A stretch of DNA of 51,537 nucleotides, from the NCBI RefSeq assembly GCF_003610195.1, contig NZ_RAPO01000009.1:1-51537 (forward strand), given 5' to 3'. Each line of letters begins with the position of its first letter. Within the stretch, counting starts at the first letter, position 1. The position numbers were made by a program, and so were the translations under genes. The notes under the pieces are model-generated. The model saw nothing but the letters and a program-made list of their open reading frames with translations. It was not told where the DNA came from and searched no databases. The DNA is from Halopiger aswanensis. GTDB taxonomy: Archaea; Halobacteriota; Halobacteria; Halobacteriales; Natrialbaceae. Positions 1 through 51,537 of the stretch are shown here, one piece after another.

Positions 1-1670
1 TCGCGGACCGTCTGGCCGACGCGTTCGATCCAGATCCGGTCGATGTTCTCGTACTCGAGAATCTCGAGGACGGTGTCCATGTGCTCGTTAAACGACTCGA
101 CGGCCTCGCGCTCGATCCGGTCGATCCGGGTACGCAGGTCCTCGAGTTCGTCGCGGATCTCCTCGCGGCGAGCCTCGAGGTCGTCCTGCTCCTCGAGGGC
201 CGATTCGATCTCCTCGATCTCCTCGGTCGTCGTCTCCAGCTCCCGCTCGAGCCGCCCCAGCGAGAACTCGAGTTCGTTGGCTCGCTGGTTGAGTTCCAGC
301 AGGCTCTCCTCGTCTCCGTCCTCGTTTTCCTCGGGTTCGGCCTCGGCCTCCAGCTCCGCCGCCTCATCCTCGAGGGCGTCGATCTCGGTTTCCAGTTGTT
401 CCTGGCGCTCGGTTAGCTCCTCGAGACGGCCCTCGCGGCGGTCGATCTCGTTCTCGACATCGGCCAGCCGGTCACGGAGCTGGCGGCGTTTGCGTTCGGT
501 CTGTTCGATCTCCCGGCGGTCGGTCCGCAGCGATTTGATCCGCTCCTCGAGATCGGTGCGCTCGCTGCGTTTCTGCTCCTGAAGCGAGCGCAACCGCTCG
601 ATCGTCCCCTCGATCTCACTGCGCTGGACCTCACTGCCGCAGGTCCAGCACCGCACCGTCTCCTCGTCCTCCTCCTCGAGGAGGGCGTCGGTGACGGTGC
701 CGTCGGAACTCGACCCCGACGCGTCGTCGCCCTCGGCCAGTAACTCCCGGATTTCGGGGTGGGAACCCTCGAGCATCTCCTCGTTGAATTGGACGATGCT
801 CTGAAGCTGGTTGACGACAGTGTCGATCGACTGGGACTGGCGCTGGAGGCGGTCGATCTCCTCATTGATGGCCTCCTGATCCATCGCGTCGGACTCGGAG
901 AGGGCGTCGCGCTCGGCTTTGATCCCCTCGCGTTCTTCGCGCAGCGCCGCCAGGCTCTCCCGTTCGGTCTCGAGGTCGAAGCGGACGTCCTCGAGTTCGG
1001 AGCGGCGCTCGCGCAGTTCCTCGAGCTTTTCCTCGAGTTCGTCGGATTCGGCATGCTGGTCGTCGGCCTCGGCTTCGGTCTCCTCGATTTCGGCCTTGAC
1101 CGCCTCGAGTTCGGCGCGTTTCTCCTCGATCTGGTTTTCGATGTCGGTGCGCTGGCGCTCGAGGTCGGGGAGGTCGCGTTTGAGTGACTCGAGGCGCTCG
1201 AGTTCGTCGGTGATCTGGTCTTTTTCGGCGGTCAGCTGGGCGATTTCAGCTTCGATTTCGTCGGTGTCGACCGGCTGAAGCATGATCTCGCGGAGATCTC
1301 CTTCTGTCGTGACCGTGCGTCGGGCCGGGTTCGACTCGAGTAGGAAAGCGAACAGTTCGGCCGGTTCCGGATCCTCGAGATAGGGGTCACCGTCGGTGAC
1401 GACGGTGTTGCCGGCCCGTCGCAGCTGTCGTGTGTATGTTTCGCCGTTGAGCTCGAGTTCGACTTCACCTTCGTCGGCGTCGGCCTTGAGAGATGCCGAT
1501 TCGCTCCCGAGAGCAGCCATAAACGCCTGCAAAAGCGAGGTCCGGTTGGTCGCGTTTCGCCCTGTGAGAACGGAGACTCCATCGTCGAGTTCGACGGTTG
1601 TTTCACTTATTCCGCCGATATTCCGCGCCCGTAACTGCGCCTTTTGAAAGAGGGAGTTCTGCGAAGTCAT
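1..1670 (-). CDS. Archaea-specific SMC-related protein, 3' end outside window
   Basis: SMC/Rad50-type coiled-coil ATPase, probably a DNA-binding or structural protein. The start ATG is the complement of 1668-1670 (MTSQNSLFQKAQLRARNIGG). Residues 1-110 form the N-terminal ATPase half, with a divergent P-loop GRNATNRTS instead of GxxxxGKS/T. Two long Glu/Arg/Leu-rich coiled coils follow, separated by a zinc-hook-like CWTCGSEV. The reading frame stays open to base 1, so the C-terminal ATPase half with Walker B and the signature motif is not seen. Family knowledge: haloarchaea encode several such 'archaea-specific SMC-related' proteins, some linked to cell shape. The frame is long, uninterrupted and has typical haloarchaeal codon use. 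The forward-strand reading frames over it are Ser/Leu-rich artefacts. Confidence 0.85.
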   Translation of the reverse strand, partial: MTSQNSLFQKAQLRARNIGGISETTVELDDGVSVLTGRNATNRTSLLQAFMAALGSESASLKADADEGEVELELNGETYTRQLRRAGNTVVTDGDPYLEDPEPAELFAFLLESNPARRTVTTEGDLREIMLQPVDTDEIEAEIAQLTAEKDQITDELERLESLKRDLPDLERQRTDIENQIEEKRAELEAVKAEIEETEAEADDQHAESDELEEKLEELRERRSELEDVRFDLETERESLAALREEREGIKAERDALSESDAMDQEAINEEIDRLQRQSQSIDTVVNQLQSIVQFNEEMLEGSHPEIRELLAEGDDASGSSSDGTVTDALLEEEDEETVRCWTCGSEVQRSEIEGTIERLRSLQEQKRSERTDLEERIKSLRTDRREIEQTERKRRQLRDRLADVENEIDRREGRLEELTERQEQLETEIDALEDEAAELEAEAEPEENEDGDEESLLELNQRANELEFSLGRLERELETTTEEIEEIESALEEQDDLEARREEIRDELEDLRTRIDRIEREAVESFNEHMDTVLEILEYENIDRIWIERVGQTVR

Positions 1671-1728
1671 TGTAAGATTGATTCCTACTCGAGTAATAAA
1701 ATTTCGGCGTTAAAAAGCGTTACCTGTA

Positions 1729-2450
1729 GGTCACTACCTAATTCTGCACCTCCTCAATTGGCACAGTTCGTTGAGATCTTGATTCGGTCTTTGGCGGTTA
1801 TAGTAATTCACTGATTGTTCAATATACTCTCGGACGCTCGCCCGACTGCCAATTCACAAATTACGGAAGCGGTCTATACGTATCTTGAGGGTATGAAACC
1901 CTCTTCCATGAATTATCGGTCGGTATAGTTTATCGATTGATTAGTCAGATGGCCAAGTTGATCAATAAGAAACTTAGACCCGAAGAAATCGTGTTTCTCT
2001 CGGGTTTTCTGCAGTTACATAGTCACCATATTATTTATATATAATCAAATAATGAGACATCGAGAATCAACTTTGTCACCGAGTATTATTGCACTATTTA
2101 GCCAATATTACTCGCCACTGATCTTGACAGTGGTTCCGTCGACAGCGACCCGCAACGGCGACGCTGTCGGCGGGTCGCGTCCGCTGTCAGCCAGCCGATG
2201 CACCAGTTCCAAACCGCTCCGTAAGAGCGTTCAACGCCTAATTCAGCGAGAATCGTTGTTTCCTCCCGAAGCAAACAATCGGTCTGATGGAGATGGACGG
2301 CAAACGCCCTGATGGGCGTCGCTGTCCGCTCGTTCTCCCAAACTTCTTCTAGATCCACTTCGTAGCTCCCGCTAAGCAGGTTTGCGGGCATCCTAACCAC
2401 TTCACTCAATGACCTGCTCGTTTCTCAAACTGGCTCGACTAGACATTGCC
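1729..2450 (-). mobile_element. Decayed IS6-family insertion element
   Basis: The 722-bp span has the size of an IS6-family element and is in advanced decay. The N-terminal part of the transposase (complement of 2098-2409) still reads ERSYGAVWNW. The frame then shifts, and the next frame reads ADSGRDPPTASPLRVAVDGT followed by a stop, matching the catalytic-domain entry of haloarchaeal IS6 transposases. Around 1864-1905 the bases align with the relic at 49.96 kb (AAGCGGTC... GAAACC), and 1742-1812 keeps the C-terminal YYNRQRPNQDLN. The ends resemble inverted repeats: CTAGACATTGCC at 2439-2450 and GGTCACTACCTA at 1729-1740, compared with GGCACTGTCTAG at 49822. The middle (1815-2097) is A/T-rich and strongly mutated. 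No functional transposase remains. Confidence 0.8.
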
Positions 2451-2790
2451 ACAACATCGAATGTTCCGTCGATAACACTGATTACCCGTTGAAAATCCTT
2501 GACGACGACAACTATCGATCCCAAATGACCTATAATATATTTTATTAACCTATATTTTTACTATTTTTAAATAATTTTATATATGGAAAATACTTCTAAA
2601 GCGTGGCTAAAAGATCCCGCTGTCCGACACGGCTCACGCAAAATTAACGCAGCCCCGGTAACGTGCGTGTTGCTTGCGTCTCTCGTGAGCGGTACCCAAA
2701 TCGGTGACTCGAAAGGGGACGGGCGGAATCACGAGTACCTCTGAGAACGATCGGCCGTGACCGATCGTCGGCTGCCAGTTCGAACACCGC
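2451..2790. other. Gene-free A/T-rich spacer
   Basis: No convincing gene. Bases 2525-2585 are almost pure A/T, unlike the flanking GC-rich DNA. The remainder leads to the promoter of the DUF624-like gene. Confidence 0.5.
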
Positions 2791-2792
2791 TT

Positions 2793-2801
2793 GTTTTATT
2801 T
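2793..2801 (+). promoter_or_regulatory. TATA-like box of the DUF624-like gene
   Basis: GTTTTATTT lies about 27 bases before the ATG at 2825. That spacing fits a leaderless haloarchaeal transcript and favours 2825 over the ATG at 2801 as the start. Confidence 0.5.
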
Positions 2802-2824
2802 TGGGAGCCACCAGTACGTCGGTA

Positions 2825-3499
2825 ATGCCAAAAGATTGGCCAAGTCCCATCGCGACTGGACTAACGTGGGCTCGGGTCCTGTACGCCGAGTTTCTCACCG
2901 TTATCGTTATCTGCCTTCTGGCGATAGTAGCGTCACTACCGCTCGTGACCGTCGGGTCGGCCATTCTCGCGTCTGTCGACGTGCTGACGACGGTTATCAC
3001 CCGTCGCGACACAGGTGCACCGCCTTCCGAGCGGGCCCGTGCTCGGCTGTTCGTCGAGGCATTCAAGCGGAACCTTCAGGCGGGGATGCCATTCAGTTTC
3101 CTCCTGATCGCGGTCGGCGGAGTGACGGCGTTTTACTACGTCGTTGGTGGGGCGCGTCAGCAGGGAGGGCTGCTTTTGCTTGCGCTCCTAGGGATGTACG
3201 GCGTCATCTGTATACTCGCGTTGGCGTATCGGGTCGGGAGTTTCCGGGCACGCACTTCATCGCCGCCGTCGACGGTCGACACACTTCGGATGGCCGGTCG
3301 CTCCTTCGCAACGCCCCTGTCATACACGGTACTTTGGCTAGTTTCCATCGCCGGACTCCTCGCGATTGCGACCGTCTCGCTGATACTAATTCCCTTGACG
3401 ATGTTCGGTGTCCTCGCAGTCGGCGAGGTCGTCGCCTTCGAAGAGGTAGTGGGCGAGGGAGCAAAATCCGTTGCGCCTGAAACAGGTATAGAGCGGTAA
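2825..3499 (+). CDS. DUF624 (YesL-like) membrane protein
   Basis: About 224 residues beginning MPKDWPSPIATGLTWARVLY. Four to five hydrophobic segments are visible (roughly residues 17-50, 85-105, 115-135, 165-210). The intervening stretch PSERARARLFVEAFKRNL and the overall layout are those of YesL/DUF624 proteins, small integral membrane proteins found beside CUT1 sugar ABC transporters. Their biochemical role is not established. The gene faces the ABC operon and ends 10 bases from the end of the last permease gene, so the two transcripts converge. A TATA-like box places the start at 2825. The assignment rests on length, topology and context. Confidence 0.65.
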   Translation: MPKDWPSPIATGLTWARVLYAEFLTVIVICLLAIVASLPLVTVGSAILASVDVLTTVITRRDTGAPPSERARARLFVEAFKRNLQAGMPFSFLLIAVGGVTAFYYVVGGARQQGGLLLLALLGMYGVICILALAYRVGSFRARTSSPPSTVDTLRMAGRSFATPLSYTVLWLVSIAGLLAIATVSLILIPLTMFGVLAVGEVVAFEEVVGEGAKSVAPETGIER

Positions 3500-3508
3500 A
3501 GGGGTCTA

Positions 3509-4369
3509 TTACCCCTTCATGCCGCTGAGCGTCATGCCGCGGATGAAGTACCGCTGCGCCGAGAGGAAAACGGCTATCACGGGCAGCACGATGACGGCGG
3601 CGGCGGCCATCACTAGCCCCCACTCGGTGAAGTACTGATTCCGCACCGTGAACAGCGCTACCGGGAGCGTGTACATCGACCTGTCGCTTGCGATGATCAG
3701 CGGCCACTCGAAGTTCTTCCACGTGGTCACGAACGTGTAGATGCCGAGCGTGGCGAGTGCAGGCTTCGCGAGCGGGAGGTAAACCCTGTAGAACGTTTGG
3801 AACTCGTTGCATCCGTCAATCTTCGCGGCATCGCCGAGTGCGGACGGGAGATTCTTGAAGTGCTGGCGCAACAGGAATATCCCGAGGGGATTCGCGATCA
3901 TCGGCGCGATCAGCCCCTGGTAGGTGTTCACCCAGCCGAGGTTAGACAGGAGAATATACACAGGGATGAGCGTCACCATCGCGGGGACCATTATCGTCGC
4001 GACGAAGAGCAAGAACAGCTTCTCGCGACCGACAAACTCGATTTTAGCCAGGGCATACCCGGCAAGGCTGTCGAACACGAGGTTGAACGCAGTAACGGTG
4101 CCGGCGAACAAGATGGTGTTGAGGAACCACCTGCCGACGGGCTGAGTCGCGAACAGTTCCTCGAAGTTTGCGAGTGTCACGCTCTGAGGAAGCAGCGAGA
4201 CACCTCCCGCGGTCGGGTCCGCGCTCAGCGCAGTCGACACCATCCACCAGAACGGAAGCGACCAGAGCAGCGCGCCGAGCGTGACGGACCCGTACAAAAG
4301 TGTCGTCTTCGACCAGTACCGAATACCGGATCGCTCGTAGCCCGGATACTCGTAGTTCGATTTCGGCAT
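3509..4369 (-). CDS. Sugar ABC transporter permease, MalG type (CUT1)
   Basis: Inner-membrane subunit of a carbohydrate importer, 286 residues with six predicted membrane helices. The EAA loop that docks on the ATPase reads DAAKIDGCNEFQTFYRVYLP (about residues 180-200), and the C-terminus FLSAQRYFIRGMTLSGMKG is typical of MalG-like proteins. It is the last gene of a minus-strand operon: binding protein, ATPase, MalF-like permease, then this gene. Its start overlaps the stop of the upstream permease by one base, so translation is probably coupled. The substrate cannot be read from the permease. The neighbouring galactosidases suggest a galactoside. Confidence 0.9.
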   Translation of the reverse strand: MPKSNYEYPGYERSGIRYWSKTTLLYGSVTLGALLWSLPFWWMVSTALSADPTAGGVSLLPQSVTLANFEELFATQPVGRWFLNTILFAGTVTAFNLVFDSLAGYALAKIEFVGREKLFLLFVATIMVPAMVTLIPVYILLSNLGWVNTYQGLIAPMIANPLGIFLLRQHFKNLPSALGDAAKIDGCNEFQTFYRVYLPLAKPALATLGIYTFVTTWKNFEWPLIIASDRSMYTLPVALFTVRNQYFTEWGLVMAAAAVIVLPVIAVFLSAQRYFIRGMTLSGMKG

Positions 4370-5394
4370 CAGTAGCTCACCTCCTCTTGCTGTTCAAGAC
4401 GGTACCGGAAGTAGCTGAACACGAAGACGACGGCGAAAAGCAGGAACGCCATCGCCGTCGCCCGCCCGAAACTGCTCTGGACGAACGCCGTCTCGTAGAT
4501 CAGGACGACGATAGTCGTCGTCGCGCGGGCCGGACCGCCCTCCGCGAAGGCGAGAGCGATTCCGAACACCTGGAACGTCCCGATGATGGCGAGAACGGTC
4601 ACGAAAAAGTGCGTGTTCCGAAGGTTTGGCCACGTCACGTGACGGATCCGTTGGAGTCCATTTGCCCCGTCGATCCGCGCTGCTTCGTACAGCTCGTCCG
4701 GGATGTTCTGGAGCCCGGCGAGATACAGTATCATGTTGAACCCGATCCCGCCCCAGAGCCCAATGAGCATCAGGGCACCGAGCGCAGTATCGGGGCTGTT
4801 CGCCCAGCCGTAAGCAAGCCCCAGCGGCCGGAGGAACTCATTGATGACGCCGTTCTCGGAGAGAACCCAGCGCCAGATGACACCACTCGCTGCTGCCGAC
4901 AGCATCACCGGGAGAAAGTAGGCAGCGCGGTACACCTTCTTCCCGCGGATACGACTGTCAAGTGCGAGTGCCACAAGGAACCCGCCGACGATCTGGACCG
5001 GTACTACGACCGCCGTGTACAACACCGTGTTGCGCACGGCGAACCACCAGAGGCTGTAGGAAGGGCTGCTGAGCGACGCCCAGTCGTTCGCCCACGGCCA
5101 CGGTTGGAGGATATCGGCGTAGTTCCCGACCGGGAGCCTGACTCCGTATATTTCCGTCCAGTACAGCTCGCCGGTTCCCAAGAACAGGTTCCACTCCTGA
5201 AACGAGAGCACGAACGCGTACACGATCGGCCCAAGCAGGAACATGGTGAACGCGACGACGTTCGGAATGACGAAGAGGAATCCGGCGAGGTTGTTCTCCT
5301 CGGTCGGCCGGTCGACGAGGTTGCTCAGCGCCGTCCGGATCGACGTCCCGAGGCGACTGGCCGACAGTTCGTCGGACTCTGACGGCGTGCTCAT
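4369..5394 (-). CDS. Sugar ABC transporter permease, MalF type (CUT1)
   Basis: Partner permease, 341 residues. A hydrophilic N-terminus of about 45 residues precedes the first membrane helix (AGFLFVIPNVVAFTMFLLGP). The EAA loop is EAARIDGANGLQRIRHVTWP near residue 240. It overlaps the ATPase gene by four bases and the MalG-like gene by one base, the usual sign of one co-translated operon. With its partner it forms the membrane channel energised by the ATPase encoded at 5391-6587. Confidence 0.9.
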   Translation of the reverse strand: MSTPSESDELSASRLGTSIRTALSNLVDRPTEENNLAGFLFVIPNVVAFTMFLLGPIVYAFVLSFQEWNLFLGTGELYWTEIYGVRLPVGNYADILQPWPWANDWASLSSPSYSLWWFAVRNTVLYTAVVVPVQIVGGFLVALALDSRIRGKKVYRAAYFLPVMLSAAASGVIWRWVLSENGVINEFLRPLGLAYGWANSPDTALGALMLIGLWGGIGFNMILYLAGLQNIPDELYEAARIDGANGLQRIRHVTWPNLRNTHFFVTVLAIIGTFQVFGIALAFAEGGPARATTTIVVLIYETAFVQSSFGRATAMAFLLFAVVFVFSYFRYRLEQQEEVSY

Positions 5395-6587
5395 CGATTC
5401 TCACCGGTTCCCGATCCGTCCGTGAGAGCGTTCCCGCCCGAGTTCGACCGCGACCCGATGACGCCCGTCGCCGTCTCCTCGGTTCGAGTTCGGTTGAAGA
5501 CGGTCTGGCCAGTCTCGCCGTCAAAGGCGTGGACGTGGTCCGCGGGGAGTGTGACTCGGACGCGGTCCCCTTCTCGCACGCGCTGTCCGCCTGCGACGGT
5601 CGCTACCACCTCGCCGAGTTCGTGGTCGAGATGAAGGACGTTCTCGTTGCCCATCGGCTCGACGATGCTTGCGGTGAACTCCGTCGTCCGTGGGCCTGGT
5701 TCCTCGGTGAGAACGACGTCCTCGGGTCGGATACCCAGCGTAAGCGAGTCCCCGCGCAGGTCGCGGTCAAGCGCCTCGCGCTGTGCGTCGGTCGGTTCGT
5801 ACGTGAATCCCGGGAGCTGAATGTTCTCGCCGTCGAAGGTAGCTTCCAAGATGTTCATCGACGGCGACCCAATGAACGTGGCGACGAACTCGTTCGCCGG
5901 CTCGTAGTACATTTCCATCGGCGTGCCCACCTGTTGGAGTTCTCCGCCGGCAAGAACGGCGATGCGGTCGCCCATCGTCATCGCTTCGGTCTGGTCGTGG
6001 GTGACGTAGACGGTTGTCGCCTCCAGCTCATCGTGGAGTTCCTGAAGCTCGGTTCGCATCTGCGTCCTGAGCTTCGCATCGAGGTTACTCAGCGGCTCGT
6101 CCATCAGGAACACCGCAGGGTCACGAACGATGGCCCGGCCGAGGGCAACTCGCTGCTGTTGGCCACCGGAGAGCGCCCGTGGTCGTCGGTCGAGCAGCTC
6201 GCTGATGTCCAACAGCTCTGCCGCCTCCTCGACGCGACGCGTTATCTCCTCGTCGTCGAGGTCGGTCGTCATCTTCAGCCCGAACCGCATGTTCCCGGCG
6301 ACCGTTTTTTGCGGGTAAAGCGCGTAGTTCTGAAACACCATCGCAATGTCGCGATCCTTCGGTTTGACGTCCGTAACGTCGCGGTCTCCGATGTAAATAT
6401 TCCCTTCGCTCACCGTTTCGAGTCCGGCGATGGTGCGGAGCGTTGTCGACTTCCCGCAACCGGATGGGCCAACGAGGACGAGAAACTCGCCATCACGAAT
6501 GTCGATCGAGAGATCGTCCACGGCCACGATGGTGTCGTCGCCGCTGTCGAAGCGCTTCGTCACACCGTCAATAGTCGTTTGAGCCAT
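5391..6587 (-). CDS. Sugar ABC transporter ATP-binding protein (MalK/UgpC/MsmX type)
   Basis: ATPase of the importer, 398 residues. Walker A is GPSGCGKST (about 40-48), the Q-loop FQNYALYPQ, the signature LSGGQQQRVALGRAI and Walker B VFLMDEPLSNLD, with the switch His in YVTHDQTEAM. A C-terminal MalK-type regulatory domain of about 150 residues follows (GIRPEDVVLTEEPG). It lies 2 bases after the binding-protein gene and overlaps the next permease by four bases. A close relative of the same type is encoded in the second locus at 36436-37536. Confidence 0.95.
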   Translation of the reverse strand: MAQTTIDGVTKRFDSGDDTIVAVDDLSIDIRDGEFLVLVGPSGCGKSTTLRTIAGLETVSEGNIYIGDRDVTDVKPKDRDIAMVFQNYALYPQKTVAGNMRFGLKMTTDLDDEEITRRVEEAAELLDISELLDRRPRALSGGQQQRVALGRAIVRDPAVFLMDEPLSNLDAKLRTQMRTELQELHDELEATTVYVTHDQTEAMTMGDRIAVLAGGELQQVGTPMEMYYEPANEFVATFIGSPSMNILEATFDGENIQLPGFTYEPTDAQREALDRDLRGDSLTLGIRPEDVVLTEEPGPRTTEFTASIVEPMGNENVLHLDHELGEVVATVAGGQRVREGDRVRVTLPADHVHAFDGETGQTVFNRTRTEETATGVIGSRSNSGGNALTDGSGTGENR

Positions 6588-6589
6588 CG

Positions 6590-7927
6590 TCAGAGTTCAG
6601 AGTTGATCTGGCGCTCGGCGTCGGTCATCGCGGTTTCGGGGTCTTTGTCACCGGTCAGAACAGCCTCCGCTTCGTTCATGATCGTGTCGAGGATCATCGG
6701 CGTCTGCGGTCCGAACACCATCGGGTGGGCGACGTCGCCGAGGTCACCCAACCCGGAGAGCAGGTGCCGGTCATCGTAGAAGTCACGATCCAGAAGCGAC
6801 TGTCGTGACGGGAGCGCCGTGCCGGTACTAACCCAGTCCCACATGCCCTCCTCGTCGGTGAGCGCCTTGATCAGGCCAAGAGAAGCATCCGGAGCATCCG
6901 TGTTCGCGGAGGCCGCCCATGCGGTCGTGAATGAGATGGTGGCTTCCTCGCCGCCTTCTGGGATGGGCATCCCCACCTCGGTCGCCTCATAGAGGTCGCT
7001 GTACTCCTGTTCAAGTGTAGACACGGACCACGCACCGGTCATTGCCATGCTGATCGTTTCCGCGTCCATGGCGGGTGGTGCCCACGTCGAATCAAGGTCG
7101 CTGCCGTAGATTCCGGCGAGGTCGTCCTCGACGAGGTCGTTCAGGAACGCCATGGCCTCGACGGCCTCCTGTGATCCGACCACCGCTTCGCTGCCGTCCT
7201 CAGAGAGGACGTTCCCGCCGTTCTGCAGGATAAGTTGAATGAGCGTGTTTCGGGGCTGGCTCCCGACCGCCATCGGGTAGTCCACGTCAGTCGACTCACC
7301 GATTGCTTCAAGGACGCTCCGGAGCTCGCTCCAAGTCTCCGGTGCGGACACGCCCGCTTCCTCCAAGTGGTTCGTATTGTAGAAGAGCCCAACCGGCGTG
7401 AAATCCTTCGGGATCCCGTAGACTGAGCCCTCGTAGGTGAACGGCTCGAGCAAGTTATCGAGGATGTCGTCCAAGTCGTAGTCGTCGGCGTCTCGCAGAT
7501 CGGACCCGACCGAGAGGAGCGCGCCGTTCCGCATGAATGTCGGCGCCTCGTCGGAGATCAGGTAGAAGACATCCGGCTCCTCGTTTCCGGCGAACTGCGT
7601 CTGGAGGTTTTGCGAGTACTGATCGTAAGGCGTGTTCTGGTACTCGACCTCGACACCCTCCGCCGAATTCCCGTAGCTGTTCAGGATCTCCGTGACTATC
7701 TCGCGTTCGACCCCCTCGCCCCAACTGGCGGCGGTTAAGGTCGTCGTTTCGCTGGATCCTTCGGTCGCATCTCCGCCACTGGAGTCGCTCCCGTCGCCCG
7801 AGCCGGTACTACCGCCGTCACCGCTACAGCCGGCGAGACCGACCACCGCACCGGTGCCGATGAGTTTCGCGAGCGACCGCCTGCTCAGCCGAGACTGACT
7901 GCCCACAGTATTGCTGCTGTTTGTCAT
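6590..7927 (-). CDS. Sugar-binding lipoprotein of ABC transporter, Tat-exported
   Basis: Extracellular solute-binding protein family 1, 445 residues. The N-terminus has a twin-arginine motif (RLSRRSLAKLIG) and a lipobox (VVGLAGC) near residue 34, followed by a Gly/Ser/Asp-rich linker, as usual for haloarchaeal lipid-anchored binding proteins. The mature domain has the TAASWGEG start and the long alpha/beta bilobal layout of CUT1 binding proteins. It is the first gene of the operon and is divergent from the GH4 gene, with which it shares a 131-bp promoter region. A TATA-like ATTATAAATAGG lies at about 7953-7964 on the complement. Confidence 0.92.
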   Translation of the reverse strand: MTNSSNTVGSQSRLSRRSLAKLIGTGAVVGLAGCSGDGGSTGSGDGSDSSGGDATEGSSETTTLTAASWGEGVEREIVTEILNSYGNSAEGVEVEYQNTPYDQYSQNLQTQFAGNEEPDVFYLISDEAPTFMRNGALLSVGSDLRDADDYDLDDILDNLLEPFTYEGSVYGIPKDFTPVGLFYNTNHLEEAGVSAPETWSELRSVLEAIGESTDVDYPMAVGSQPRNTLIQLILQNGGNVLSEDGSEAVVGSQEAVEAMAFLNDLVEDDLAGIYGSDLDSTWAPPAMDAETISMAMTGAWSVSTLEQEYSDLYEATEVGMPIPEGGEEATISFTTAWAASANTDAPDASLGLIKALTDEEGMWDWVSTGTALPSRQSLLDRDFYDDRHLLSGLGDLGDVAHPMVFGPQTPMILDTIMNEAEAVLTGDKDPETAMTDAERQINSEL

Positions 7928-8058
7928 GGTGTGACTCTGCTCTGTATGTCTAACTAATCCTATTTATAATTTATGACGGCGGCTGTGACCACGGCTCGTG
8001 GGGCATACACTCCGTCGACACATACATTTATTAATCCTTCATTTTTAGCATTCTTTGT
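7928..8058. promoter_or_regulatory. Divergent promoter region (ABC operon / GH4 gene)
   Basis: This 131-bp spacer holds a TATA-like box toward the ABC operon (ATTATAAATAGG, complement of about 7953-7964) and one toward the GH4 gene (CATTTATTAAT, about 8024-8034). The second lies about 27 bases before the ATG at 8059, so that transcript is probably leaderless. I see no copy of the GTTCA-N7-TGAAC operator found further downstream. Confidence 0.6.
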
Positions 8059-9366
8059 ATGCCCCAAATCACGTTCATCGGAGCGGGTAGTATGGTGTTT
8101 GCTACCAAAATCGTCGGCGACATCCTCTCGTTCGACGAACTCTCCGACAGCACGATCGTATTGATGGACATCGACGAACACCGACTGGACCAGACGGCAC
8201 GGGTTGCGGAAGCGATCGTCGAGAACGAGGGTCTCGACGCGACGGTGGAGTCGACGACCGACCGGCTCGATGCACTGGAGGACGCAGATTACGTTCTCAA
8301 TATGATCAACGTCGGCGGGACCGAGCCGTTTGAAAACGAGATCCGCATCCCCGAGCGGTATGGGGTCAAGCAGGCTATCGGTGACACGATCGGACCGGGC
8401 GGCATCTTCCGGGGGCTCCGGACGATTCCAACGATGCTGGACATCGCAGGCGACATGGAGGAAGTATGTCCCGATGCGCTGTTGTTGAACTACACGAACC
8501 CCATGTCGATCCTGTGCCAAGCGATGTTCGAAGCGACCGACATCGAAACGGTCGGCCTCTGCCACAGTGTCCCCCACACCGCCGAGGCCATTGCCGACTA
8601 CGTCGGTGTTCCCGAAGACGAACTAGAGTACTGGGTCGCCGGCGTTAACCACGTCGCGTGGTTCCTCGAGGTGACACACGACGGCGAGAGCCTCTACCCA
8701 GAACTCCGCGACGCCGGCGACCGACCCGAGACTTACGACCGAGACACGGTTCGCTTCGAGATGCTGGACCACTTCGGCTACTTCCCGACCGAGTCCTCTC
8801 ATCACATGTCTGAATACGTCCCGTACTTCCGTACCGACGAGACGACGATAGAAGCGATGACGGGTACCGATTACGCTGAACGGATGCCAACCGCGACGTA
8901 CCTTGAGGGGTGGAAGGAACGCTCCGAGGAACGCGACGATCCGGACCTGAACGTCGATCTCGACGAGGTTAGCGCCGAGCGGTCGGAGGAGTACGCATCG
9001 CGACTCATCCACTCCCTCGAAACAGACACCCCCCGTCGGTTCAATCTCAACGTCAGCAACGAGACGAACGCGATTGAATCGCTACCCGCGGACGCTTGCG
9101 TCGAGGTGCCCGTCCTCGCCGACGGGACCGGTATCCACCCGTGTTCAGTCGGCGAGCTCCCCAAATCGATCCGGACGTTCCCACAGCAGCACACAGCCGT
9201 CTACCAGCTTGTCGTCGAAGGCGCGTTGGAGAATGATCGTGCGAAGGTGCACCGCGCGGTCAAACAGGACCCGCTGACCGCCGCACAGCTGACACTGCCG
9301 GAGATTCACGAGATGACCGAGGAACTGCTGGCGGCCAACGAACCGTATCTGCCGCGGCTTGAGTGA
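8059..9366 (+). CDS. GH4 family alpha-galactosidase, MelA-like
   Basis: NAD- and divalent-metal-dependent glycosidase of family 4, cytoplasmic, 435 residues. The N-terminal Rossmann motif is FIGAGSMVFATKIV. The family motif NYTNPM lies at about 144-149. CHS at 168-170 marks the alpha-galactosidase subgroup; in this family the residue after CH separates substrate classes. GVNH near 195-198 supplies the metal-binding His. Length matches MelA/AglA (430-450). The neighbourhood fits: ABC transporter, sulfatase and GH42 beta-galactosidase. The alternative of an alpha-glucosidase of the same family is less likely given CHS. Confidence 0.88.
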   Translation: MPQITFIGAGSMVFATKIVGDILSFDELSDSTIVLMDIDEHRLDQTARVAEAIVENEGLDATVESTTDRLDALEDADYVLNMINVGGTEPFENEIRIPERYGVKQAIGDTIGPGGIFRGLRTIPTMLDIAGDMEEVCPDALLLNYTNPMSILCQAMFEATDIETVGLCHSVPHTAEAIADYVGVPEDELEYWVAGVNHVAWFLEVTHDGESLYPELRDAGDRPETYDRDTVRFEMLDHFGYFPTESSHHMSEYVPYFRTDETTIEAMTGTDYAERMPTATYLEGWKERSEERDDPDLNVDLDEVSAERSEEYASRLIHSLETDTPRRFNLNVSNETNAIESLPADACVEVPVLADGTGIHPCSVGELPKSIRTFPQQHTAVYQLVVEGALENDRAKVHRAVKQDPLTAAQLTLPEIHEMTEELLAANEPYLPRLE

Positions 9367-9948
9367 GTTCCCGAAACCGGAGTTACTCCAGCGAGGCTGT
9401 GTTCATCTTCGACGCGTGGCGGCTAGCACGGCGAGGAGCGTTTGCGAAGAGGTACGTCGCAGCACCCAAGAAACGCTGTTAGTAGATTTGTTCACAATGC
9501 ATGAACAATATATGTGGTCGCGACGATTTCTCGTGTGGCTCGCACCGCTGGTGACCTGGATGGCCAATTAGAAATTACAAACATACGTGTGTAATACAAC
9601 TCTCGGATTTGGGCCGTAAACTTCCTGGCGGACGGGGAGACAGAGTGATGCGTCCACAGTCGTGTGATCAGATGAGGAATACATCTCCTTTCGACATTAA
9701 ACCACCCATCATATTAAATCAAACTAACTGGCGTGCGTATCGTTCATATCACCAAAAGAGAGCGGAATAGCGTACACCTCCCCTCATATATGCGGTTCGA
9801 AACGTTCGCTCGAACACGGCCGCCTTCCGTGTTGAGTGGCGATCCGGTCTGTCCATGGTGTGACGTCCCCATCTAAACGGCCGCGTTCGAGAAGTTAGAC
9901 TGTCGTCGCTCGGAACCTGACGTCGAGTTCCTACATAGTTCACGATGT
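9367..9948. other. 582-bp intergenic region with operator-like sites
   Basis: No credible gene was found on either strand. The region contains a GTTCA-N7-TGAAC palindrome at 9488-9508 and a near-identical one ending in the IclR start codon at 9938-9956. The rest has no motif that I can name. Confidence 0.5.
9488..9508. promoter_or_regulatory. Operator-like palindrome, copy 1
   Basis: TTGTTCA-N7-TGAACAA has perfect 7-base arms. It shares 17 of 19 bases with the copy at 9938-9956, so it is probably bound by the adjacent IclR-type regulator. Confidence 0.55.
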
Positions 9949-9956
9949 ATGAACAA
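9938..9956. promoter_or_regulatory. Operator-like palindrome, copy 2, over the iclR start
   Basis: GTTCACGATGTATGAACAA has the same arms and spacing as copy 1. Its ATG is the first possible start codon of the IclR-type gene, so a bound regulator would block its own expression. Confidence 0.55.
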
Positions 9957-10773
9957 CTTTTTCCGTGGCGGGGCCCCAACGGATGGTATGCCAAGGCCAA
10001 CTGTCCGCGATCCGAGCGACCTCAGCACGCCAGTTGCACGGACGACCGTGACGAGCTTCAGGATCATCGACGCGATGGCCGGTCGGACGTCCGTGGGCGT
10101 CAGCGAACTCGCGGACGAGCTTTCGATTCAAAAAGGGACCGTACACAAACATCTCTCCACGCTCGAACGGGTCGGATATGTGGTCAAAACGGGTCGCAAA
10201 TATCGACTGAGCGTCGGATTTCTGGAACTGGGTGCGAGCGTGCGCGCGAGAATGACCCTCTACAACGTAGCTCACGGACCACTGAAGAAACTATCTGAGG
10301 CGACCGAGAAGACGGCAAGCATCATGATCCGCGAGGGGAATTGGGGTGTGTACCTGACGCGAGTCGTGAGCGAAGAGCACACGCAGACGGAGCTGTTCGA
10401 GGGAGAGCGAGTCCCTCTTCCCGCTACCGCCGGGGGAAAGGCGATACTGGCGTACCTCTCGGCGGACGACCGCAAAGCCGTCTTCGACGAGTTCGTTCCG
10501 TCCGAGTATACCGAGAACACGATCAGCGACAGGGACGCGCTCGACGCCGAGTTACAGGCCGTACGGGATAACCGCCTGGCACACGACAGGGGCGAATACG
10601 ACAGCGATCGCCACTGTATCGCGGCGCCGATCACGGATAGAGACGACGACCCTGTCGGCGCGGTCACCATCTCGGGACCGGCCGAACAAATGCGAGAGGA
10701 ATCGTCTCAGTATGACTTCTCGAGTATCGTCGCAAGCACCGCGACCTCCATTCAGAACAAGGTGCTCCAATGA
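9949..10773 (+). CDS. IclR family transcriptional regulator
   Basis: Up to 274 residues. The N-terminal winged helix covers about 35-95 (SFRIIDAMAG, VSELADELSIQKGTVHKHLS, YRLSVGFLELG), and the IclR effector domain runs from about 100 to 270 (VPLPATAGGKAILAYL). Two starts are possible: ATG 9949, which lies inside an operator-like palindrome, and ATG 9988 (MPRPTVRDPS), which would be a 261-residue form. The gene lies between the alpha-galactosidase and the sulfatase on the same strand. It is the probable regulator of the first sugar locus and of itself. Whether it activates or represses cannot be told from the sequence. Confidence 0.9.
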   Translation: MNNFFRGGAPTDGMPRPTVRDPSDLSTPVARTTVTSFRIIDAMAGRTSVGVSELADELSIQKGTVHKHLSTLERVGYVVKTGRKYRLSVGFLELGASVRARMTLYNVAHGPLKKLSEATEKTASIMIREGNWGVYLTRVVSEEHTQTELFEGERVPLPATAGGKAILAYLSADDRKAVFDEFVPSEYTENTISDRDALDAELQAVRDNRLAHDRGEYDSDRHCIAAPITDRDDDPVGAVTISGPAEQMREESSQYDFSSIVASTATSIQNKVLQ

Positions 10774-10852
10774 CGCCCATGACGACGGTCCGCCGGACAG
10801 AATGGCGTTGGACCGAACCGATGAGTCGATCTGTACCGGGGGGTGCTGCCTG

Positions 10853-12193
10853 ATGTCCCGAAGCAACCGCCCCAACGTACTCGTGGTGCTCACCGACCAG
10901 CAGCGGTGGGATACGCTCGGCGTCTATGATTCGCCGATGGACCTGACCCCGACCCTCGACCGCCTCGGGGCGGAAGGAACCGTCGTCGAGCAGGCTATCA
11001 CGCCCCAGCCCACCTGTGTCCCGTTCAGGGCCGCCTTCCAGACAGGACGGTTCGCGACGGAGACGGGTGTGTGGCGCGAGGGGTTAGAGCTCGACGACGA
11101 TGTTCGGACCCTCGGGCACCGGTTCGCCGACGCGGGATACGACGTCGGCTTCGTCGGCGGATGGTACCTCTCCGGGGCGTTCGAAGAGCCCGTCTCGGAA
11201 GGGTCGCGGGGCGGATACACTGACTTCTGGCGGGCCGCCGACGTACCCGAGTTCACGTCGCACCCAGAAGAAGGGTACCTCTACGACGAGGCGGGCGACC
11301 GAGTCACCTTCGACGCATATCGAACAGATGCGTTCACGGAGTTCGGGATCAAGGGGCTGGACGCCCTCTCGGAGCCGTTTTTCTTAGTCGTCTCGTATCT
11401 TGAGCCGCACCACCAGAACGATATGTGGTCATTTGTCGCCCCCGAGGACTACGCGGAACGCTACGGCACCGACCCGTGGATTCCGGGCGACTTGAAGTCG
11501 AGCCCGGGCGACTGGTACGGCGAGCTTCCCGATTACTACGGGATGGTCAAGCGACTGGACGAGGCGGTTGACGATCTCCTCTCCGCGCTCGAGGAGCGGG
11601 GCATCCGGGACGACACCGTCGTCGCGTACACGTCCGACCACGGGTGTCACTTCCGGACCCGACCAGGGGAGTACAAACGGACGCCGCACGAGTCGGCAGT
11701 CCGTGTCCCCGCGATCCTCGCCGGACCGGGCTTCGATGAGGCGCACAACGTGGAGCGCGTCACTAGTCTCCTCGACCTCCCTCCGACCCTCTTGGAGGCG
11801 GCGGGACTCACACCGCCCGACGAGATGCACGGAGACAGCCTGCTTCCCGTGATACGGGGTGATGAATCAGACGAGGACGGTCTCGCGTTCGTCCAGATCA
11901 GCGAGTCGCAGATCGGGCGGGCAATCCGGACGGACCGGTGGAAGTACGCCGTGGCGGCGCCGAAGCTCAACGGCTGGCGCGGCGGCAACGGCGACCCGGC
12001 GAGCGATACGTACGTGGAGCGGTACCTCTACGACCTCTACGAGGACCCGTTCGAGCAGGTGAACCTTGCGGGCCGTCCCAACTACCGCGACACCGCAGAT
12101 CGACTTTCCCGCAAGCTACAGGAGTGCCTCACCGATATCGAGGGGGAGACTCCGACGATCAGACAACTCGACAGAGGTTTCTCCGAGTACTGA
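10853..12193 (+). CDS. Type I sulfatase (arylsulfatase family)
   Basis: Sulfate ester hydrolase of the alkaline phosphatase superfamily, 446 residues. Start chosen at ATG 10853, where MSRSNRPNVLVVLTDQQRWD gives the canonical opening and GGGGGTG lies just upstream as a possible ribosome-binding site. The metal Asp is in VLTDQQ. The formylglycine motif is CVPFR at 55-59 (CxPxR), needing oxidation of Cys55. YTSDHGCH carries the second metal site. No signal peptide is seen, so it probably acts in the cytoplasm on imported sulfated oligosaccharides. It lies 79 bases after the IclR gene and before the GH42 gene. Confidence 0.92.
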   Translation: MSRSNRPNVLVVLTDQQRWDTLGVYDSPMDLTPTLDRLGAEGTVVEQAITPQPTCVPFRAAFQTGRFATETGVWREGLELDDDVRTLGHRFADAGYDVGFVGGWYLSGAFEEPVSEGSRGGYTDFWRAADVPEFTSHPEEGYLYDEAGDRVTFDAYRTDAFTEFGIKGLDALSEPFFLVVSYLEPHHQNDMWSFVAPEDYAERYGTDPWIPGDLKSSPGDWYGELPDYYGMVKRLDEAVDDLLSALEERGIRDDTVVAYTSDHGCHFRTRPGEYKRTPHESAVRVPAILAGPGFDEAHNVERVTSLLDLPPTLLEAAGLTPPDEMHGDSLLPVIRGDESDEDGLAFVQISESQIGRAIRTDRWKYAVAAPKLNGWRGGNGDPASDTYVERYLYDLYEDPFEQVNLAGRPNYRDTADRLSRKLQECLTDIEGETPTIRQLDRGFSEY

Positions 12194-12505
12194 TCCACCG
12201 CGTCCGTCCCGACCCCCGTCGACGGTGCTGTTGCGAGTCCCGTTCCAGCGGGCGGGGCTGCAAACGAATCGAGAGGCTGTTTCACAAAAACGGAGCGGGG
12301 CGTACGAAACCGCTATTATGTATTCCGCGGTACGCTGTTGAGCCGACGTCGCGTTGAGGTACAGTCGGGGCTCTGGATCGACCGATGTACAATTCCCGAT
12401 GGCGGCAGTCGACCGACGGTCACGCCGAGAGTCGAACGCGCGGAGCGGTCTGCGATCGGCATTACCGAGGCTTTTTATCGTAGTACTTAGACGATAACTC
12501 ACACT
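12194..12505. promoter_or_regulatory. 312-bp intergenic region with GH42 promoter
   Basis: No gene seen. A TATA-like CTTTTTATCG lies at 12471-12480, about 30 bases before the GH42 ATG. An inverted repeat TATCGT-N9-ACGATA (12476-12481 / 12491-12496) overlaps the TATA box and the expected transcript start, a plausible operator. Confidence 0.5.
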
Positions 12506-14497
12506 ATGTCGATCGGAGTCTGTTACTTCCCCGAGCACTGGCCGCGGGAACGGTGGGAGACCGACGCCGCGCAGATGGCCGACGCCGGTATCGAGTACGT
12601 TCGGTTGGCCGAGTTCTCGTGGAGCATCATTGAGCCGGAGCGCGGTGTGTTCGACTTCTCGTGGCTGGACGAGGCGATCGAGGTCCTCGCAGACCACGGG
12701 CTGAAGGTCGTCCTGTGTACGCCGACCGCGACGCCCCCGAAGTGGCTCGTCGACGAACACCCGGAGATCCTCCAAGCCGACCGCGACGGCACCTCGCGGC
12801 ACTTTGGCTCGCGGCGGCACTACTGTTTCAACTCGCCACAATACCGAACGGAAACACGTCGAATCGTCTCGGCGATGGCGAGCCACTACGCAGACATCCC
12901 CGCAGTCGTCGGCTGGCAGACAGACAACGAGTTCGGCTGCCACGGGACCGTTCGGTGTTACTGTGAGGACTGCTCGGCCGCCTTTTCCGAATGGCTCTCC
13001 GAGCGGTACGACGATATCGATGATCTGAACGAACGGTGGGGAACCACCTTCTGGAGCCAGCGGTACCGCTCGTTCGAGGCGGTCAACCCGCCGCGGCCGA
13101 CGCCCGCCGAACACCATCCGTCGCACCTGCTCGATTACTACCGCTTCGCTACCGACAGCGTCGTTGACTACAACCGCCTCCATGTCGAGATCCTGCGCGA
13201 CCATGGCGACTGGTTTATCACACACAACTTCATGGGTGACTTCGAGACGCTCGACGCGCACAAAGTTAGCGACGACCTTGACCTCGTCTCGTGGGACTCG
13301 TACCCGACGGGATTCGTCCAAGACCGGCGGTCTGGTTCCCCTTCGATGGACGAACTGCGAGCGGGCGATCCCGATCAAGTCGGGATGACACACGACCTCT
13401 GTCGAGCGACGAACAACGCCCCCTTCTGGGTTATGGAACAGCAGCCCGGAGACATCAACTGGCCGCCGCGCTGTCCACAGCCGGGCGAGGGCGCGATGCG
13501 CCTCTGGGCGCACCACGCGGTAGGCCACGGTGCGGACGTGGTGTCATACTTCCGGTGGCGACGGTGTCGGCAGGGCCAGGAACAGTACCACGCAGGTCTT
13601 CGAAAGCAGGACGGCTCCGCCGACCGTGGGTACGTCGACGCGTTGAACGCCGCCGGAGAACTCGACGCCGTCGATCCCAACCACGTGGACGCGCCGGTAG
13701 CGCTGCTTCACGACTACGAGAACTGGTGGGCCATCGACATTCAGCCGCACGCCCCCGACTTCGATTACTGGGAGCACCACCGAAGCTACTACCGAGCGCT
13801 GCGGTCTCGGGGCGTCCAGGTCGACATTGTCCACCCCGAGGCATCGTTAAAAGGGTATGAGGCCGTCGTCGCCCCGTGTCTCCACCTCGTCGACGACGAC
13901 CTCGCCGCCCGCCTCACCGATTTCGTCGAGGGAGGAGGGGAACTGCTCATGGGTGCCCGGTCAGGAGTCAAGACGCCGGCGAATCAGTTACACGAGACGC
14001 TGGCTCCGGGGCCGCTCGCCGATCTCGCCGGCGTTCGGGTCGAACAACACGAGAGCTTTGCGAAGGCAACCGACCTCGCGGTCAAGTTCGACGGAGACGA
14101 CTACGCGTACTCCGTCTGGGGCGAATGGCTCGCACCCGAGGAAGCGACAGTGGTAGTCGCAGAACACACGGTCGGTCCGGCTGCCGGTCAGCCGGCGATC
14201 ACGCGCGCCGAACGCGGCGGCGGGTCGGTGACTTACTGTGGCATCTGGCCCGACGAGGACCTGCTTGATGCGCTCGTCACCGGACTGTTGTCGCGCGGCG
14301 ACATCTATATTGGGGAACGTCTCCCAGCGGGTGTCCGACTTAACGAACGGGACGGCCTGACGTGGGTGACGAACTTCACCGGTGAGCCGCGCAATATCGA
14401 CGTGGCCGACGGGGACCTCCTCGTCGGCGGCGAGACGATTGAACCGTACGGCGTCGCCGTCGTCTCCGGACCCCGATCGGCCGTGACCGTTCGGTGA
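12506..14497 (+). CDS. bgaH: GH42 beta-galactosidase
   Basis: Family 42 beta-galactosidase, 663 residues, close in length and sequence to the halophilic BgaH enzyme of Haloferax. The TIM barrel starts at residue 1 (MSIGVCYFPEHWPRERW). The acid/base Glu is E142 in TDNEFG and the nucleophile is E311 in FWVMEQQ. Cys107, 151, 153 and 156 (HYCFN, CYCEDC) match the zinc site of family members. The trimerisation domain occupies about 390-600. There is no signal peptide, so it is intracellular and suited to imported galactosides. It is the last gene of the plus-strand series. Long antisense frames over it are not real. Confidence 0.95.
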   Translation: MSIGVCYFPEHWPRERWETDAAQMADAGIEYVRLAEFSWSIIEPERGVFDFSWLDEAIEVLADHGLKVVLCTPTATPPKWLVDEHPEILQADRDGTSRHFGSRRHYCFNSPQYRTETRRIVSAMASHYADIPAVVGWQTDNEFGCHGTVRCYCEDCSAAFSEWLSERYDDIDDLNERWGTTFWSQRYRSFEAVNPPRPTPAEHHPSHLLDYYRFATDSVVDYNRLHVEILRDHGDWFITHNFMGDFETLDAHKVSDDLDLVSWDSYPTGFVQDRRSGSPSMDELRAGDPDQVGMTHDLCRATNNAPFWVMEQQPGDINWPPRCPQPGEGAMRLWAHHAVGHGADVVSYFRWRRCRQGQEQYHAGLRKQDGSADRGYVDALNAAGELDAVDPNHVDAPVALLHDYENWWAIDIQPHAPDFDYWEHHRSYYRALRSRGVQVDIVHPEASLKGYEAVVAPCLHLVDDDLAARLTDFVEGGGELLMGARSGVKTPANQLHETLAPGPLADLAGVRVEQHESFAKATDLAVKFDGDDYAYSVWGEWLAPEEATVVVAEHTVGPAAGQPAITRAERGGGSVTYCGIWPDEDLLDALVTGLLSRGDIYIGERLPAGVRLNERDGLTWVTNFTGEPRNIDVADGDLLVGGETIEPYGVAVVSGPRSAVTVR

Positions 14498-14736
14498 CTC
14501 GTCCGCGTGAAAGGACCCCGCGTTGGACGGCGTCCTCACCTGACGGTCCGGTCGAGGAACTGCTGGATGATGTCGGGTCCGCCGGTTGGCGGTCGGCAAC
14601 GAGGGGGGCGGAGCCCCCCGTCGGAGGCGTGTGTTACTTCGGACACCGATTGGGAAGGGCACGACACCCTGGTAACGCGGCCCATCGCGGTGTGCTCGGA
14701 TTCGATCACGTCGAGGGACAGCCCCACCGACCGGTC
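14498..14736. terminator. Convergent spacer with GC hairpin
   Basis: The GH42 gene and the FrhB-like gene converge here. GGGGGGC-GGA-GCCCCCC at 14603-14619 forms a perfect 7-bp stem with a 3-base loop. It is strong as a structure, but no T-run follows, so the terminator role is inferred. Codons near 14532-14568 on the complement (DIIQQFLDRTVR then stop) look like the tail of an unidentified lost gene. Confidence 0.4.
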
Positions 14737-16020
14737 TCAGCTACTACTGCTCGGTTTGCCTTTGACCGATGGATCGTACGGGTTCGGATCAACGCCGTAA
14801 TCGTCGGCGTGTTCGCTGTAGGAGAAGAACCGTGGCGCATCCGGATCGAACGGTCGCTCGAGCGCGTCGAACGCGGCCTTCTTGTCCCAATTCTGGAGGC
14901 CGCCGATCGCGGAGCGGTCCTCCAGGTCGTGGTGGTCGAGCTCCGGTTCGGTGAGTTCCCACATTTCCTGGCCCGCCTCCGTTCGGACGATGACACTCGA
15001 GTACTCGTCGGACGAGCCGACCGAGCCGACCGAAACGTCCGCACAGTAGCCGGTGAAATCAGCACACTCGTCACAGCCTTTCAGCGCGGCGCTGTGGAAG
15101 TTTTCGATGTCTTCCTCGAGGATCATCTCGTCGGAGTGGTCCCAGACCATCAGCTTGCCGTGAAGGATGTCCATCTTCTTGATATCTTTCGGCGGAATGT
15201 CGCGTTTCTCCTCGAGTTGTTCGCCGACGAACTTGTAGTAGTTGAAGTTCTTAGTACACATCAGCGCGATCGTGTACTCGATCGCACGGACGCCTTCCTC
15301 GTGGCTGCCGTAGTCCCACTCGAAGTCCTGCAGGGCTTCGATACCTTCGATCACACACGGCGTCCCGACGACTGCGAGATCGAGGTCGTCGAGGTCCATC
15401 TCCGGGAACGTCTCTTCGATGGCTCTGTAATCGAGGTGTTCCAGCGCCATCGTCTGGTTGTAGAACGACCCTGCGTTCTCGATACACTCCTTGGGAGTGG
15501 TTGCGATAAACGGCTCAGCCTTCCACGGCTCGTCCTCACTTTCGGTTGCGATGACCGCGCCGTCGATCTTGCCCTCCTCAAGCAGGCGAATCAGCATGGC
15601 GGTGACGACGCCACCGTCCTGTGCGTTCTCTCGCCAGTTGTCTTGGACCTTTGCGGAGTGTTCATCGATCGGGTCGCCGGCACCTTTGACGTTGTCTTCC
15701 CCGCCGGTAATCTTCCACTGGCGTTCGTATCGAAGGCCGCCACGGGGACAGAAATCCCAGCAACGCGAGCAGCCAATACACATCTTCGTTAGCGTTGGTA
15801 GTCCGTCCTCATCGGTACCGATTGTATCGACCGGACAGACGGCGATACAGCTACCACACTGGATACAGCGATCCTCCTGTATGACAGCCTGATCGAGTTC
15901 CGTAAACCAGGTTTCAGACGGTTTACTGCCCGCGTAATCGTCCCGCAACTTTGGTGTCTCGCTACCGCCGTCGGTAGCTACGTTGGATGGTTTTTTTGGG
16001 AGTGTATCGTCAGAAGTCAC
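14737..16020 (-). CDS. FrhB-like F420/ferredoxin oxidoreductase subunit
   Basis: Coenzyme F420 hydrogenase/dehydrogenase beta-subunit family, 427 residues. Two [4Fe-4S] sites are clear: CIQCGSCIAVCP (Cys52, 55, 58, 62) and CIGCSRCWDFCP (Cys81, 84, 87, 91). The FrhB N-terminal domain follows (about 150-230, VTAMLIRLLEEGKIDGAV) and then the C-terminal flavin-binding domain (VVGTPCVIEGIEALQ). Family members pass electrons between ferredoxin, flavin and F420 or another carrier. The physiological partner is unknown here. It lies alone between the GH42 gene and the partition module, with no hydrogenase genes nearby. Cytoplasmic. Confidence 0.88.
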   Translation of the reverse strand: MTSDDTLPKKPSNVATDGGSETPKLRDDYAGSKPSETWFTELDQAVIQEDRCIQCGSCIAVCPVDTIGTDEDGLPTLTKMCIGCSRCWDFCPRGGLRYERQWKITGGEDNVKGAGDPIDEHSAKVQDNWRENAQDGGVVTAMLIRLLEEGKIDGAVIATESEDEPWKAEPFIATTPKECIENAGSFYNQTMALEHLDYRAIEETFPEMDLDDLDLAVVGTPCVIEGIEALQDFEWDYGSHEEGVRAIEYTIALMCTKNFNYYKFVGEQLEEKRDIPPKDIKKMDILHGKLMVWDHSDEMILEEDIENFHSAALKGCDECADFTGYCADVSVGSVGSSDEYSSVIVRTEAGQEMWELTEPELDHHDLEDRSAIGGLQNWDKKAAFDALERPFDPDAPRFFSYSEHADDYGVDPNPYDPSVKGKPSSSS

Positions 16021-16194
16021 ATGTTAGATCACCACATTGAGCCTATATCAAAATTACTGTCCGCACAGCCGGTCTCAGCTACGACACTCAGATGTAACTT
16101 CATGCAAGATATGCACCCTGAATTCAGCACGTCAGCTACAACCCACCCAACCAATGAATTACAATGATCCACTAGATAGTAGGAGTATGTTACG

Positions 16195-16219
16195 TTTATC
16201 TGTAACAGTTATCTGTGAT
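16195..16219. repeat. TCTGTAACAG-type sites downstream of par operon
   Basis: TCTGTAACAG, then ATCTGTGATC, with a further ATATCTG near 16234. They match the sites on the other side of the par operon (17768-18183). The 268-bp spacer 16021-16288 shows no gene. Confidence 0.45.
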
Positions 16220-16288
16220 CCAGAGATTTAGAGATATCTGAATTATATGTCAGACATACGTCATCCGGGGAGAATAGAAGAGAAGCCG

Positions 16289-16717
16289 TCAGTCGGTTAA
16301 TCCATAGCCTTCGTCACGCATCAACTCAGCAACGGCCTCCGGATTTTCAAACGCAAATTTGAGCGCAAATTCTCGAGCGTCGGTCTTCGCAACTTCGCCG
16401 ACATCGAGTTCGTCAGCAAGTTCATTTCGGAATTCAGATTCCTGACTGTTTACTTCCGGGCGGAGATGGACCTCAATTCGCTTATCTCGTTCATCACCGA
16501 CGTTACTCCGGCGGACGAAATACGGGAACTCACGGCCGTCTGAAGAAGATTCGTCAGATGGCGTTGACTCAGTAGTGGTTCGCTCGTTTGTAGTCGTCTT
16601 TGACTGGCTGGGTTCTGGCTCGGTGTCATCAGAGGATGCGAACGGAGGTTCCGACTCTTCATCCTCCGAATCGTCGTCGCTATCACCGAAGTCGAGATTT
16701 CCAGATCCCTTTTTCAT
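16289..16717 (-). CDS. ParA-partner protein, possible ParB-like centromere binder
   Basis: 142 residues. The first 75 are a low-complexity acidic and Ser/Thr-rich tail (DFGDSDDDSEDEESEPP). Residues about 80-142 form a compact region (FPYFVRRSNVGDERDKRIEV, then helical ELADELDVGEVAKTDAREFA). Its ATG overlaps the parA stop by one base (TAATG), so the two are translationally coupled. Small partners encoded directly after parA in archaeal plasmids usually bind the centromere. I do not recognise a defined DNA-binding fold, so the role is inferred from position and from the repeated sites flanking the operon. Confidence 0.7.
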   Translation of the reverse strand: MKKGSGNLDFGDSDDDSEDEESEPPFASSDDTEPEPSQSKTTTNERTTTESTPSDESSSDGREFPYFVRRSNVGDERDKRIEVHLRPEVNSQESEFRNELADELDVGEVAKTDAREFALKFAFENPEAVAELMRDEGYGLTD

Positions 16718-17709
16718 TACGCCGTCACCTCAGTTTCTGCGTCGTCGTGAACATTGAACGTGTACTCGCCTTTCCCCTCGATATCGAGCGTCAATTCCGG
16801 ATCAATCTCGGCGTCGAACGTCTCAGTTGCAATGAACGCTGCGAGTTCGTAGATATCGCGGGCCGTTTCGAGTTCGCGATCGCGAAGGCGTCGTCGACCA
16901 GGTTCACTGACCATCTCACCGTCCTGTTCGAACGTTTTCCATCGTTCTTCGATGACCTTGAATGCCGAGCCGCGAGCTTCCCACATCGTATCCATCAAGC
17001 TCTCGCGGTCAGGGATGGCGACCGGAGTCTCATACGCATCAGTGTTCTTGAACTGTTTCGAGTACTGCTGGTGAGCGTTCGTCTGACCGACTCCGGACGG
17101 AACGACACAGGACAATCCAACCTCAATGTCCAGCTGGTCGCTCATGTTTGTGACGAGTTCCTCGAGGCCATCGAGACTCAGGTTGCCTTTCCCTGCCGGC
17201 TTGACCGGCGCAACGAGTGTCCGCATTGCATAGATCGCATTAAACAACAGATCCTCTGCTCGAGCGTTCGGGTCAATGAGAATCGCATCGTACTGCTCCT
17301 GGAGCTGTTCCTCGTTCCAGAGTAGATCGTAGAGCAACTCATAGCGCGGGAACTCGTCCTTACTCATGTTCTTCATACCCGTTTCATAGGCGATCTTCTG
17401 CTCGAGATTGGACGTGAAATCGCCGAGCATGTCGTGGCTCGGCACGACATCAACGCCTTCTGAGGATGTCTCAATCAGATCCTCAAAGTTACCGTCAGGC
17501 ATCTCGAGAATGTGTTTCACGAGATTGTCGGCTTCGGGATCGCTTCGATGCTCCCCGACGTCGAACAGGCTCGTGAGATTCCCTTCCTGGGGGTCGAGAT
17601 CGATCACGCAGACATCCAGGCCCATCCGCTCGAGACTGACCGCGAGATTCGCTGTCGTGGTCGTTTTGAACGTACCGCCGGACTCCGAGTACACGACTGC
17701 CGTTATCAT
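16717..17709 (-). CDS. parA: ParA family partition ATPase
   Basis: Plasmid segregation ATPase, 330 residues. The start ATG at 17709 was chosen over ATG 17715 because a TATA-like TTTAAGTAA lies about 27 bases upstream on the complement. The deviant P-loop is SESGGTFKTTTTANLA; the first 'signature' Lys of KGGxGKT is absent, as in other haloarchaeal plasmid ParAs as I recall them. Switch I/Walker A' is VIDLDPQEGN, and ILIDPNARAEDL follows as Walker B. The C-terminal third (about 230-330) is unusually long and acidic. It is first in a two-gene operon with the coupled small partner, and divergent from the Orc1/Cdc6 gene across the repeat region. Confidence 0.92.
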   Translation of the reverse strand: MITAVVYSESGGTFKTTTTANLAVSLERMGLDVCVIDLDPQEGNLTSLFDVGEHRSDPEADNLVKHILEMPDGNFEDLIETSSEGVDVVPSHDMLGDFTSNLEQKIAYETGMKNMSKDEFPRYELLYDLLWNEEQLQEQYDAILIDPNARAEDLLFNAIYAMRTLVAPVKPAGKGNLSLDGLEELVTNMSDQLDIEVGLSCVVPSGVGQTNAHQQYSKQFKNTDAYETPVAIPDRESLMDTMWEARGSAFKVIEERWKTFEQDGEMVSEPGRRRLRDRELETARDIYELAAFIATETFDAEIDPELTLDIEGKGEYTFNVHDDAETEVTA

Positions 17710-17767
17710 ATGCATTCGATACAGTCATCAATTACTTAAATCTGTACTATATTGCTATTCCAGATAT

Positions 17768-18124
17768 CTGTTACAGTGATCTGTTTCGTGTGTCTGTAAT
17801 ATGGTCCTGTAATGGCGCTGTCGGGCAGTTTTCTGGTCTGTGGTGATGAAACGGAGATCTGAAGTAGCAAGGTGTCGTCTCTATGATCTCGATAGGCGGC
17901 TTTGGAGTGAAGGAATTCGATATATGATCGCCAGACTTCCGCCACAAATATCTGCGACAATCATCTGTTATAGTGATCCGTAACGGGTATCTGTAACATA
18001 ATTCTGTAATGGCCCTATCAGGCGATTTCTTGATCCACATAGATAAAACGGATATCTGGAGCAGCAAGTTATTGGCACTATGATTTCGATAGATGGCTAC
18101 GGAGAGAAGGAATTCGATCTATGA
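17768..18124. repeat. Tandem 197-bp degenerate repeat, probable centromere/iteron region
   Basis: Two units of about 160 aligned bases, offset by 197 bp: unit 1 from CTGTTACAGTGATC (17768) to GGAATTCGATATATG, and unit 2 from CTGTTATAGTGATC (17965) to GGAATTCGATCTATG. Each carries several TCTGTAA/CTGTTACAG half-sites. The position between divergent parA and orc1 genes suggests a partition site or replication iterons. Confidence 0.65.
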
Positions 18125-18161
18125 ATTCGATGCCTCAGTCACAAAGGCCAATAACAGATAG

Positions 18162-18183
18162 CTGTTACAGACATCTGTAACAT
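18162..18183. repeat. Clustered CTGTTACAG / TCTGTAACA sites
   Basis: CTGTTACAG at 18162-18170 and ATCTGTAACA at 18174-18183 are the closest pair of the par-region sites. Their inverted half-site layout is typical of a dimeric DNA-binding protein target. Confidence 0.5.
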
Positions 18184-18221
18184 TACATCACATCCTGCTC
18201 CAGATGACTGGATCGAAGTTT

Positions 18222-18325
18222 TCTTTCCGGAAAGACCTCTGATGAGATTCTCTACGGTGTATAGTTTGCCCTCAGGAATCTATAATCCCACTACTAACAA
18301 GATTTATCGAGACTCTTTCCGGAAA
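18222..18325. promoter_or_regulatory. Two copies of TCTTTCCGGAAA upstream of orc1
   Basis: Identical 12-mers at 18222-18233 and 18314-18325, 92 bp apart, each centred on the palindrome TTTCCGGAAA. They lie just before the Orc1/Cdc6 gene. A TATA-like CTTTTATGA follows at about 18339. Confidence 0.5.
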
Positions 18326-18377
18326 CGACCCAGTCACGCTTTTATGATTTGCTGGGGAAACAGGCTGTCAACAACGT

Positions 18378-19406
18378 ATGATCCGCGATGCTCGAGTCCT
18401 TCGCGCCGGTTTCGTTCCTCGAGAAGTTGAGCATCGCGACGCCGAAGTGAACCATCTTTCGAGTGTCCTCAAACCCATCACGAACGGCGAGCCTGCTGAC
18501 ACGGCTATTGTGACTGGACCGAGCGGCACGGGGAAAACCTGCATCTCGAAATTCGTTACCGAACGCCTTCGCGAAGAGGTGCTCGATGTCGAAGCCACCT
18601 ACGTCAACTGCTGGCGCAACTATACTCGCTTCCGGACCCTCTACCAGATCCTTGATGACTTGGGAACGACGATCGACATCCATCGCCAATCAACGCCACA
18701 TGACGAACTCATCGAACGACTCCAGCAGTACAACGGCCCTCGGACCGTAGTTATCCTCGACGAGGTCGATCAACTGGAGGATCCGAGCGTTCTCTACGAC
18801 CTCCACAGCCTCCCGCAGTTTGCAATCATCTGCATTGCGAACAAGGAAGAGGACTTGTTCAATCGCGTTGATGACCGTCTCGTAAGCCGACTCCGCTCGA
18901 GCGAGCACGTCCGAATGGACAAATACCACAACGAGCAACTCTACGACATTCTTCAGGCACGCACCAAGCGTGGACTCGAGCAGGAAGCCATCACAGACGA
19001 GCAACTATACCGGATCGCGGATGCAGCAGCCGGCGATGCTCGTCTCGCTATTGGTATGCTCCGATCCGCAGCAAGCAAAGCCGACCGAGAGAACCAGGAG
19101 CGGATTACCGACGATATTCTGCTCGATGCAGCGACGGATGCCCGCGCGCAGATTAAACAGCGAAGCCTCGATTCGCTTACGCCCCATCAGCAGGTCGTAT
19201 ACAACATTGTTCGCGATGACGGCCCGCTTGCACCGGGAGAGATCCACGAACGATACGTCGACGAAGTTGATGATCCCCGAACGAAACGAACCGTTCGGGC
19301 CTATCTCTCGAAAATGGCACAGTATAATCTTCTTGAGGCAGAGGGGACAAGCCGAGACCGTGAATACTCATTAGTCAATTCAACAGCTTCCCCCTCTGTT
19401 CAGTAG
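18378..19406 (+). CDS. orc1: Orc1/Cdc6 replication initiator (first copy)
   Basis: AAA+ origin-recognition protein, 342 residues. Walker A is VTGPSGTGKT (about 45-54), Walker B VVILDEVDQLED, sensor 1 AIICIANKEEDL with the Arg-rich VSRLRSSEHV, and sensor 2 in AAAGDARLAIGML. A C-terminal winged helix runs from about 265 (HQQVVYNIVRDDGPLAPGEI). It is shorter at the N-terminus than the second copy at 25382. It lies next to parA and its repeats, so this is a self-contained replication and partition module of a plasmid type. Confidence 0.92.
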   Translation: MIRDARVLRAGFVPREVEHRDAEVNHLSSVLKPITNGEPADTAIVTGPSGTGKTCISKFVTERLREEVLDVEATYVNCWRNYTRFRTLYQILDDLGTTIDIHRQSTPHDELIERLQQYNGPRTVVILDEVDQLEDPSVLYDLHSLPQFAIICIANKEEDLFNRVDDRLVSRLRSSEHVRMDKYHNEQLYDILQARTKRGLEQEAITDEQLYRIADAAAGDARLAIGMLRSAASKADRENQERITDDILLDAATDARAQIKQRSLDSLTPHQQVVYNIVRDDGPLAPGEIHERYVDEVDDPRTKRTVRAYLSKMAQYNLLEAEGTSRDREYSLVNSTASPSVQ

Positions 19407-19694
19407 CTTTCGAGAAATCATTGCATTTGTCCTATGAACCTCTTCTTGAAAGATATTTACTGTAGGAGAATCGCTCAATACAGATGCGAACCTAACGCTA
19501 CCACATCCACCAGCGATCTGTCCTGTTGATAGAATTGTGTTGGCTATCGGTCACAGGCCCTTACCGTTACTAGGTAGATGGCCGTTCACCGCGTGATTCT
19601 CCTCGTCGACGGGTGCGTGATGTCGGACGGAACGTCTGGTACTAACACACAAGCCATGAGAAAACATATCTTATTAGTTTTCAATAATCAAAGT

Positions 19695-20303
19695 ATGCCT
19701 GGACCCGCGTTCGCATCTGGTGATAGCGTTTCTCTCCACCCTGTCGAAGAGGAAGACTACGAGTTCCTCCAGTACGGCCGCAACAACCCCGACATAAGGC
19801 GGCCGCTCGGATCTTCGACCATCTACTCCCGTGGCGATGTCGCGGAGATGGTCGAGGACGATGAGTACCGGTTTCTAGTCTGTGTGGACGAACACAGCGA
19901 ATCTACAGAAGAAAGGAACAGCGGACCCGCAAGTAGTCTCGCTGAATGCACTAAACCTATGCGAGACGCAAGTCACGACCATCTCGAACCTGTCGGCGTC
20001 GTTGCCCTCCCGTGGGTGTTTGAGGACACGCAGTCAGCGTTCCTGATGTATTGGATCGCACCCGAGCATCAAGGCAACGGCTACGCCACGGAGGCGACTG
20101 AAATGCTCTTGAACTACGTGTTCCGAGAGTGTGGTTTCCACAAGGTCGCCGCGTACGTCCATGAGACGAATGATACGTCGGCGGCTGTACTGGAGTCGCT
20201 CGGCTTCCAGCGTGAGGGGACCTTGCGCCAGGAAGTGTTCTCCGACGGCGAGTGGCTCGACGAGTACCGCTACGCCGTCCTTGCCGATGAGTGGCTAGAG
20301 TGA
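19695..20303 (+). CDS. GNAT family N-acetyltransferase (RimJ/RimL type)
   Basis: 202 residues from ATG 19695 (MPGPAFASGDSVSLHPVEEE). An upstream in-frame ATG at 19578 would add 39 residues without family character. The acetyl-CoA motif A region reads PEHQGNGYATEATEMLLNYV (about 125-145), and VHETNDTSAAVLESLGFQRE is the typical C-terminal half. This family acetylates ribosomal protein N-termini or small amines; the substrate here is unknown. It sits alone between the orc1 gene and the polymerase operon. An inverted-repeat element follows 35 bases after the stop. Confidence 0.85.
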   Translation: MPGPAFASGDSVSLHPVEEEDYEFLQYGRNNPDIRRPLGSSTIYSRGDVAEMVEDDEYRFLVCVDEHSESTEERNSGPASSLAECTKPMRDASHDHLEPVGVVALPWVFEDTQSAFLMYWIAPEHQGNGYATEATEMLLNYVFRECGFHKVAAYVHETNDTSAAVLESLGFQREGTLRQEVFSDGEWLDEYRYAVLADEWLE

Positions 20304-20338
20304 CATCGATCACAATCCTGGACGAGAACAATACAGAT

Positions 20339-20379
20339 TTAACCAACATGTATGACTGTTGTCCCTATCTGTTGGTTAA
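20339..20379. repeat. Paired inverted motif, copy A
   Basis: TTAACCAACA, 21 bases, TGTTGGTTAA: perfect 10-base arms, 31 bp centre to centre. One of five copies between 20 and 31 kb. The spacers differ in sequence. Confidence 0.7.
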
Positions 20380-20537
20380 TACTTAGAACAGCCATAATTC
20401 AGGAATCGTTCTCGGAAGCGTCAGATAGGGTATGGCAAAAAGAAGATAGAGCCGTTGTACCGCCAATATAGATCTGTTTCCTGAAACAAGGAAACCACAC
20501 GCTCTGGCTTATTGGAAGAGTGGCCATCTAGTCGAGT

Positions 20538-21488
20538 ATGCTCGAGGGATCCGCGTCACCATCGAATCAGCTGGCAGTAGATCGTCCGACTCGAGGAGCA
20601 GACCGCAATCGCGATCTCGTCAAGCGAGCCGATCCAGCGACCGACGAGTTGCTTCTCCCTTCGCTCGAGAAGGGAATTACGCTCCTAGACATCAACGGGG
20701 ATGGAGATGTCCCAGTTCTGCAGTCACTTGTCCTTGACCACTTACTTTTGAACGTCGGGCCCGCGTTCTGGGTCGACGCAAATAGTCACGCTACTACGAC
20801 TGGACTCGCTCGAGTTGCACCGAGCCAGCGGTTACTCGATCGAATCCACGTTGCTCGAGGCTTCACTCCCTACCAGCACTATGGAGCGATCTGTGACCTC
20901 CCCACTGCGGTAAATCAGTCCATTCAGCAATCGACTGCAAAAGCGGACACGTCACGTCGGAAGGCGACTAATCGCGATGGGGAATCATCTCCGCATACCC
21001 CCTCCCTCCTTGTGGTCCCAGCAGTCGATGTACAGTACCGTGCTGATGACACACTCCGAGAAGCGCATTCAGAGACACTCCAAGCGAGAACACTCGCACG
21101 ATTAGCCACCTATGCTGAGGGATACGATATCCCGGTTCTCGTTACCCGCAGTAAGCGAGACGAATTCACGGCGCCGATCGCGACAGTTGCCGACCACCAT
21201 CTGAAGTGTGAACAGACCCGAATGGGACCACGGTTCGTCGGTGAGGAGTTCGAGACGCTTGTGTATCCGGTCGACGATGGCGCATACTATCAGACGACGT
21301 TCGCGTATTGGCAGCAGCTGCTTGGTGCTCGAGCGAAGCAGCTTGGTCTAGAGCCGGCTACCCCCTCGACGTCATCGGAACGTGCTGCAAGTATCGGGAC
21401 AGGTGTAACTGCTGGCGGAGAGACGGCAACGCTCACTGCGAATCCACTGCTCGACGCGTGGACTGCTGCTGATACGGGAGGGCGATAA
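20538..21488 (+). CDS. RadA/RecA-like protein with lost P-loop
   Basis: 316 residues. The region 40-130 follows the RadA core layout: GITLLDINGDGDVPVLQSLV stands where RadA has its Walker A, but there is no GxxxxGK[TS]. AFWVDANSHATTTGL and DRIHVARGFTPYQHY then match the strand and helix that carry the catalytic Glu in RadA. LLVVPAVDVQYR (about 157-168) sits at the Walker B position. It therefore looks like a RecA-fold protein that no longer binds ATP, or binds it in another way. It is first of three genes separated by 2 bases each, ending in a DNA polymerase. The arrangement recalls bacterial ImuA, a RecA-like partner of an error-prone polymerase. Confidence 0.7.
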   Translation: MLEGSASPSNQLAVDRPTRGADRNRDLVKRADPATDELLLPSLEKGITLLDINGDGDVPVLQSLVLDHLLLNVGPAFWVDANSHATTTGLARVAPSQRLLDRIHVARGFTPYQHYGAICDLPTAVNQSIQQSTAKADTSRRKATNRDGESSPHTPSLLVVPAVDVQYRADDTLREAHSETLQARTLARLATYAEGYDIPVLVTRSKRDEFTAPIATVADHHLKCEQTRMGPRFVGEEFETLVYPVDDGAYYQTTFAYWQQLLGARAKQLGLEPATPSTSSERAASIGTGVTAGGETATLTANPLLDAWTAADTGGR

Positions 21489-21490
21489 CG

Positions 21491-21796
21491 ATGGGGCGAA
21501 CCAATCCGACGTACCGGGATGCCCTTCGGGCGATCGAAGAGCGATGGTCGGACTTCCGGCAGGCTCTTCGCCGTCGTGATCAACCTCGATTTGACCAGCT
21601 GTTCACGTACGCTCGTGAGCACGCCGACGCCAGTGGGTTACTGAATCACCAAAATCCGCTGCTTCCGGCACTCCTCAGCATCGATCTCGAGCAGGAAGCG
21701 CGCCTAGATGCACATGAGGAACGCCTCGAGGAACTCGAAGCGGCGCTCGAAGCGAGAGACGACCATACAGACGATTCGGCTGAGAGCGACGAATAG
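21491..21796 (+). CDS. Small conserved protein of the polymerase operon
   Basis: 101 residues, acidic and mostly helical. RALRRRDQPRFDQLFTYARE is followed by a C-terminal coiled stretch (ARLDAHEERLEELEAALEAR) and an Asp/Glu-rich tail. I do not recognise a domain with a known function. It lies 2 bases after the RadA-like gene and 2 bases before the polymerase gene, so it is almost certainly co-expressed and may be an adaptor or regulator of one of them. Confidence 0.75.
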   Translation: MGRTNPTYRDALRAIEERWSDFRQALRRRDQPRFDQLFTYAREHADASGLLNHQNPLLPALLSIDLEQEARLDAHEERLEELEAALEARDDHTDDSAESDE

Positions 21797-21798
21797 CC

Positions 21799-23967
21799 AT
21801 GCCATTCACAATCGATTTTCTCGATAATGGTCGCGTTCTCGAGTGGGAGACAACATCCGACGGTGCTGTCGCGACCGAGCGCGACGACTACACGCCACGC
21901 TTCTACGTTGCACCCCGGTCATCAGATACGGATCTCGACCTCACAGAGCTTAGAACGATCTACGACCGGCATCCGGATGTCGTCACAACCGAGGTTGTTC
22001 GTCGAAGACCTGGCTTTCGGCGCGACGAGGAAGACGTCCTTGCCGTCGACGTCGATCATATCGATCGGGTCACATCGCTAGCGAGTCAAGCTCGACAGCT
22101 GTCCGACTATCCGATTGGGGATCTCGCCTGCTTTAATGTCGATTTCTCGCGCGAGTTCCGGTACTGTTTGGAGAACGGCCTCGATCCAACGCCAGCGACG
22201 GACCTGTCGACGCTTCGCCTCAGTGTCCCGATGAGCGAGTCCGGGAATGAGACGTACAGAGAGCTGTCGATCGACGGTGAGACAGTTAGTGGTCGATCAG
22301 CGGATATTCTGACTACAGTCCAAGCGGCACTCAAGGCCCATGATCCTGATATCCTCATTTGCTCGACGAGCGAGATCATTCCGACATTGTATGAGATGGC
22401 AGCGACCGCGGGAGTCGGTGACTTTACACTAAGTCGATGGTCTGGCGTTGAGTACCAACAGCTTGCAAGTCGGTCGACATATTCCAGCTACGGGCGTGTC
22501 GGACACTCCCCTGCCCGGTACAACGTTCCTGGTCGAGTGATCATCGACGAGTCGAATACCTTCTTCTACGGCGAGACAAACCTCGAGGGCATCCTCGATC
22601 TCGTCTCCCGCTCGAAAAAGCCAGTCCAAGAGCTCGCGTGGGCATCAATTGGAAACGTCCTCACTTCGATCCAGATTTGCGAAGCCCACGACCGCGATGT
22701 ATTAGTGCCGTGGAATTCCTGGCGCCATGAGTTCTACAAGCCGATGGGCACGCTCCATGACGCTGACCGTGGCGGGTTCATTTTCGCGCCGGATGTTGGT
22801 CTCCACGAAGACGTCCACGAGCTCGATTTCTCGAGCCTCTACCCGAATATCATCTGTACGCGAAACGTCTCACCGGACGTCATCCGATGTGACTGCCATC
22901 ACGATCGCGAGGATGTGCCGGAGCTTGAGTACTCAATCTGTGATGAGCGTGGCTATCTCGTTGATGTCCTCGAACCGATCATCGAGGATCGAGACGAGAT
23001 CAAAGCCGCCATTCGACGCGAACGACAGCGTGACGAGCCTGATGAAAAGCGGCTTCGGGAACTCGAGGGACGCTCGGAAGCGTTGAAGTGGATTCTTGTC
23101 GCCTGTTTTGGCTACCAGGGATTTAGCAACGCGAAGTTCGGACGGATCGAATGCCACGAAGCAATCAATGCGTTTGCTCGTGAAATCCTGCTGACGGCGA
23201 AACAGCGCTTGGAAGCGGGTGGATGGCGAGTCGTCCACGGAATCGTCGATTCGATCTGGGTTACTCCTGATCCGACTATCGATGACACCGAGCGAACTGA
23301 TCTCGAAACGCTTGCGACAGAGATCACTGAGACTGTCAACATTCGACTCGAGCACGAAGCCCACTACGACTGGGTTGCGTTTGTCCCCCAACGCGGGAGT
23401 GACGCTGGTGCGCTGACGAAGTATTTCGGAAAAGTCGCCGGCGAGGACGAGTTCAAGATTAGAGGCATCGAAGCCCGACAGCGGTCAACCCCACCGTTTA
23501 TCGAAGAGGTTCAGCGGAAGTGTCTAGAACAATTTGACGCAACCCGGTCACCGGAAGCGGTCTTCGCCTATCTCCAGAAGGCGATCAAACAGCTACATGC
23601 CGGCGAGGTCCCAGTCAAACAGCTCGTCGAACGGAATCGCATCTCTAAACCACTCGAGGGATACACGCAAAACACGCAGAACGTCGCGGCCCTGAAACGT
23701 GCTCGCGACCAGGATCTCGCCATTCATCCAGGACAAGACATTGAATACGTCGTTGTCGATGACGAGAAGTCTTCGCGGGACCGTGTTGCCCTCACCCATG
23801 AGGAAATTGAGACCTATGACGCTTCCTACTACGAGACACAGCTAGTCCGAGCTGTCGAGAGTGTGCTGTCACCGCTCGGATGGGACCGGATAGATATTCA
23901 ACGAAAACTCTCGACAGGGAAAGAGACTGTTCTGAGTTCGTTCGGCTCCGTCGACGAATTATCGTAG
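21799..23967 (+). CDS. Family B DNA polymerase, proofreading motifs absent
   Basis: 722 residues, PolB fold. Polymerase motif A is DFSSLYPNI (343-351), motif B is K430...FGYQGF, and motif C is HGIVDSIWV with D484 kept; the usual YxDTDS has lost its first Asp. KIRGIEARQR (about 553-562) matches the KxY/RGxExxR region. In the exonuclease domain, Exo I (LRLSVP, about 139-144) has no DxE, and Exo II (DPDILICSTSEIIP) has no Asn or Asp. Polymerisation therefore looks possible and proofreading does not. It resembles the haloarchaeal PolB2-type group rather than the replicative PolB. It is last in an operon with a degenerate RadA-like protein. Confidence 0.85.
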   Translation: MPFTIDFLDNGRVLEWETTSDGAVATERDDYTPRFYVAPRSSDTDLDLTELRTIYDRHPDVVTTEVVRRRPGFRRDEEDVLAVDVDHIDRVTSLASQARQLSDYPIGDLACFNVDFSREFRYCLENGLDPTPATDLSTLRLSVPMSESGNETYRELSIDGETVSGRSADILTTVQAALKAHDPDILICSTSEIIPTLYEMAATAGVGDFTLSRWSGVEYQQLASRSTYSSYGRVGHSPARYNVPGRVIIDESNTFFYGETNLEGILDLVSRSKKPVQELAWASIGNVLTSIQICEAHDRDVLVPWNSWRHEFYKPMGTLHDADRGGFIFAPDVGLHEDVHELDFSSLYPNIICTRNVSPDVIRCDCHHDREDVPELEYSICDERGYLVDVLEPIIEDRDEIKAAIRRERQRDEPDEKRLRELEGRSEALKWILVACFGYQGFSNAKFGRIECHEAINAFAREILLTAKQRLEAGGWRVVHGIVDSIWVTPDPTIDDTERTDLETLATEITETVNIRLEHEAHYDWVAFVPQRGSDAGALTKYFGKVAGEDEFKIRGIEARQRSTPPFIEEVQRKCLEQFDATRSPEAVFAYLQKAIKQLHAGEVPVKQLVERNRISKPLEGYTQNTQNVAALKRARDQDLAIHPGQDIEYVVVDDEKSSRDRVALTHEEIETYDASYYETQLVRAVESVLSPLGWDRIDIQRKLSTGKETVLSSFGSVDELS

Positions 23968-24055
23968 TGGATCTACCTCCACACAAAGTTTCCATCGTTC
24001 CAGTCTCGCTCCACGTTTCCGATGAATCAGCCGAACAAAGGAGAGTGTGGCGACG

Positions 24056-24272
24056 CACACCACCCTGCAAGTGTTCTCAATTTCAGAGGTGGTAGAGGAG
24101 GTATTAGGCTTGAACAAGATCGGACATTCCTGAATAAGTGGAATAGATGGGAGTTAAGCGGTAACAGCACGTTTTTCTCGACTACTCTTTATTCCCTCTC
24201 TTTATGGATGATCCCTCATTCCAGGATGACCCACTCATCTGCTGGTGGGAAGAACACTTGCAGGGTGGTGTG
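24056..24272. mobile_element. 217-bp element bounded by perfect 22-bp inverted repeats
   Basis: CACACCACCCTGCAAGTG... at 24056-24077 recurs exactly inverted at 24251-24272, enclosing 173 bp without a gene. No target duplication is visible. It could be a small non-autonomous element, or an origin-associated dyad, since the arms (ACACC...GTGTT) resemble the nearby origin repeats. Confidence 0.5.
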
Positions 24273-24305
24273 AGGTAATTCCATTGCCCCTGCCCTCAGC
24301 TAAAT

Positions 24306-24325
24306 TCACTTTGCACACGGGGTGG
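24306..24325 (+). repeat. Origin-flanking repeat, left copy
   Basis: TCACTTTGCACACGGGGTGG matches the copy at 27217-27236 in 17 of 20 bases and has the same orientation. The pair brackets the origin and Orc1/Cdc6 region. Confidence 0.45.
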
Positions 24326-24570
24326 GTGGTGAAGCATTAGATCCGAATACGTCCACAGACGAGCTGTGATACACTACTTCCCCGCTGATAATCGAGAATA
24401 CGGCTCTCTATGGGAACAGTAGATGTTGCACTCGGTGTTGACGCGGACTGCGTCGCTGTAGAATCTTCTGGGCTGTGGACTCGCCAGCGGACTCCTCTAG
24501 AGGTCAGCCGCCGGGAACTTGCCGAAACTCGAGAACTGGAGTTGACCGCCTTTGTCGGAGATAACGGGAG

Positions 24571-24611
24571 TTAACCAACAGAGTGGGAAGCCTCATGAGA
24601 TCGTTGGTTAA
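24571..24611. repeat. Paired inverted motif, copy B
   Basis: TTAACCAACA, 21 bases, CGTTGGTTAA. It lies in gene-free DNA upstream of the origin. Confidence 0.65.
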
Positions 24612-24719
24612 GAATGAGCAGAATAGACGGAAATCACTACACCCAGTATAAGCGAGAGAACCAAGGAGAGTAGGTACGTTGAGCAATCTAGGTATACTAA
24701 GGACGGAGGTGTAGACAAG

Positions 24720-25342
24720 ACACACCTCTATCGATGTGTTTTGTTTGGTCAATAGATTTGAATATCTTATTAGGTCGAATAATAGTCGAGCAATGAGATA
24801 AGTCTCGAGGATACAGACACCCCTCTATCGATGTGTTCGATCTGTTCTTGTAGAGGCTAGTATGGAATAGAAGAAAGTAGTAGGCAGTAGCCGAATAGAA
24901 AATAATGAAAAGAGGACTTCTCAAGCCAGAATTCCTGAGAATGGCGAGGATCCGACCACTGAACGAATTGTTGGAACTGAAAGGACGAAAATAAGGATTG
25001 CAGATTCACATCGAACACATCGATAGAGGGGTGTGTGAGTGTTCCTTCTAGGAAGCTAGAAGAAGAGAAGAAGATAGATACCGTTGTTCTGTACTGTTGA
25101 TCCTTCCTTCGGGTAGAATCAACAGATTAGACGATCTCTCTCCCTTTCCTTTCGAGTCTTTCTGTTGCTGAACCCCTCCCTTCTCGAGACTTCGAACACA
25201 TCGATAGAGGGGTGTGTCTCTTCGTTCAGATCCTCTTTAACACTTCGACACGGATTCTCCTTCTATTCAGACGTTCTCAACTGAATATTCGCTCTCAAGC
25301 AGATCCGGCAACTAACGCAGCAAATCACACTTCGATAGGGGT
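24720..25342. other. Probable replication origin with ORB-like repeats
   Basis: A 21-bp repeat ACACCCCTCTATCGATGTGT(T) occurs forward at 24720-24740 (one mismatch) and 24817-24837, and inverted at 25014-25034 and 25195-25215. A partial inverted copy (CACTTCGATAGGGGT) lies at 25328-25342 just before the Orc1/Cdc6 promoter. The forward and inverted pairs face each other across A/T-rich DNA (about 24840-25010), the classical layout of a haloarchaeal origin with an unwinding element. The GGGGT string on one strand recalls the G-string of known origin recognition boxes. The spacer 23968-25381 carries no gene. Confidence 0.75.
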
Positions 25343-25350
25343 AGGAGAAC

Positions 25351-25361
25351 CTTTTTATAAC
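25351..25361 (+). promoter_or_regulatory. TATA-like box of the second orc1 gene
   Basis: CTTTTTATAAC centres about 27 bases before ATG 25382. This favours 25382 over the start at 25370 and a leaderless transcript. The partial origin repeat abuts it, so initiator binding could repress its own gene. Confidence 0.5.
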
Positions 25362-25381
25362 CTGCCTGTATGGTCCTTCAC

Positions 25382-26851
25382 ATGGGTACTGACGACTCCG
25401 ACGGTTCTCAACCTGAGACGAGAACACCGGAGGATGAGACTACAACGCAAACAGACCTTTCTTCGGCTCCCTCTGAATCGGACTCAACTTCGGATCAGGA
25501 TACTGCCCCGATACCTAACGAGCAATCCTCGTCAACTGATCCTAGCTCCGATGACTCCTCGCAGTCGATCGAGGACATGCTGCTCGAGTTTGATCAACAG
25601 GATGGGCTAATTCGTGACCGATCGCTTCTCGATCCGAATTACGTAGTTACGGAAGATCGAATCGTCGGTCGCGATGAGCAACTCCAGGAAGTCACCAAGA
25701 TGCTTCGTGTTGCACTCGGTGGCAATCGTCCACCGAATCTCTTCCTCTATGGTCCATCTGGTACCGGAAAATCGCTCATCACGAAAGCTGTCTGTAATAA
25801 CATCAGCCGTATTTGTGAAACCCGCGACATCAGTTTCGGAACGATTGAGGTTAATTGCCAAGACCTCGACACTCTCGGCGTCGCGGTATATGAACTGACG
25901 AAACAGGCGGCTGATCAGGCCGGTGTGGATGTCCAGGTTCCGAAACACGGAGTTGCGACGAAAGAAAAATGGGATGAACTCTATCGTATCGTCAATGAGA
26001 ACTTTGACTCGGTCGTATTCGTTCTTGATGAACTCGATATGCTCGTTGGTCGGCGTGATAAACAGGAACCAGCATTCTCGCGACTTCTATATCAACTCTC
26101 ACGAGCTGGCGCGAACGACGACCTCACTGCCTCGATCTCAGTGGTCGCTATCTCGAACGATACACGGATGATGGAAGCTGTTGGAAGCCGCGCATTGAGT
26201 TCGTTTACCCCAGAAGACGTTCATTTCGATGACTACGACGCGAATCAACTCCAGGCGATTCTTCGTCGACGTCAAGACGCTTTCCACGACAGCGTCGTAG
26301 ATGACGATGTTATTCCGCTTGCAGCAGCGTTCGCGGCGCAAACACACGGAGACGCACGGAAAGCGATTGACCTCATGCGTGTCGCCGGCGAACTTGCCGA
26401 ACGAGAAGGTAACGAGCGTGTTCGCGAGGAACACGTCCGAGAGGCCCAGGAGAAGGTTGAGAAGAACCGTGTTCTCGAGGTCGTCCGCGGTATCAGTACC
26501 CAGAAAAAGCTGTGTCTCTACGCGACGGCAGCGGTCGCCTCCCAGACCAAGGATGGAGCCGCTCGGAGTACGACCGGTTATCAGGTCTATCAGTACCTCA
26601 CTGACACCATCGATGCCGATCAGTACCACCAGGAAACGTACGTCAATAAGATGAAGGAGCTGACGACGTACTCACTCGTCGACTTTGAGCGACGGAGTCA
26701 CGGTCCTAGCTCTGGCATGTTCTTGGAATTCCAATTCGAGGAGCGACCTGAGACTATCCTCGAGACACTTCGCGAAGATTCTCGGATCGATATGGTCTCA
26801 TCCGAAGAAGTTCAATCAGTTGTGAAGGCACAAATTCGGAATCGAACGTAG
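25382..26851 (+). CDS. orc1: Orc1/Cdc6 replication initiator (second copy)
   Basis: AAA+ initiator, about 489 residues from ATG 25382 (MGTDDSDGSQPETRTPEDET). A disordered acidic tail of about 75 residues precedes the core. Core motifs are Walker A LYGPSGTGKS, Walker B VVFVLDELDMLV, a sensor 1 region around VVAISNDTRMMEAV, and sensor 2 near HGDARKAIDLMRVAGE. The C-terminal winged helix is about 370-485 (KKLCLYATAAVASQ). The gene is flanked on both sides by copies of the same 21-bp repeat, so it is the cognate initiator of this origin. It is distinct from the copy at 18378. Confidence 0.95.
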   Translation: MGTDDSDGSQPETRTPEDETTTQTDLSSAPSESDSTSDQDTAPIPNEQSSSTDPSSDDSSQSIEDMLLEFDQQDGLIRDRSLLDPNYVVTEDRIVGRDEQLQEVTKMLRVALGGNRPPNLFLYGPSGTGKSLITKAVCNNISRICETRDISFGTIEVNCQDLDTLGVAVYELTKQAADQAGVDVQVPKHGVATKEKWDELYRIVNENFDSVVFVLDELDMLVGRRDKQEPAFSRLLYQLSRAGANDDLTASISVVAISNDTRMMEAVGSRALSSFTPEDVHFDDYDANQLQAILRRRQDAFHDSVVDDDVIPLAAAFAAQTHGDARKAIDLMRVAGELAEREGNERVREEHVREAQEKVEKNRVLEVVRGISTQKKLCLYATAAVASQTKDGAARSTTGYQVYQYLTDTIDADQYHQETYVNKMKELTTYSLVDFERRSHGPSSGMFLEFQFEERPETILETLREDSRIDMVSSEEVQSVVKAQIRNRT

Positions 26852-26890
26852 CGAGAGTTCCTTCTTGGCAATGTGTTCGGTATTCAGTAG

Positions 26891-27157
26891 ACACCCCTCT
26901 ATCGATGTGTATCCAGTAGGTGCTATCAGGGAACATACTCATGGTCATCTTCTACTATCGGTTCTACCGAACCCTTTCCACACACCTCTATCGAAGTGTG
27001 ATGTCCATCAATAAGCCCTGGGACGGCTGAAATCACTCGTATGGTTTTCTGAGTGGTGCTTTATTGATGCGGAAAACAAGATGAACTATAGGGGCAAACG
27101 TTCTCAGCGACTGAGAAAATAATTGAAACGGAAGAGACACCCCTCTATCGATGTGTT
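26891..27157 (+). repeat. Three further ORB-like repeats behind orc1
   Basis: Forward copies at 26891-26911, 26980-27000 (three mismatches) and 27137-27157. All point the same way, unlike the inward-facing pairs upstream. The spacer 26852-27265 holds no gene. Confidence 0.75.
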
Positions 27158-27216
27158 TCCTACCTCCCGTTTGACGATCCTTTGATGCATAAACCGTGCT
27201 ATTTCCGGCGAGGGTG

Positions 27217-27236
27217 TCACTTCGCACACGAGGTGT
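27217..27236 (+). repeat. Origin-flanking repeat, right copy
   Basis: TCACTTCGCACACGAGGTGT; see the left copy at 24306. Together they bracket about 2.9 kb that includes all the origin repeats and the Orc1/Cdc6 gene. Confidence 0.45.
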
Positions 27237-27265
27237 CGATACTAAAACCACGACGGTGATTCGCT

Positions 27266-27589
27266 CTACTCGTCGGAGTTGACCGGTCCCTTATACTTGG
27301 ACTTGATTTGATCCCCTTCCCTCCACTGCCAGTAGTAGTAGCGGTTGTCGTTGATCTCCTTGATCGTGATCGTGGCCTTTGATGGGACGTCGTCAGGGAG
27401 GTCATCGGGGCGCTCTCCAACCTCGTCTTCGTCTGGCTTTTCCTCGAGGCGGGTTTCACGCTCTTTGTACTCAGCCAACTCTTCGGCGTAGTGGGCAATA
27501 TGTTGGAGCCGTTCGGGAGTGGACTCGTTGAGGGTGTTGACCAGATCCGTCGGTATGTCCGTTGGTGGGGTCGGTGGTTCGTAGGACAT
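27266..27589 (-). CDS. Conserved haloarchaeal protein, DUF6788-like
   Basis: 107 residues. An acidic, Pro-rich first half (ELAEYKERETRLEEKPDEDE) leads into a compact C-terminal module with NRYYYWQWREGDQIKSKYKG. That aromatic-rich motif is what I associate with DUF6788-type proteins of plasmids and viruses; their function is unknown. The gene lies just outside the origin repeats. Paired-motif copy C ends 17 bases before its start codon, so that motif may regulate it. Confidence 0.7.
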   Translation of the reverse strand: MSYEPPTPPTDIPTDLVNTLNESTPERLQHIAHYAEELAEYKERETRLEEKPDEDEVGERPDDLPDDVPSKATITIKEINDNRYYYWQWREGDQIKSKYKGPVNSDE

Positions 27590-27605
27590 CAGCTACTGCC
27601 TCGTG

Positions 27606-27646
27606 TTAACCAACACAGGATACCGATCAATAATTTTGTTGGTTAA
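27606..27646. repeat. Paired inverted motif, copy C
   Basis: TTAACCAACA, 21 bases, TGTTGGTTAA, perfect arms. It covers the region just upstream of the minus-strand gene that starts at 27589. The rest of the 27590-27855 spacer shows no recognisable gene. Confidence 0.7.
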
Positions 27647-27855
27647 GTCGATGGTGATGATCCAGTCTCTGCTATCTGTAACACTACTCGAAACTGACCT
27701 ATATTCAGGTTTCGTAGTATGTACCATCGTGCTCCGACGGATCGAATCCGAGGTCCTCGCCACGGTTGACCCCGGCGACACGAGTTCCAGGAGCTGGCAG
27801 CTGACTACAAAATCGAATCCTAATCGAGTGCTAATTTGGGCCGAGCCTTCGGGAG

Positions 27856-28269
27856 TTACGCTTCTTCTGGACGGGGAGCGTTCTCGTACTTGACCATCTT
27901 CTCGGGCTTGTCTGAGATGGTGTCGTAGATCTGCTGGAGCGTCCCCTCTGCTGGGAGGAGGTTGTGATCGTCGAGGAATTTACGTCCCTCCTCGGTGAGC
28001 CCGTAGAACTTCCACGGGTACCCCTGTCGCCGTTCGTCATCGTCGAGGGCTACCTCTTTGACGATACCGGCGTCGATGAGCTTCTGGATGTGCTTGTAGA
28101 CGGTGGCGTCGCTGACACTGGGATTGAGCTCCTCGAGCTCGTACATCGAGGGGAGCTGCTCGGGGTGCTGGAGGATGTTGTTGATCAGTGCGAACCGCGT
28201 CTGTTGGGTAACGAAGTGGACGAGTTCCCGGGATTCCATCCCCTCAGCAGTCTCCAGGTCGGTGCTCAT
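27856..28269 (-). CDS. Winged-helix transcriptional regulator (PadR/ArsR-like)
   Basis: 137 residues from ATG 28269 (MSTDLETAEGMESRELVHFV); an earlier start at 28305 would add 12 residues. The wHTH spans about 20-100: TRFALINNILQHPEQLPSMY, then SVSDATVYKHIQKLIDAGIV as recognition helix, and GYPWKFYGLTEEGRKFLDDH as wing. This highly conserved haloarchaeal family is common on plasmids. It is divergent from the gene at 28398, and TAAACTAC repeats lie in the shared promoter region, making it a likely autoregulator. Confidence 0.85.
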   Translation of the reverse strand: MSTDLETAEGMESRELVHFVTQQTRFALINNILQHPEQLPSMYELEELNPSVSDATVYKHIQKLIDAGIVKEVALDDDERRQGYPWKFYGLTEEGRKFLDDHNLLPAEGTLQQIYDTISDKPEKMVKYENAPRPEEA

Positions 28270-28296
28270 ACGACACGATACACGTTCTGGCGGCAA

Positions 28297-28358
28297 GTAG
28301 TTCACCCTTGAGTAAACTACTCCAGGATAAACTACACTCGATTACGTTGGTAATTTAC
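28297..28358. promoter_or_regulatory. Operator-like repeats in divergent promoter
   Basis: TAAACTAC occurs at 28313-28320 and 28328-28335 (15-bp spacing), with an inverted GTAGTT at 28297-28302 and related TAATTTACTCTGTAAAC just beyond. They are probable targets of the adjacent winged-helix protein. Confidence 0.45.
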
Positions 28359-28397
28359 TCTGTAAACCATATCTCACGACGCTGAGAGCGTTGGTAT

Positions 28398-28946
28398 ATG
28401 TCCGACGAGGAGTCGCCCGTCCCCGAGGATGTCCTCACGAGTGCGAAGGACCAACTCGACGATGAGGAGATTTCGTTGGCGGAGAACGAGGAAATTCTCC
28501 ACGGCCTGAACGAACTGACCCCCGTCTACGAGAACGACCAGTCGTACTTCGTGCTGGGGAACTACGACCGGGAACCGATCCGCCGACTGAACCTCGTGGT
28601 CGACCGCCTCAACCGCCGGCAGGACACCTACGCCTTCCGAATGGTCGATATCCGTGGCGAGTGGGACAACAGCATCCAGAAGTTCTGCCTGATCGCCGAC
28701 ATCGTGACTTACCTCGTCGGCGTCGCCGAAAAAGAGCCGAGTGACTTCCTCGTCGAACAGGGGCTCCTCGTCGGCACGACGGAGTTCTTCGCGAAGAGCC
28801 ACGTCCTCAAGCGGCAGTACGAGGACGAGGGACACCCCTTCGGCTGGATGCAGGACGGTGTCTTCGAGCTGTTCGACCGAGAGGGGCGGCTGTACCACTG
28901 GCAGACCGAGGAGGAACTCGTCGACGTGACAGAAGACCTCCCGTGA
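28398..28946 (+). CDS. Conserved haloarchaeal hypothetical protein
   Basis: 182 residues, acidic, no membrane segment or signal. The opening MSDEESPVPEDVLTSAKDQL is helical. The remainder (YFVLGNYDREPIRRLNLVVD, FGWMQDGVFELFDREGRLYH) looks like a globular alpha/beta domain that I do not recognise. The gene is divergent from the winged-helix regulator with about 128 bp between starts, and ends facing the ArdC-like gene. Its GC-rich codon use is normal for the host group. I propose no function. Confidence 0.75.
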   Translation: MSDEESPVPEDVLTSAKDQLDDEEISLAENEEILHGLNELTPVYENDQSYFVLGNYDREPIRRLNLVVDRLNRRQDTYAFRMVDIRGEWDNSIQKFCLIADIVTYLVGVAEKEPSDFLVEQGLLVGTTEFFAKSHVLKRQYEDEGHPFGWMQDGVFELFDREGRLYHWQTEEELVDVTEDLP

Positions 28947-29068
28947 CGGGGCGGGACCGCGACTGCCTGTGTTAACTGACCTGGTCGTGCTGCTCAGCAA
29001 CGTGCTCGGCTTCCTCAAGGACTGTCGTGAGATAGCGGTCAGTCATCATTCGACGGAGATGTGTCTCT

Positions 29069-29091
29069 GCCCCTCCACGGGCGCAGAAAAA
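29069..29091 (-). terminator. T-tract and hairpin behind ardC-like gene
   Basis: On the minus strand, TTTTT (29087-29091) is followed by a GCCC/GGGC stem with a 6-base loop. It lies just past paired-motif copy D and could end the ArdC transcript. Confidence 0.4.
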
Positions 29092-29092
29092 C

Positions 29093-29134
29093 TTAACCAA
29101 CAGAGCGGAAGGAACCCATCACCCCGTTGGTTAA
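29093..29134. repeat. Paired inverted motif, copy D
   Basis: TTAACCAACA, 22 bases, CGTTGGTTAA. It lies between two convergent genes. Confidence 0.65.
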
Positions 29135-29139
29135 CTGAG

Positions 29140-30078
29140 TTAGGACGAGGATCCGTCTTTGAGGATCTCGATCAGTTCCTCTGCTGTTCGACTAATCCGC
29201 CCGAGACGTTCGCGGACGACCTCGGGATCGTCCGACTCCCACGTAGCGAGGTAGAATGCTGACCCGCTGGTGTCGAGCCCGCAGTACCGGCCGACGACAT
29301 ACGCGACAGCTTCGGCCTCGAGTTCGCGTTTCGACCGCTCGGTGTCGTCGTCGACGTCGAAATGAAGCAGGGCGTGCGCGTACTCATGGATCAGCGTTCG
29401 GGCGAGATCGGCATTGTTCTCTCGGTCACGGATCTCGACGCGCGGCTGCATATCAATAAGGCTGCGCTGCTTACAGACGCCCCTCGCTTCACCGTGGGTC
29501 CACTCTTCCTCTGGAAGGATCCGAACCGTCACGCCGAGTTCGTCAGCGGCGTCGATCAACTGTGGAACGAGATCACCGGCGTCACCAGTCGCTTCTGTCT
29601 CGAGGTCCGGAAGCGGCTCACCCTTGGTCTGGGAGATGTCGAACACTGGGGCAGGCTTGAATCCGACGAGACCTTTCGACCACTCTTCAGGCGGTGTCTC
29701 GTCGTAGTCGCAGTCACTGTTCTCGTGGTAGCTGGGCGAATTCTCGCACTCCGGACACTGCTTCGTGATGATCGGTGCCCAGATCCAGATCGCCTGTTCG
29801 CCTTCCTTGACGTGACGATCGAATTCTTCCTGCCACGTTCGGTAGCCAGCAACTCGGGTTGCATCGGGATACTGGAGTTTGATCAGGAGTGTGTTCCGAT
29901 GAGAGTAGTCGTGGAAGCGACTCTGGACGTCGAGCCACTCCTGAAACTCTGCGCTGGCCTGCGCATCGTCGACTTCGGCGACAAGATCGTCGATCCACTG
30001 TTCGATGGTGCTGTTCATCTCGTCAGATCGCGTGTCGGTCTGTTCGAAGGAGACCGACGAATCACTGGTCGTGGACAT
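29140..30078 (-). CDS. ArdC-like antirestriction protein with HEYAH peptidase domain
   Basis: 312 residues from ATG 30078 (MSTTSDSSVSFEQTDTRSDE). The N-terminal ArdC/DUF1738-type ssDNA-binding domain (about 25-150) shows FHDYSHRNTLLIKLQYPDAT and VAGYRTWQEEFDRHVKEGE, with an inserted CPEC...CDYDE stretch that may bind metal. The C-terminal zincin domain has HEYAH (HExxH) with a downstream Glu in ELEAEAVAYVVG. ArdC-type proteins protect incoming plasmid DNA during transfer, which suits this plasmid region. The HEYAH site is intact, so the peptidase may be active. Confidence 0.85.
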   Translation of the reverse strand: MSTTSDSSVSFEQTDTRSDEMNSTIEQWIDDLVAEVDDAQASAEFQEWLDVQSRFHDYSHRNTLLIKLQYPDATRVAGYRTWQEEFDRHVKEGEQAIWIWAPIITKQCPECENSPSYHENSDCDYDETPPEEWSKGLVGFKPAPVFDISQTKGEPLPDLETEATGDAGDLVPQLIDAADELGVTVRILPEEEWTHGEARGVCKQRSLIDMQPRVEIRDRENNADLARTLIHEYAHALLHFDVDDDTERSKRELEAEAVAYVVGRYCGLDTSGSAFYLATWESDDPEVVRERLGRISRTAEELIEILKDGSSS

Positions 30079-30131
30079 CGTGTTCACCGAATCAGGTTCA
30101 CGGCGACTGCGTCTGTTCAGACCGCGCCGCA

Positions 30132-30152
30132 CCCCTCAGGGGCGTTCAAAAA
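30132..30152 (-). promoter_or_regulatory. T-tract plus CCCC-TGA-GGGG hairpin before ardC
   Basis: On the minus strand, TTTTT (30148-30152), 11-15 bases after the stop of the preceding gene, is followed by a CCCC/GGGG stem (30132-30142). The same arrangement recurs at 30553-30573 and 32792-32819. Confidence 0.4.
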
Positions 30153-30164
30153 CCGCTCTGTCGG

Positions 30165-30512
30165 TCAGCGGAGCTCGTGGCGTTCATCAGCAAAGCCGAT
30201 CGTGACGAGGTACTCGAGGAATTCGTCGAACTGCTCGACATCGCCGGGTGTGTCGGTTGCAAGGTGACGTGCCCACTCGATAGCCCACCGGAAGGCGGGA
30301 TCCGTTCCGCCTTTCCCGTGGATGTACCACCAGCGAGCTACTTTCAGCACGACCAGCGGGTTCGTCGGCGGCTGTTCGCCAGCAAGCCCACGGGTGATGG
30401 ACGCGATCTCCTCGGGAACATCGGTAGGATTGACGTCACCTGATTGCATGTTCACGATATCGACTGGAATATCGTCGATTGACACATCGGTCGTTGGCTG
30501 TTGTTGACTCAC
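30165..30512 (-). CDS. Conserved haloarchaeal plasmid protein of unknown function
   Basis: About 115 residues. GTG 30512 (MSQQQPTTDVSIDD) is preferred over GTG 30521. An acidic N-terminus precedes a helical domain with NPLVVLKVARWWYIHGKGGT and FRWAIEWARHLATDTPGDVE, a pattern suggesting a small soluble helical bundle. I recognise no catalytic motif. It lies directly upstream of the ArdC-like gene, separated by a T-tract and hairpin, so it is in the same block but perhaps a separate transcript. Confidence 0.7.
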   Translation of the reverse strand: MSQQQPTTDVSIDDIPVDIVNMQSGDVNPTDVPEEIASITRGLAGEQPPTNPLVVLKVARWWYIHGKGGTDPAFRWAIEWARHLATDTPGDVEQFDEFLEYLVTIGFADERHELR

Positions 30513-30552
30513 GGAAACCACCTGACTGTGAGAGCTCTCGATGAAGCCCTCA

Positions 30553-30573
30553 CCCTCTCAAGGGGGACAAAAA
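30553..30573 (-). promoter_or_regulatory. T-tract plus hairpin, second copy
   Basis: On the minus strand, TTTTT (30569-30573) is followed by a short stem CCCT/AGGG with loop TGAG. It lies between the small gene at 30601 and the gene starting at 30512. Confidence 0.35.
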
Positions 30574-30600
30574 CACCACTCTGGCTCGCTCGTCGGTGTC

Positions 30601-30720
30601 TCAGCGGCCGATCGTGCCCTGACGAGTGACCGGCGCGTCGGAATTAATGCTGAACGCGACGATGGTCGAGTCCTCGGTTGCAGTGATGGCCACGTCGTCG
30701 CCGCCAGGGATGACCGACAA
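30601..30720 (-). CDS. Possible small protein (39 aa, TTG start)
   Basis: The minus frame reads SVIPGGDDVAITATEDSTIV from a TTG at 30720 to TGA at 30601. Codon use is GC-rich at third positions, and the stop is followed by the same T-tract/hairpin pattern seen after neighbouring genes. Upstream in-frame codons look random. It is too short for a firm call. Confidence 0.35.
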   Translation of the reverse strand: MSVIPGGDDVAITATEDSTIVAFSINSDAPVTRQGTIGR

Positions 30721-30728
30721 ACAAGGAA

Positions 30729-30768
30729 TTAACCAACAAACCGGGAGCCATCTGTTACTGTTGGTTAA
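30729..30768. repeat. Paired inverted motif, copy E
   Basis: TTAACCAACA, 20 bases, TGTTGGTTAA, perfect arms. It lies just upstream of the possible small gene on the minus strand. Confidence 0.7.
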
Positions 30769-30879
30769 TTCTTTCTGCAGACATGATGGGGAGTGGAGAA
30801 GCCCAGCACAAATGGGTACTATCCCACTGGAATGAAAACTAGAGGGGAGGTCAGTTGCCGCAAAATTCGAGGAAGCCAT

Positions 30880-32274
30880 TCAGTGACCGTCTTCGACGGG
30901 TCGAAATTCGAACTCGCGGCTGTTCGCCGGTGCGTCATCCGGGACCTCGTTGTGATTGAGTAGGTACTCGGGCCACGCCTCGTATGCGAGTCCGACGAGG
31001 AGCGGCTCGACTTCTGCGAGGTACGCTGGATAGCCGTACGGTCCGGGATATGCTTCTGGATCCCAAGCGCGGATCCACAGATACGTCTGCTCTTTGAGTT
31101 GGCGCGTCCCTTGTTCGAAGAGTTCACTCGCCCAACTGAGTTTCTTCGACTCCTCTCCGAATACTGTCTCCGAGAGTTCTCCTACGTGCCAATAACTCCC
31201 GTCACCCCAACGAGCGAAACTCCGTGTCCCGTTCCGATCTTTCGCAATCTCTTCGAAGTTAGCACTCAGTTCGTTCTTTTTCCCGTACGCTTCACCTTTT
31301 CCGATGTACCGTGGGACAACATCTGTTGGAGAGGGATTCGCAGAGTTGAGTTGGAACAGGACGTAGAGTAAGCCACTCTCTCCCTCTTTCACGCCGTTCC
31401 TGTGAACACATCGTTTTCCCTCTCGACGAATCCGTTCGTCAATAGCGTCGCTTCGCTTGAGCACTGTCGAGGACCCGAGCGTCTTCGTCTCGACAACGAG
31501 GTCTTCGTCAGTCTCGAAGAGCGGTATCGGATCTGCCTCCTCGGAGTCGTTGATGTCTCGACAGATGGTCTTCTCAACCCATTCGTACCAGAGTTCGGTC
31601 TTATTTTCCACAGTTACCTTCTCAATGGGGAGTTCAGAGAGACGTGCTGCTTCCTCATTCAACGATTTGATATCCTCGTCAACCCACTCGTGACCTACTT
31701 TCCCCATCTCGTGGGGGACACGATTGGGGACGAAGTCGCGATTGGCGAACACGCGGTCGAACCGGGGAAGCGAGTGAACCAGACCGACCATCTTCCCCTC
31801 GAGTTCGTGCCGGTACGTTGGGTAGCCGTACGGACCTACCTCCAGATCGTCGACGTTGACTACCCACGCGTACAGCTGTGAAGCCGATTTTTCGTAGACA
31901 GTCGCTATGTGGTCGTACTTCCCGTAACTACCCCACGACCCATCGTCTTCCCACTCCGAAATGGGGAGGGCGTCCCGGAGCTTTCTGAAGTGATTCATCA
32001 GTCGACTCGCGACGTTGCTTGTTTCACCGATGTACACCGGAATCACGTCGAAAGGTCCGTCTACGGGTTCGTCAAGGAGATACAACATATACAGATAGTC
32101 ACCACTCCCCCGACCTAGGCGATACGTATCGTACTCGTCGGTCATCGATAATTCCGAGCCGCTGTCGTTGACCATCGGAACCGGATCCGGTGTTGCAGTC
32201 GACTGGATGTCTGAGAGAATTGTCCTCCGCACAAACTGATCCCAGACCTTCTCTTTCGATCGTCTATTCGACAT
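30880..32274 (-). CDS. Protein with two tandem GIY-YIG-like units
   Basis: 464 residues made of an internal duplication of about 230 residues. Unit 1 has LYMLYLL (61-67), PVYIGETSNVASRLMNHF (79-96, with R91 and H95) and PYGYPTYRHELEGKMVGL (148-165). Unit 2 has LLYVLFQL (302-309), PRYIGKGEAYGKKNELSANF (321-340) and PYGYPAYLAEVEPLLVGL (412-429). Each unit also opens with a similar helix (KVWDQFVRRTILSDI / ELWYEWVEKTICRDI). This is the GIY-YIG nuclease layout; unit 1 keeps the Arg and final Glu, while unit 2 has lost the Arg. It lies in a plasmid accessory block. A restriction, homing-like or defence role is possible but not shown. Confidence 0.75.
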   Translation of the reverse strand: MSNRRSKEKVWDQFVRRTILSDIQSTATPDPVPMVNDSGSELSMTDEYDTYRLGRGSGDYLYMLYLLDEPVDGPFDVIPVYIGETSNVASRLMNHFRKLRDALPISEWEDDGSWGSYGKYDHIATVYEKSASQLYAWVVNVDDLEVGPYGYPTYRHELEGKMVGLVHSLPRFDRVFANRDFVPNRVPHEMGKVGHEWVDEDIKSLNEEAARLSELPIEKVTVENKTELWYEWVEKTICRDINDSEEADPIPLFETDEDLVVETKTLGSSTVLKRSDAIDERIRREGKRCVHRNGVKEGESGLLYVLFQLNSANPSPTDVVPRYIGKGEAYGKKNELSANFEEIAKDRNGTRSFARWGDGSYWHVGELSETVFGEESKKLSWASELFEQGTRQLKEQTYLWIRAWDPEAYPGPYGYPAYLAEVEPLLVGLAYEAWPEYLLNHNEVPDDAPANSREFEFRPVEDGH

Positions 32275-32371
32275 TGTCGGGAAAAGACAATATGCGATAA
32301 TAAAGTTGGTTGGGACGATTCAGAGCAATACCCGATTTCCAGTTAATCTCCTAAAAGAGCCTCACAGGAGA

Positions 32372-32767
32372 CTATGCCAGATGCGACACTTCGTCTGGCT
32401 CTTCGACGTCGTCGAACTCGCCGCGCTCCACAGGTTCCCAGTCCTCACCCGGCTCTGGACTCCACCAGTCGACCTTGTAGGCGCCCGGTGCGCCGAAGAC
32501 CTTCACGCGGGCCGACCCATCAGGCAGGTCGCGTCGCAGTTTCTCGTCGACGTGGAGGTTCCAGGTCGTGGTTGTATCGAAGCAGGCGAGCACGGCCTCC
32601 TCGTAGCCGCGCGTCTCTCGGGATTCCTGGAGTTCGACCTGGGTGTTGCAGTTCTTGCAGAACACCCCCTCGAACGGGATGTGAGTGAAGACCTCCTGCC
32701 CGCAGACGGGATACCAGAGGAACTCGAACAGCGCCTCGCTGTGTCGGTCAAGTACTTCGAGACTCAT
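32372..32767 (-). CDS. Conserved haloarchaeal protein, DUF7567-like
   Basis: 131 residues from ATG 32767 (MSLEVLDRHSEALFEFLWYP). The frame extends further upstream but without family character. A CKNC motif and Cys47-type residues (YPVCGQEVFTHIPFEGVFC) suggest one zinc site formed by C-x(n)-C and CxxC. A globular C-terminal half follows (VKVFGAPGAYKVDWWSPEPG). I recall it as a plasmid-borne family of unknown function that travels with the gene at 32841. It is preceded by a T-tract/hairpin leader. Confidence 0.7.
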   Translation of the reverse strand: MSLEVLDRHSEALFEFLWYPVCGQEVFTHIPFEGVFCKNCNTQVELQESRETRGYEEAVLACFDTTTTWNLHVDEKLRRDLPDGSARVKVFGAPGAYKVDWWSPEPGEDWEPVERGEFDDVEEPDEVSHLA

Positions 32768-32791
32768 TGGTTGACTCACCCGGCCGTACCG

Positions 32792-32819
32792 GGGCACCCT
32801 CTCGTGCCCGGCCGAAAAA
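32792..32819 (-). promoter_or_regulatory. T-tract plus GGGCAC/GTGCCC hairpin, third copy
   Basis: On the minus strand, TTTTT (32815-32819) is followed by a 6-bp perfect stem with a 6-base loop, between the DUF7568-like gene and the DUF7567-like gene. Confidence 0.4.
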
Positions 32820-32840
32820 CAACACCCAGCGCTCACACAT

Positions 32841-33206
32841 TCACCGTTCGGCGCCGTAGACGATGCGTGAGGGAGCTTCGTACCCACAATCGGGGCAGTC
32901 ATATCACCGCTGGACTTTCGCCCCGTCTGCCGCCTTCTCGCCGACGCGAACGTCGTCGTTCGGACACTCCGGGCAGTTGAGGTCCGGTGCGGGCCGCTCC
33001 CGGAGCTCGTCACGGAACGATGTCGCATCCTTTGTCTCGTATCCCCGCGACCAGACCGGGTAGCCGTCGACGAGAATCACCCCGCGCCACTTGTACCGGT
33101 AGGAGTCCGGCGCACGATGCAGGACGGCTCGCGCACCGGTCTCGGTGTTCCGATACGCGAGTGTCGGCGAGCGGCTCTCGCGTCGCCAGTTGGTGATGGG
33201 AGGCAT
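32841..33206 (-). pseudogene. DUF7568-like zinc-ribbon gene with internal TGA
   Basis: Reads MPPITNWRRESRSPTLAYRN through CPECPNDDVRVGEKAADGAK, then TGA at 32904-32906, and continues in the same frame as YDCPDCGYEAPSRIVYGAER to a second TGA at 32841. Homologues known to me have Trp at that point, so a TGG to TGA change splits the gene. The two CxxC pairs (CPEC, CPDC) that would build one zinc ribbon now lie on either side of the stop. It is a recent nonsense mutation, a sequencing error or readthrough; the first is simplest. Its start is 3 bases from the end of the upstream gene. Confidence 0.75.
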
Positions 33207-33209
33207 TAT

Positions 33210-33632
33210 TCAGAAGTGGACGTCAGCGGGTACGATCCAGAGCTCTTCACTCTCCTCGAGAAGTCGATCTAACTGCCCACGGTGGCGAATGCCGGTTCCG
33301 TGTTCGGTGTACAGGAAGATCGTCGGGCCGTCGTACGCACCGACCTTGCGGAAGGCGTGCCGCGCGAGGTCCTCGTCGCGCATGATCTTCTCGTCGGAGA
33401 GTTCGTCGATGGCCTCTTTCACCCGCTCAAGGTTACGCTCGAACTCTTCTTTCGTTGCCTCCCAGCCACGCTCGAGCAGGTCCTGACCGTCATCGGAGTC
33501 GATAGGAGCTGCCGTCGGCAGCTCACCCCATCGTGCCTTCCCCGCAACAGACGTGTCCTCCTGGTCGAACGTCACGTAGTAGTCGAACACGGCGCCAGCA
33601 TGTGGGTCTGCGCCGACCAACCGGTCGAACAC
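33210..33632 (-). CDS. Conserved haloarchaeal hypothetical protein, 5' end uncertain
   Basis: 140 residues from GTG 33632 (MFDRLVGADPHAGAVFDYYV). The frame stays open upstream with family-like codons (THDDALSTGKT) to about 33670, but no ATG is found there. The true N-terminus was probably lost where the lipoprotein gene region begins. The rest is helical (EATKEEFERNLERVKEAIDE), ending in IFLYTEHGTGIRHRGQLDRL, a soluble domain of unknown function. It is the first of the minus-strand block 33632-32372. Confidence 0.65.
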   Translation of the reverse strand: MFDRLVGADPHAGAVFDYYVTFDQEDTSVAGKARWGELPTAAPIDSDDGQDLLERGWEATKEEFERNLERVKEAIDELSDEKIMRDEDLARHAFRKVGAYDGPTIFLYTEHGTGIRHRGQLDRLLEESEELWIVPADVHF

Positions 33633-33686
33633 CGTCTTTCCGGTGGACAGCGCGTCGTCGTGCGTCGATGTCCACAGTGATTTCCA

Positions 33687-34292
33687 ATGGGTGACTATCG
33701 CTGCCCACGCCGATCAGCTCTAGTAGCGACTATGAGTCTCGTCATTATGCTCGCTGGATGCAGCAGCGATGAGATCGAAGATACGACCAATGAAGCGACA
33801 AATGAGGAAGATGGAAACACAACCACCGAAGCGGCAAATGGCCTCGAGGGGGATGCGGACGCGGAGGAGATGGATCCGGAGGACAACGAATTAATTCCGT
33901 CAATCGAGTATATCGACGACTCATCTGAAATGGAGTGGTACGCAGACCCCGACTGGAACGACGATTATGACACTACAATCATAAGTGTTGATCGGAGTGT
34001 GTATATCAATTTTGCCGTAACCAAATACGAGAGCCCAGCGCAGGCTGAATCAGAAATCCAGGGTTGGGCAGCACTTCTCTCGGAGAGTGCGGATATCTCC
34101 CATCTCTCGGACGCTGCTGACGCTTTCCTCGGCGAGCACTCTGGATTCACGGCTAAGATGTTCAGATGGAAAGACATTATCGGTGAAACCATTGTGGTTC
34201 CTGAGAGTCCAGAGACAAGGTCTGATAATGAGATGATCGCGAAGGAATTTTCGAATATAGTGGTTACCTATTGGAAAAACGAGCTTGGATAA
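33687..34292 (+). CDS. Predicted lipoprotein of unknown function
   Basis: 201 residues. A signal sequence with paired Arg (CPRRSALVATMSLVIMLAGC) ends in a lipobox LAGC at about residue 25, followed by a long acidic Thr/Glu/Asp linker of about 50 residues. A globular domain follows (IISVDRSVYINFAVTKYESP, FLGEHSGFTAKMFRWKDIIG). It is probably lipid-anchored on the cell surface. A shorter start at 33732 is possible. Base composition is more A/T-rich than its neighbours, so it may be a recent arrival. It is divergent from the minus-strand block. Confidence 0.65.
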   Translation: MGDYRCPRRSALVATMSLVIMLAGCSSDEIEDTTNEATNEEDGNTTTEAANGLEGDADAEEMDPEDNELIPSIEYIDDSSEMEWYADPDWNDDYDTTIISVDRSVYINFAVTKYESPAQAESEIQGWAALLSESADISHLSDAADAFLGEHSGFTAKMFRWKDIIGETIVVPESPETRSDNEMIAKEFSNIVVTYWKNELG

Positions 34293-34373
34293 CTCCGTCT
34301 GAGAGACTATTCAGAACAATCCTCTATAGTATAGATATCAGTGGTGGTGAGACGTGGTATGTTGCCCTGCGAG

Positions 34374-34540
34374 TTACTCGGCGGTCACGCTCTTCGCGAG
34401 GTGCCGCGGTTTGTCGATCGACCGCCCCAACTTGTTCGCGACCCAGTATGCGACCAGCTACAGTTGCACGTTCGCGAGGATCGGCGTGACCCGCGGGCCG
34501 GCGGCGGGCCCCTCAAGGACGGCGGGCCACGGCCAGCGTT
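34374..34540 (-). pseudogene. glmS: C-terminal remnant of glmS
   Basis: The minus frame reads PRVTPILANVQL, a stop, then LVAYWVANKLGRSIDKPRHL and AKSVTAE before the final TAA at 34374. This is the C-terminal SIS domain of glucosamine-6-phosphate synthase, whose members end ...DKPRNLAKSVTVE. Upstream codons lose similarity within about 25 residues. Only the tail remains, with a nonsense codon inside it, so it is non-functional debris of a lost or rearranged gene. Confidence 0.75.
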
Positions 34541-35501
34541 CCGATGGCTGGCGTAGTGGTGACTGCACGCAGGTAGCGACGGTTTTGACAGTGTCAAGGC
34601 GACGGGCTTGGACCGCCGCGCCCACCGCCGGCCGGGCAGCCGCCGCTCACGTCGAGAGGCGCCGCGCCGGTTGCGGTGCCACAGTGGGCGCGGCGCCCCT
34701 TGAGTCGGTGGTTGCCGCCCCGCTCGTCGTCGGCCACGCCGCTGGTCCGCTCTGACCGAGCGGGCCCACTGCGTCGCCCGGTCTGCAGGCGGAGCGCTCG
34801 AATTCTCCAAACTTAGATGTATTCGGAAATATATCGAACTCCTAGAATCTATCTGCTCGATTCCACGGGTATGCGCGGGTGGAACTAGACATCGAGGTAT
34901 CGACTACGCATCCAAGAAGCGCGTAGTGAATCTCGGATCAAGGAATTGTATTCATCCTATTGATCCCAATTTCTCCCACGATTGTGCACTTCCTCTCGAG
35001 CCAGGCGCCGGCCGTCGAGAGGCTGCCCTGCCAGGGCTGGTCCATCGCGCATTGCCACGGATCACAAAGATATCAGAATAGGGAATAGTATCTCAAACAG
35101 AAAATTTGGCTGCATCTGCGGGCTCGGTCGGGCCTCAGACCCACAGCGAATGAGGGAATCGCAGCGTGCCAACTGCAGCCCCGGGTTGGCTGCCGTGCCC
35201 CAGCGGCCATTGGACGAGCGGCGTAGCGCAAATCGGCGGTCTGGGGCGTAAGCGCCCGCCAGGCATCGCTGGTCGGGCACGGCCGAGCGAGCCGATAACT
35301 ATAATAAACATTAATTTGGTACCAGCCAACGTCGCTGAGTCGGGGGTGTAGGCTACTTGATTTACGAAAGTACTTGTGTAATCTATCGGCGCCGGCTCCG
35401 GGGCTACTGGCGATGACTGGGCTTTGACCATGTCAAACGACAGGGAGTGCCCGCGTACGGTGGGATGGCGCCCCCGTTTCGAGCCCGATCCCCGCCTGCA
35501 G
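34541..35501. other. Decayed gene-free region
   Basis: Very GC-rich, low-complexity DNA (34560-34800), then A/T-rich DNA. No frame has convincing protein character on either strand. It probably consists of remnants next to the glmS tail. Confidence 0.5.
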
Positions 35502-36293
35502 TTAGTTCCCAGGAGGGGCTGGCGTTTGCAGGGTGACTTCAATCACGTTCGCCGAATCGACGATGCGGTCCGGGACCGTCGTCGAAAACCGCTCCCCGCG
35601 CATGCGACTCGTTGGCGCGGACAGGCTGATCGCTCCGTAGACGGTCTCGTCGTGGATGATCGGCGCCGCGACGGCGCGGACCCCGGCGATCTGTTCCTCG
35701 TCGTTGCGGGCGAAGCCGTCGGCACGGACGTCCTCGAGCTCGGCCCGTAAGGTCGCTTCGTCAGTGATTGTGTTCGGCGTGCGCGGCACGAACTCATAGC
35801 CGTCGAGGATGTCATCGCGGCGCTCCGGGGGCTGATGCGCCAGAATCGCTTTGCTGGCTGCCGAACAGTGGAGATTCCGTCTGGGGAACCCCTTGATCTG
35901 CGTGTAGAGATCCTCGCCGACGGCATCCGGGCCGAACTGCTCATAGAGGAGAATTTCTCGACCATGGCTTTCCACAACCAGATGGCTGGCTTCACCCGTC
36001 TCTTGGGCGAGTTTATCGACTTCGGACTTCCCGGCCTGATAGAGGCGCGAGCGCGACCGGACGTATTCGCCGAGTGGCAGCGCAAAGAAGCCAACGTGAT
36101 ACTCGCCGTTGCTCGTCCGAACATAGCCGAGCTCCTGCAGCGTCTGGAGGTAGGTATGGGTGGTCCCGGGCGACCGGTCGATCTGCGTGGCGATCTCCGA
36201 AACGGTCGCCCCTTCTTCATCCCGGACCACGTTGAGGATTTCAAACGCTAACTCCACGGATTGAATCCGTCGTGGGCGTCGGTCGTCGGCCAT
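35502..36293 (-). CDS. IclR family transcriptional regulator (second)
   Basis: 263 residues from ATG 36293 (MADDRRPRRIQSVELAFEIL). The winged helix is about 10-70 (VSEIATQIDRSPGTTHTYLQ as helix-turn-helix). The effector domain has LHCSAASKAILAHQPPE and IAGVRAVAAPIIHDETVYGA. It is divergent from the ABC ATPase gene with 142 bp between starts, so it is the likely regulator of the second sugar locus. I found no clear operator palindrome in the gap. Confidence 0.9.
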   Translation of the reverse strand: MADDRRPRRIQSVELAFEILNVVRDEEGATVSEIATQIDRSPGTTHTYLQTLQELGYVRTSNGEYHVGFFALPLGEYVRSRSRLYQAGKSEVDKLAQETGEASHLVVESHGREILLYEQFGPDAVGEDLYTQIKGFPRRNLHCSAASKAILAHQPPERRDDILDGYEFVPRTPNTITDEATLRAELEDVRADGFARNDEEQIAGVRAVAAPIIHDETVYGAISLSAPTSRMRGERFSTTVPDRIVDSANVIEVTLQTPAPPGN

Positions 36294-36397
36294 ACAGGCC
36301 GATTCGGGGCAACCCACATAATTTTTTGGTATTGTCAAACTCGTGCGTGCGCTCAGTTCGCCGTTGGGGCCCGAGAAGCGCTGGTTTCCAACGGTAC

Positions 36398-36406
36398 CTT
36401 TTTATC
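36398..36406 (+). promoter_or_regulatory. TATA-like box of the second sugar locus
   Basis: CTTTTTATC lies 26-34 bases before the two possible starts of the ABC ATPase (36424, 36436). Confidence 0.45.
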
Positions 36407-36435
36407 CTTACCAACACAGATCGATGTACGTCACT

Positions 36436-37536
36436 ATGAGCGAAGTACGTCTCTCCGACGTAACAAAGGTGTATGACGATATTCTCGCCGTCGAGGAGAT
36501 CGATTTAACCGTTCGCGACGGTGAGTTCCTCGTGCTGGTCGGCCCCTCCGGGTGTGGGAAGTCAACGACGCTCCGGATGATCGCCGGCCTCGAGACGGTC
36601 ACCGCCGGGGAGATCGGCATCGGCGACCAAGTCGTCAACGAGGTGCGCCCGCAGGAGCGAGATATCGCAATGGTGTTCCAGAACTACGCGCTGTACCCGC
36701 ATATGACCGTGCGGGAGAACATGGCATTCGGCCTGAAACTGGCCGACGACTTTGACGAGGCCGAAATCGACACCCGCGTCGAGGAGGCGGCGGCCCTCCT
36801 TGAGATCCCGGAACTCCTCGACCAGTATCCGAAACAACTTTCGGGGGGCCAACAGCAGCGGGTCGCCCTCGGCCGGGCGATCGTCCGCGATCCGGACGTC
36901 TTCCTGATGGACGAACCGCTCAGTAATCTAGATGCGAAGTTGCGCACCCAGATGCGGACGGAACTGCAACGCATCCAGGAGGAACTCGGGGTGACGACGA
37001 TTTATGTTACCCACGATCAGACCGAAGCGATGACGATGGGGGATCGCATCGCGATCCTCAACGAGGGCCAACTCCAACAGGTCGCCCGCCCGGAGGTGTG
37101 TTATGACCGCCCGAACAACCAGTTCGTCGCCGGCTTCATCGGCTCGCCCAGTATGAACTTCTTCGAGGTGACCGTCTCACCGACCGACGAGGGGGTGCGG
37201 GTCGAAGGCGACGGGTTCGACACGACGCTGCCGGTGACACTGGATGCCGGCGAGTACACCCTCGGCGTCCGGCCGGAGGATTTCACCGCGACAGACGGGC
37301 CTGGCCGACTCGAGACGGTCGTCGACGTCGTCGAACCGATGGGGGCCGACAATTTCCTCTATCTCCATCCCGATGATGGCGAAAACGAGATTATTGCGCG
37401 TGTTGACAGCGAGTTCCGCCCGGAAGCCGGCGACACGGTTGGGCTCGACTTCGCCGCGGTCGACGCCCACTTTTTCGAGCCGACCGGCGACCGCGTTCCG
37501 CTTAACGACGAATTCGAATCCGTGACAACCGCCTAA
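36436..37536 (+). CDS. Sugar ABC transporter ATP-binding protein (second system)
   Basis: 366 residues from ATG 36436 (MSEVRLSDVTKVYDDILAVE). An in-frame ATG at 36424 adds four residues. Walker A is VGPSGCGKST (35-44), the Q-loop FQNYALYPH, the signature LSGGQQQRVALGRAI, Walker B DVFLMDEPLSNLD and the switch YVTHDQTEAM. A MalK-type C-terminal regulatory domain follows (LGVRPEDFTATDGP). It is the first gene of the second locus. The permeases and binding protein lie 0.9 kb downstream, after a creatininase-family gene. Confidence 0.95.
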   Translation: MSEVRLSDVTKVYDDILAVEEIDLTVRDGEFLVLVGPSGCGKSTTLRMIAGLETVTAGEIGIGDQVVNEVRPQERDIAMVFQNYALYPHMTVRENMAFGLKLADDFDEAEIDTRVEEAAALLEIPELLDQYPKQLSGGQQQRVALGRAIVRDPDVFLMDEPLSNLDAKLRTQMRTELQRIQEELGVTTIYVTHDQTEAMTMGDRIAILNEGQLQQVARPEVCYDRPNNQFVAGFIGSPSMNFFEVTVSPTDEGVRVEGDGFDTTLPVTLDAGEYTLGVRPEDFTATDGPGRLETVVDVVEPMGADNFLYLHPDDGENEIIARVDSEFRPEAGDTVGLDFAAVDAHFFEPTGDRVPLNDEFESVTTA

Positions 37537-37540
37537 AACC

Positions 37541-38344
37541 ATGCTATACGACGCTATTGGAGCCACAAGTAGTGAGTGGGCCGGGAAATCATACGCCGAG
37601 ATCAAAGCGACCGCGGCGAAGGATGGCTCCCTCCTCGTGATCCCGGTCGGCAGTATCGAACAACACGGCCACCATCTTCCCGTCGCGACCGATACCATTC
37701 TCGTTGAGGCGATGGTCGCCGGGGCCGCAGAACGGGCGCCCGAGGATGCCCCGGTCCTGGTCGTTCCGCCGGTCTGGAGTGGCTTCTCCCCCCATCACCT
37801 CTCGTTCGGGGGAACGCTCTCCCTCGAGTTCGCGAACCTGCGCGCCGTCCTCGAGGACGTTGCGGTAACCGGGATCGAAAACGGATTCGATGCCGTCTGT
37901 TTCGTGAACGGCCACGGCGGGAATATGGCGCTGATCAACGCGGCGGTCAGTACGGTCGGCACCTCGACCGACGCCGAAGTGCTCGGGACGACGTATTTTA
38001 CGCTGGCTACCGACGAAATCGAGGCCCTCCGGGAGAGCGAGATCGGGGGGATGGCCCACGGCGGGGAGTACGAAACGTCGCTCATGCTCCATCTCCGCCC
38101 GGATCTCGTGGCCGAGCAGGAACGGGCGACTGCCACCGTGTTGGACGAGCCCTACGACTGGGGCGGCAGCGACCTGCTGGACGGCGGCACGGTGGCCGTC
38201 TATCGCGGGTTCGACGAGTACTCCGAATCCGGGGCGATCGGAGCGCCCGAACTGGCCAGCGCCGAAAAGGGCGCCCGCATCTACGACATCGTCACGGAGG
38301 AACTCGCGGCCCTGTTCGTCGCGATCTACGAACAGAACGCGTGA
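37541..38344 (+). CDS. Creatininase family amidohydrolase
   Basis: 267 residues, 4 bases after the ATPase stop. The metal-binding motifs of the creatininase fold are VGSIEQHGHHLPVATDT (E40, H42, D51), VNGHGGNMALIN (H125) and MAHGGEYETSLML (Glu). Members hydrolyse cyclic or linear amides, for example creatinine and formamide-type intermediates of cofactor synthesis. The substrate here is unknown. Its place between the ATPase and the binding protein in an amino-sugar locus suggests an amide of an imported compound. Cytoplasmic. Confidence 0.88.
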   Translation: MLYDAIGATSSEWAGKSYAEIKATAAKDGSLLVIPVGSIEQHGHHLPVATDTILVEAMVAGAAERAPEDAPVLVVPPVWSGFSPHHLSFGGTLSLEFANLRAVLEDVAVTGIENGFDAVCFVNGHGGNMALINAAVSTVGTSTDAEVLGTTYFTLATDEIEALRESEIGGMAHGGEYETSLMLHLRPDLVAEQERATATVLDEPYDWGGSDLLDGGTVAVYRGFDEYSESGAIGAPELASAEKGARIYDIVTEELAALFVAIYEQNA

Positions 38345-38394
38345 CAAAACCCAATCATATCCATTGTTTATTATAATTAAAAATATATTTCCCG

Positions 38395-38405
38395 GTATAT
38401 TTTAA
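38395..38405 (+). promoter_or_regulatory. TATA-like box of the binding-protein operon
   Basis: GGTATATTTTAATAG (about 38394-38408) lies roughly 30 bases before ATG 38432, in a 70-base A/T-rich spacer. Strong expression of the binding protein is likely. Confidence 0.45.
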
Positions 38406-38431
38406 TAGTGTCAGCATAAGGGTTAGTGCAT

Positions 38432-39739
38432 ATGCCGAACGACCAGCCAGACACAGTTGAGGGGAACGGAATTGACCGACGGCAGATAATGAAAGGCCTT
38501 GGCGCCGGCGGGATTATCGCGCTGTCCGGCTGTCTCGGCGGTGGCGACGATGGGAGCGACAACGCCGACATTCAGTTCCTGACGATGGGTGTTGGAGATA
38601 ATATCCAGGAGTACTTTGAGGAAAATAATGCGCAGTTTGAGGAGGAGTACGACGTCACGATCGATTTCACGAGCGTTACCTGGGATAACGCCCAGCAGAC
38701 CGTCAATAACCGCGTCGACGGCGGCGAAGCCCCGGACGTTGCGCGCTGGCCTGCCCGGTGGATTCCACAGCTCGTCGGAAAGGACGCCCTTGAGCCCATC
38801 GATGACCTGATGGAAAGCGAGTGGGGCGACCGGTTCTACGACGGGATGGCCGAGGGGTGTACGTACCAAGGGAGCTACTACGGGGCGCCGTGGGCCGCGT
38901 CGAACAAGTGCTTCTACTACAACAAAGACGTCTTCGAGGCTGCTGGCCTTGATCCCGAAGACCCCCAACTCGATACGTGGGAGGATATGCTCGCAGCAGC
39001 CCAACAGATCCGTGATGAGACGGAGACGCCGGCGCTCGGGCTCGCGGGTGCCGATGCCATCGAGACCGGGTCGCAGTATTACCACTACCACTGGTCACAC
39101 GGGGCGGACCTGATCGACGACGATGGCAACCCCGTCGTCAACTCGAGCGAGGCGGTCGACGCCTTGTCCTTCTATGCGGACCTCCACCTCGAGCACGAGG
39201 TGACGCAGTCGTCGCCGCTCTCGTCGACGCGGCAGGACATCCGCCAGTTGTTCGAGACCGGCGAACTGGGGATGGTCATCGCCCACGTCTACACCGGCCT
39301 CAACATCGACGAAGCGAAGGAAAACGGGGAGGTGGATTTCGACTACGGGATCGTCCAGGTGCCTGCCGGGCCCGAAGGCCGGTACAGTCTGAATACGATC
39401 GACGCGATCTCGATCTTCAGCCAGACCGAAGTCCGCGATCTGGCCGAAGACCTGCTCCGGTTCTACTTTGACGAGGATCGCCACTTCGAATACGCGACCA
39501 ACAAAGGATTCATGCCGACGATCGAAGCGGTCGGCGAGCGTGATCACTTCCAAGATTCGGAGAACTGGGCTCCGTACATTGAGGCCGCCCAGTACGCTCG
39601 TGCCCGGCCGAAACTCTCGAACTTCAACGAGTTTAACAACCGGATGGTCCAGGCGATCCAGGAAGCGCTGGGCGACCAGAAATCGCCCCAGGACGCGCTT
39701 GATGACGCGCAATCCGATCTCGAAGAGCTGATGGGATAA
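38432..39739 (+). CDS. Sugar-binding lipoprotein of ABC transporter (second), Tat-exported
   Basis: 435 residues from ATG 38432 (MPNDQPDTVEGNGIDRRQIM). The Tat motif DRRQIMKGLGAGG and lipobox LSGC are near residue 31, followed by a short Gly/Asp linker. The mature part is a family 1 solute-binding protein (WTRW-like PARWIPQLVGKDALEPIDDL, WAASNKCFYYNKDVFEAAGL). It begins the cluster of binding protein and two permeases with its own promoter. The ligand is unknown; secreted GH20 and GH109 enzymes in the locus suggest an amino sugar or short glycan. Confidence 0.92.
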   Translation: MPNDQPDTVEGNGIDRRQIMKGLGAGGIIALSGCLGGGDDGSDNADIQFLTMGVGDNIQEYFEENNAQFEEEYDVTIDFTSVTWDNAQQTVNNRVDGGEAPDVARWPARWIPQLVGKDALEPIDDLMESEWGDRFYDGMAEGCTYQGSYYGAPWAASNKCFYYNKDVFEAAGLDPEDPQLDTWEDMLAAAQQIRDETETPALGLAGADAIETGSQYYHYHWSHGADLIDDDGNPVVNSSEAVDALSFYADLHLEHEVTQSSPLSSTRQDIRQLFETGELGMVIAHVYTGLNIDEAKENGEVDFDYGIVQVPAGPEGRYSLNTIDAISIFSQTEVRDLAEDLLRFYFDEDRHFEYATNKGFMPTIEAVGERDHFQDSENWAPYIEAAQYARARPKLSNFNEFNNRMVQAIQEALGDQKSPQDALDDAQSDLEELMG

Positions 39740-39748
39740 CGTTGATTT

Positions 39749-40687
39749 ATGAGTCTTGCAGAAGAATACACGGAGACACCACCCGATTCACGGCTCAAGC
39801 GGAGCCTGACGTATCTCTGGCAGCAGCGACGCGCATACCTGCTCATCGCACCGGTTGCGCTCTTCCTGTGCAGTGTGATTGCGTATCCGATCTTAGAGAC
39901 GTTCCGGCTCTCGCTGTACGAATCGCCGGCTGATTCGAACATTGAAACGTACGTCGGATTACAGCACTACGTAGAAATCTTTAACAGTGATATCTTCTAC
40001 CAACTGCTCTGGCAGACCGGTCGTTGGGTCGTTGTCGGCGTTGCCGGGAAGGCACTGCTTGGCTTACTGATTGCGGTCCATCTCAATCAGGATATCCGCG
40101 GCCGGAAGTTCTTCCGGACGGCGTTCCTGATTCCGTGGGGGATCCCGTACGCGATCTCCGCGGTCGTGTTCCGCTGGATCGAACATCCCCAATACGGCTA
40201 CCTCAACGCCATCCTACTAGAATTGGGGCTCATCGACCAAGGGATCGGCATTCTCGGGGATCCGAATATCGCCTGGATCGGCGTCGTCGTCGCTGATATC
40301 TGGATCGGAACCCCGTTCATGGCGATCATTTTCCTGGCTGGACTGCAGTCGATCCCACAGGAGCTGTATGAGGCAGCGGCGATCGATGGCGCAGAGAAGT
40401 GGCAGCAGTTCCGCTACATTACGCTTCCGCAGCTGAAGCCGGTTATTCTGATCGCAACACTGCTCTCGACGATTTGGACCTTCGTCAGCTTCGATACGAT
40501 CTGGACGATGACTGGTGGTGGCCCGATCAACACGACCTCAACGCTGGTCATCTGGATCTACCAAGTCGGCCTTGAGAACGGCAATCTCGGCAGGGGAGCC
40601 GCGTACAGCGTGGTTGGCTTCGTGTTCCTGCTCGTGTTCGCCATCATCTACCTGCGGATCTACACGTCCGGAGGTGAAGAACTATGA
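39749..40687 (+). CDS. Sugar ABC transporter permease, MalF type (second)
   Basis: 312 residues, six predicted membrane helices (first: AYLLIAPVALFLCSVIAYPI). The EAA loop is EAAAIDGAEKWQQFRYITLP. It lies 9 bases after the binding-protein gene and overlaps the next permease by four bases, so they form one operon. Confidence 0.92.
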   Translation: MSLAEEYTETPPDSRLKRSLTYLWQQRRAYLLIAPVALFLCSVIAYPILETFRLSLYESPADSNIETYVGLQHYVEIFNSDIFYQLLWQTGRWVVVGVAGKALLGLLIAVHLNQDIRGRKFFRTAFLIPWGIPYAISAVVFRWIEHPQYGYLNAILLELGLIDQGIGILGDPNIAWIGVVVADIWIGTPFMAIIFLAGLQSIPQELYEAAAIDGAEKWQQFRYITLPQLKPVILIATLLSTIWTFVSFDTIWTMTGGGPINTTSTLVIWIYQVGLENGNLGRGAAYSVVGFVFLLVFAIIYLRIYTSGGEEL

Positions 40688-41529
40688 CGATGGCTGGCCA
40701 CGACCAAACGGGCCTCCGCAAAGTCCGCATCTACGGCGTCCTCATTGCCTTGCTCGGGCTGATGATGTTCCCGTTCTACGCGATGTTCTCGAGCACGCTC
40801 AAGTCGGAGTCGGAGATGTTCTCCAGCCCGGCGACACTCGTTCCGACGGACCCCTCGGTTGAGGCCTACCTCGCGGTCTGGACGCAGACGGACGTGTTGC
40901 TGTGGATCGCGAACAGTTTCCTCATCTCGATCGGTACGGTCGTGCTGACGCTGCTGCTCGCGATTCCGGCCGCCTACTCGTGTGCACGCAACGAGTTCAT
41001 CGGCAAGCGGGTCTTCCTCCTTGGGGTCCTGGTTGTGCAGATGTTCGCGCCCGTGGTGTTGATCGTCGGGTTGTTCGACGTGATCACGAGCTTCGGGCTG
41101 TTCAACAGCTATCTGGCGGTCATCATCCCGGCAGCAGCGTTTACACTCCCATTCAACGTGTGGATGTTGTACGGCTACTTCAAGACGATTCCCGTCTCGT
41201 TGGAGGAGGCGGCCCGCATCGACGGCGCCTCGCAGTTGCAGATCCTCACGAAGGTCGTGTTGCCGCTCACGAAACCGGCACTGGTCGCCAGCATCACGTA
41301 CACGTTCCTCTACGCGTGGAACCGGCTCCTCTTCGTCTTGACCTTCCTCACGGACGCCTCGAAGTACAACATCCCGCGGGGCGTGTTCTCGATGGTCGGG
41401 GCACTCCAGACGGACTGGCGGATGATGCTGACTGTGTCGGTCATCGGGATTCTGCCGCTCTTGATCCTGTTTGCCTTCCTTGAAGAGTACATCGTGAGCG
41501 GGATGACCGCCGGCGCTGTCAAAGAGTAG
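40684..41529 (+). CDS. Sugar ABC transporter permease, MalG type (second)
   Basis: 281 residues. The EAA loop is EAARIDGASQLQILTKVVLP and the C-terminus FAFLEEYIVSGMTAGAVKE is typical of MalG-like subunits. With the MalF-like protein it forms the channel driven by the ATPase encoded at 36436-37536. Its start codon overlaps the preceding stop. Confidence 0.92.
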   Translation: MTMAGHDQTGLRKVRIYGVLIALLGLMMFPFYAMFSSTLKSESEMFSSPATLVPTDPSVEAYLAVWTQTDVLLWIANSFLISIGTVVLTLLLAIPAAYSCARNEFIGKRVFLLGVLVVQMFAPVVLIVGLFDVITSFGLFNSYLAVIIPAAAFTLPFNVWMLYGYFKTIPVSLEEAARIDGASQLQILTKVVLPLTKPALVASITYTFLYAWNRLLFVLTFLTDASKYNIPRGVFSMVGALQTDWRMMLTVSVIGILPLLILFAFLEEYIVSGMTAGAVKE

Positions 41530-41593
41530 CACAGCCCACGCTCCCTTTTTGCGACACCCAAACCACTAACACGAGGCCGGTCGTACGACCGCT

Positions 41594-42733
41594 ATGGAGT
41601 TCGCGATCTGGGGTTATCCTTGGGATCTTCGGGACGAGGGGCCCACCCGCGTCGCCACTCGTCTCCGCGAGATCGGTGTCTCGGAACTGAATCTGGCAAC
41701 CAATTACCACACCGTCCAAGCGTTCACACCGCACAATCCAACCCGTCGAACGCACTTTGCGCGGGCGAGTTCGTACTTCAGACCCGATGATCGGTATGGC
41801 CGGCTCGAGCCGGTGCCCTACGAGGGAATGGAGGGGGATTGGGTCGACGAGATCGCCGACCAAGTCCCGGATCTCACACTGACCGCGTGGACCGTCGGGT
41901 GCCACAATTCCCGTCTGGGAATGGCGCACCCCGATCTCACGATCGAGTCCCCCCATGGCGATGACCTCGTCTTCGGACTCTGTCCGACGAATCCGGCTGT
42001 CCACGAGTACCTCGTCGCCGTCGTCGGGGATCTGGCCGATCGCGACCAGTTCGACCGGATCGAACTGGAGACATTCGATTACTTCTACGGCACTGGGTTT
42101 GGCTGGCATCACCAGAAAATCCATGCCCGGCTCGGTACCCTCGGTGAGTTTCTACTCGGGTTGTGTTTCTGCGAGCACTGTCGGGCAGCGGCAGCGGACG
42201 CCGGTATCGATGTCGAGACAGTCCGAGAAACGGCTGCGCAAACGCTTGATCACATCGTTGCCGGCCGTGTGCCGCACGACCTCAGTCCGGACCGGTGGCT
42301 GCGATCGCAGCCGGCCGTCGCCGACTACGTCGATCTGCGGGAGCGGACCCTGGCCGACCTGTATGCCGACCTCGCCGACGCCGCAGATGGGACACCACTC
42401 GGCTACTATGCCGGCATGCCAGACCCTGGCCGCGAGTGGCTCGTGGGTGCGGATCTGAATCGGCTAGCGGACTACGTCGATTATTACTGCGTTCCGGCGT
42501 ATGAATCCTCTCGAGACGCCGTGCTCGATGCGTACCGGACCGTCGACGAGCTGACGCCGGAGATCCCGATCCACGTCGGGGTATTGCCTGGCCATCCCGC
42601 GATCCATGACGAAGCGACCGTTGTTGACATCGTTGACGGATTGCGGGCGATCGATGTCCCGCGGGTGTCGTTTTACAATTACGGCCTCCTGCCGGAGCGA
42701 TCGCTCGAGTGGATTGAGTCGGCGACGCACTAA
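41594..42733 (+). CDS. Predicted TIM-barrel, glycoside-hydrolase-like protein
   Basis: 379 residues, no signal peptide, so cytoplasmic. Visible features are MEFAIWGYPWDLRDEGPTRV, a VSELNLATNYHTVQAF strand, IELETFDYFYGTGFGWHHQK with acidic residues in a likely active-site strand, a metal-type motif CFCEHCRAAAADAG (near 193-206), and regular beta/alpha spacing to the end (RVSFYNYGLLPERSLEWIES). The cysteine motif and following helix resemble the CYCEDC region of GH42 enzymes. I cannot assign a family. It probably handles the sugar imported by the adjacent transporter. Confidence 0.6.
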   Translation: MEFAIWGYPWDLRDEGPTRVATRLREIGVSELNLATNYHTVQAFTPHNPTRRTHFARASSYFRPDDRYGRLEPVPYEGMEGDWVDEIADQVPDLTLTAWTVGCHNSRLGMAHPDLTIESPHGDDLVFGLCPTNPAVHEYLVAVVGDLADRDQFDRIELETFDYFYGTGFGWHHQKIHARLGTLGEFLLGLCFCEHCRAAAADAGIDVETVRETAAQTLDHIVAGRVPHDLSPDRWLRSQPAVADYVDLRERTLADLYADLADAADGTPLGYYAGMPDPGREWLVGADLNRLADYVDYYCVPAYESSRDAVLDAYRTVDELTPEIPIHVGVLPGHPAIHDEATVVDIVDGLRAIDVPRVSFYNYGLLPERSLEWIESATH

Positions 42734-42808
42734 CCGTGTCGGGGCAGCCGTGCCCGTCGCTGTCGGCGAGACGGTACCTTCATTGTGGTTCACGAATCAG
42801 CACCGTGC

Positions 42809-43975
42809 ATGGAGATCACAGACGTGACTGCGACGACCGTCGATGTGCCGCTGATCGAGCTCGACGACCCCCTTGGCATCGGGCCCTACGTGACCAACCA
42901 TGGACAGGTCGAGTCGATGGAACGCGTGCTCGTCCGCGTGGAGACGGATGCGGACATCGCTGGTTGGGGGGAAATGCGGACCTTTCTCTCGGCCGAAGCA
43001 ACGGAATCCGTCCTCGAGGACGGGATTGGGCCGCTGATTGAGGGCCAATCGCCGTTCGAGGTCGAACGGCTCCGCCGACAGGTATTCATCGAGTACACCA
43101 ATATCGAACTGTTTTTCGCCGCCGTCGAAACGGCCTGCTGGGATATCGTTGGGAAAGCACTGAACAAGCCCGTGTACGAGCTGCTCGGCGGGGCGACTGC
43201 CCCCGAGCAGACGGAAGCGCTGAATGCCGACGCGGCCGATGCAGAGTCCCGCCCCGATCGTGAGGTGGAGTTCGCGTTCTGTCTCGGGATCCTGCCGCCA
43301 GAAGAGTCACGCTCCAAGGCACGCGAAGCACTTGAGGCTGGCTTTTCGGTACTCAAAACGAAAGCCGGCCGCGACTGGCAACAAGACGTCGCTCGCATTG
43401 AGGCGATGCACGACGAGGTTGATGGGGAACTTGAGTTCCGGTTAGATCCAAATCAGGGGTGGTCGCTCGATGAAGCCGTCCGCGTCGGCGCCGCACTCGA
43501 AGATTCGGGGATCTATCTCCAGTATATGGAGCAGCCGATTCGGGTCAACAATCATACCTCGCTCGCAACGCTTCGGCAGCGGTTACGACAACCGATCGCG
43601 CCGAACGAGGATACCTATATCCCGAACAACCTTCGATCGCTCATCAATAACGGAGCGATGGACGTTGCTGTCCTTGATCTCACCCCTGCTGGTGGGATCA
43701 CTGGTCTTCGGCAACAGGCTGCCATCGTCGAGGATGCCGGCGTCCCGTATACGCATCATTGCGCGTTCGACCTTGGGATTCGAACGGCGGCGATCCTCCA
43801 TGCCGTCCACGGGCTCCCGGGCTTCTCGCTCCCGCCGGACACGACCTACTACGCATGGGAGGAAGATATCCTCGAGGAACCGTTCGCACTCGCCGACGGC
43901 CGGATGACCGTCCCAGATGCGCCTGGACTTGGCGTGGACATCGATCTAGATGCGATCGAGAAGTTCCAAGTGTAA
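42809..43975 (+). CDS. Enolase superfamily enzyme (mandelate racemase/muconate lactonizing type)
   Basis: 388 residues from ATG 42809 (MEITDVTATTVDVPLIELDD). The capping domain is 1-130. The barrel carries KTKAG (K183, K185), metal ligands D213 (RLDPNQ), E241 (YMEQP) and E267 (PNED), and a C-terminal HHCAFDLG with a possible catalytic His. Members abstract an alpha proton of carboxylates: sugar acid dehydratases, epimerases or cycloisomerases. The K-x-K pair alone does not settle which. In this locus a sugar-acid dehydratase or an amino-acid-derivative racemase is plausible. Confidence 0.85.
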   Translation: MEITDVTATTVDVPLIELDDPLGIGPYVTNHGQVESMERVLVRVETDADIAGWGEMRTFLSAEATESVLEDGIGPLIEGQSPFEVERLRRQVFIEYTNIELFFAAVETACWDIVGKALNKPVYELLGGATAPEQTEALNADAADAESRPDREVEFAFCLGILPPEESRSKAREALEAGFSVLKTKAGRDWQQDVARIEAMHDEVDGELEFRLDPNQGWSLDEAVRVGAALEDSGIYLQYMEQPIRVNNHTSLATLRQRLRQPIAPNEDTYIPNNLRSLINNGAMDVAVLDLTPAGGITGLRQQAAIVEDAGVPYTHHCAFDLGIRTAAILHAVHGLPGFSLPPDTTYYAWEEDILEEPFALADGRMTVPDAPGLGVDIDLDAIEKFQV

Positions 43976-44100
43976 TTCGTATAATACTGGATGCTGGCAA
44001 CCTGTCGGCTAAGATCGTGGGACTGTCGTAGGTAGAACTACGTATTCGGCAGCGAGGAGGAACCGATCTTATAAACCTGAGTAGCAGCGGAGGATAATCT

Positions 44101-44110
44101 ATTTTATACC
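44101..44110 (+). promoter_or_regulatory. TATA-like box of the SDR operon
   Basis: ATTTTATACC lies about 27 bases before ATG 44132, so the transcript is probably leaderless. An inverted repeat CGTAG-N6-CTACG at 44027-44042 lies upstream and could be an operator. Confidence 0.5.
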
Positions 44111-44131
44111 TGAAAGAGTACAACGAAGCAC

Positions 44132-44974
44132 ATGGTCGAGTTGTCTTTAGCTGACCGTCCGGCTATCGTTACCGGCGCATCAAGAGGTATCGGCCGCCAG
44201 ATCGCAACGACGTTTGCCGCTGCTGGCGGCGATGTGGCTATCTGTTCGCGGTCGTACGAGGACGTCGAATCGGTCGCTGAACAGATTACGGCTGAACACG
44301 ACGGGCGCGTTATCCCCGTCGAATGTGACGTGACGAACGCTGACGAGGTCGCGAATCTGGTCGATACCGCGATTGAGGAGTTTGGTGATCTCCGCGTCCT
44401 CGTGAACAACGCCGGCGGCTCGGTCGAATCAGCGGACCTCCTCCATCGGTGCGACGAAGAGACATATGAGTGGATGCTCGAGCTTAATCTGAAAGCACCG
44501 TACCTGCTTGCTCGGGAAGTGCTACCCGCGATGATCGCTGCGGGAGGTGGATCAATGATTCATGTCGGGTCAGTCAATGGGTTATTCGGCATCGGCCTTG
44601 CAGGCTATTCCGAGGCAAAGAGCGGCCTCCTTGCCCTTTCGCGGAATATTGCGACCCATTACGGACAGTATGGCATCCGGTCGAACGTCCTCTCCGCTGG
44701 GACGATTGAAACACAAAACCGAAAGGATGAGATGGAGAATACCGAAGAACGGACGGCGGAAACCAGCGCTCGTGATCGCTGGCTCGACCAGTATCCGTTA
44801 GGTCGGTTCGGTCGCCCAGAGGAAGTCGCAGATACTGCCCTCTTTCTCGCCACGGAACGGGCCGGCTTCATCACCGGTGAAAACATCGTCGTTGATGGTG
44901 GTCTCACGGTGAGCCTGCCCACCTCATTCCAAAATGAGATCTATCAGGCAAATGATCCGCCTGCTGAGCGATGA
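44132..44974 (+). CDS. Short-chain dehydrogenase/reductase
   Basis: 280 residues, classical SDR. The cofactor motif is TGASRGIG (14-21), NNAG at about 91-94, the catalytic Ser in HVGSVNG and YxxxK in GYSEAKSG. ENIVVDGGLTV is the usual C-terminal signature. It probably oxidises or reduces a hydroxyl/keto group of a sugar or sugar acid with NAD(P). It overlaps the next gene by four bases and has its own TATA-like box. The substrate is unknown. Confidence 0.92.
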   Translation: MVELSLADRPAIVTGASRGIGRQIATTFAAAGGDVAICSRSYEDVESVAEQITAEHDGRVIPVECDVTNADEVANLVDTAIEEFGDLRVLVNNAGGSVESADLLHRCDEETYEWMLELNLKAPYLLAREVLPAMIAAGGGSMIHVGSVNGLFGIGLAGYSEAKSGLLALSRNIATHYGQYGIRSNVLSAGTIETQNRKDEMENTEERTAETSARDRWLDQYPLGRFGRPEEVADTALFLATERAGFITGENIVVDGGLTVSLPTSFQNEIYQANDPPAER

Positions 44975-45627
44975 GACAAGGCCAGATCATTCGGGTCGAT
45001 GAGTCTGTACCGCTCACAGGTGAGGTGAAAGACACTCCCTGGGAAGCCGCAGTTCCAATCCAGATAAACGAATTCCCATGGAACGTTCCAGACGCAAAGC
45101 GATCGACGGTTGTCCGATCGTTGTACGATGAGGACGCGCTGTACCTGCAGTATCACGCTGACGATGCGATCATCCGGGCAGACACTGATGAACTCAACGG
45201 GCCAGTCTGGGAAGACAGCTGTGTAGAATTTTTTGCGACACTCGACCCACAGCGCAGACCGCACTACATCAACGTTGAGGTCAACTGTATCGGTGCATTT
45301 CGGCTCGGATTCGGTCCGGATCGCCAGAACCGTGAACTGATCACCGCCAACCAAGCAGAGTCGATTCGGGTTGAATCGTCCATCGACGAACAGCCAGCTG
45401 CGAACGCTGCGGACGACCACTGGTGGGTTGCAATTGCGCTTCCGTTTGAGACGCTTGCGACCGTCACCGGTGTTTCGATTTCGCCGAGTGAGGGGACAGT
45501 CTGGCAGGGAAATTTCCATCGTCTCGGTCCACGCGATACCTCATTTTTCGCGACATGGAACCCAGTCAACGCCCCCAAGCCAGATTTCCACCAGCCATCG
45601 GAGTTCGGCCCACTCGTTTTCAAATAA
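44971..45627 (+). CDS. CBM9-like carbohydrate-binding protein
   Basis: 218 residues with no signal sequence or membrane segment. The pattern WEAAVPIQINEFPW, STVVRSLYDEDALYLQYHAD, VWEDSCVEFFATLDPQRRPH and YINVEVNCIGAFRLGFG is that of family 9-type carbohydrate-binding modules, which usually sit on secreted enzymes. Here it is a stand-alone, apparently cytoplasmic protein, translationally coupled to the SDR gene by an ATGA overlap. It may bind a sugar intermediate or act as a chaperone-like sensor; the function is not known. Confidence 0.7.
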   Translation: MRQGQIIRVDESVPLTGEVKDTPWEAAVPIQINEFPWNVPDAKRSTVVRSLYDEDALYLQYHADDAIIRADTDELNGPVWEDSCVEFFATLDPQRRPHYINVEVNCIGAFRLGFGPDRQNRELITANQAESIRVESSIDEQPAANAADDHWWVAIALPFETLATVTGVSISPSEGTVWQGNFHRLGPRDTSFFATWNPVNAPKPDFHQPSEFGPLVFK

Positions 45628-45674
45628 ACTAGAGAACCGATAGATTCAAAGGTGGGGTGTGAGATAACATAGCT

Positions 45675-46052
45675 ATGGAAGAGATTGTAACTGAGAACGC
45701 GCCTGACGCTATCGGACCGTACTCCCAAGGGATCAAAGATGGCAATCGTCTCTATGTGTCCGGACAGGGACCGGTTGATCCCGAGACTGGTGAAGTCGTC
45801 TCAGAGGACATCAGTGAACAGACCGAACAGACGCTCGAGAACATCGCAGCGATTCTGGAAGCGGGCGGAGCGTCCCTCGATGATGTACTGAAGGCAAATG
45901 TATACGTCACCGATATGGATGACTATGACGACGTAAACGAGGTGTACGCGGAGTACATGACCGACCCGTATCCGGCACGAGCGGCCGTGGAAGTATCACG
46001 GCTTCCAATTGAGATCGGCGTCGAGATCGAAGTCACTGCACGCGTTCAGTAG
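45675..46052 (+). CDS. ridA: RidA family reactive-intermediate deaminase
   Basis: 125 residues, the standard RidA length. [20 protein letters not shown] opens the fold, and [20 protein letters not shown] carries the substrate-binding Arg (R102). RidA trimers hydrolyse 2-aminoacrylate and other enamines/imines. In this locus it would relieve imines formed when amino sugars or amino acids are deaminated. It lies 47 bases after the CBM9-like gene. Confidence 0.93.
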
Positions 46053-46352
46053 GCGATGAGACGCTGACGGAGTTCAGATTCGATCGATCACGTAACGGAG
46101 AGCGTTTTCTGCGTGTCCGCGTTGAGAAATCGGAGCCTCATGGATTGTCTCTTCCTGATTAACGGAAGTTGCTAGCGGAGAGAAACAGCGCCGGATCTGT
46201 CTCGATGGTGAATCGCCAGACCGGATCGATGGTGTTTGAGACACTCAGAGGATCGAAATCGACAGATGAGTTTTCATTCACTTGCTAATTATATCGAATA
46301 TATAGTTTCAGGAAAGACTTATTATCACCAATGTGGACGCTTGGCATGCGCC

Positions 46353-47765
46353 ATGAATCGACGCAATTATCTGAAAGGAGTCGCGGGCGCTGCTGGCATC
46401 GTTACCGTGTCACACACGGGCACTGCACAGGAATGGAGCGACGGTCGCCCGGGGAACGGCAAAGGATTGCCGAATGAGATGCCGCCGCGAAAAGGGGAGT
46501 CGGTAATCGGGCTCACCGACCAGATCGATACGGTCAAGGCGGGAATCATCGGGCTCGGGAACAGAGGCTCCTCAATGACGCAGCTCATCGATGCGATGTA
46601 CCCGGATAAGGGCGAGATCCGGGCCATCTGTGACATCCGCGAAGAGGCCGTCGAGAGCATGTATTCCTGGATCGACGAGGAAGGGGAGAACGACGCCGAG
46701 AACGTGGATACCTACTCAGGATCGAAAAACAGCTGGAAGAAGCTGGTCCAGCGCGATGATCTCGACCTCGTCTTCGTGTTTACGCACCATCAGGCCCACA
46801 CACCGATGGCGGAGTATGCCATGAAGAAGGGGAAGCACGTGGCCGTTGAAGTGCCTGCGGCGACGTCGATCGAGGAGTGTTGGACGTTGGTCGATACCGC
46901 TGAGCAGACCCAGCAGCAGTGTCTGATGCTGGAGAACGTCTGCTACTTCGATGAGGAGCTGTGGATCACCAATATGGTTCAGGAGGGCGTGTTCGGTGAC
47001 CAGTTGAACTACGCCTCCGGAGGGTATATCCACAACTTGGTTTCTGATTACTTCTTCCAGGCGTACTGGAACGACTGGCGGGCGAAGAATCACCTCCAGT
47101 ACAAGGGCGATCTGTACCCGACTCATGGGTTAGGCCCCATTGCATTCTATATGGGACTCAACCGTGGCGATCGAATGGAGTACATTGCGAGCCAGGAGAG
47201 TCCGGAGAGTCGGCTGACCCAGCGAGCGCAGGAACTCCCCGAAGATCACTGGGCGCATGGCATCGATGACTGGGCCAACGGCGACACGACACGGTCGGAG
47301 ATCATGACGAACCAAGGCCGTCAGATCCATCTCCAGTTCGACGTCAAGACGAACCGTGGCTACAGCCGGAAGAACGAACTCGCGGGGTCGGAGGCGTATC
47401 ACGAAGGCTACCCGAGCCAGCTGGCGCTCAACGGCGAGGGCCACGGGTTCGTCGACGACGACACCTACGACGACTACTATGAGGAGTACCGCCACCCGCT
47501 CTGGAAGGAGATGGAAGAGATCGCCGAGGAATACGGCGGCCATGGCGGTGGCGACTTCCTTGAAATTTACCGCCTATTCGATGCGTTCAACGAAGGCCGC
47601 CCCCTCGATATGGACGTCTATGACGCCGCTGCGTGGAGCGCAGTACGGCCGTTGTCAGCGATCTCGATCGAACACGGGGGCAAGCCGGTCAAGTTCCCTG
47701 ATTTCACTCGCGGCGCCTGGGAGGAGGAGCGCGAACTGCAGATCATGGACTTCGATACGATCTGA
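46353..47765 (+). CDS. GH109-type Gfo/Idh/MocA family glycosidase, Tat-exported
   Basis: 470 residues from ATG 46353 (MNRRNYLKGVAGAAGIVTVS); a longer frame from 46236 lacks family character. The Tat signal is NRRNYLKGV with a hydrophobic stretch. The NAD-binding fold begins at about 62 (VKAGIIGLGNRG), followed by VAVEVPAATSIEECWTLVDT, CLMLENVCYFDEELWITNMV and YPTHGLGPIAFYMGLNRGDR (about 255-274), the signature block of GH109 alpha-N-acetylgalactosaminidases. These use tightly bound NAD+. It probably removes terminal GalNAc or a related sugar outside the cell. A TATA-like CTTATTA lies at about 46318. Confidence 0.82.
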   Translation: MNRRNYLKGVAGAAGIVTVSHTGTAQEWSDGRPGNGKGLPNEMPPRKGESVIGLTDQIDTVKAGIIGLGNRGSSMTQLIDAMYPDKGEIRAICDIREEAVESMYSWIDEEGENDAENVDTYSGSKNSWKKLVQRDDLDLVFVFTHHQAHTPMAEYAMKKGKHVAVEVPAATSIEECWTLVDTAEQTQQQCLMLENVCYFDEELWITNMVQEGVFGDQLNYASGGYIHNLVSDYFFQAYWNDWRAKNHLQYKGDLYPTHGLGPIAFYMGLNRGDRMEYIASQESPESRLTQRAQELPEDHWAHGIDDWANGDTTRSEIMTNQGRQIHLQFDVKTNRGYSRKNELAGSEAYHEGYPSQLALNGEGHGFVDDDTYDDYYEEYRHPLWKEMEEIAEEYGGHGGGDFLEIYRLFDAFNEGRPLDMDVYDAAAWSAVRPLSAISIEHGGKPVKFPDFTRGAWEEERELQIMDFDTI

Positions 47766-47911
47766 GGCCCTGTTCTCCTTTTCGAGATGCGGCACCGCAC
47801 GCCATTATTTATAAATCATTGATGTAGTATAAAGTAACACAACTCTTTCTTTCTTTAATAGCCTAAATATAGGATTACTTTTAAATAGTAGGATGTGAAA
47901 TAGCGTTTTGT

Positions 47912-49507
47912 ATGTCAGATGATGACATGGGGAGACGCAGAGCCCTACAAACGATTGGCGGCATTGGCACCCTCTCATTCGGGATTGGATCCGCTGCAGC
48001 TCAGGGATCCGAGAGCAGTGACACACGTCGCGTCGAGAATATCGTGCCTGTGCCGGTCGAAACCGAAGTGACAGGCGCAGGTTACGAGATTACCGACGAG
48101 ACGGCGATCTACGTCGGAGACACGTCGGCGACCGGTGTCGGAAAATACCTGGCCGACTTCCTCCGGACACCGACAGGTTATGAACTCCCGATCGTCGAGC
48201 AGCCGCCTCGAGGGGCGGCTGGCGGCATCTCGTTGCGACTTACCGGTGCGTCTGACGAGGTCGGTGAGGAGGGGTATCGCTTGCAGGTCAACCCCAGCGG
48301 GGTGACGATTCGTGCCAACGCGCCAGCCGGCCTGTTCGCCGGTGTACAGACACTCCGCCAACTCCTGCCGCCCGCAGTTGAGGCTGATTCGGCACGGGCA
48401 GCCGACTGGACCGTCCCCGGCGTCCAGATTCGGGATTATCCACGGTTCGCCCACCGGGGCGCGCACTTGGATGTTGCACGACACTTCTTCGAGGTCGATG
48501 ATGTCAAACAGTACATCGATTATCTCGCCCAGTATAAGGCGAACCACTTGCATCTCCACCTCACTGACGATCAGGGCTGGCGAATCGAAATCGAGAGTTG
48601 GCCGAAACTCACCGAGATCGGCGGTTCCACAGAGGTCGGCGGTGGTGAGGGTGGGTTCTACACCCAAGACGAGTACCGCGAAATCGTCGAGTACGCGCAG
48701 GAACGGTTTGTTACCGTTGTCCCGGAGGTTGACATGCCGGGACATACCAATGCGGCGCTCGCCTCGTACGCTGAACTCAACTGTGATGGCGAGCGGGAGG
48801 ACCTCTACACAGGTACGCAGGTCGGATTCAGTTCATTGTGTATCGACAAAGAGATCACCTATGAGTTCGTCGACGATGTGATCCGTGAGGTGGCAGAACT
48901 CACACCCGGGCCGTACATTCATATTGGTGGCGACGAAGCCCACGTCATCACCGATGAAGAATACAACTACTTCATGGAGCGCGCAATCGACATTGTCCGG
49001 GACCACGGTAAGCGTCCTCTGGGCTGGCATCAGATTCTCGGGCCAGATCCGGACGCCGACGTGATTCCCCAGTACTGGTATCCGGGGAACGAGGCCCCAG
49101 AAGTCGCCGAGGCCGCTCAGAAGGGGAATGAGATCATCGCTTCCCCCGCAAGCCATGCCTACCTCGATATGAAATACCACGAGGACACCGAACTCGGTCT
49201 CGACTGGGCAGGGCTCACATCTGTGAAGGAGGCCTACGACTGGGATCCTGGGACGTTCATCGAAGGCGTCGACGAGTCTTCAATCATGGGACCTGAGACG
49301 GCGCTCTGGTCCGAGACCCTCGAGACGCTGGATGATATTGAGTTCATGTTATTCCCCCGGTTCCCTGCTATCGCCGAACTTGGATGGTCACCTGACACCA
49401 AAACTGACGACTGGGAGTCGTTCCGCGAACGATTGGCTACTCAAGGTCCACGCTGGGATATCCAAGACATCAACTATTATGAGTCTTCACAGCTCCCCTG
49501 GGCATAG
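47912..49507 (+). CDS. GH20 beta-N-acetylhexosaminidase, Tat-exported
   Basis: 531 residues. The Tat signal is GRRRALQTIGG. The GH20b domain is about 40-160, and the catalytic barrel runs from about 165 (FAHRGAHLDVARHFF, DDQGWRIEIESWP, VPEVDMPGHTNAALASY). The catalytic pair D341-E342 in HIGGDEAH is intact. WSETLETLDDIEFMLFPRFP closes the barrel. It cleaves terminal GlcNAc/GalNAc from glycans outside the cell. A TATA-like CTTTTAAATAG (47878-47888) lies about 27 bases before the ATG. It is the last gene of the second locus and pairs functionally with the GH109-type enzyme. Confidence 0.93.
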   Translation: MSDDDMGRRRALQTIGGIGTLSFGIGSAAAQGSESSDTRRVENIVPVPVETEVTGAGYEITDETAIYVGDTSATGVGKYLADFLRTPTGYELPIVEQPPRGAAGGISLRLTGASDEVGEEGYRLQVNPSGVTIRANAPAGLFAGVQTLRQLLPPAVEADSARAADWTVPGVQIRDYPRFAHRGAHLDVARHFFEVDDVKQYIDYLAQYKANHLHLHLTDDQGWRIEIESWPKLTEIGGSTEVGGGEGGFYTQDEYREIVEYAQERFVTVVPEVDMPGHTNAALASYAELNCDGEREDLYTGTQVGFSSLCIDKEITYEFVDDVIREVAELTPGPYIHIGGDEAHVITDEEYNYFMERAIDIVRDHGKRPLGWHQILGPDPDADVIPQYWYPGNEAPEVAEAAQKGNEIIASPASHAYLDMKYHEDTELGLDWAGLTSVKEAYDWDPGTFIEGVDESSIMGPETALWSETLETLDDIEFMLFPRFPAIAELGWSPDTKTDDWESFRERLATQGPRWDIQDINYYESSQLPWA

Positions 49508-49821
49508 TCCACGTACAGAAGTAGCCGGTTGATCTGGTCCGAGATCTCTGACACCTCTGCGCGGGCAGCATCTCTCTCATTCATCCCCCTACTATCAGAT
49601 TTACATATATGATCCATACATTATGATTCAGTTGGAATCTTCATTGATTGTTTCTAATAATATAGGGAACTAACTGACATTCTATAGGTTAATAATTTCT
49701 TCCCATAAACATCACCTATTAAACATCGAAATAGCCTTAGAACACTAGACTTTCATTGATTTAGTACCGGGGAACGAAGCTACACTTCGTACCTACAGGG
49801 CTTATGATATGCTAATTAGAA
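49508..49821. other. Gene-free spacer
   Basis: 314 bp of mostly A/T-rich DNA between the GH20 gene and the second IS6 relic; no gene or clear site. Confidence 0.5.
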
Positions 49822-50115
49822 GGCACTGTCTAGTTCAGCACCTCCTCGGCTGGCATTCGGCCATTGAGTGCTTGATTCGGTCGATCGTGGTTGTAGTGGT
49901 GTCTGAAGCGTCTGAGCCAGCGTTTTGCGCTGGGCGGACTGCCCCGCCAGAAGGAGTGAAAGCGGTCAATCCGCATTGAGACGGTCTGAAACCACTTTTC
50001 GACGTGGTTTCAGTCGCTGTAGTTGAGCTGACCGCTCAATTCGTGGCGGACAAGGGCAGTCAGATAGCCGCCAGCATCGACGAGAAACTCTGTCTCGTCG
50101 AGCGAGAAATACGGG
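49822..50115 (-). mobile_element. 3' remnant of an IS6-family element
   Basis: The minus frame reads LDETEFLVDAGGYLTALVRH, then ELSGQLNYSD, a TGA where Arg is expected, NHVEKWFQTVSMRIDRFHSF, RWLRRFRHHYNHDRPNQALN and GRMPAEEVLN, ending in TAG at 49830. This is the C-terminal third of a haloarchaeal IS6 transposase. The end GGCACTGTCTAG at 49822 is the terminal inverted repeat. The N-terminal two thirds and the other end are missing; homology stops at about 50115. It has the same orientation as the relic at 1729-2450. Confidence 0.88.
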
Positions 50116-50531
50116 CTATAGTATTCCAGACTGGCTTCAACATAGAAGAGTTCGACCAATTGGAATACCAAGGTATTGTCAATAATGAGGAAGAGTATCT
50201 GGATGCTAGAAAATCCACTTTAGCAGGCGGATTCATTGACGGATGCCAGTATCAGAGTGAGCCAGTTACAACCGACGTAGATGTAGAGAAACTTATCAAG
50301 GAGATACGTGTTTCTCCATTGGGAAGTGGCTGGCAGCGGAGATCCTTAGACCGCGTTGTATCCAGCGAATTGGACCTTGATATCACGATTGAAGAATCGA
50401 CGCTTGACTTAGACACCGAACCCGATAAGCCATCAGTCGATATTGAGTCGGGAGAACTGTATTCGGACATCGAAGATGAAGATTTCCTCACTTTAGACGA
50501 CCTCAACAACTTGAACTATGACCTTGACTAA
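50116..50531 (+). pseudogene. 5'-truncated gene abutting the IS6 relic
   Basis: An open frame, VFQTGFNIEEFDQLEYQGIV through DEDFLTLDDLNNLNYDLD, begins exactly where IS6 homology ends. The frame technically continues back to an ATG at 50004, but that part is antisense to the transposase. The codons after 50116 look real, with an acidic C-terminal tail. The native start was probably removed by the insertion or a later deletion. I do not recognise the family. Confidence 0.45.
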
Positions 50532-50792
50532 ATATTGGGCTCGGTTTCGGTAATAACAGGAGTTCTACTGTTCACTCGAGTGGGATGAACTGCTCTCGTA
50601 GATGTTACTTCGCACGTACGCTGGGCGGTTGATTCGGAGGTAAGGAGTGGAAATAATCGAAGTTACAGTAGTGACTACAATCTCTATATTCAGCAGGGTA
50701 ACTTTTGGCATGTTTCAGATATATCAATAACACTTCGGTAACTGCTTGTCCTGTACCTGCTATCAGGGACACTGAACAATTGGTATGTGGTT

Positions 50793-51537
50793 TCACTTGA
50801 GGGCTGGACCATGACGAGGAGTGCTACATCGGTTGCATTCCCAGATAGGTGCTGATGAGACTGAAGACCCTGAAACAGCATCACGGCTGTCGAAGACGTG
50901 AATTGTCTCTTCGTCACAGTGGGGACAACAGAGTCGCGTCTTTCGTGGAATACTCGATTCTGATTGCGTGGTTTGATTCGACCGGGCGAATTCGTGTAGC
51001 GCAAGTGCGGGGACGAACCACTGATGTGGACCCTTGAGTCCAGATAATTCCTCGCGGTCGTCAATAGCGTCTCCCCACTCGTCGTACAGAATCGGAAACT
51101 TGCTACCGACTGCTGACCATCTCGCACTATCTGCGTCCACGATGTCTTCGAGTTGCTTGAGCAACTGCTCCCCTGGTTCAGAGTGAAGGTTGGCCGCTGA
51201 TGGGAGTGACGTCCAGCGTTCGACGAGCTGCGGTGCCGGCTTGTCGATATCAGCTACGAGTTGGTACCCATCGATCGGCCCGTCGTCAGCGACGAGTTTT
51301 CGACAGGCGACTGTTCCCTTTGCGACGGCCTCGTAACGAGTCCGTGCAGGGACGACGATGAAGACAACGCTCAATAGATTCTCAGCAGATTCTCCAGTCG
51401 CCTCATCTGGGGGATCGATACGCTCGGTCAAACAGAACAGGCATTTCGTTCGGTTCGATGGAATTGATGCACTACACGATCGACATTCAGACTCGGTCTC
51501 TCGCTTTTGGGTTGCTTGGATCGAATTGCCGGCATCA
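50793..51537 (-). CDS. Zinc-ribbon protein, 5' end outside window
   Basis: The minus frame is open from the right edge (DAGNSIQATQKRETESECRS) to TGA at 50793, at least 247 residues, so the N-terminus is cut off. The internal TTG at 51431 is not the real start, because the upstream part carries CRSC and CLFC, one zinc ribbon. A second pair, CPHC and CNRC, lies near the C-terminus. The middle (LLSVVFIVVPARTRYEAVAK) is a globular domain. I associate the CRSC...CLFC opening with haloarchaeal proteins annotated 'biosurfactant protein 1', whose real function is unknown. Confidence 0.7.
   Translation of the reverse strand, partial: DAGNSIQATQKRETESECRSCSASIPSNRTKCLFCLTERIDPPDEATGESAENLLSVVFIVVPARTRYEAVAKGTVACRKLVADDGPIDGYQLVADIDKPAPQLVERWTSLPSAANLHSEPGEQLLKQLEDIVDADSARWSAVGSKFPILYDEWGDAIDDREELSGLKGPHQWFVPALALHEFARSNQTTQSESSIPRKTRLCCPHCDEETIHVFDSRDAVSGSSVSSAPIWECNRCSTPRHGPALK

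Follow-up and report, generated by a model that had tools for sequence, protein, structure and literature searches.

A probable haloarchaeal copy of the PolB2 mutasome operon in Halopiger aswanensis, and a putative exonuclease gene linked to related operons

The DNA analysed here (the window) is a stretch of 51,537 nucleotides, positions 1 to 51,537 of contig NZ_RAPO01000009.1 of Halopiger aswanensis (assembly GCF_003610195.1). At positions 20538-23967, three genes lie on one strand with a 2-nt gap at each junction, as the initial annotation had stated and as their open reading frames confirm. The operon and its neighbours are as follows.

18378..19406, + strand: Orc1/Cdc6-family ATPase, upstream of iRadA
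20538..21488, + strand: iRadA, a RadA/Rad51-derived protein of the arCOG07763 type (ORF, 316 aa)
21491..21796, + strand: PPB2 (arCOG07300), with an N-terminal MGRTNPTYRD arm (ORF, 101 aa)
21799..23967, + strand: PolB2, of the exonuclease-dead family-B polymerase group, with motif A DFSSLYP and motif C GIVDS (ORF, 722 aa)
25370..26851, + strand: second Orc1/Cdc6-family protein, downstream of PolB2

With Orc1/Cdc6 genes on both sides of the operon and a ParA-like gene upstream, the region resembles a segment for plasmid maintenance. In 21 related loci, a homologue of the product of 18378..19406, with more than 75% identity, is located upstream, and Orc1/Cdc6 neighbours of PolB2 operons have already been published (PMC11791011). 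SRAP genes in PolB2 neighbourhoods have likewise been published; in two of the loci compared here, an SRAP (abasic-site protein) gene is situated between the Orc1/Cdc6 gene and iRadA (L224:1155-1841 and L230:2149-2835). Elsewhere in the window, the product of 29140-30132 (- strand) has weak matches to the ArdC N-terminal domain and the M78 peptidase and is possibly a mobile-element anti-restriction protein. The same genome contains a decayed second PolB2 fragment (G000:C5:99273-99803, locus L002), which is 57% identical and carries an internal stop codon.

The window PolB2 matches NCBIfam NF004418 with 1398 bits and Pfam DNA_pol_B with an E-value of 1e-27, the latter match being confined to residues 322-692. 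Some other loci give longer polymerase matches. The closest solved structures are those of archaeal PolB, and the alignment to them is confined to the polymerase part. A whole-genome search with the Pfam family-B exonuclease domain yields one place only, the host's other PolB, and leaves the window PolB2 gene unmatched. When the window PolB2 is aligned with six active archaeal PolB and 12 other PolB2, the Asp and Glu of Exo I (FDIE) and the Asn and Asp of Exo II (N..FD) are missing from every PolB2, the window's included; the Exo III Asp also appears absent, in columns that are unreliably aligned. Motif A is intact and the motif B Lys is kept. The earlier description of a polymerase with motif A and without the Exo I and Exo II residues is therefore borne out by this alignment with 18 PolB, in which the residues are not found intact at some other place in the window protein. 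That description was also right that one motif C Asp is kept, but it passed over the loss of the first of the two, DTDS having become IVDS. PolB2 proteins usually lack this first Asp, and that of Sulfolobus islandicus has an Ile at the position (PMC11791011). Across many genera, the PolB2 ORFs are full-length and about 80% identical at the protein level, with the motif A Asp and the motif B Lys invariant.

The window iRadA, searched alone against Pfam, gives no match. A diverse alignment of 23 iRadA orthologues, however, contains 13 that match Pfam Rad51 (best, 2.6e-8), and the profile of these 23 orthologues is collinear with archaeal RadA (hhalign probability 60, E 9e-5), as against 0.0-0.7 in controls with reversed and column-shuffled RadA. 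Comparison of a profile of close iRadA relatives with RadA is uninformative, and it is the diverse alignment that resolves the relation; HHpred was likewise needed to detect the RadA relation of arCOG07763 (Makarova 2014; PMC4104785). The RadA Walker A motif (EFGSGKSQ) falls on an iRadA segment that contains no Lys, and a Pro stands opposite the Walker B Asp. To judge from these profiles, iRadA is a relative of RadA that has lost the Walker A and Walker B residues. Both the missing Walker A Lys and the kinship with RecA/RadA proposed in the initial annotation are thus upheld, the latter by the Rad51 matches and hhalign, and the Walker B Asp proves to be gone as well. The window iRadA differs from more distant haloarchaeal iRadA in having a longer N-terminus and an insert. 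Its AlphaFold model, built from an alignment of close relatives, has a pLDDT of 30, and this low confidence is probably due to the shallowness of that alignment.

The C-termini of both larger proteins resemble clamp-binding (PIP-like) motifs: NPLLDAWT in iRadA, with tails of the PLLDAWT type or close to it in the other iRadA read, and ETVLSSF in PolB2. The pattern [QE]xx[LIM]xx[FWY] is matched by 37 of 70 PolB2 tails, compared with 3% of shuffled tails, and the host's other PolB ends in QTGLDSFM. In the PolB2 mutasome paper (PMC11791011), it was rare for both proteins to have PIP-like motifs; the presence of putative ones in both here is a mild departure from it. On the basis of these tails, the operon proteins may contact the PCNA clamp.

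The association of the genes was assessed in a haloarchaeal survey. Of 125 genomes in the family to which the window belongs, 69 contain both iRadA and PolB2 and four are discordant (Fisher p 4e-30, a value that ignores phylogeny); these four hold fragments or stop-interrupted copies only. At 53 of the 56 iRadA places checked, PolB2 follows in the same orientation at a distance below 1.2 kb, so that the expected conservation of the trio as neighbours is confirmed. PPB2 adjoins PolB2 in 34 of 84 loci, in most of which 2 nt separate PPB2 from either neighbour; it is further from PolB2 in 24, and was not found in 26, several of which are cut by contig ends. Where it was read in divergent loci, the N-terminus of PPB2 is MGRTNPTYRD or nearly so.

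An operon of this composition, iRadA-PPB2-PolB2 (arCOG07763-arCOG07300-PolB2), was described by Makarova 2014 (PMC4104785), and the name 'PolB2 mutasome' and modelled heteropentameric complexes, for other species, were given by Timinskas 2025, where the models show PPB2 as a small helical protein that forms trimers (PMC11791011). Very probably, the window trio is a haloarchaeal copy of this published operon, serving damage tolerance by extension from lesions and mismatches. The idea of a mutasome, reached from the window sequence in the initial annotation, is therefore broadly correct and had been published before. The Sulfolobus islandicus PolB2, Dpo2, is an active polymerase without exonuclease that extends past lesions, and induced mutagenesis in this organism requires it; DNA damage induces it. 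No functional work on a haloarchaeal PolB2 was found in the literature. Haloarchaeal members can be deleted, with viable strains in Halobacterium NRC-1 and Haloferax, which fits a non-essential repair role without proving one. The trio adds one more haloarchaeal copy of a published system, in a group that is genetically easy and in which this system has been little tested functionally.

A mechanism may be proposed by analogy. Upon DNA damage, PolB2 (catalytic, lacking proofreading), one iRadA (lacking ATPase activity) and a PPB2 trimer would assemble; the complex would load at stalled primer ends, probably through the PCNA clamp, and would extend mismatched or lesion-terminated 3' ends, with survival and mutations as the outcome. 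The nearby Orc1/Cdc6 would regulate the operon. We infer, in other words, that haloarchaea assemble such a complex and that it is induced and works in the way of its Sulfolobus counterpart.

The surroundings of the operon may also be read differently, the trio being then a plasmid replication or origin-control module in which an inactive polymerase and RadA, together with Orc1/Cdc6, control initiation and do not carry out translesion synthesis. The Orc1/Cdc6 genes on both sides, the ParA-like gene and the presence of many operon copies on plasmids agree with such a module, and a role in replication initiation was raised by Makarova 2014 (PMC4104785). It is nevertheless unlikely, considering that the Sulfolobus PolB2 is an active extender needed for induced mutagenesis and that at least one operon copy (L015) is chromosomal. 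Moreover, an Orc1 paralogue is the regulator of the Sulfolobus damage response (PMC11791011), and Orc1 neighbours therefore fit regulation too. It is less probable still that the polymerase is a decaying, non-functional relic carried on plasmids. The polymerase has indeed lost the Exo I and Exo II residues together with one Asp of motif C, and decayed copies exist, one of them in the genome of the window; but full-length reading frames with an invariant motif A Asp and motif B Lys across many genera, the conserved neighbourhood and the activity of the Sulfolobus PolB2, which has the same motif loss, all argue against a relic. Damage tolerance by a PolB2 mutasome is thus the preferred reading of the trio.

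The 24 loci in which PolB2 does not directly follow PPB2 were the starting point for a further observation. A motif search finds, in 14 loci, a gene whose product starts with M(T/S)xLxT(V/I)AFDIETTGF and whose ATG overlaps the PPB2 stop by 4 nt. The product matches Pfam RNase_H_2 above threshold, and its catalytic residues are intact, D10, E12, N94, D103, H182 and D186 being invariant in the 11 members aligned. Its model has a pLDDT of 79 and a pTM of 0.80, and the best PDB matches of the model are family-B DNA polymerases (E 1.6e-7, TM-score about 0.6 by query length). These targets are whole polymerases and the target positions are not given; judging by motifs and aligned length, the match would lie on their exonuclease domain. 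Comparison of sequence profiles of the exonuclease and PolB is uninformative, while the fold search is clear. Coordinates of the gene in three loci are given below.

L008:3061-3708, exonuclease gene
L227:5001-5657, exonuclease gene (Haloarcula halophila plasmid)
L264:1501-2178, exonuclease gene (divergent operon, order iRadA-Exo-PPB2-PolB2)

The contiguous order iRadA-PPB2-Exo-PolB2 is seen in three loci, L227 (gaps 2, -4 and 2), L235 and L236, the last two being from two genomes of one genus. The notion that only random cargo lies between PPB2 and PolB2 is partly rejected by the 14 loci with the exonuclease. Genes of the IS605 type are also inserted there, as is a DUF7342 gene in inverted orientation, accompanied by a second small gene. 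At L038:3693-4937 (- strand) and further loci, the inverted genes lie between the exonuclease and PolB2; they encode a DUF7342 winged-helix protein (a similar gene is present in 12 of the 14 loci) and, in 10 loci, a 160-aa protein that is weakly TumE-like in one case. The two may be a toxin-antitoxin pair. In Halobacterium hubeiense, the gene just upstream of iRadA (L230:3018-4463) encodes a fusion of a metallophosphatase with an exonuclease domain of the RNase_H_2 type.

Across the order (293 genomes), there are 25 places with an exonuclease homologue of at least about 60% identity. At 22 of them, a same-strand iRadA precedes the exonuclease by 308-334 nt, a spacing that leaves room for PPB2. 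The other three comprise one with an insertion, one without iRadA nearby and one partial match on a contig in which no iRadA was found. The queries and first loci came from linked operons, and the definition of this clade is therefore somewhat biased towards linkage. A match in a Halobacterium salinarum plasmid (NC_002608.1:286872-287108) covers only 79 exonuclease residues and is therefore probably a fragment. Linkage to iRadA is confined to the clade that exceeds about 60% identity; most of the remoter homologues (about 50% or less) do not have iRadA as a neighbour. The family of the window shows no co-occurrence of exonuclease and iRadA (p 0.82); its homologues are mostly remoter ones (about 35-50% identical), and no iRadA match lies within about 1.5 kb of these on either side. 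No copy was detectable in the genome of the window, in a search without a positive control in that genome, and none was found in a scan of viral contigs. The exonuclease label requires seven changes on the iRadA tree, at least five of them being forced by well-supported branches; the gene has therefore been repeatedly gained or lost.

The simplest reading of these sequences is that the exonuclease would serve PolB2 as a separate subunit for proofreading or for the trimming of ends. We consider the chances about even that some haloarchaeal mutasomes have such a fourth component, an intact PolB-type 3'-5' exonuclease which would restore proofreading in trans or trim 3' ends before extension. Alternatively, it may be an independent nuclease merely sharing regulation, or a part of a plasmid module. 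If it does work with PolB2, B-family proofreading is detachable and carried as an optional subunit, the error-prone polymerase exists in versions with and without it (the window operon being one without), and the mutation rate after damage may be tested against presence or absence of the gene. A separate exonuclease gene is not mentioned in the main texts of the openly licensed PolB2 papers searched, relative to which the linked gene, and not the trio, is new.

The window operon has in common with the PolB2 mutasome (Makarova 2014; Timinskas 2025) the gene order, the three protein families, the MGRT arm of PPB2, the loss of the ATPase residues from iRadA and, from PolB2, that of the exonuclease and of the first Asp in motif C, and the Orc1/Cdc6 neighbours; nothing essential is different. 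With the Sulfolobus islandicus Dpo2 it shares the lost motif C Asp and the absent exonuclease residues, but Dpo2 is a biochemically characterised enzyme of a thermophile, whereas no comparable work on a haloarchaeal member was found. Both Pol V and ImuA-ImuB-DnaE2 likewise combine a polymerase, a small partner and a recombinase homologue in mutagenic damage tolerance. The polymerase belongs to family Y in Pol V and to family C in DnaE2, both unrelated to family B, and ImuB is a Y-family-like protein. PPB2 shows no sequence relation to UmuD' or ImuB. The window trio does not belong to the ImuA-ImuB-DnaE2 cassettes, its polymerase being of family B and its 101-aa protein having no Y-family match. 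Hence, of the initial proposal, the mutasome-like combination of inactive RadA, small partner and exonuclease-dead PolB stands, while the parallel with ImuA-ImuB-DnaE2, correctly labelled there as inference, gives way to the closer one that has been published for the PolB2 mutasome, Pol V (UmuC-UmuD'-RecA).
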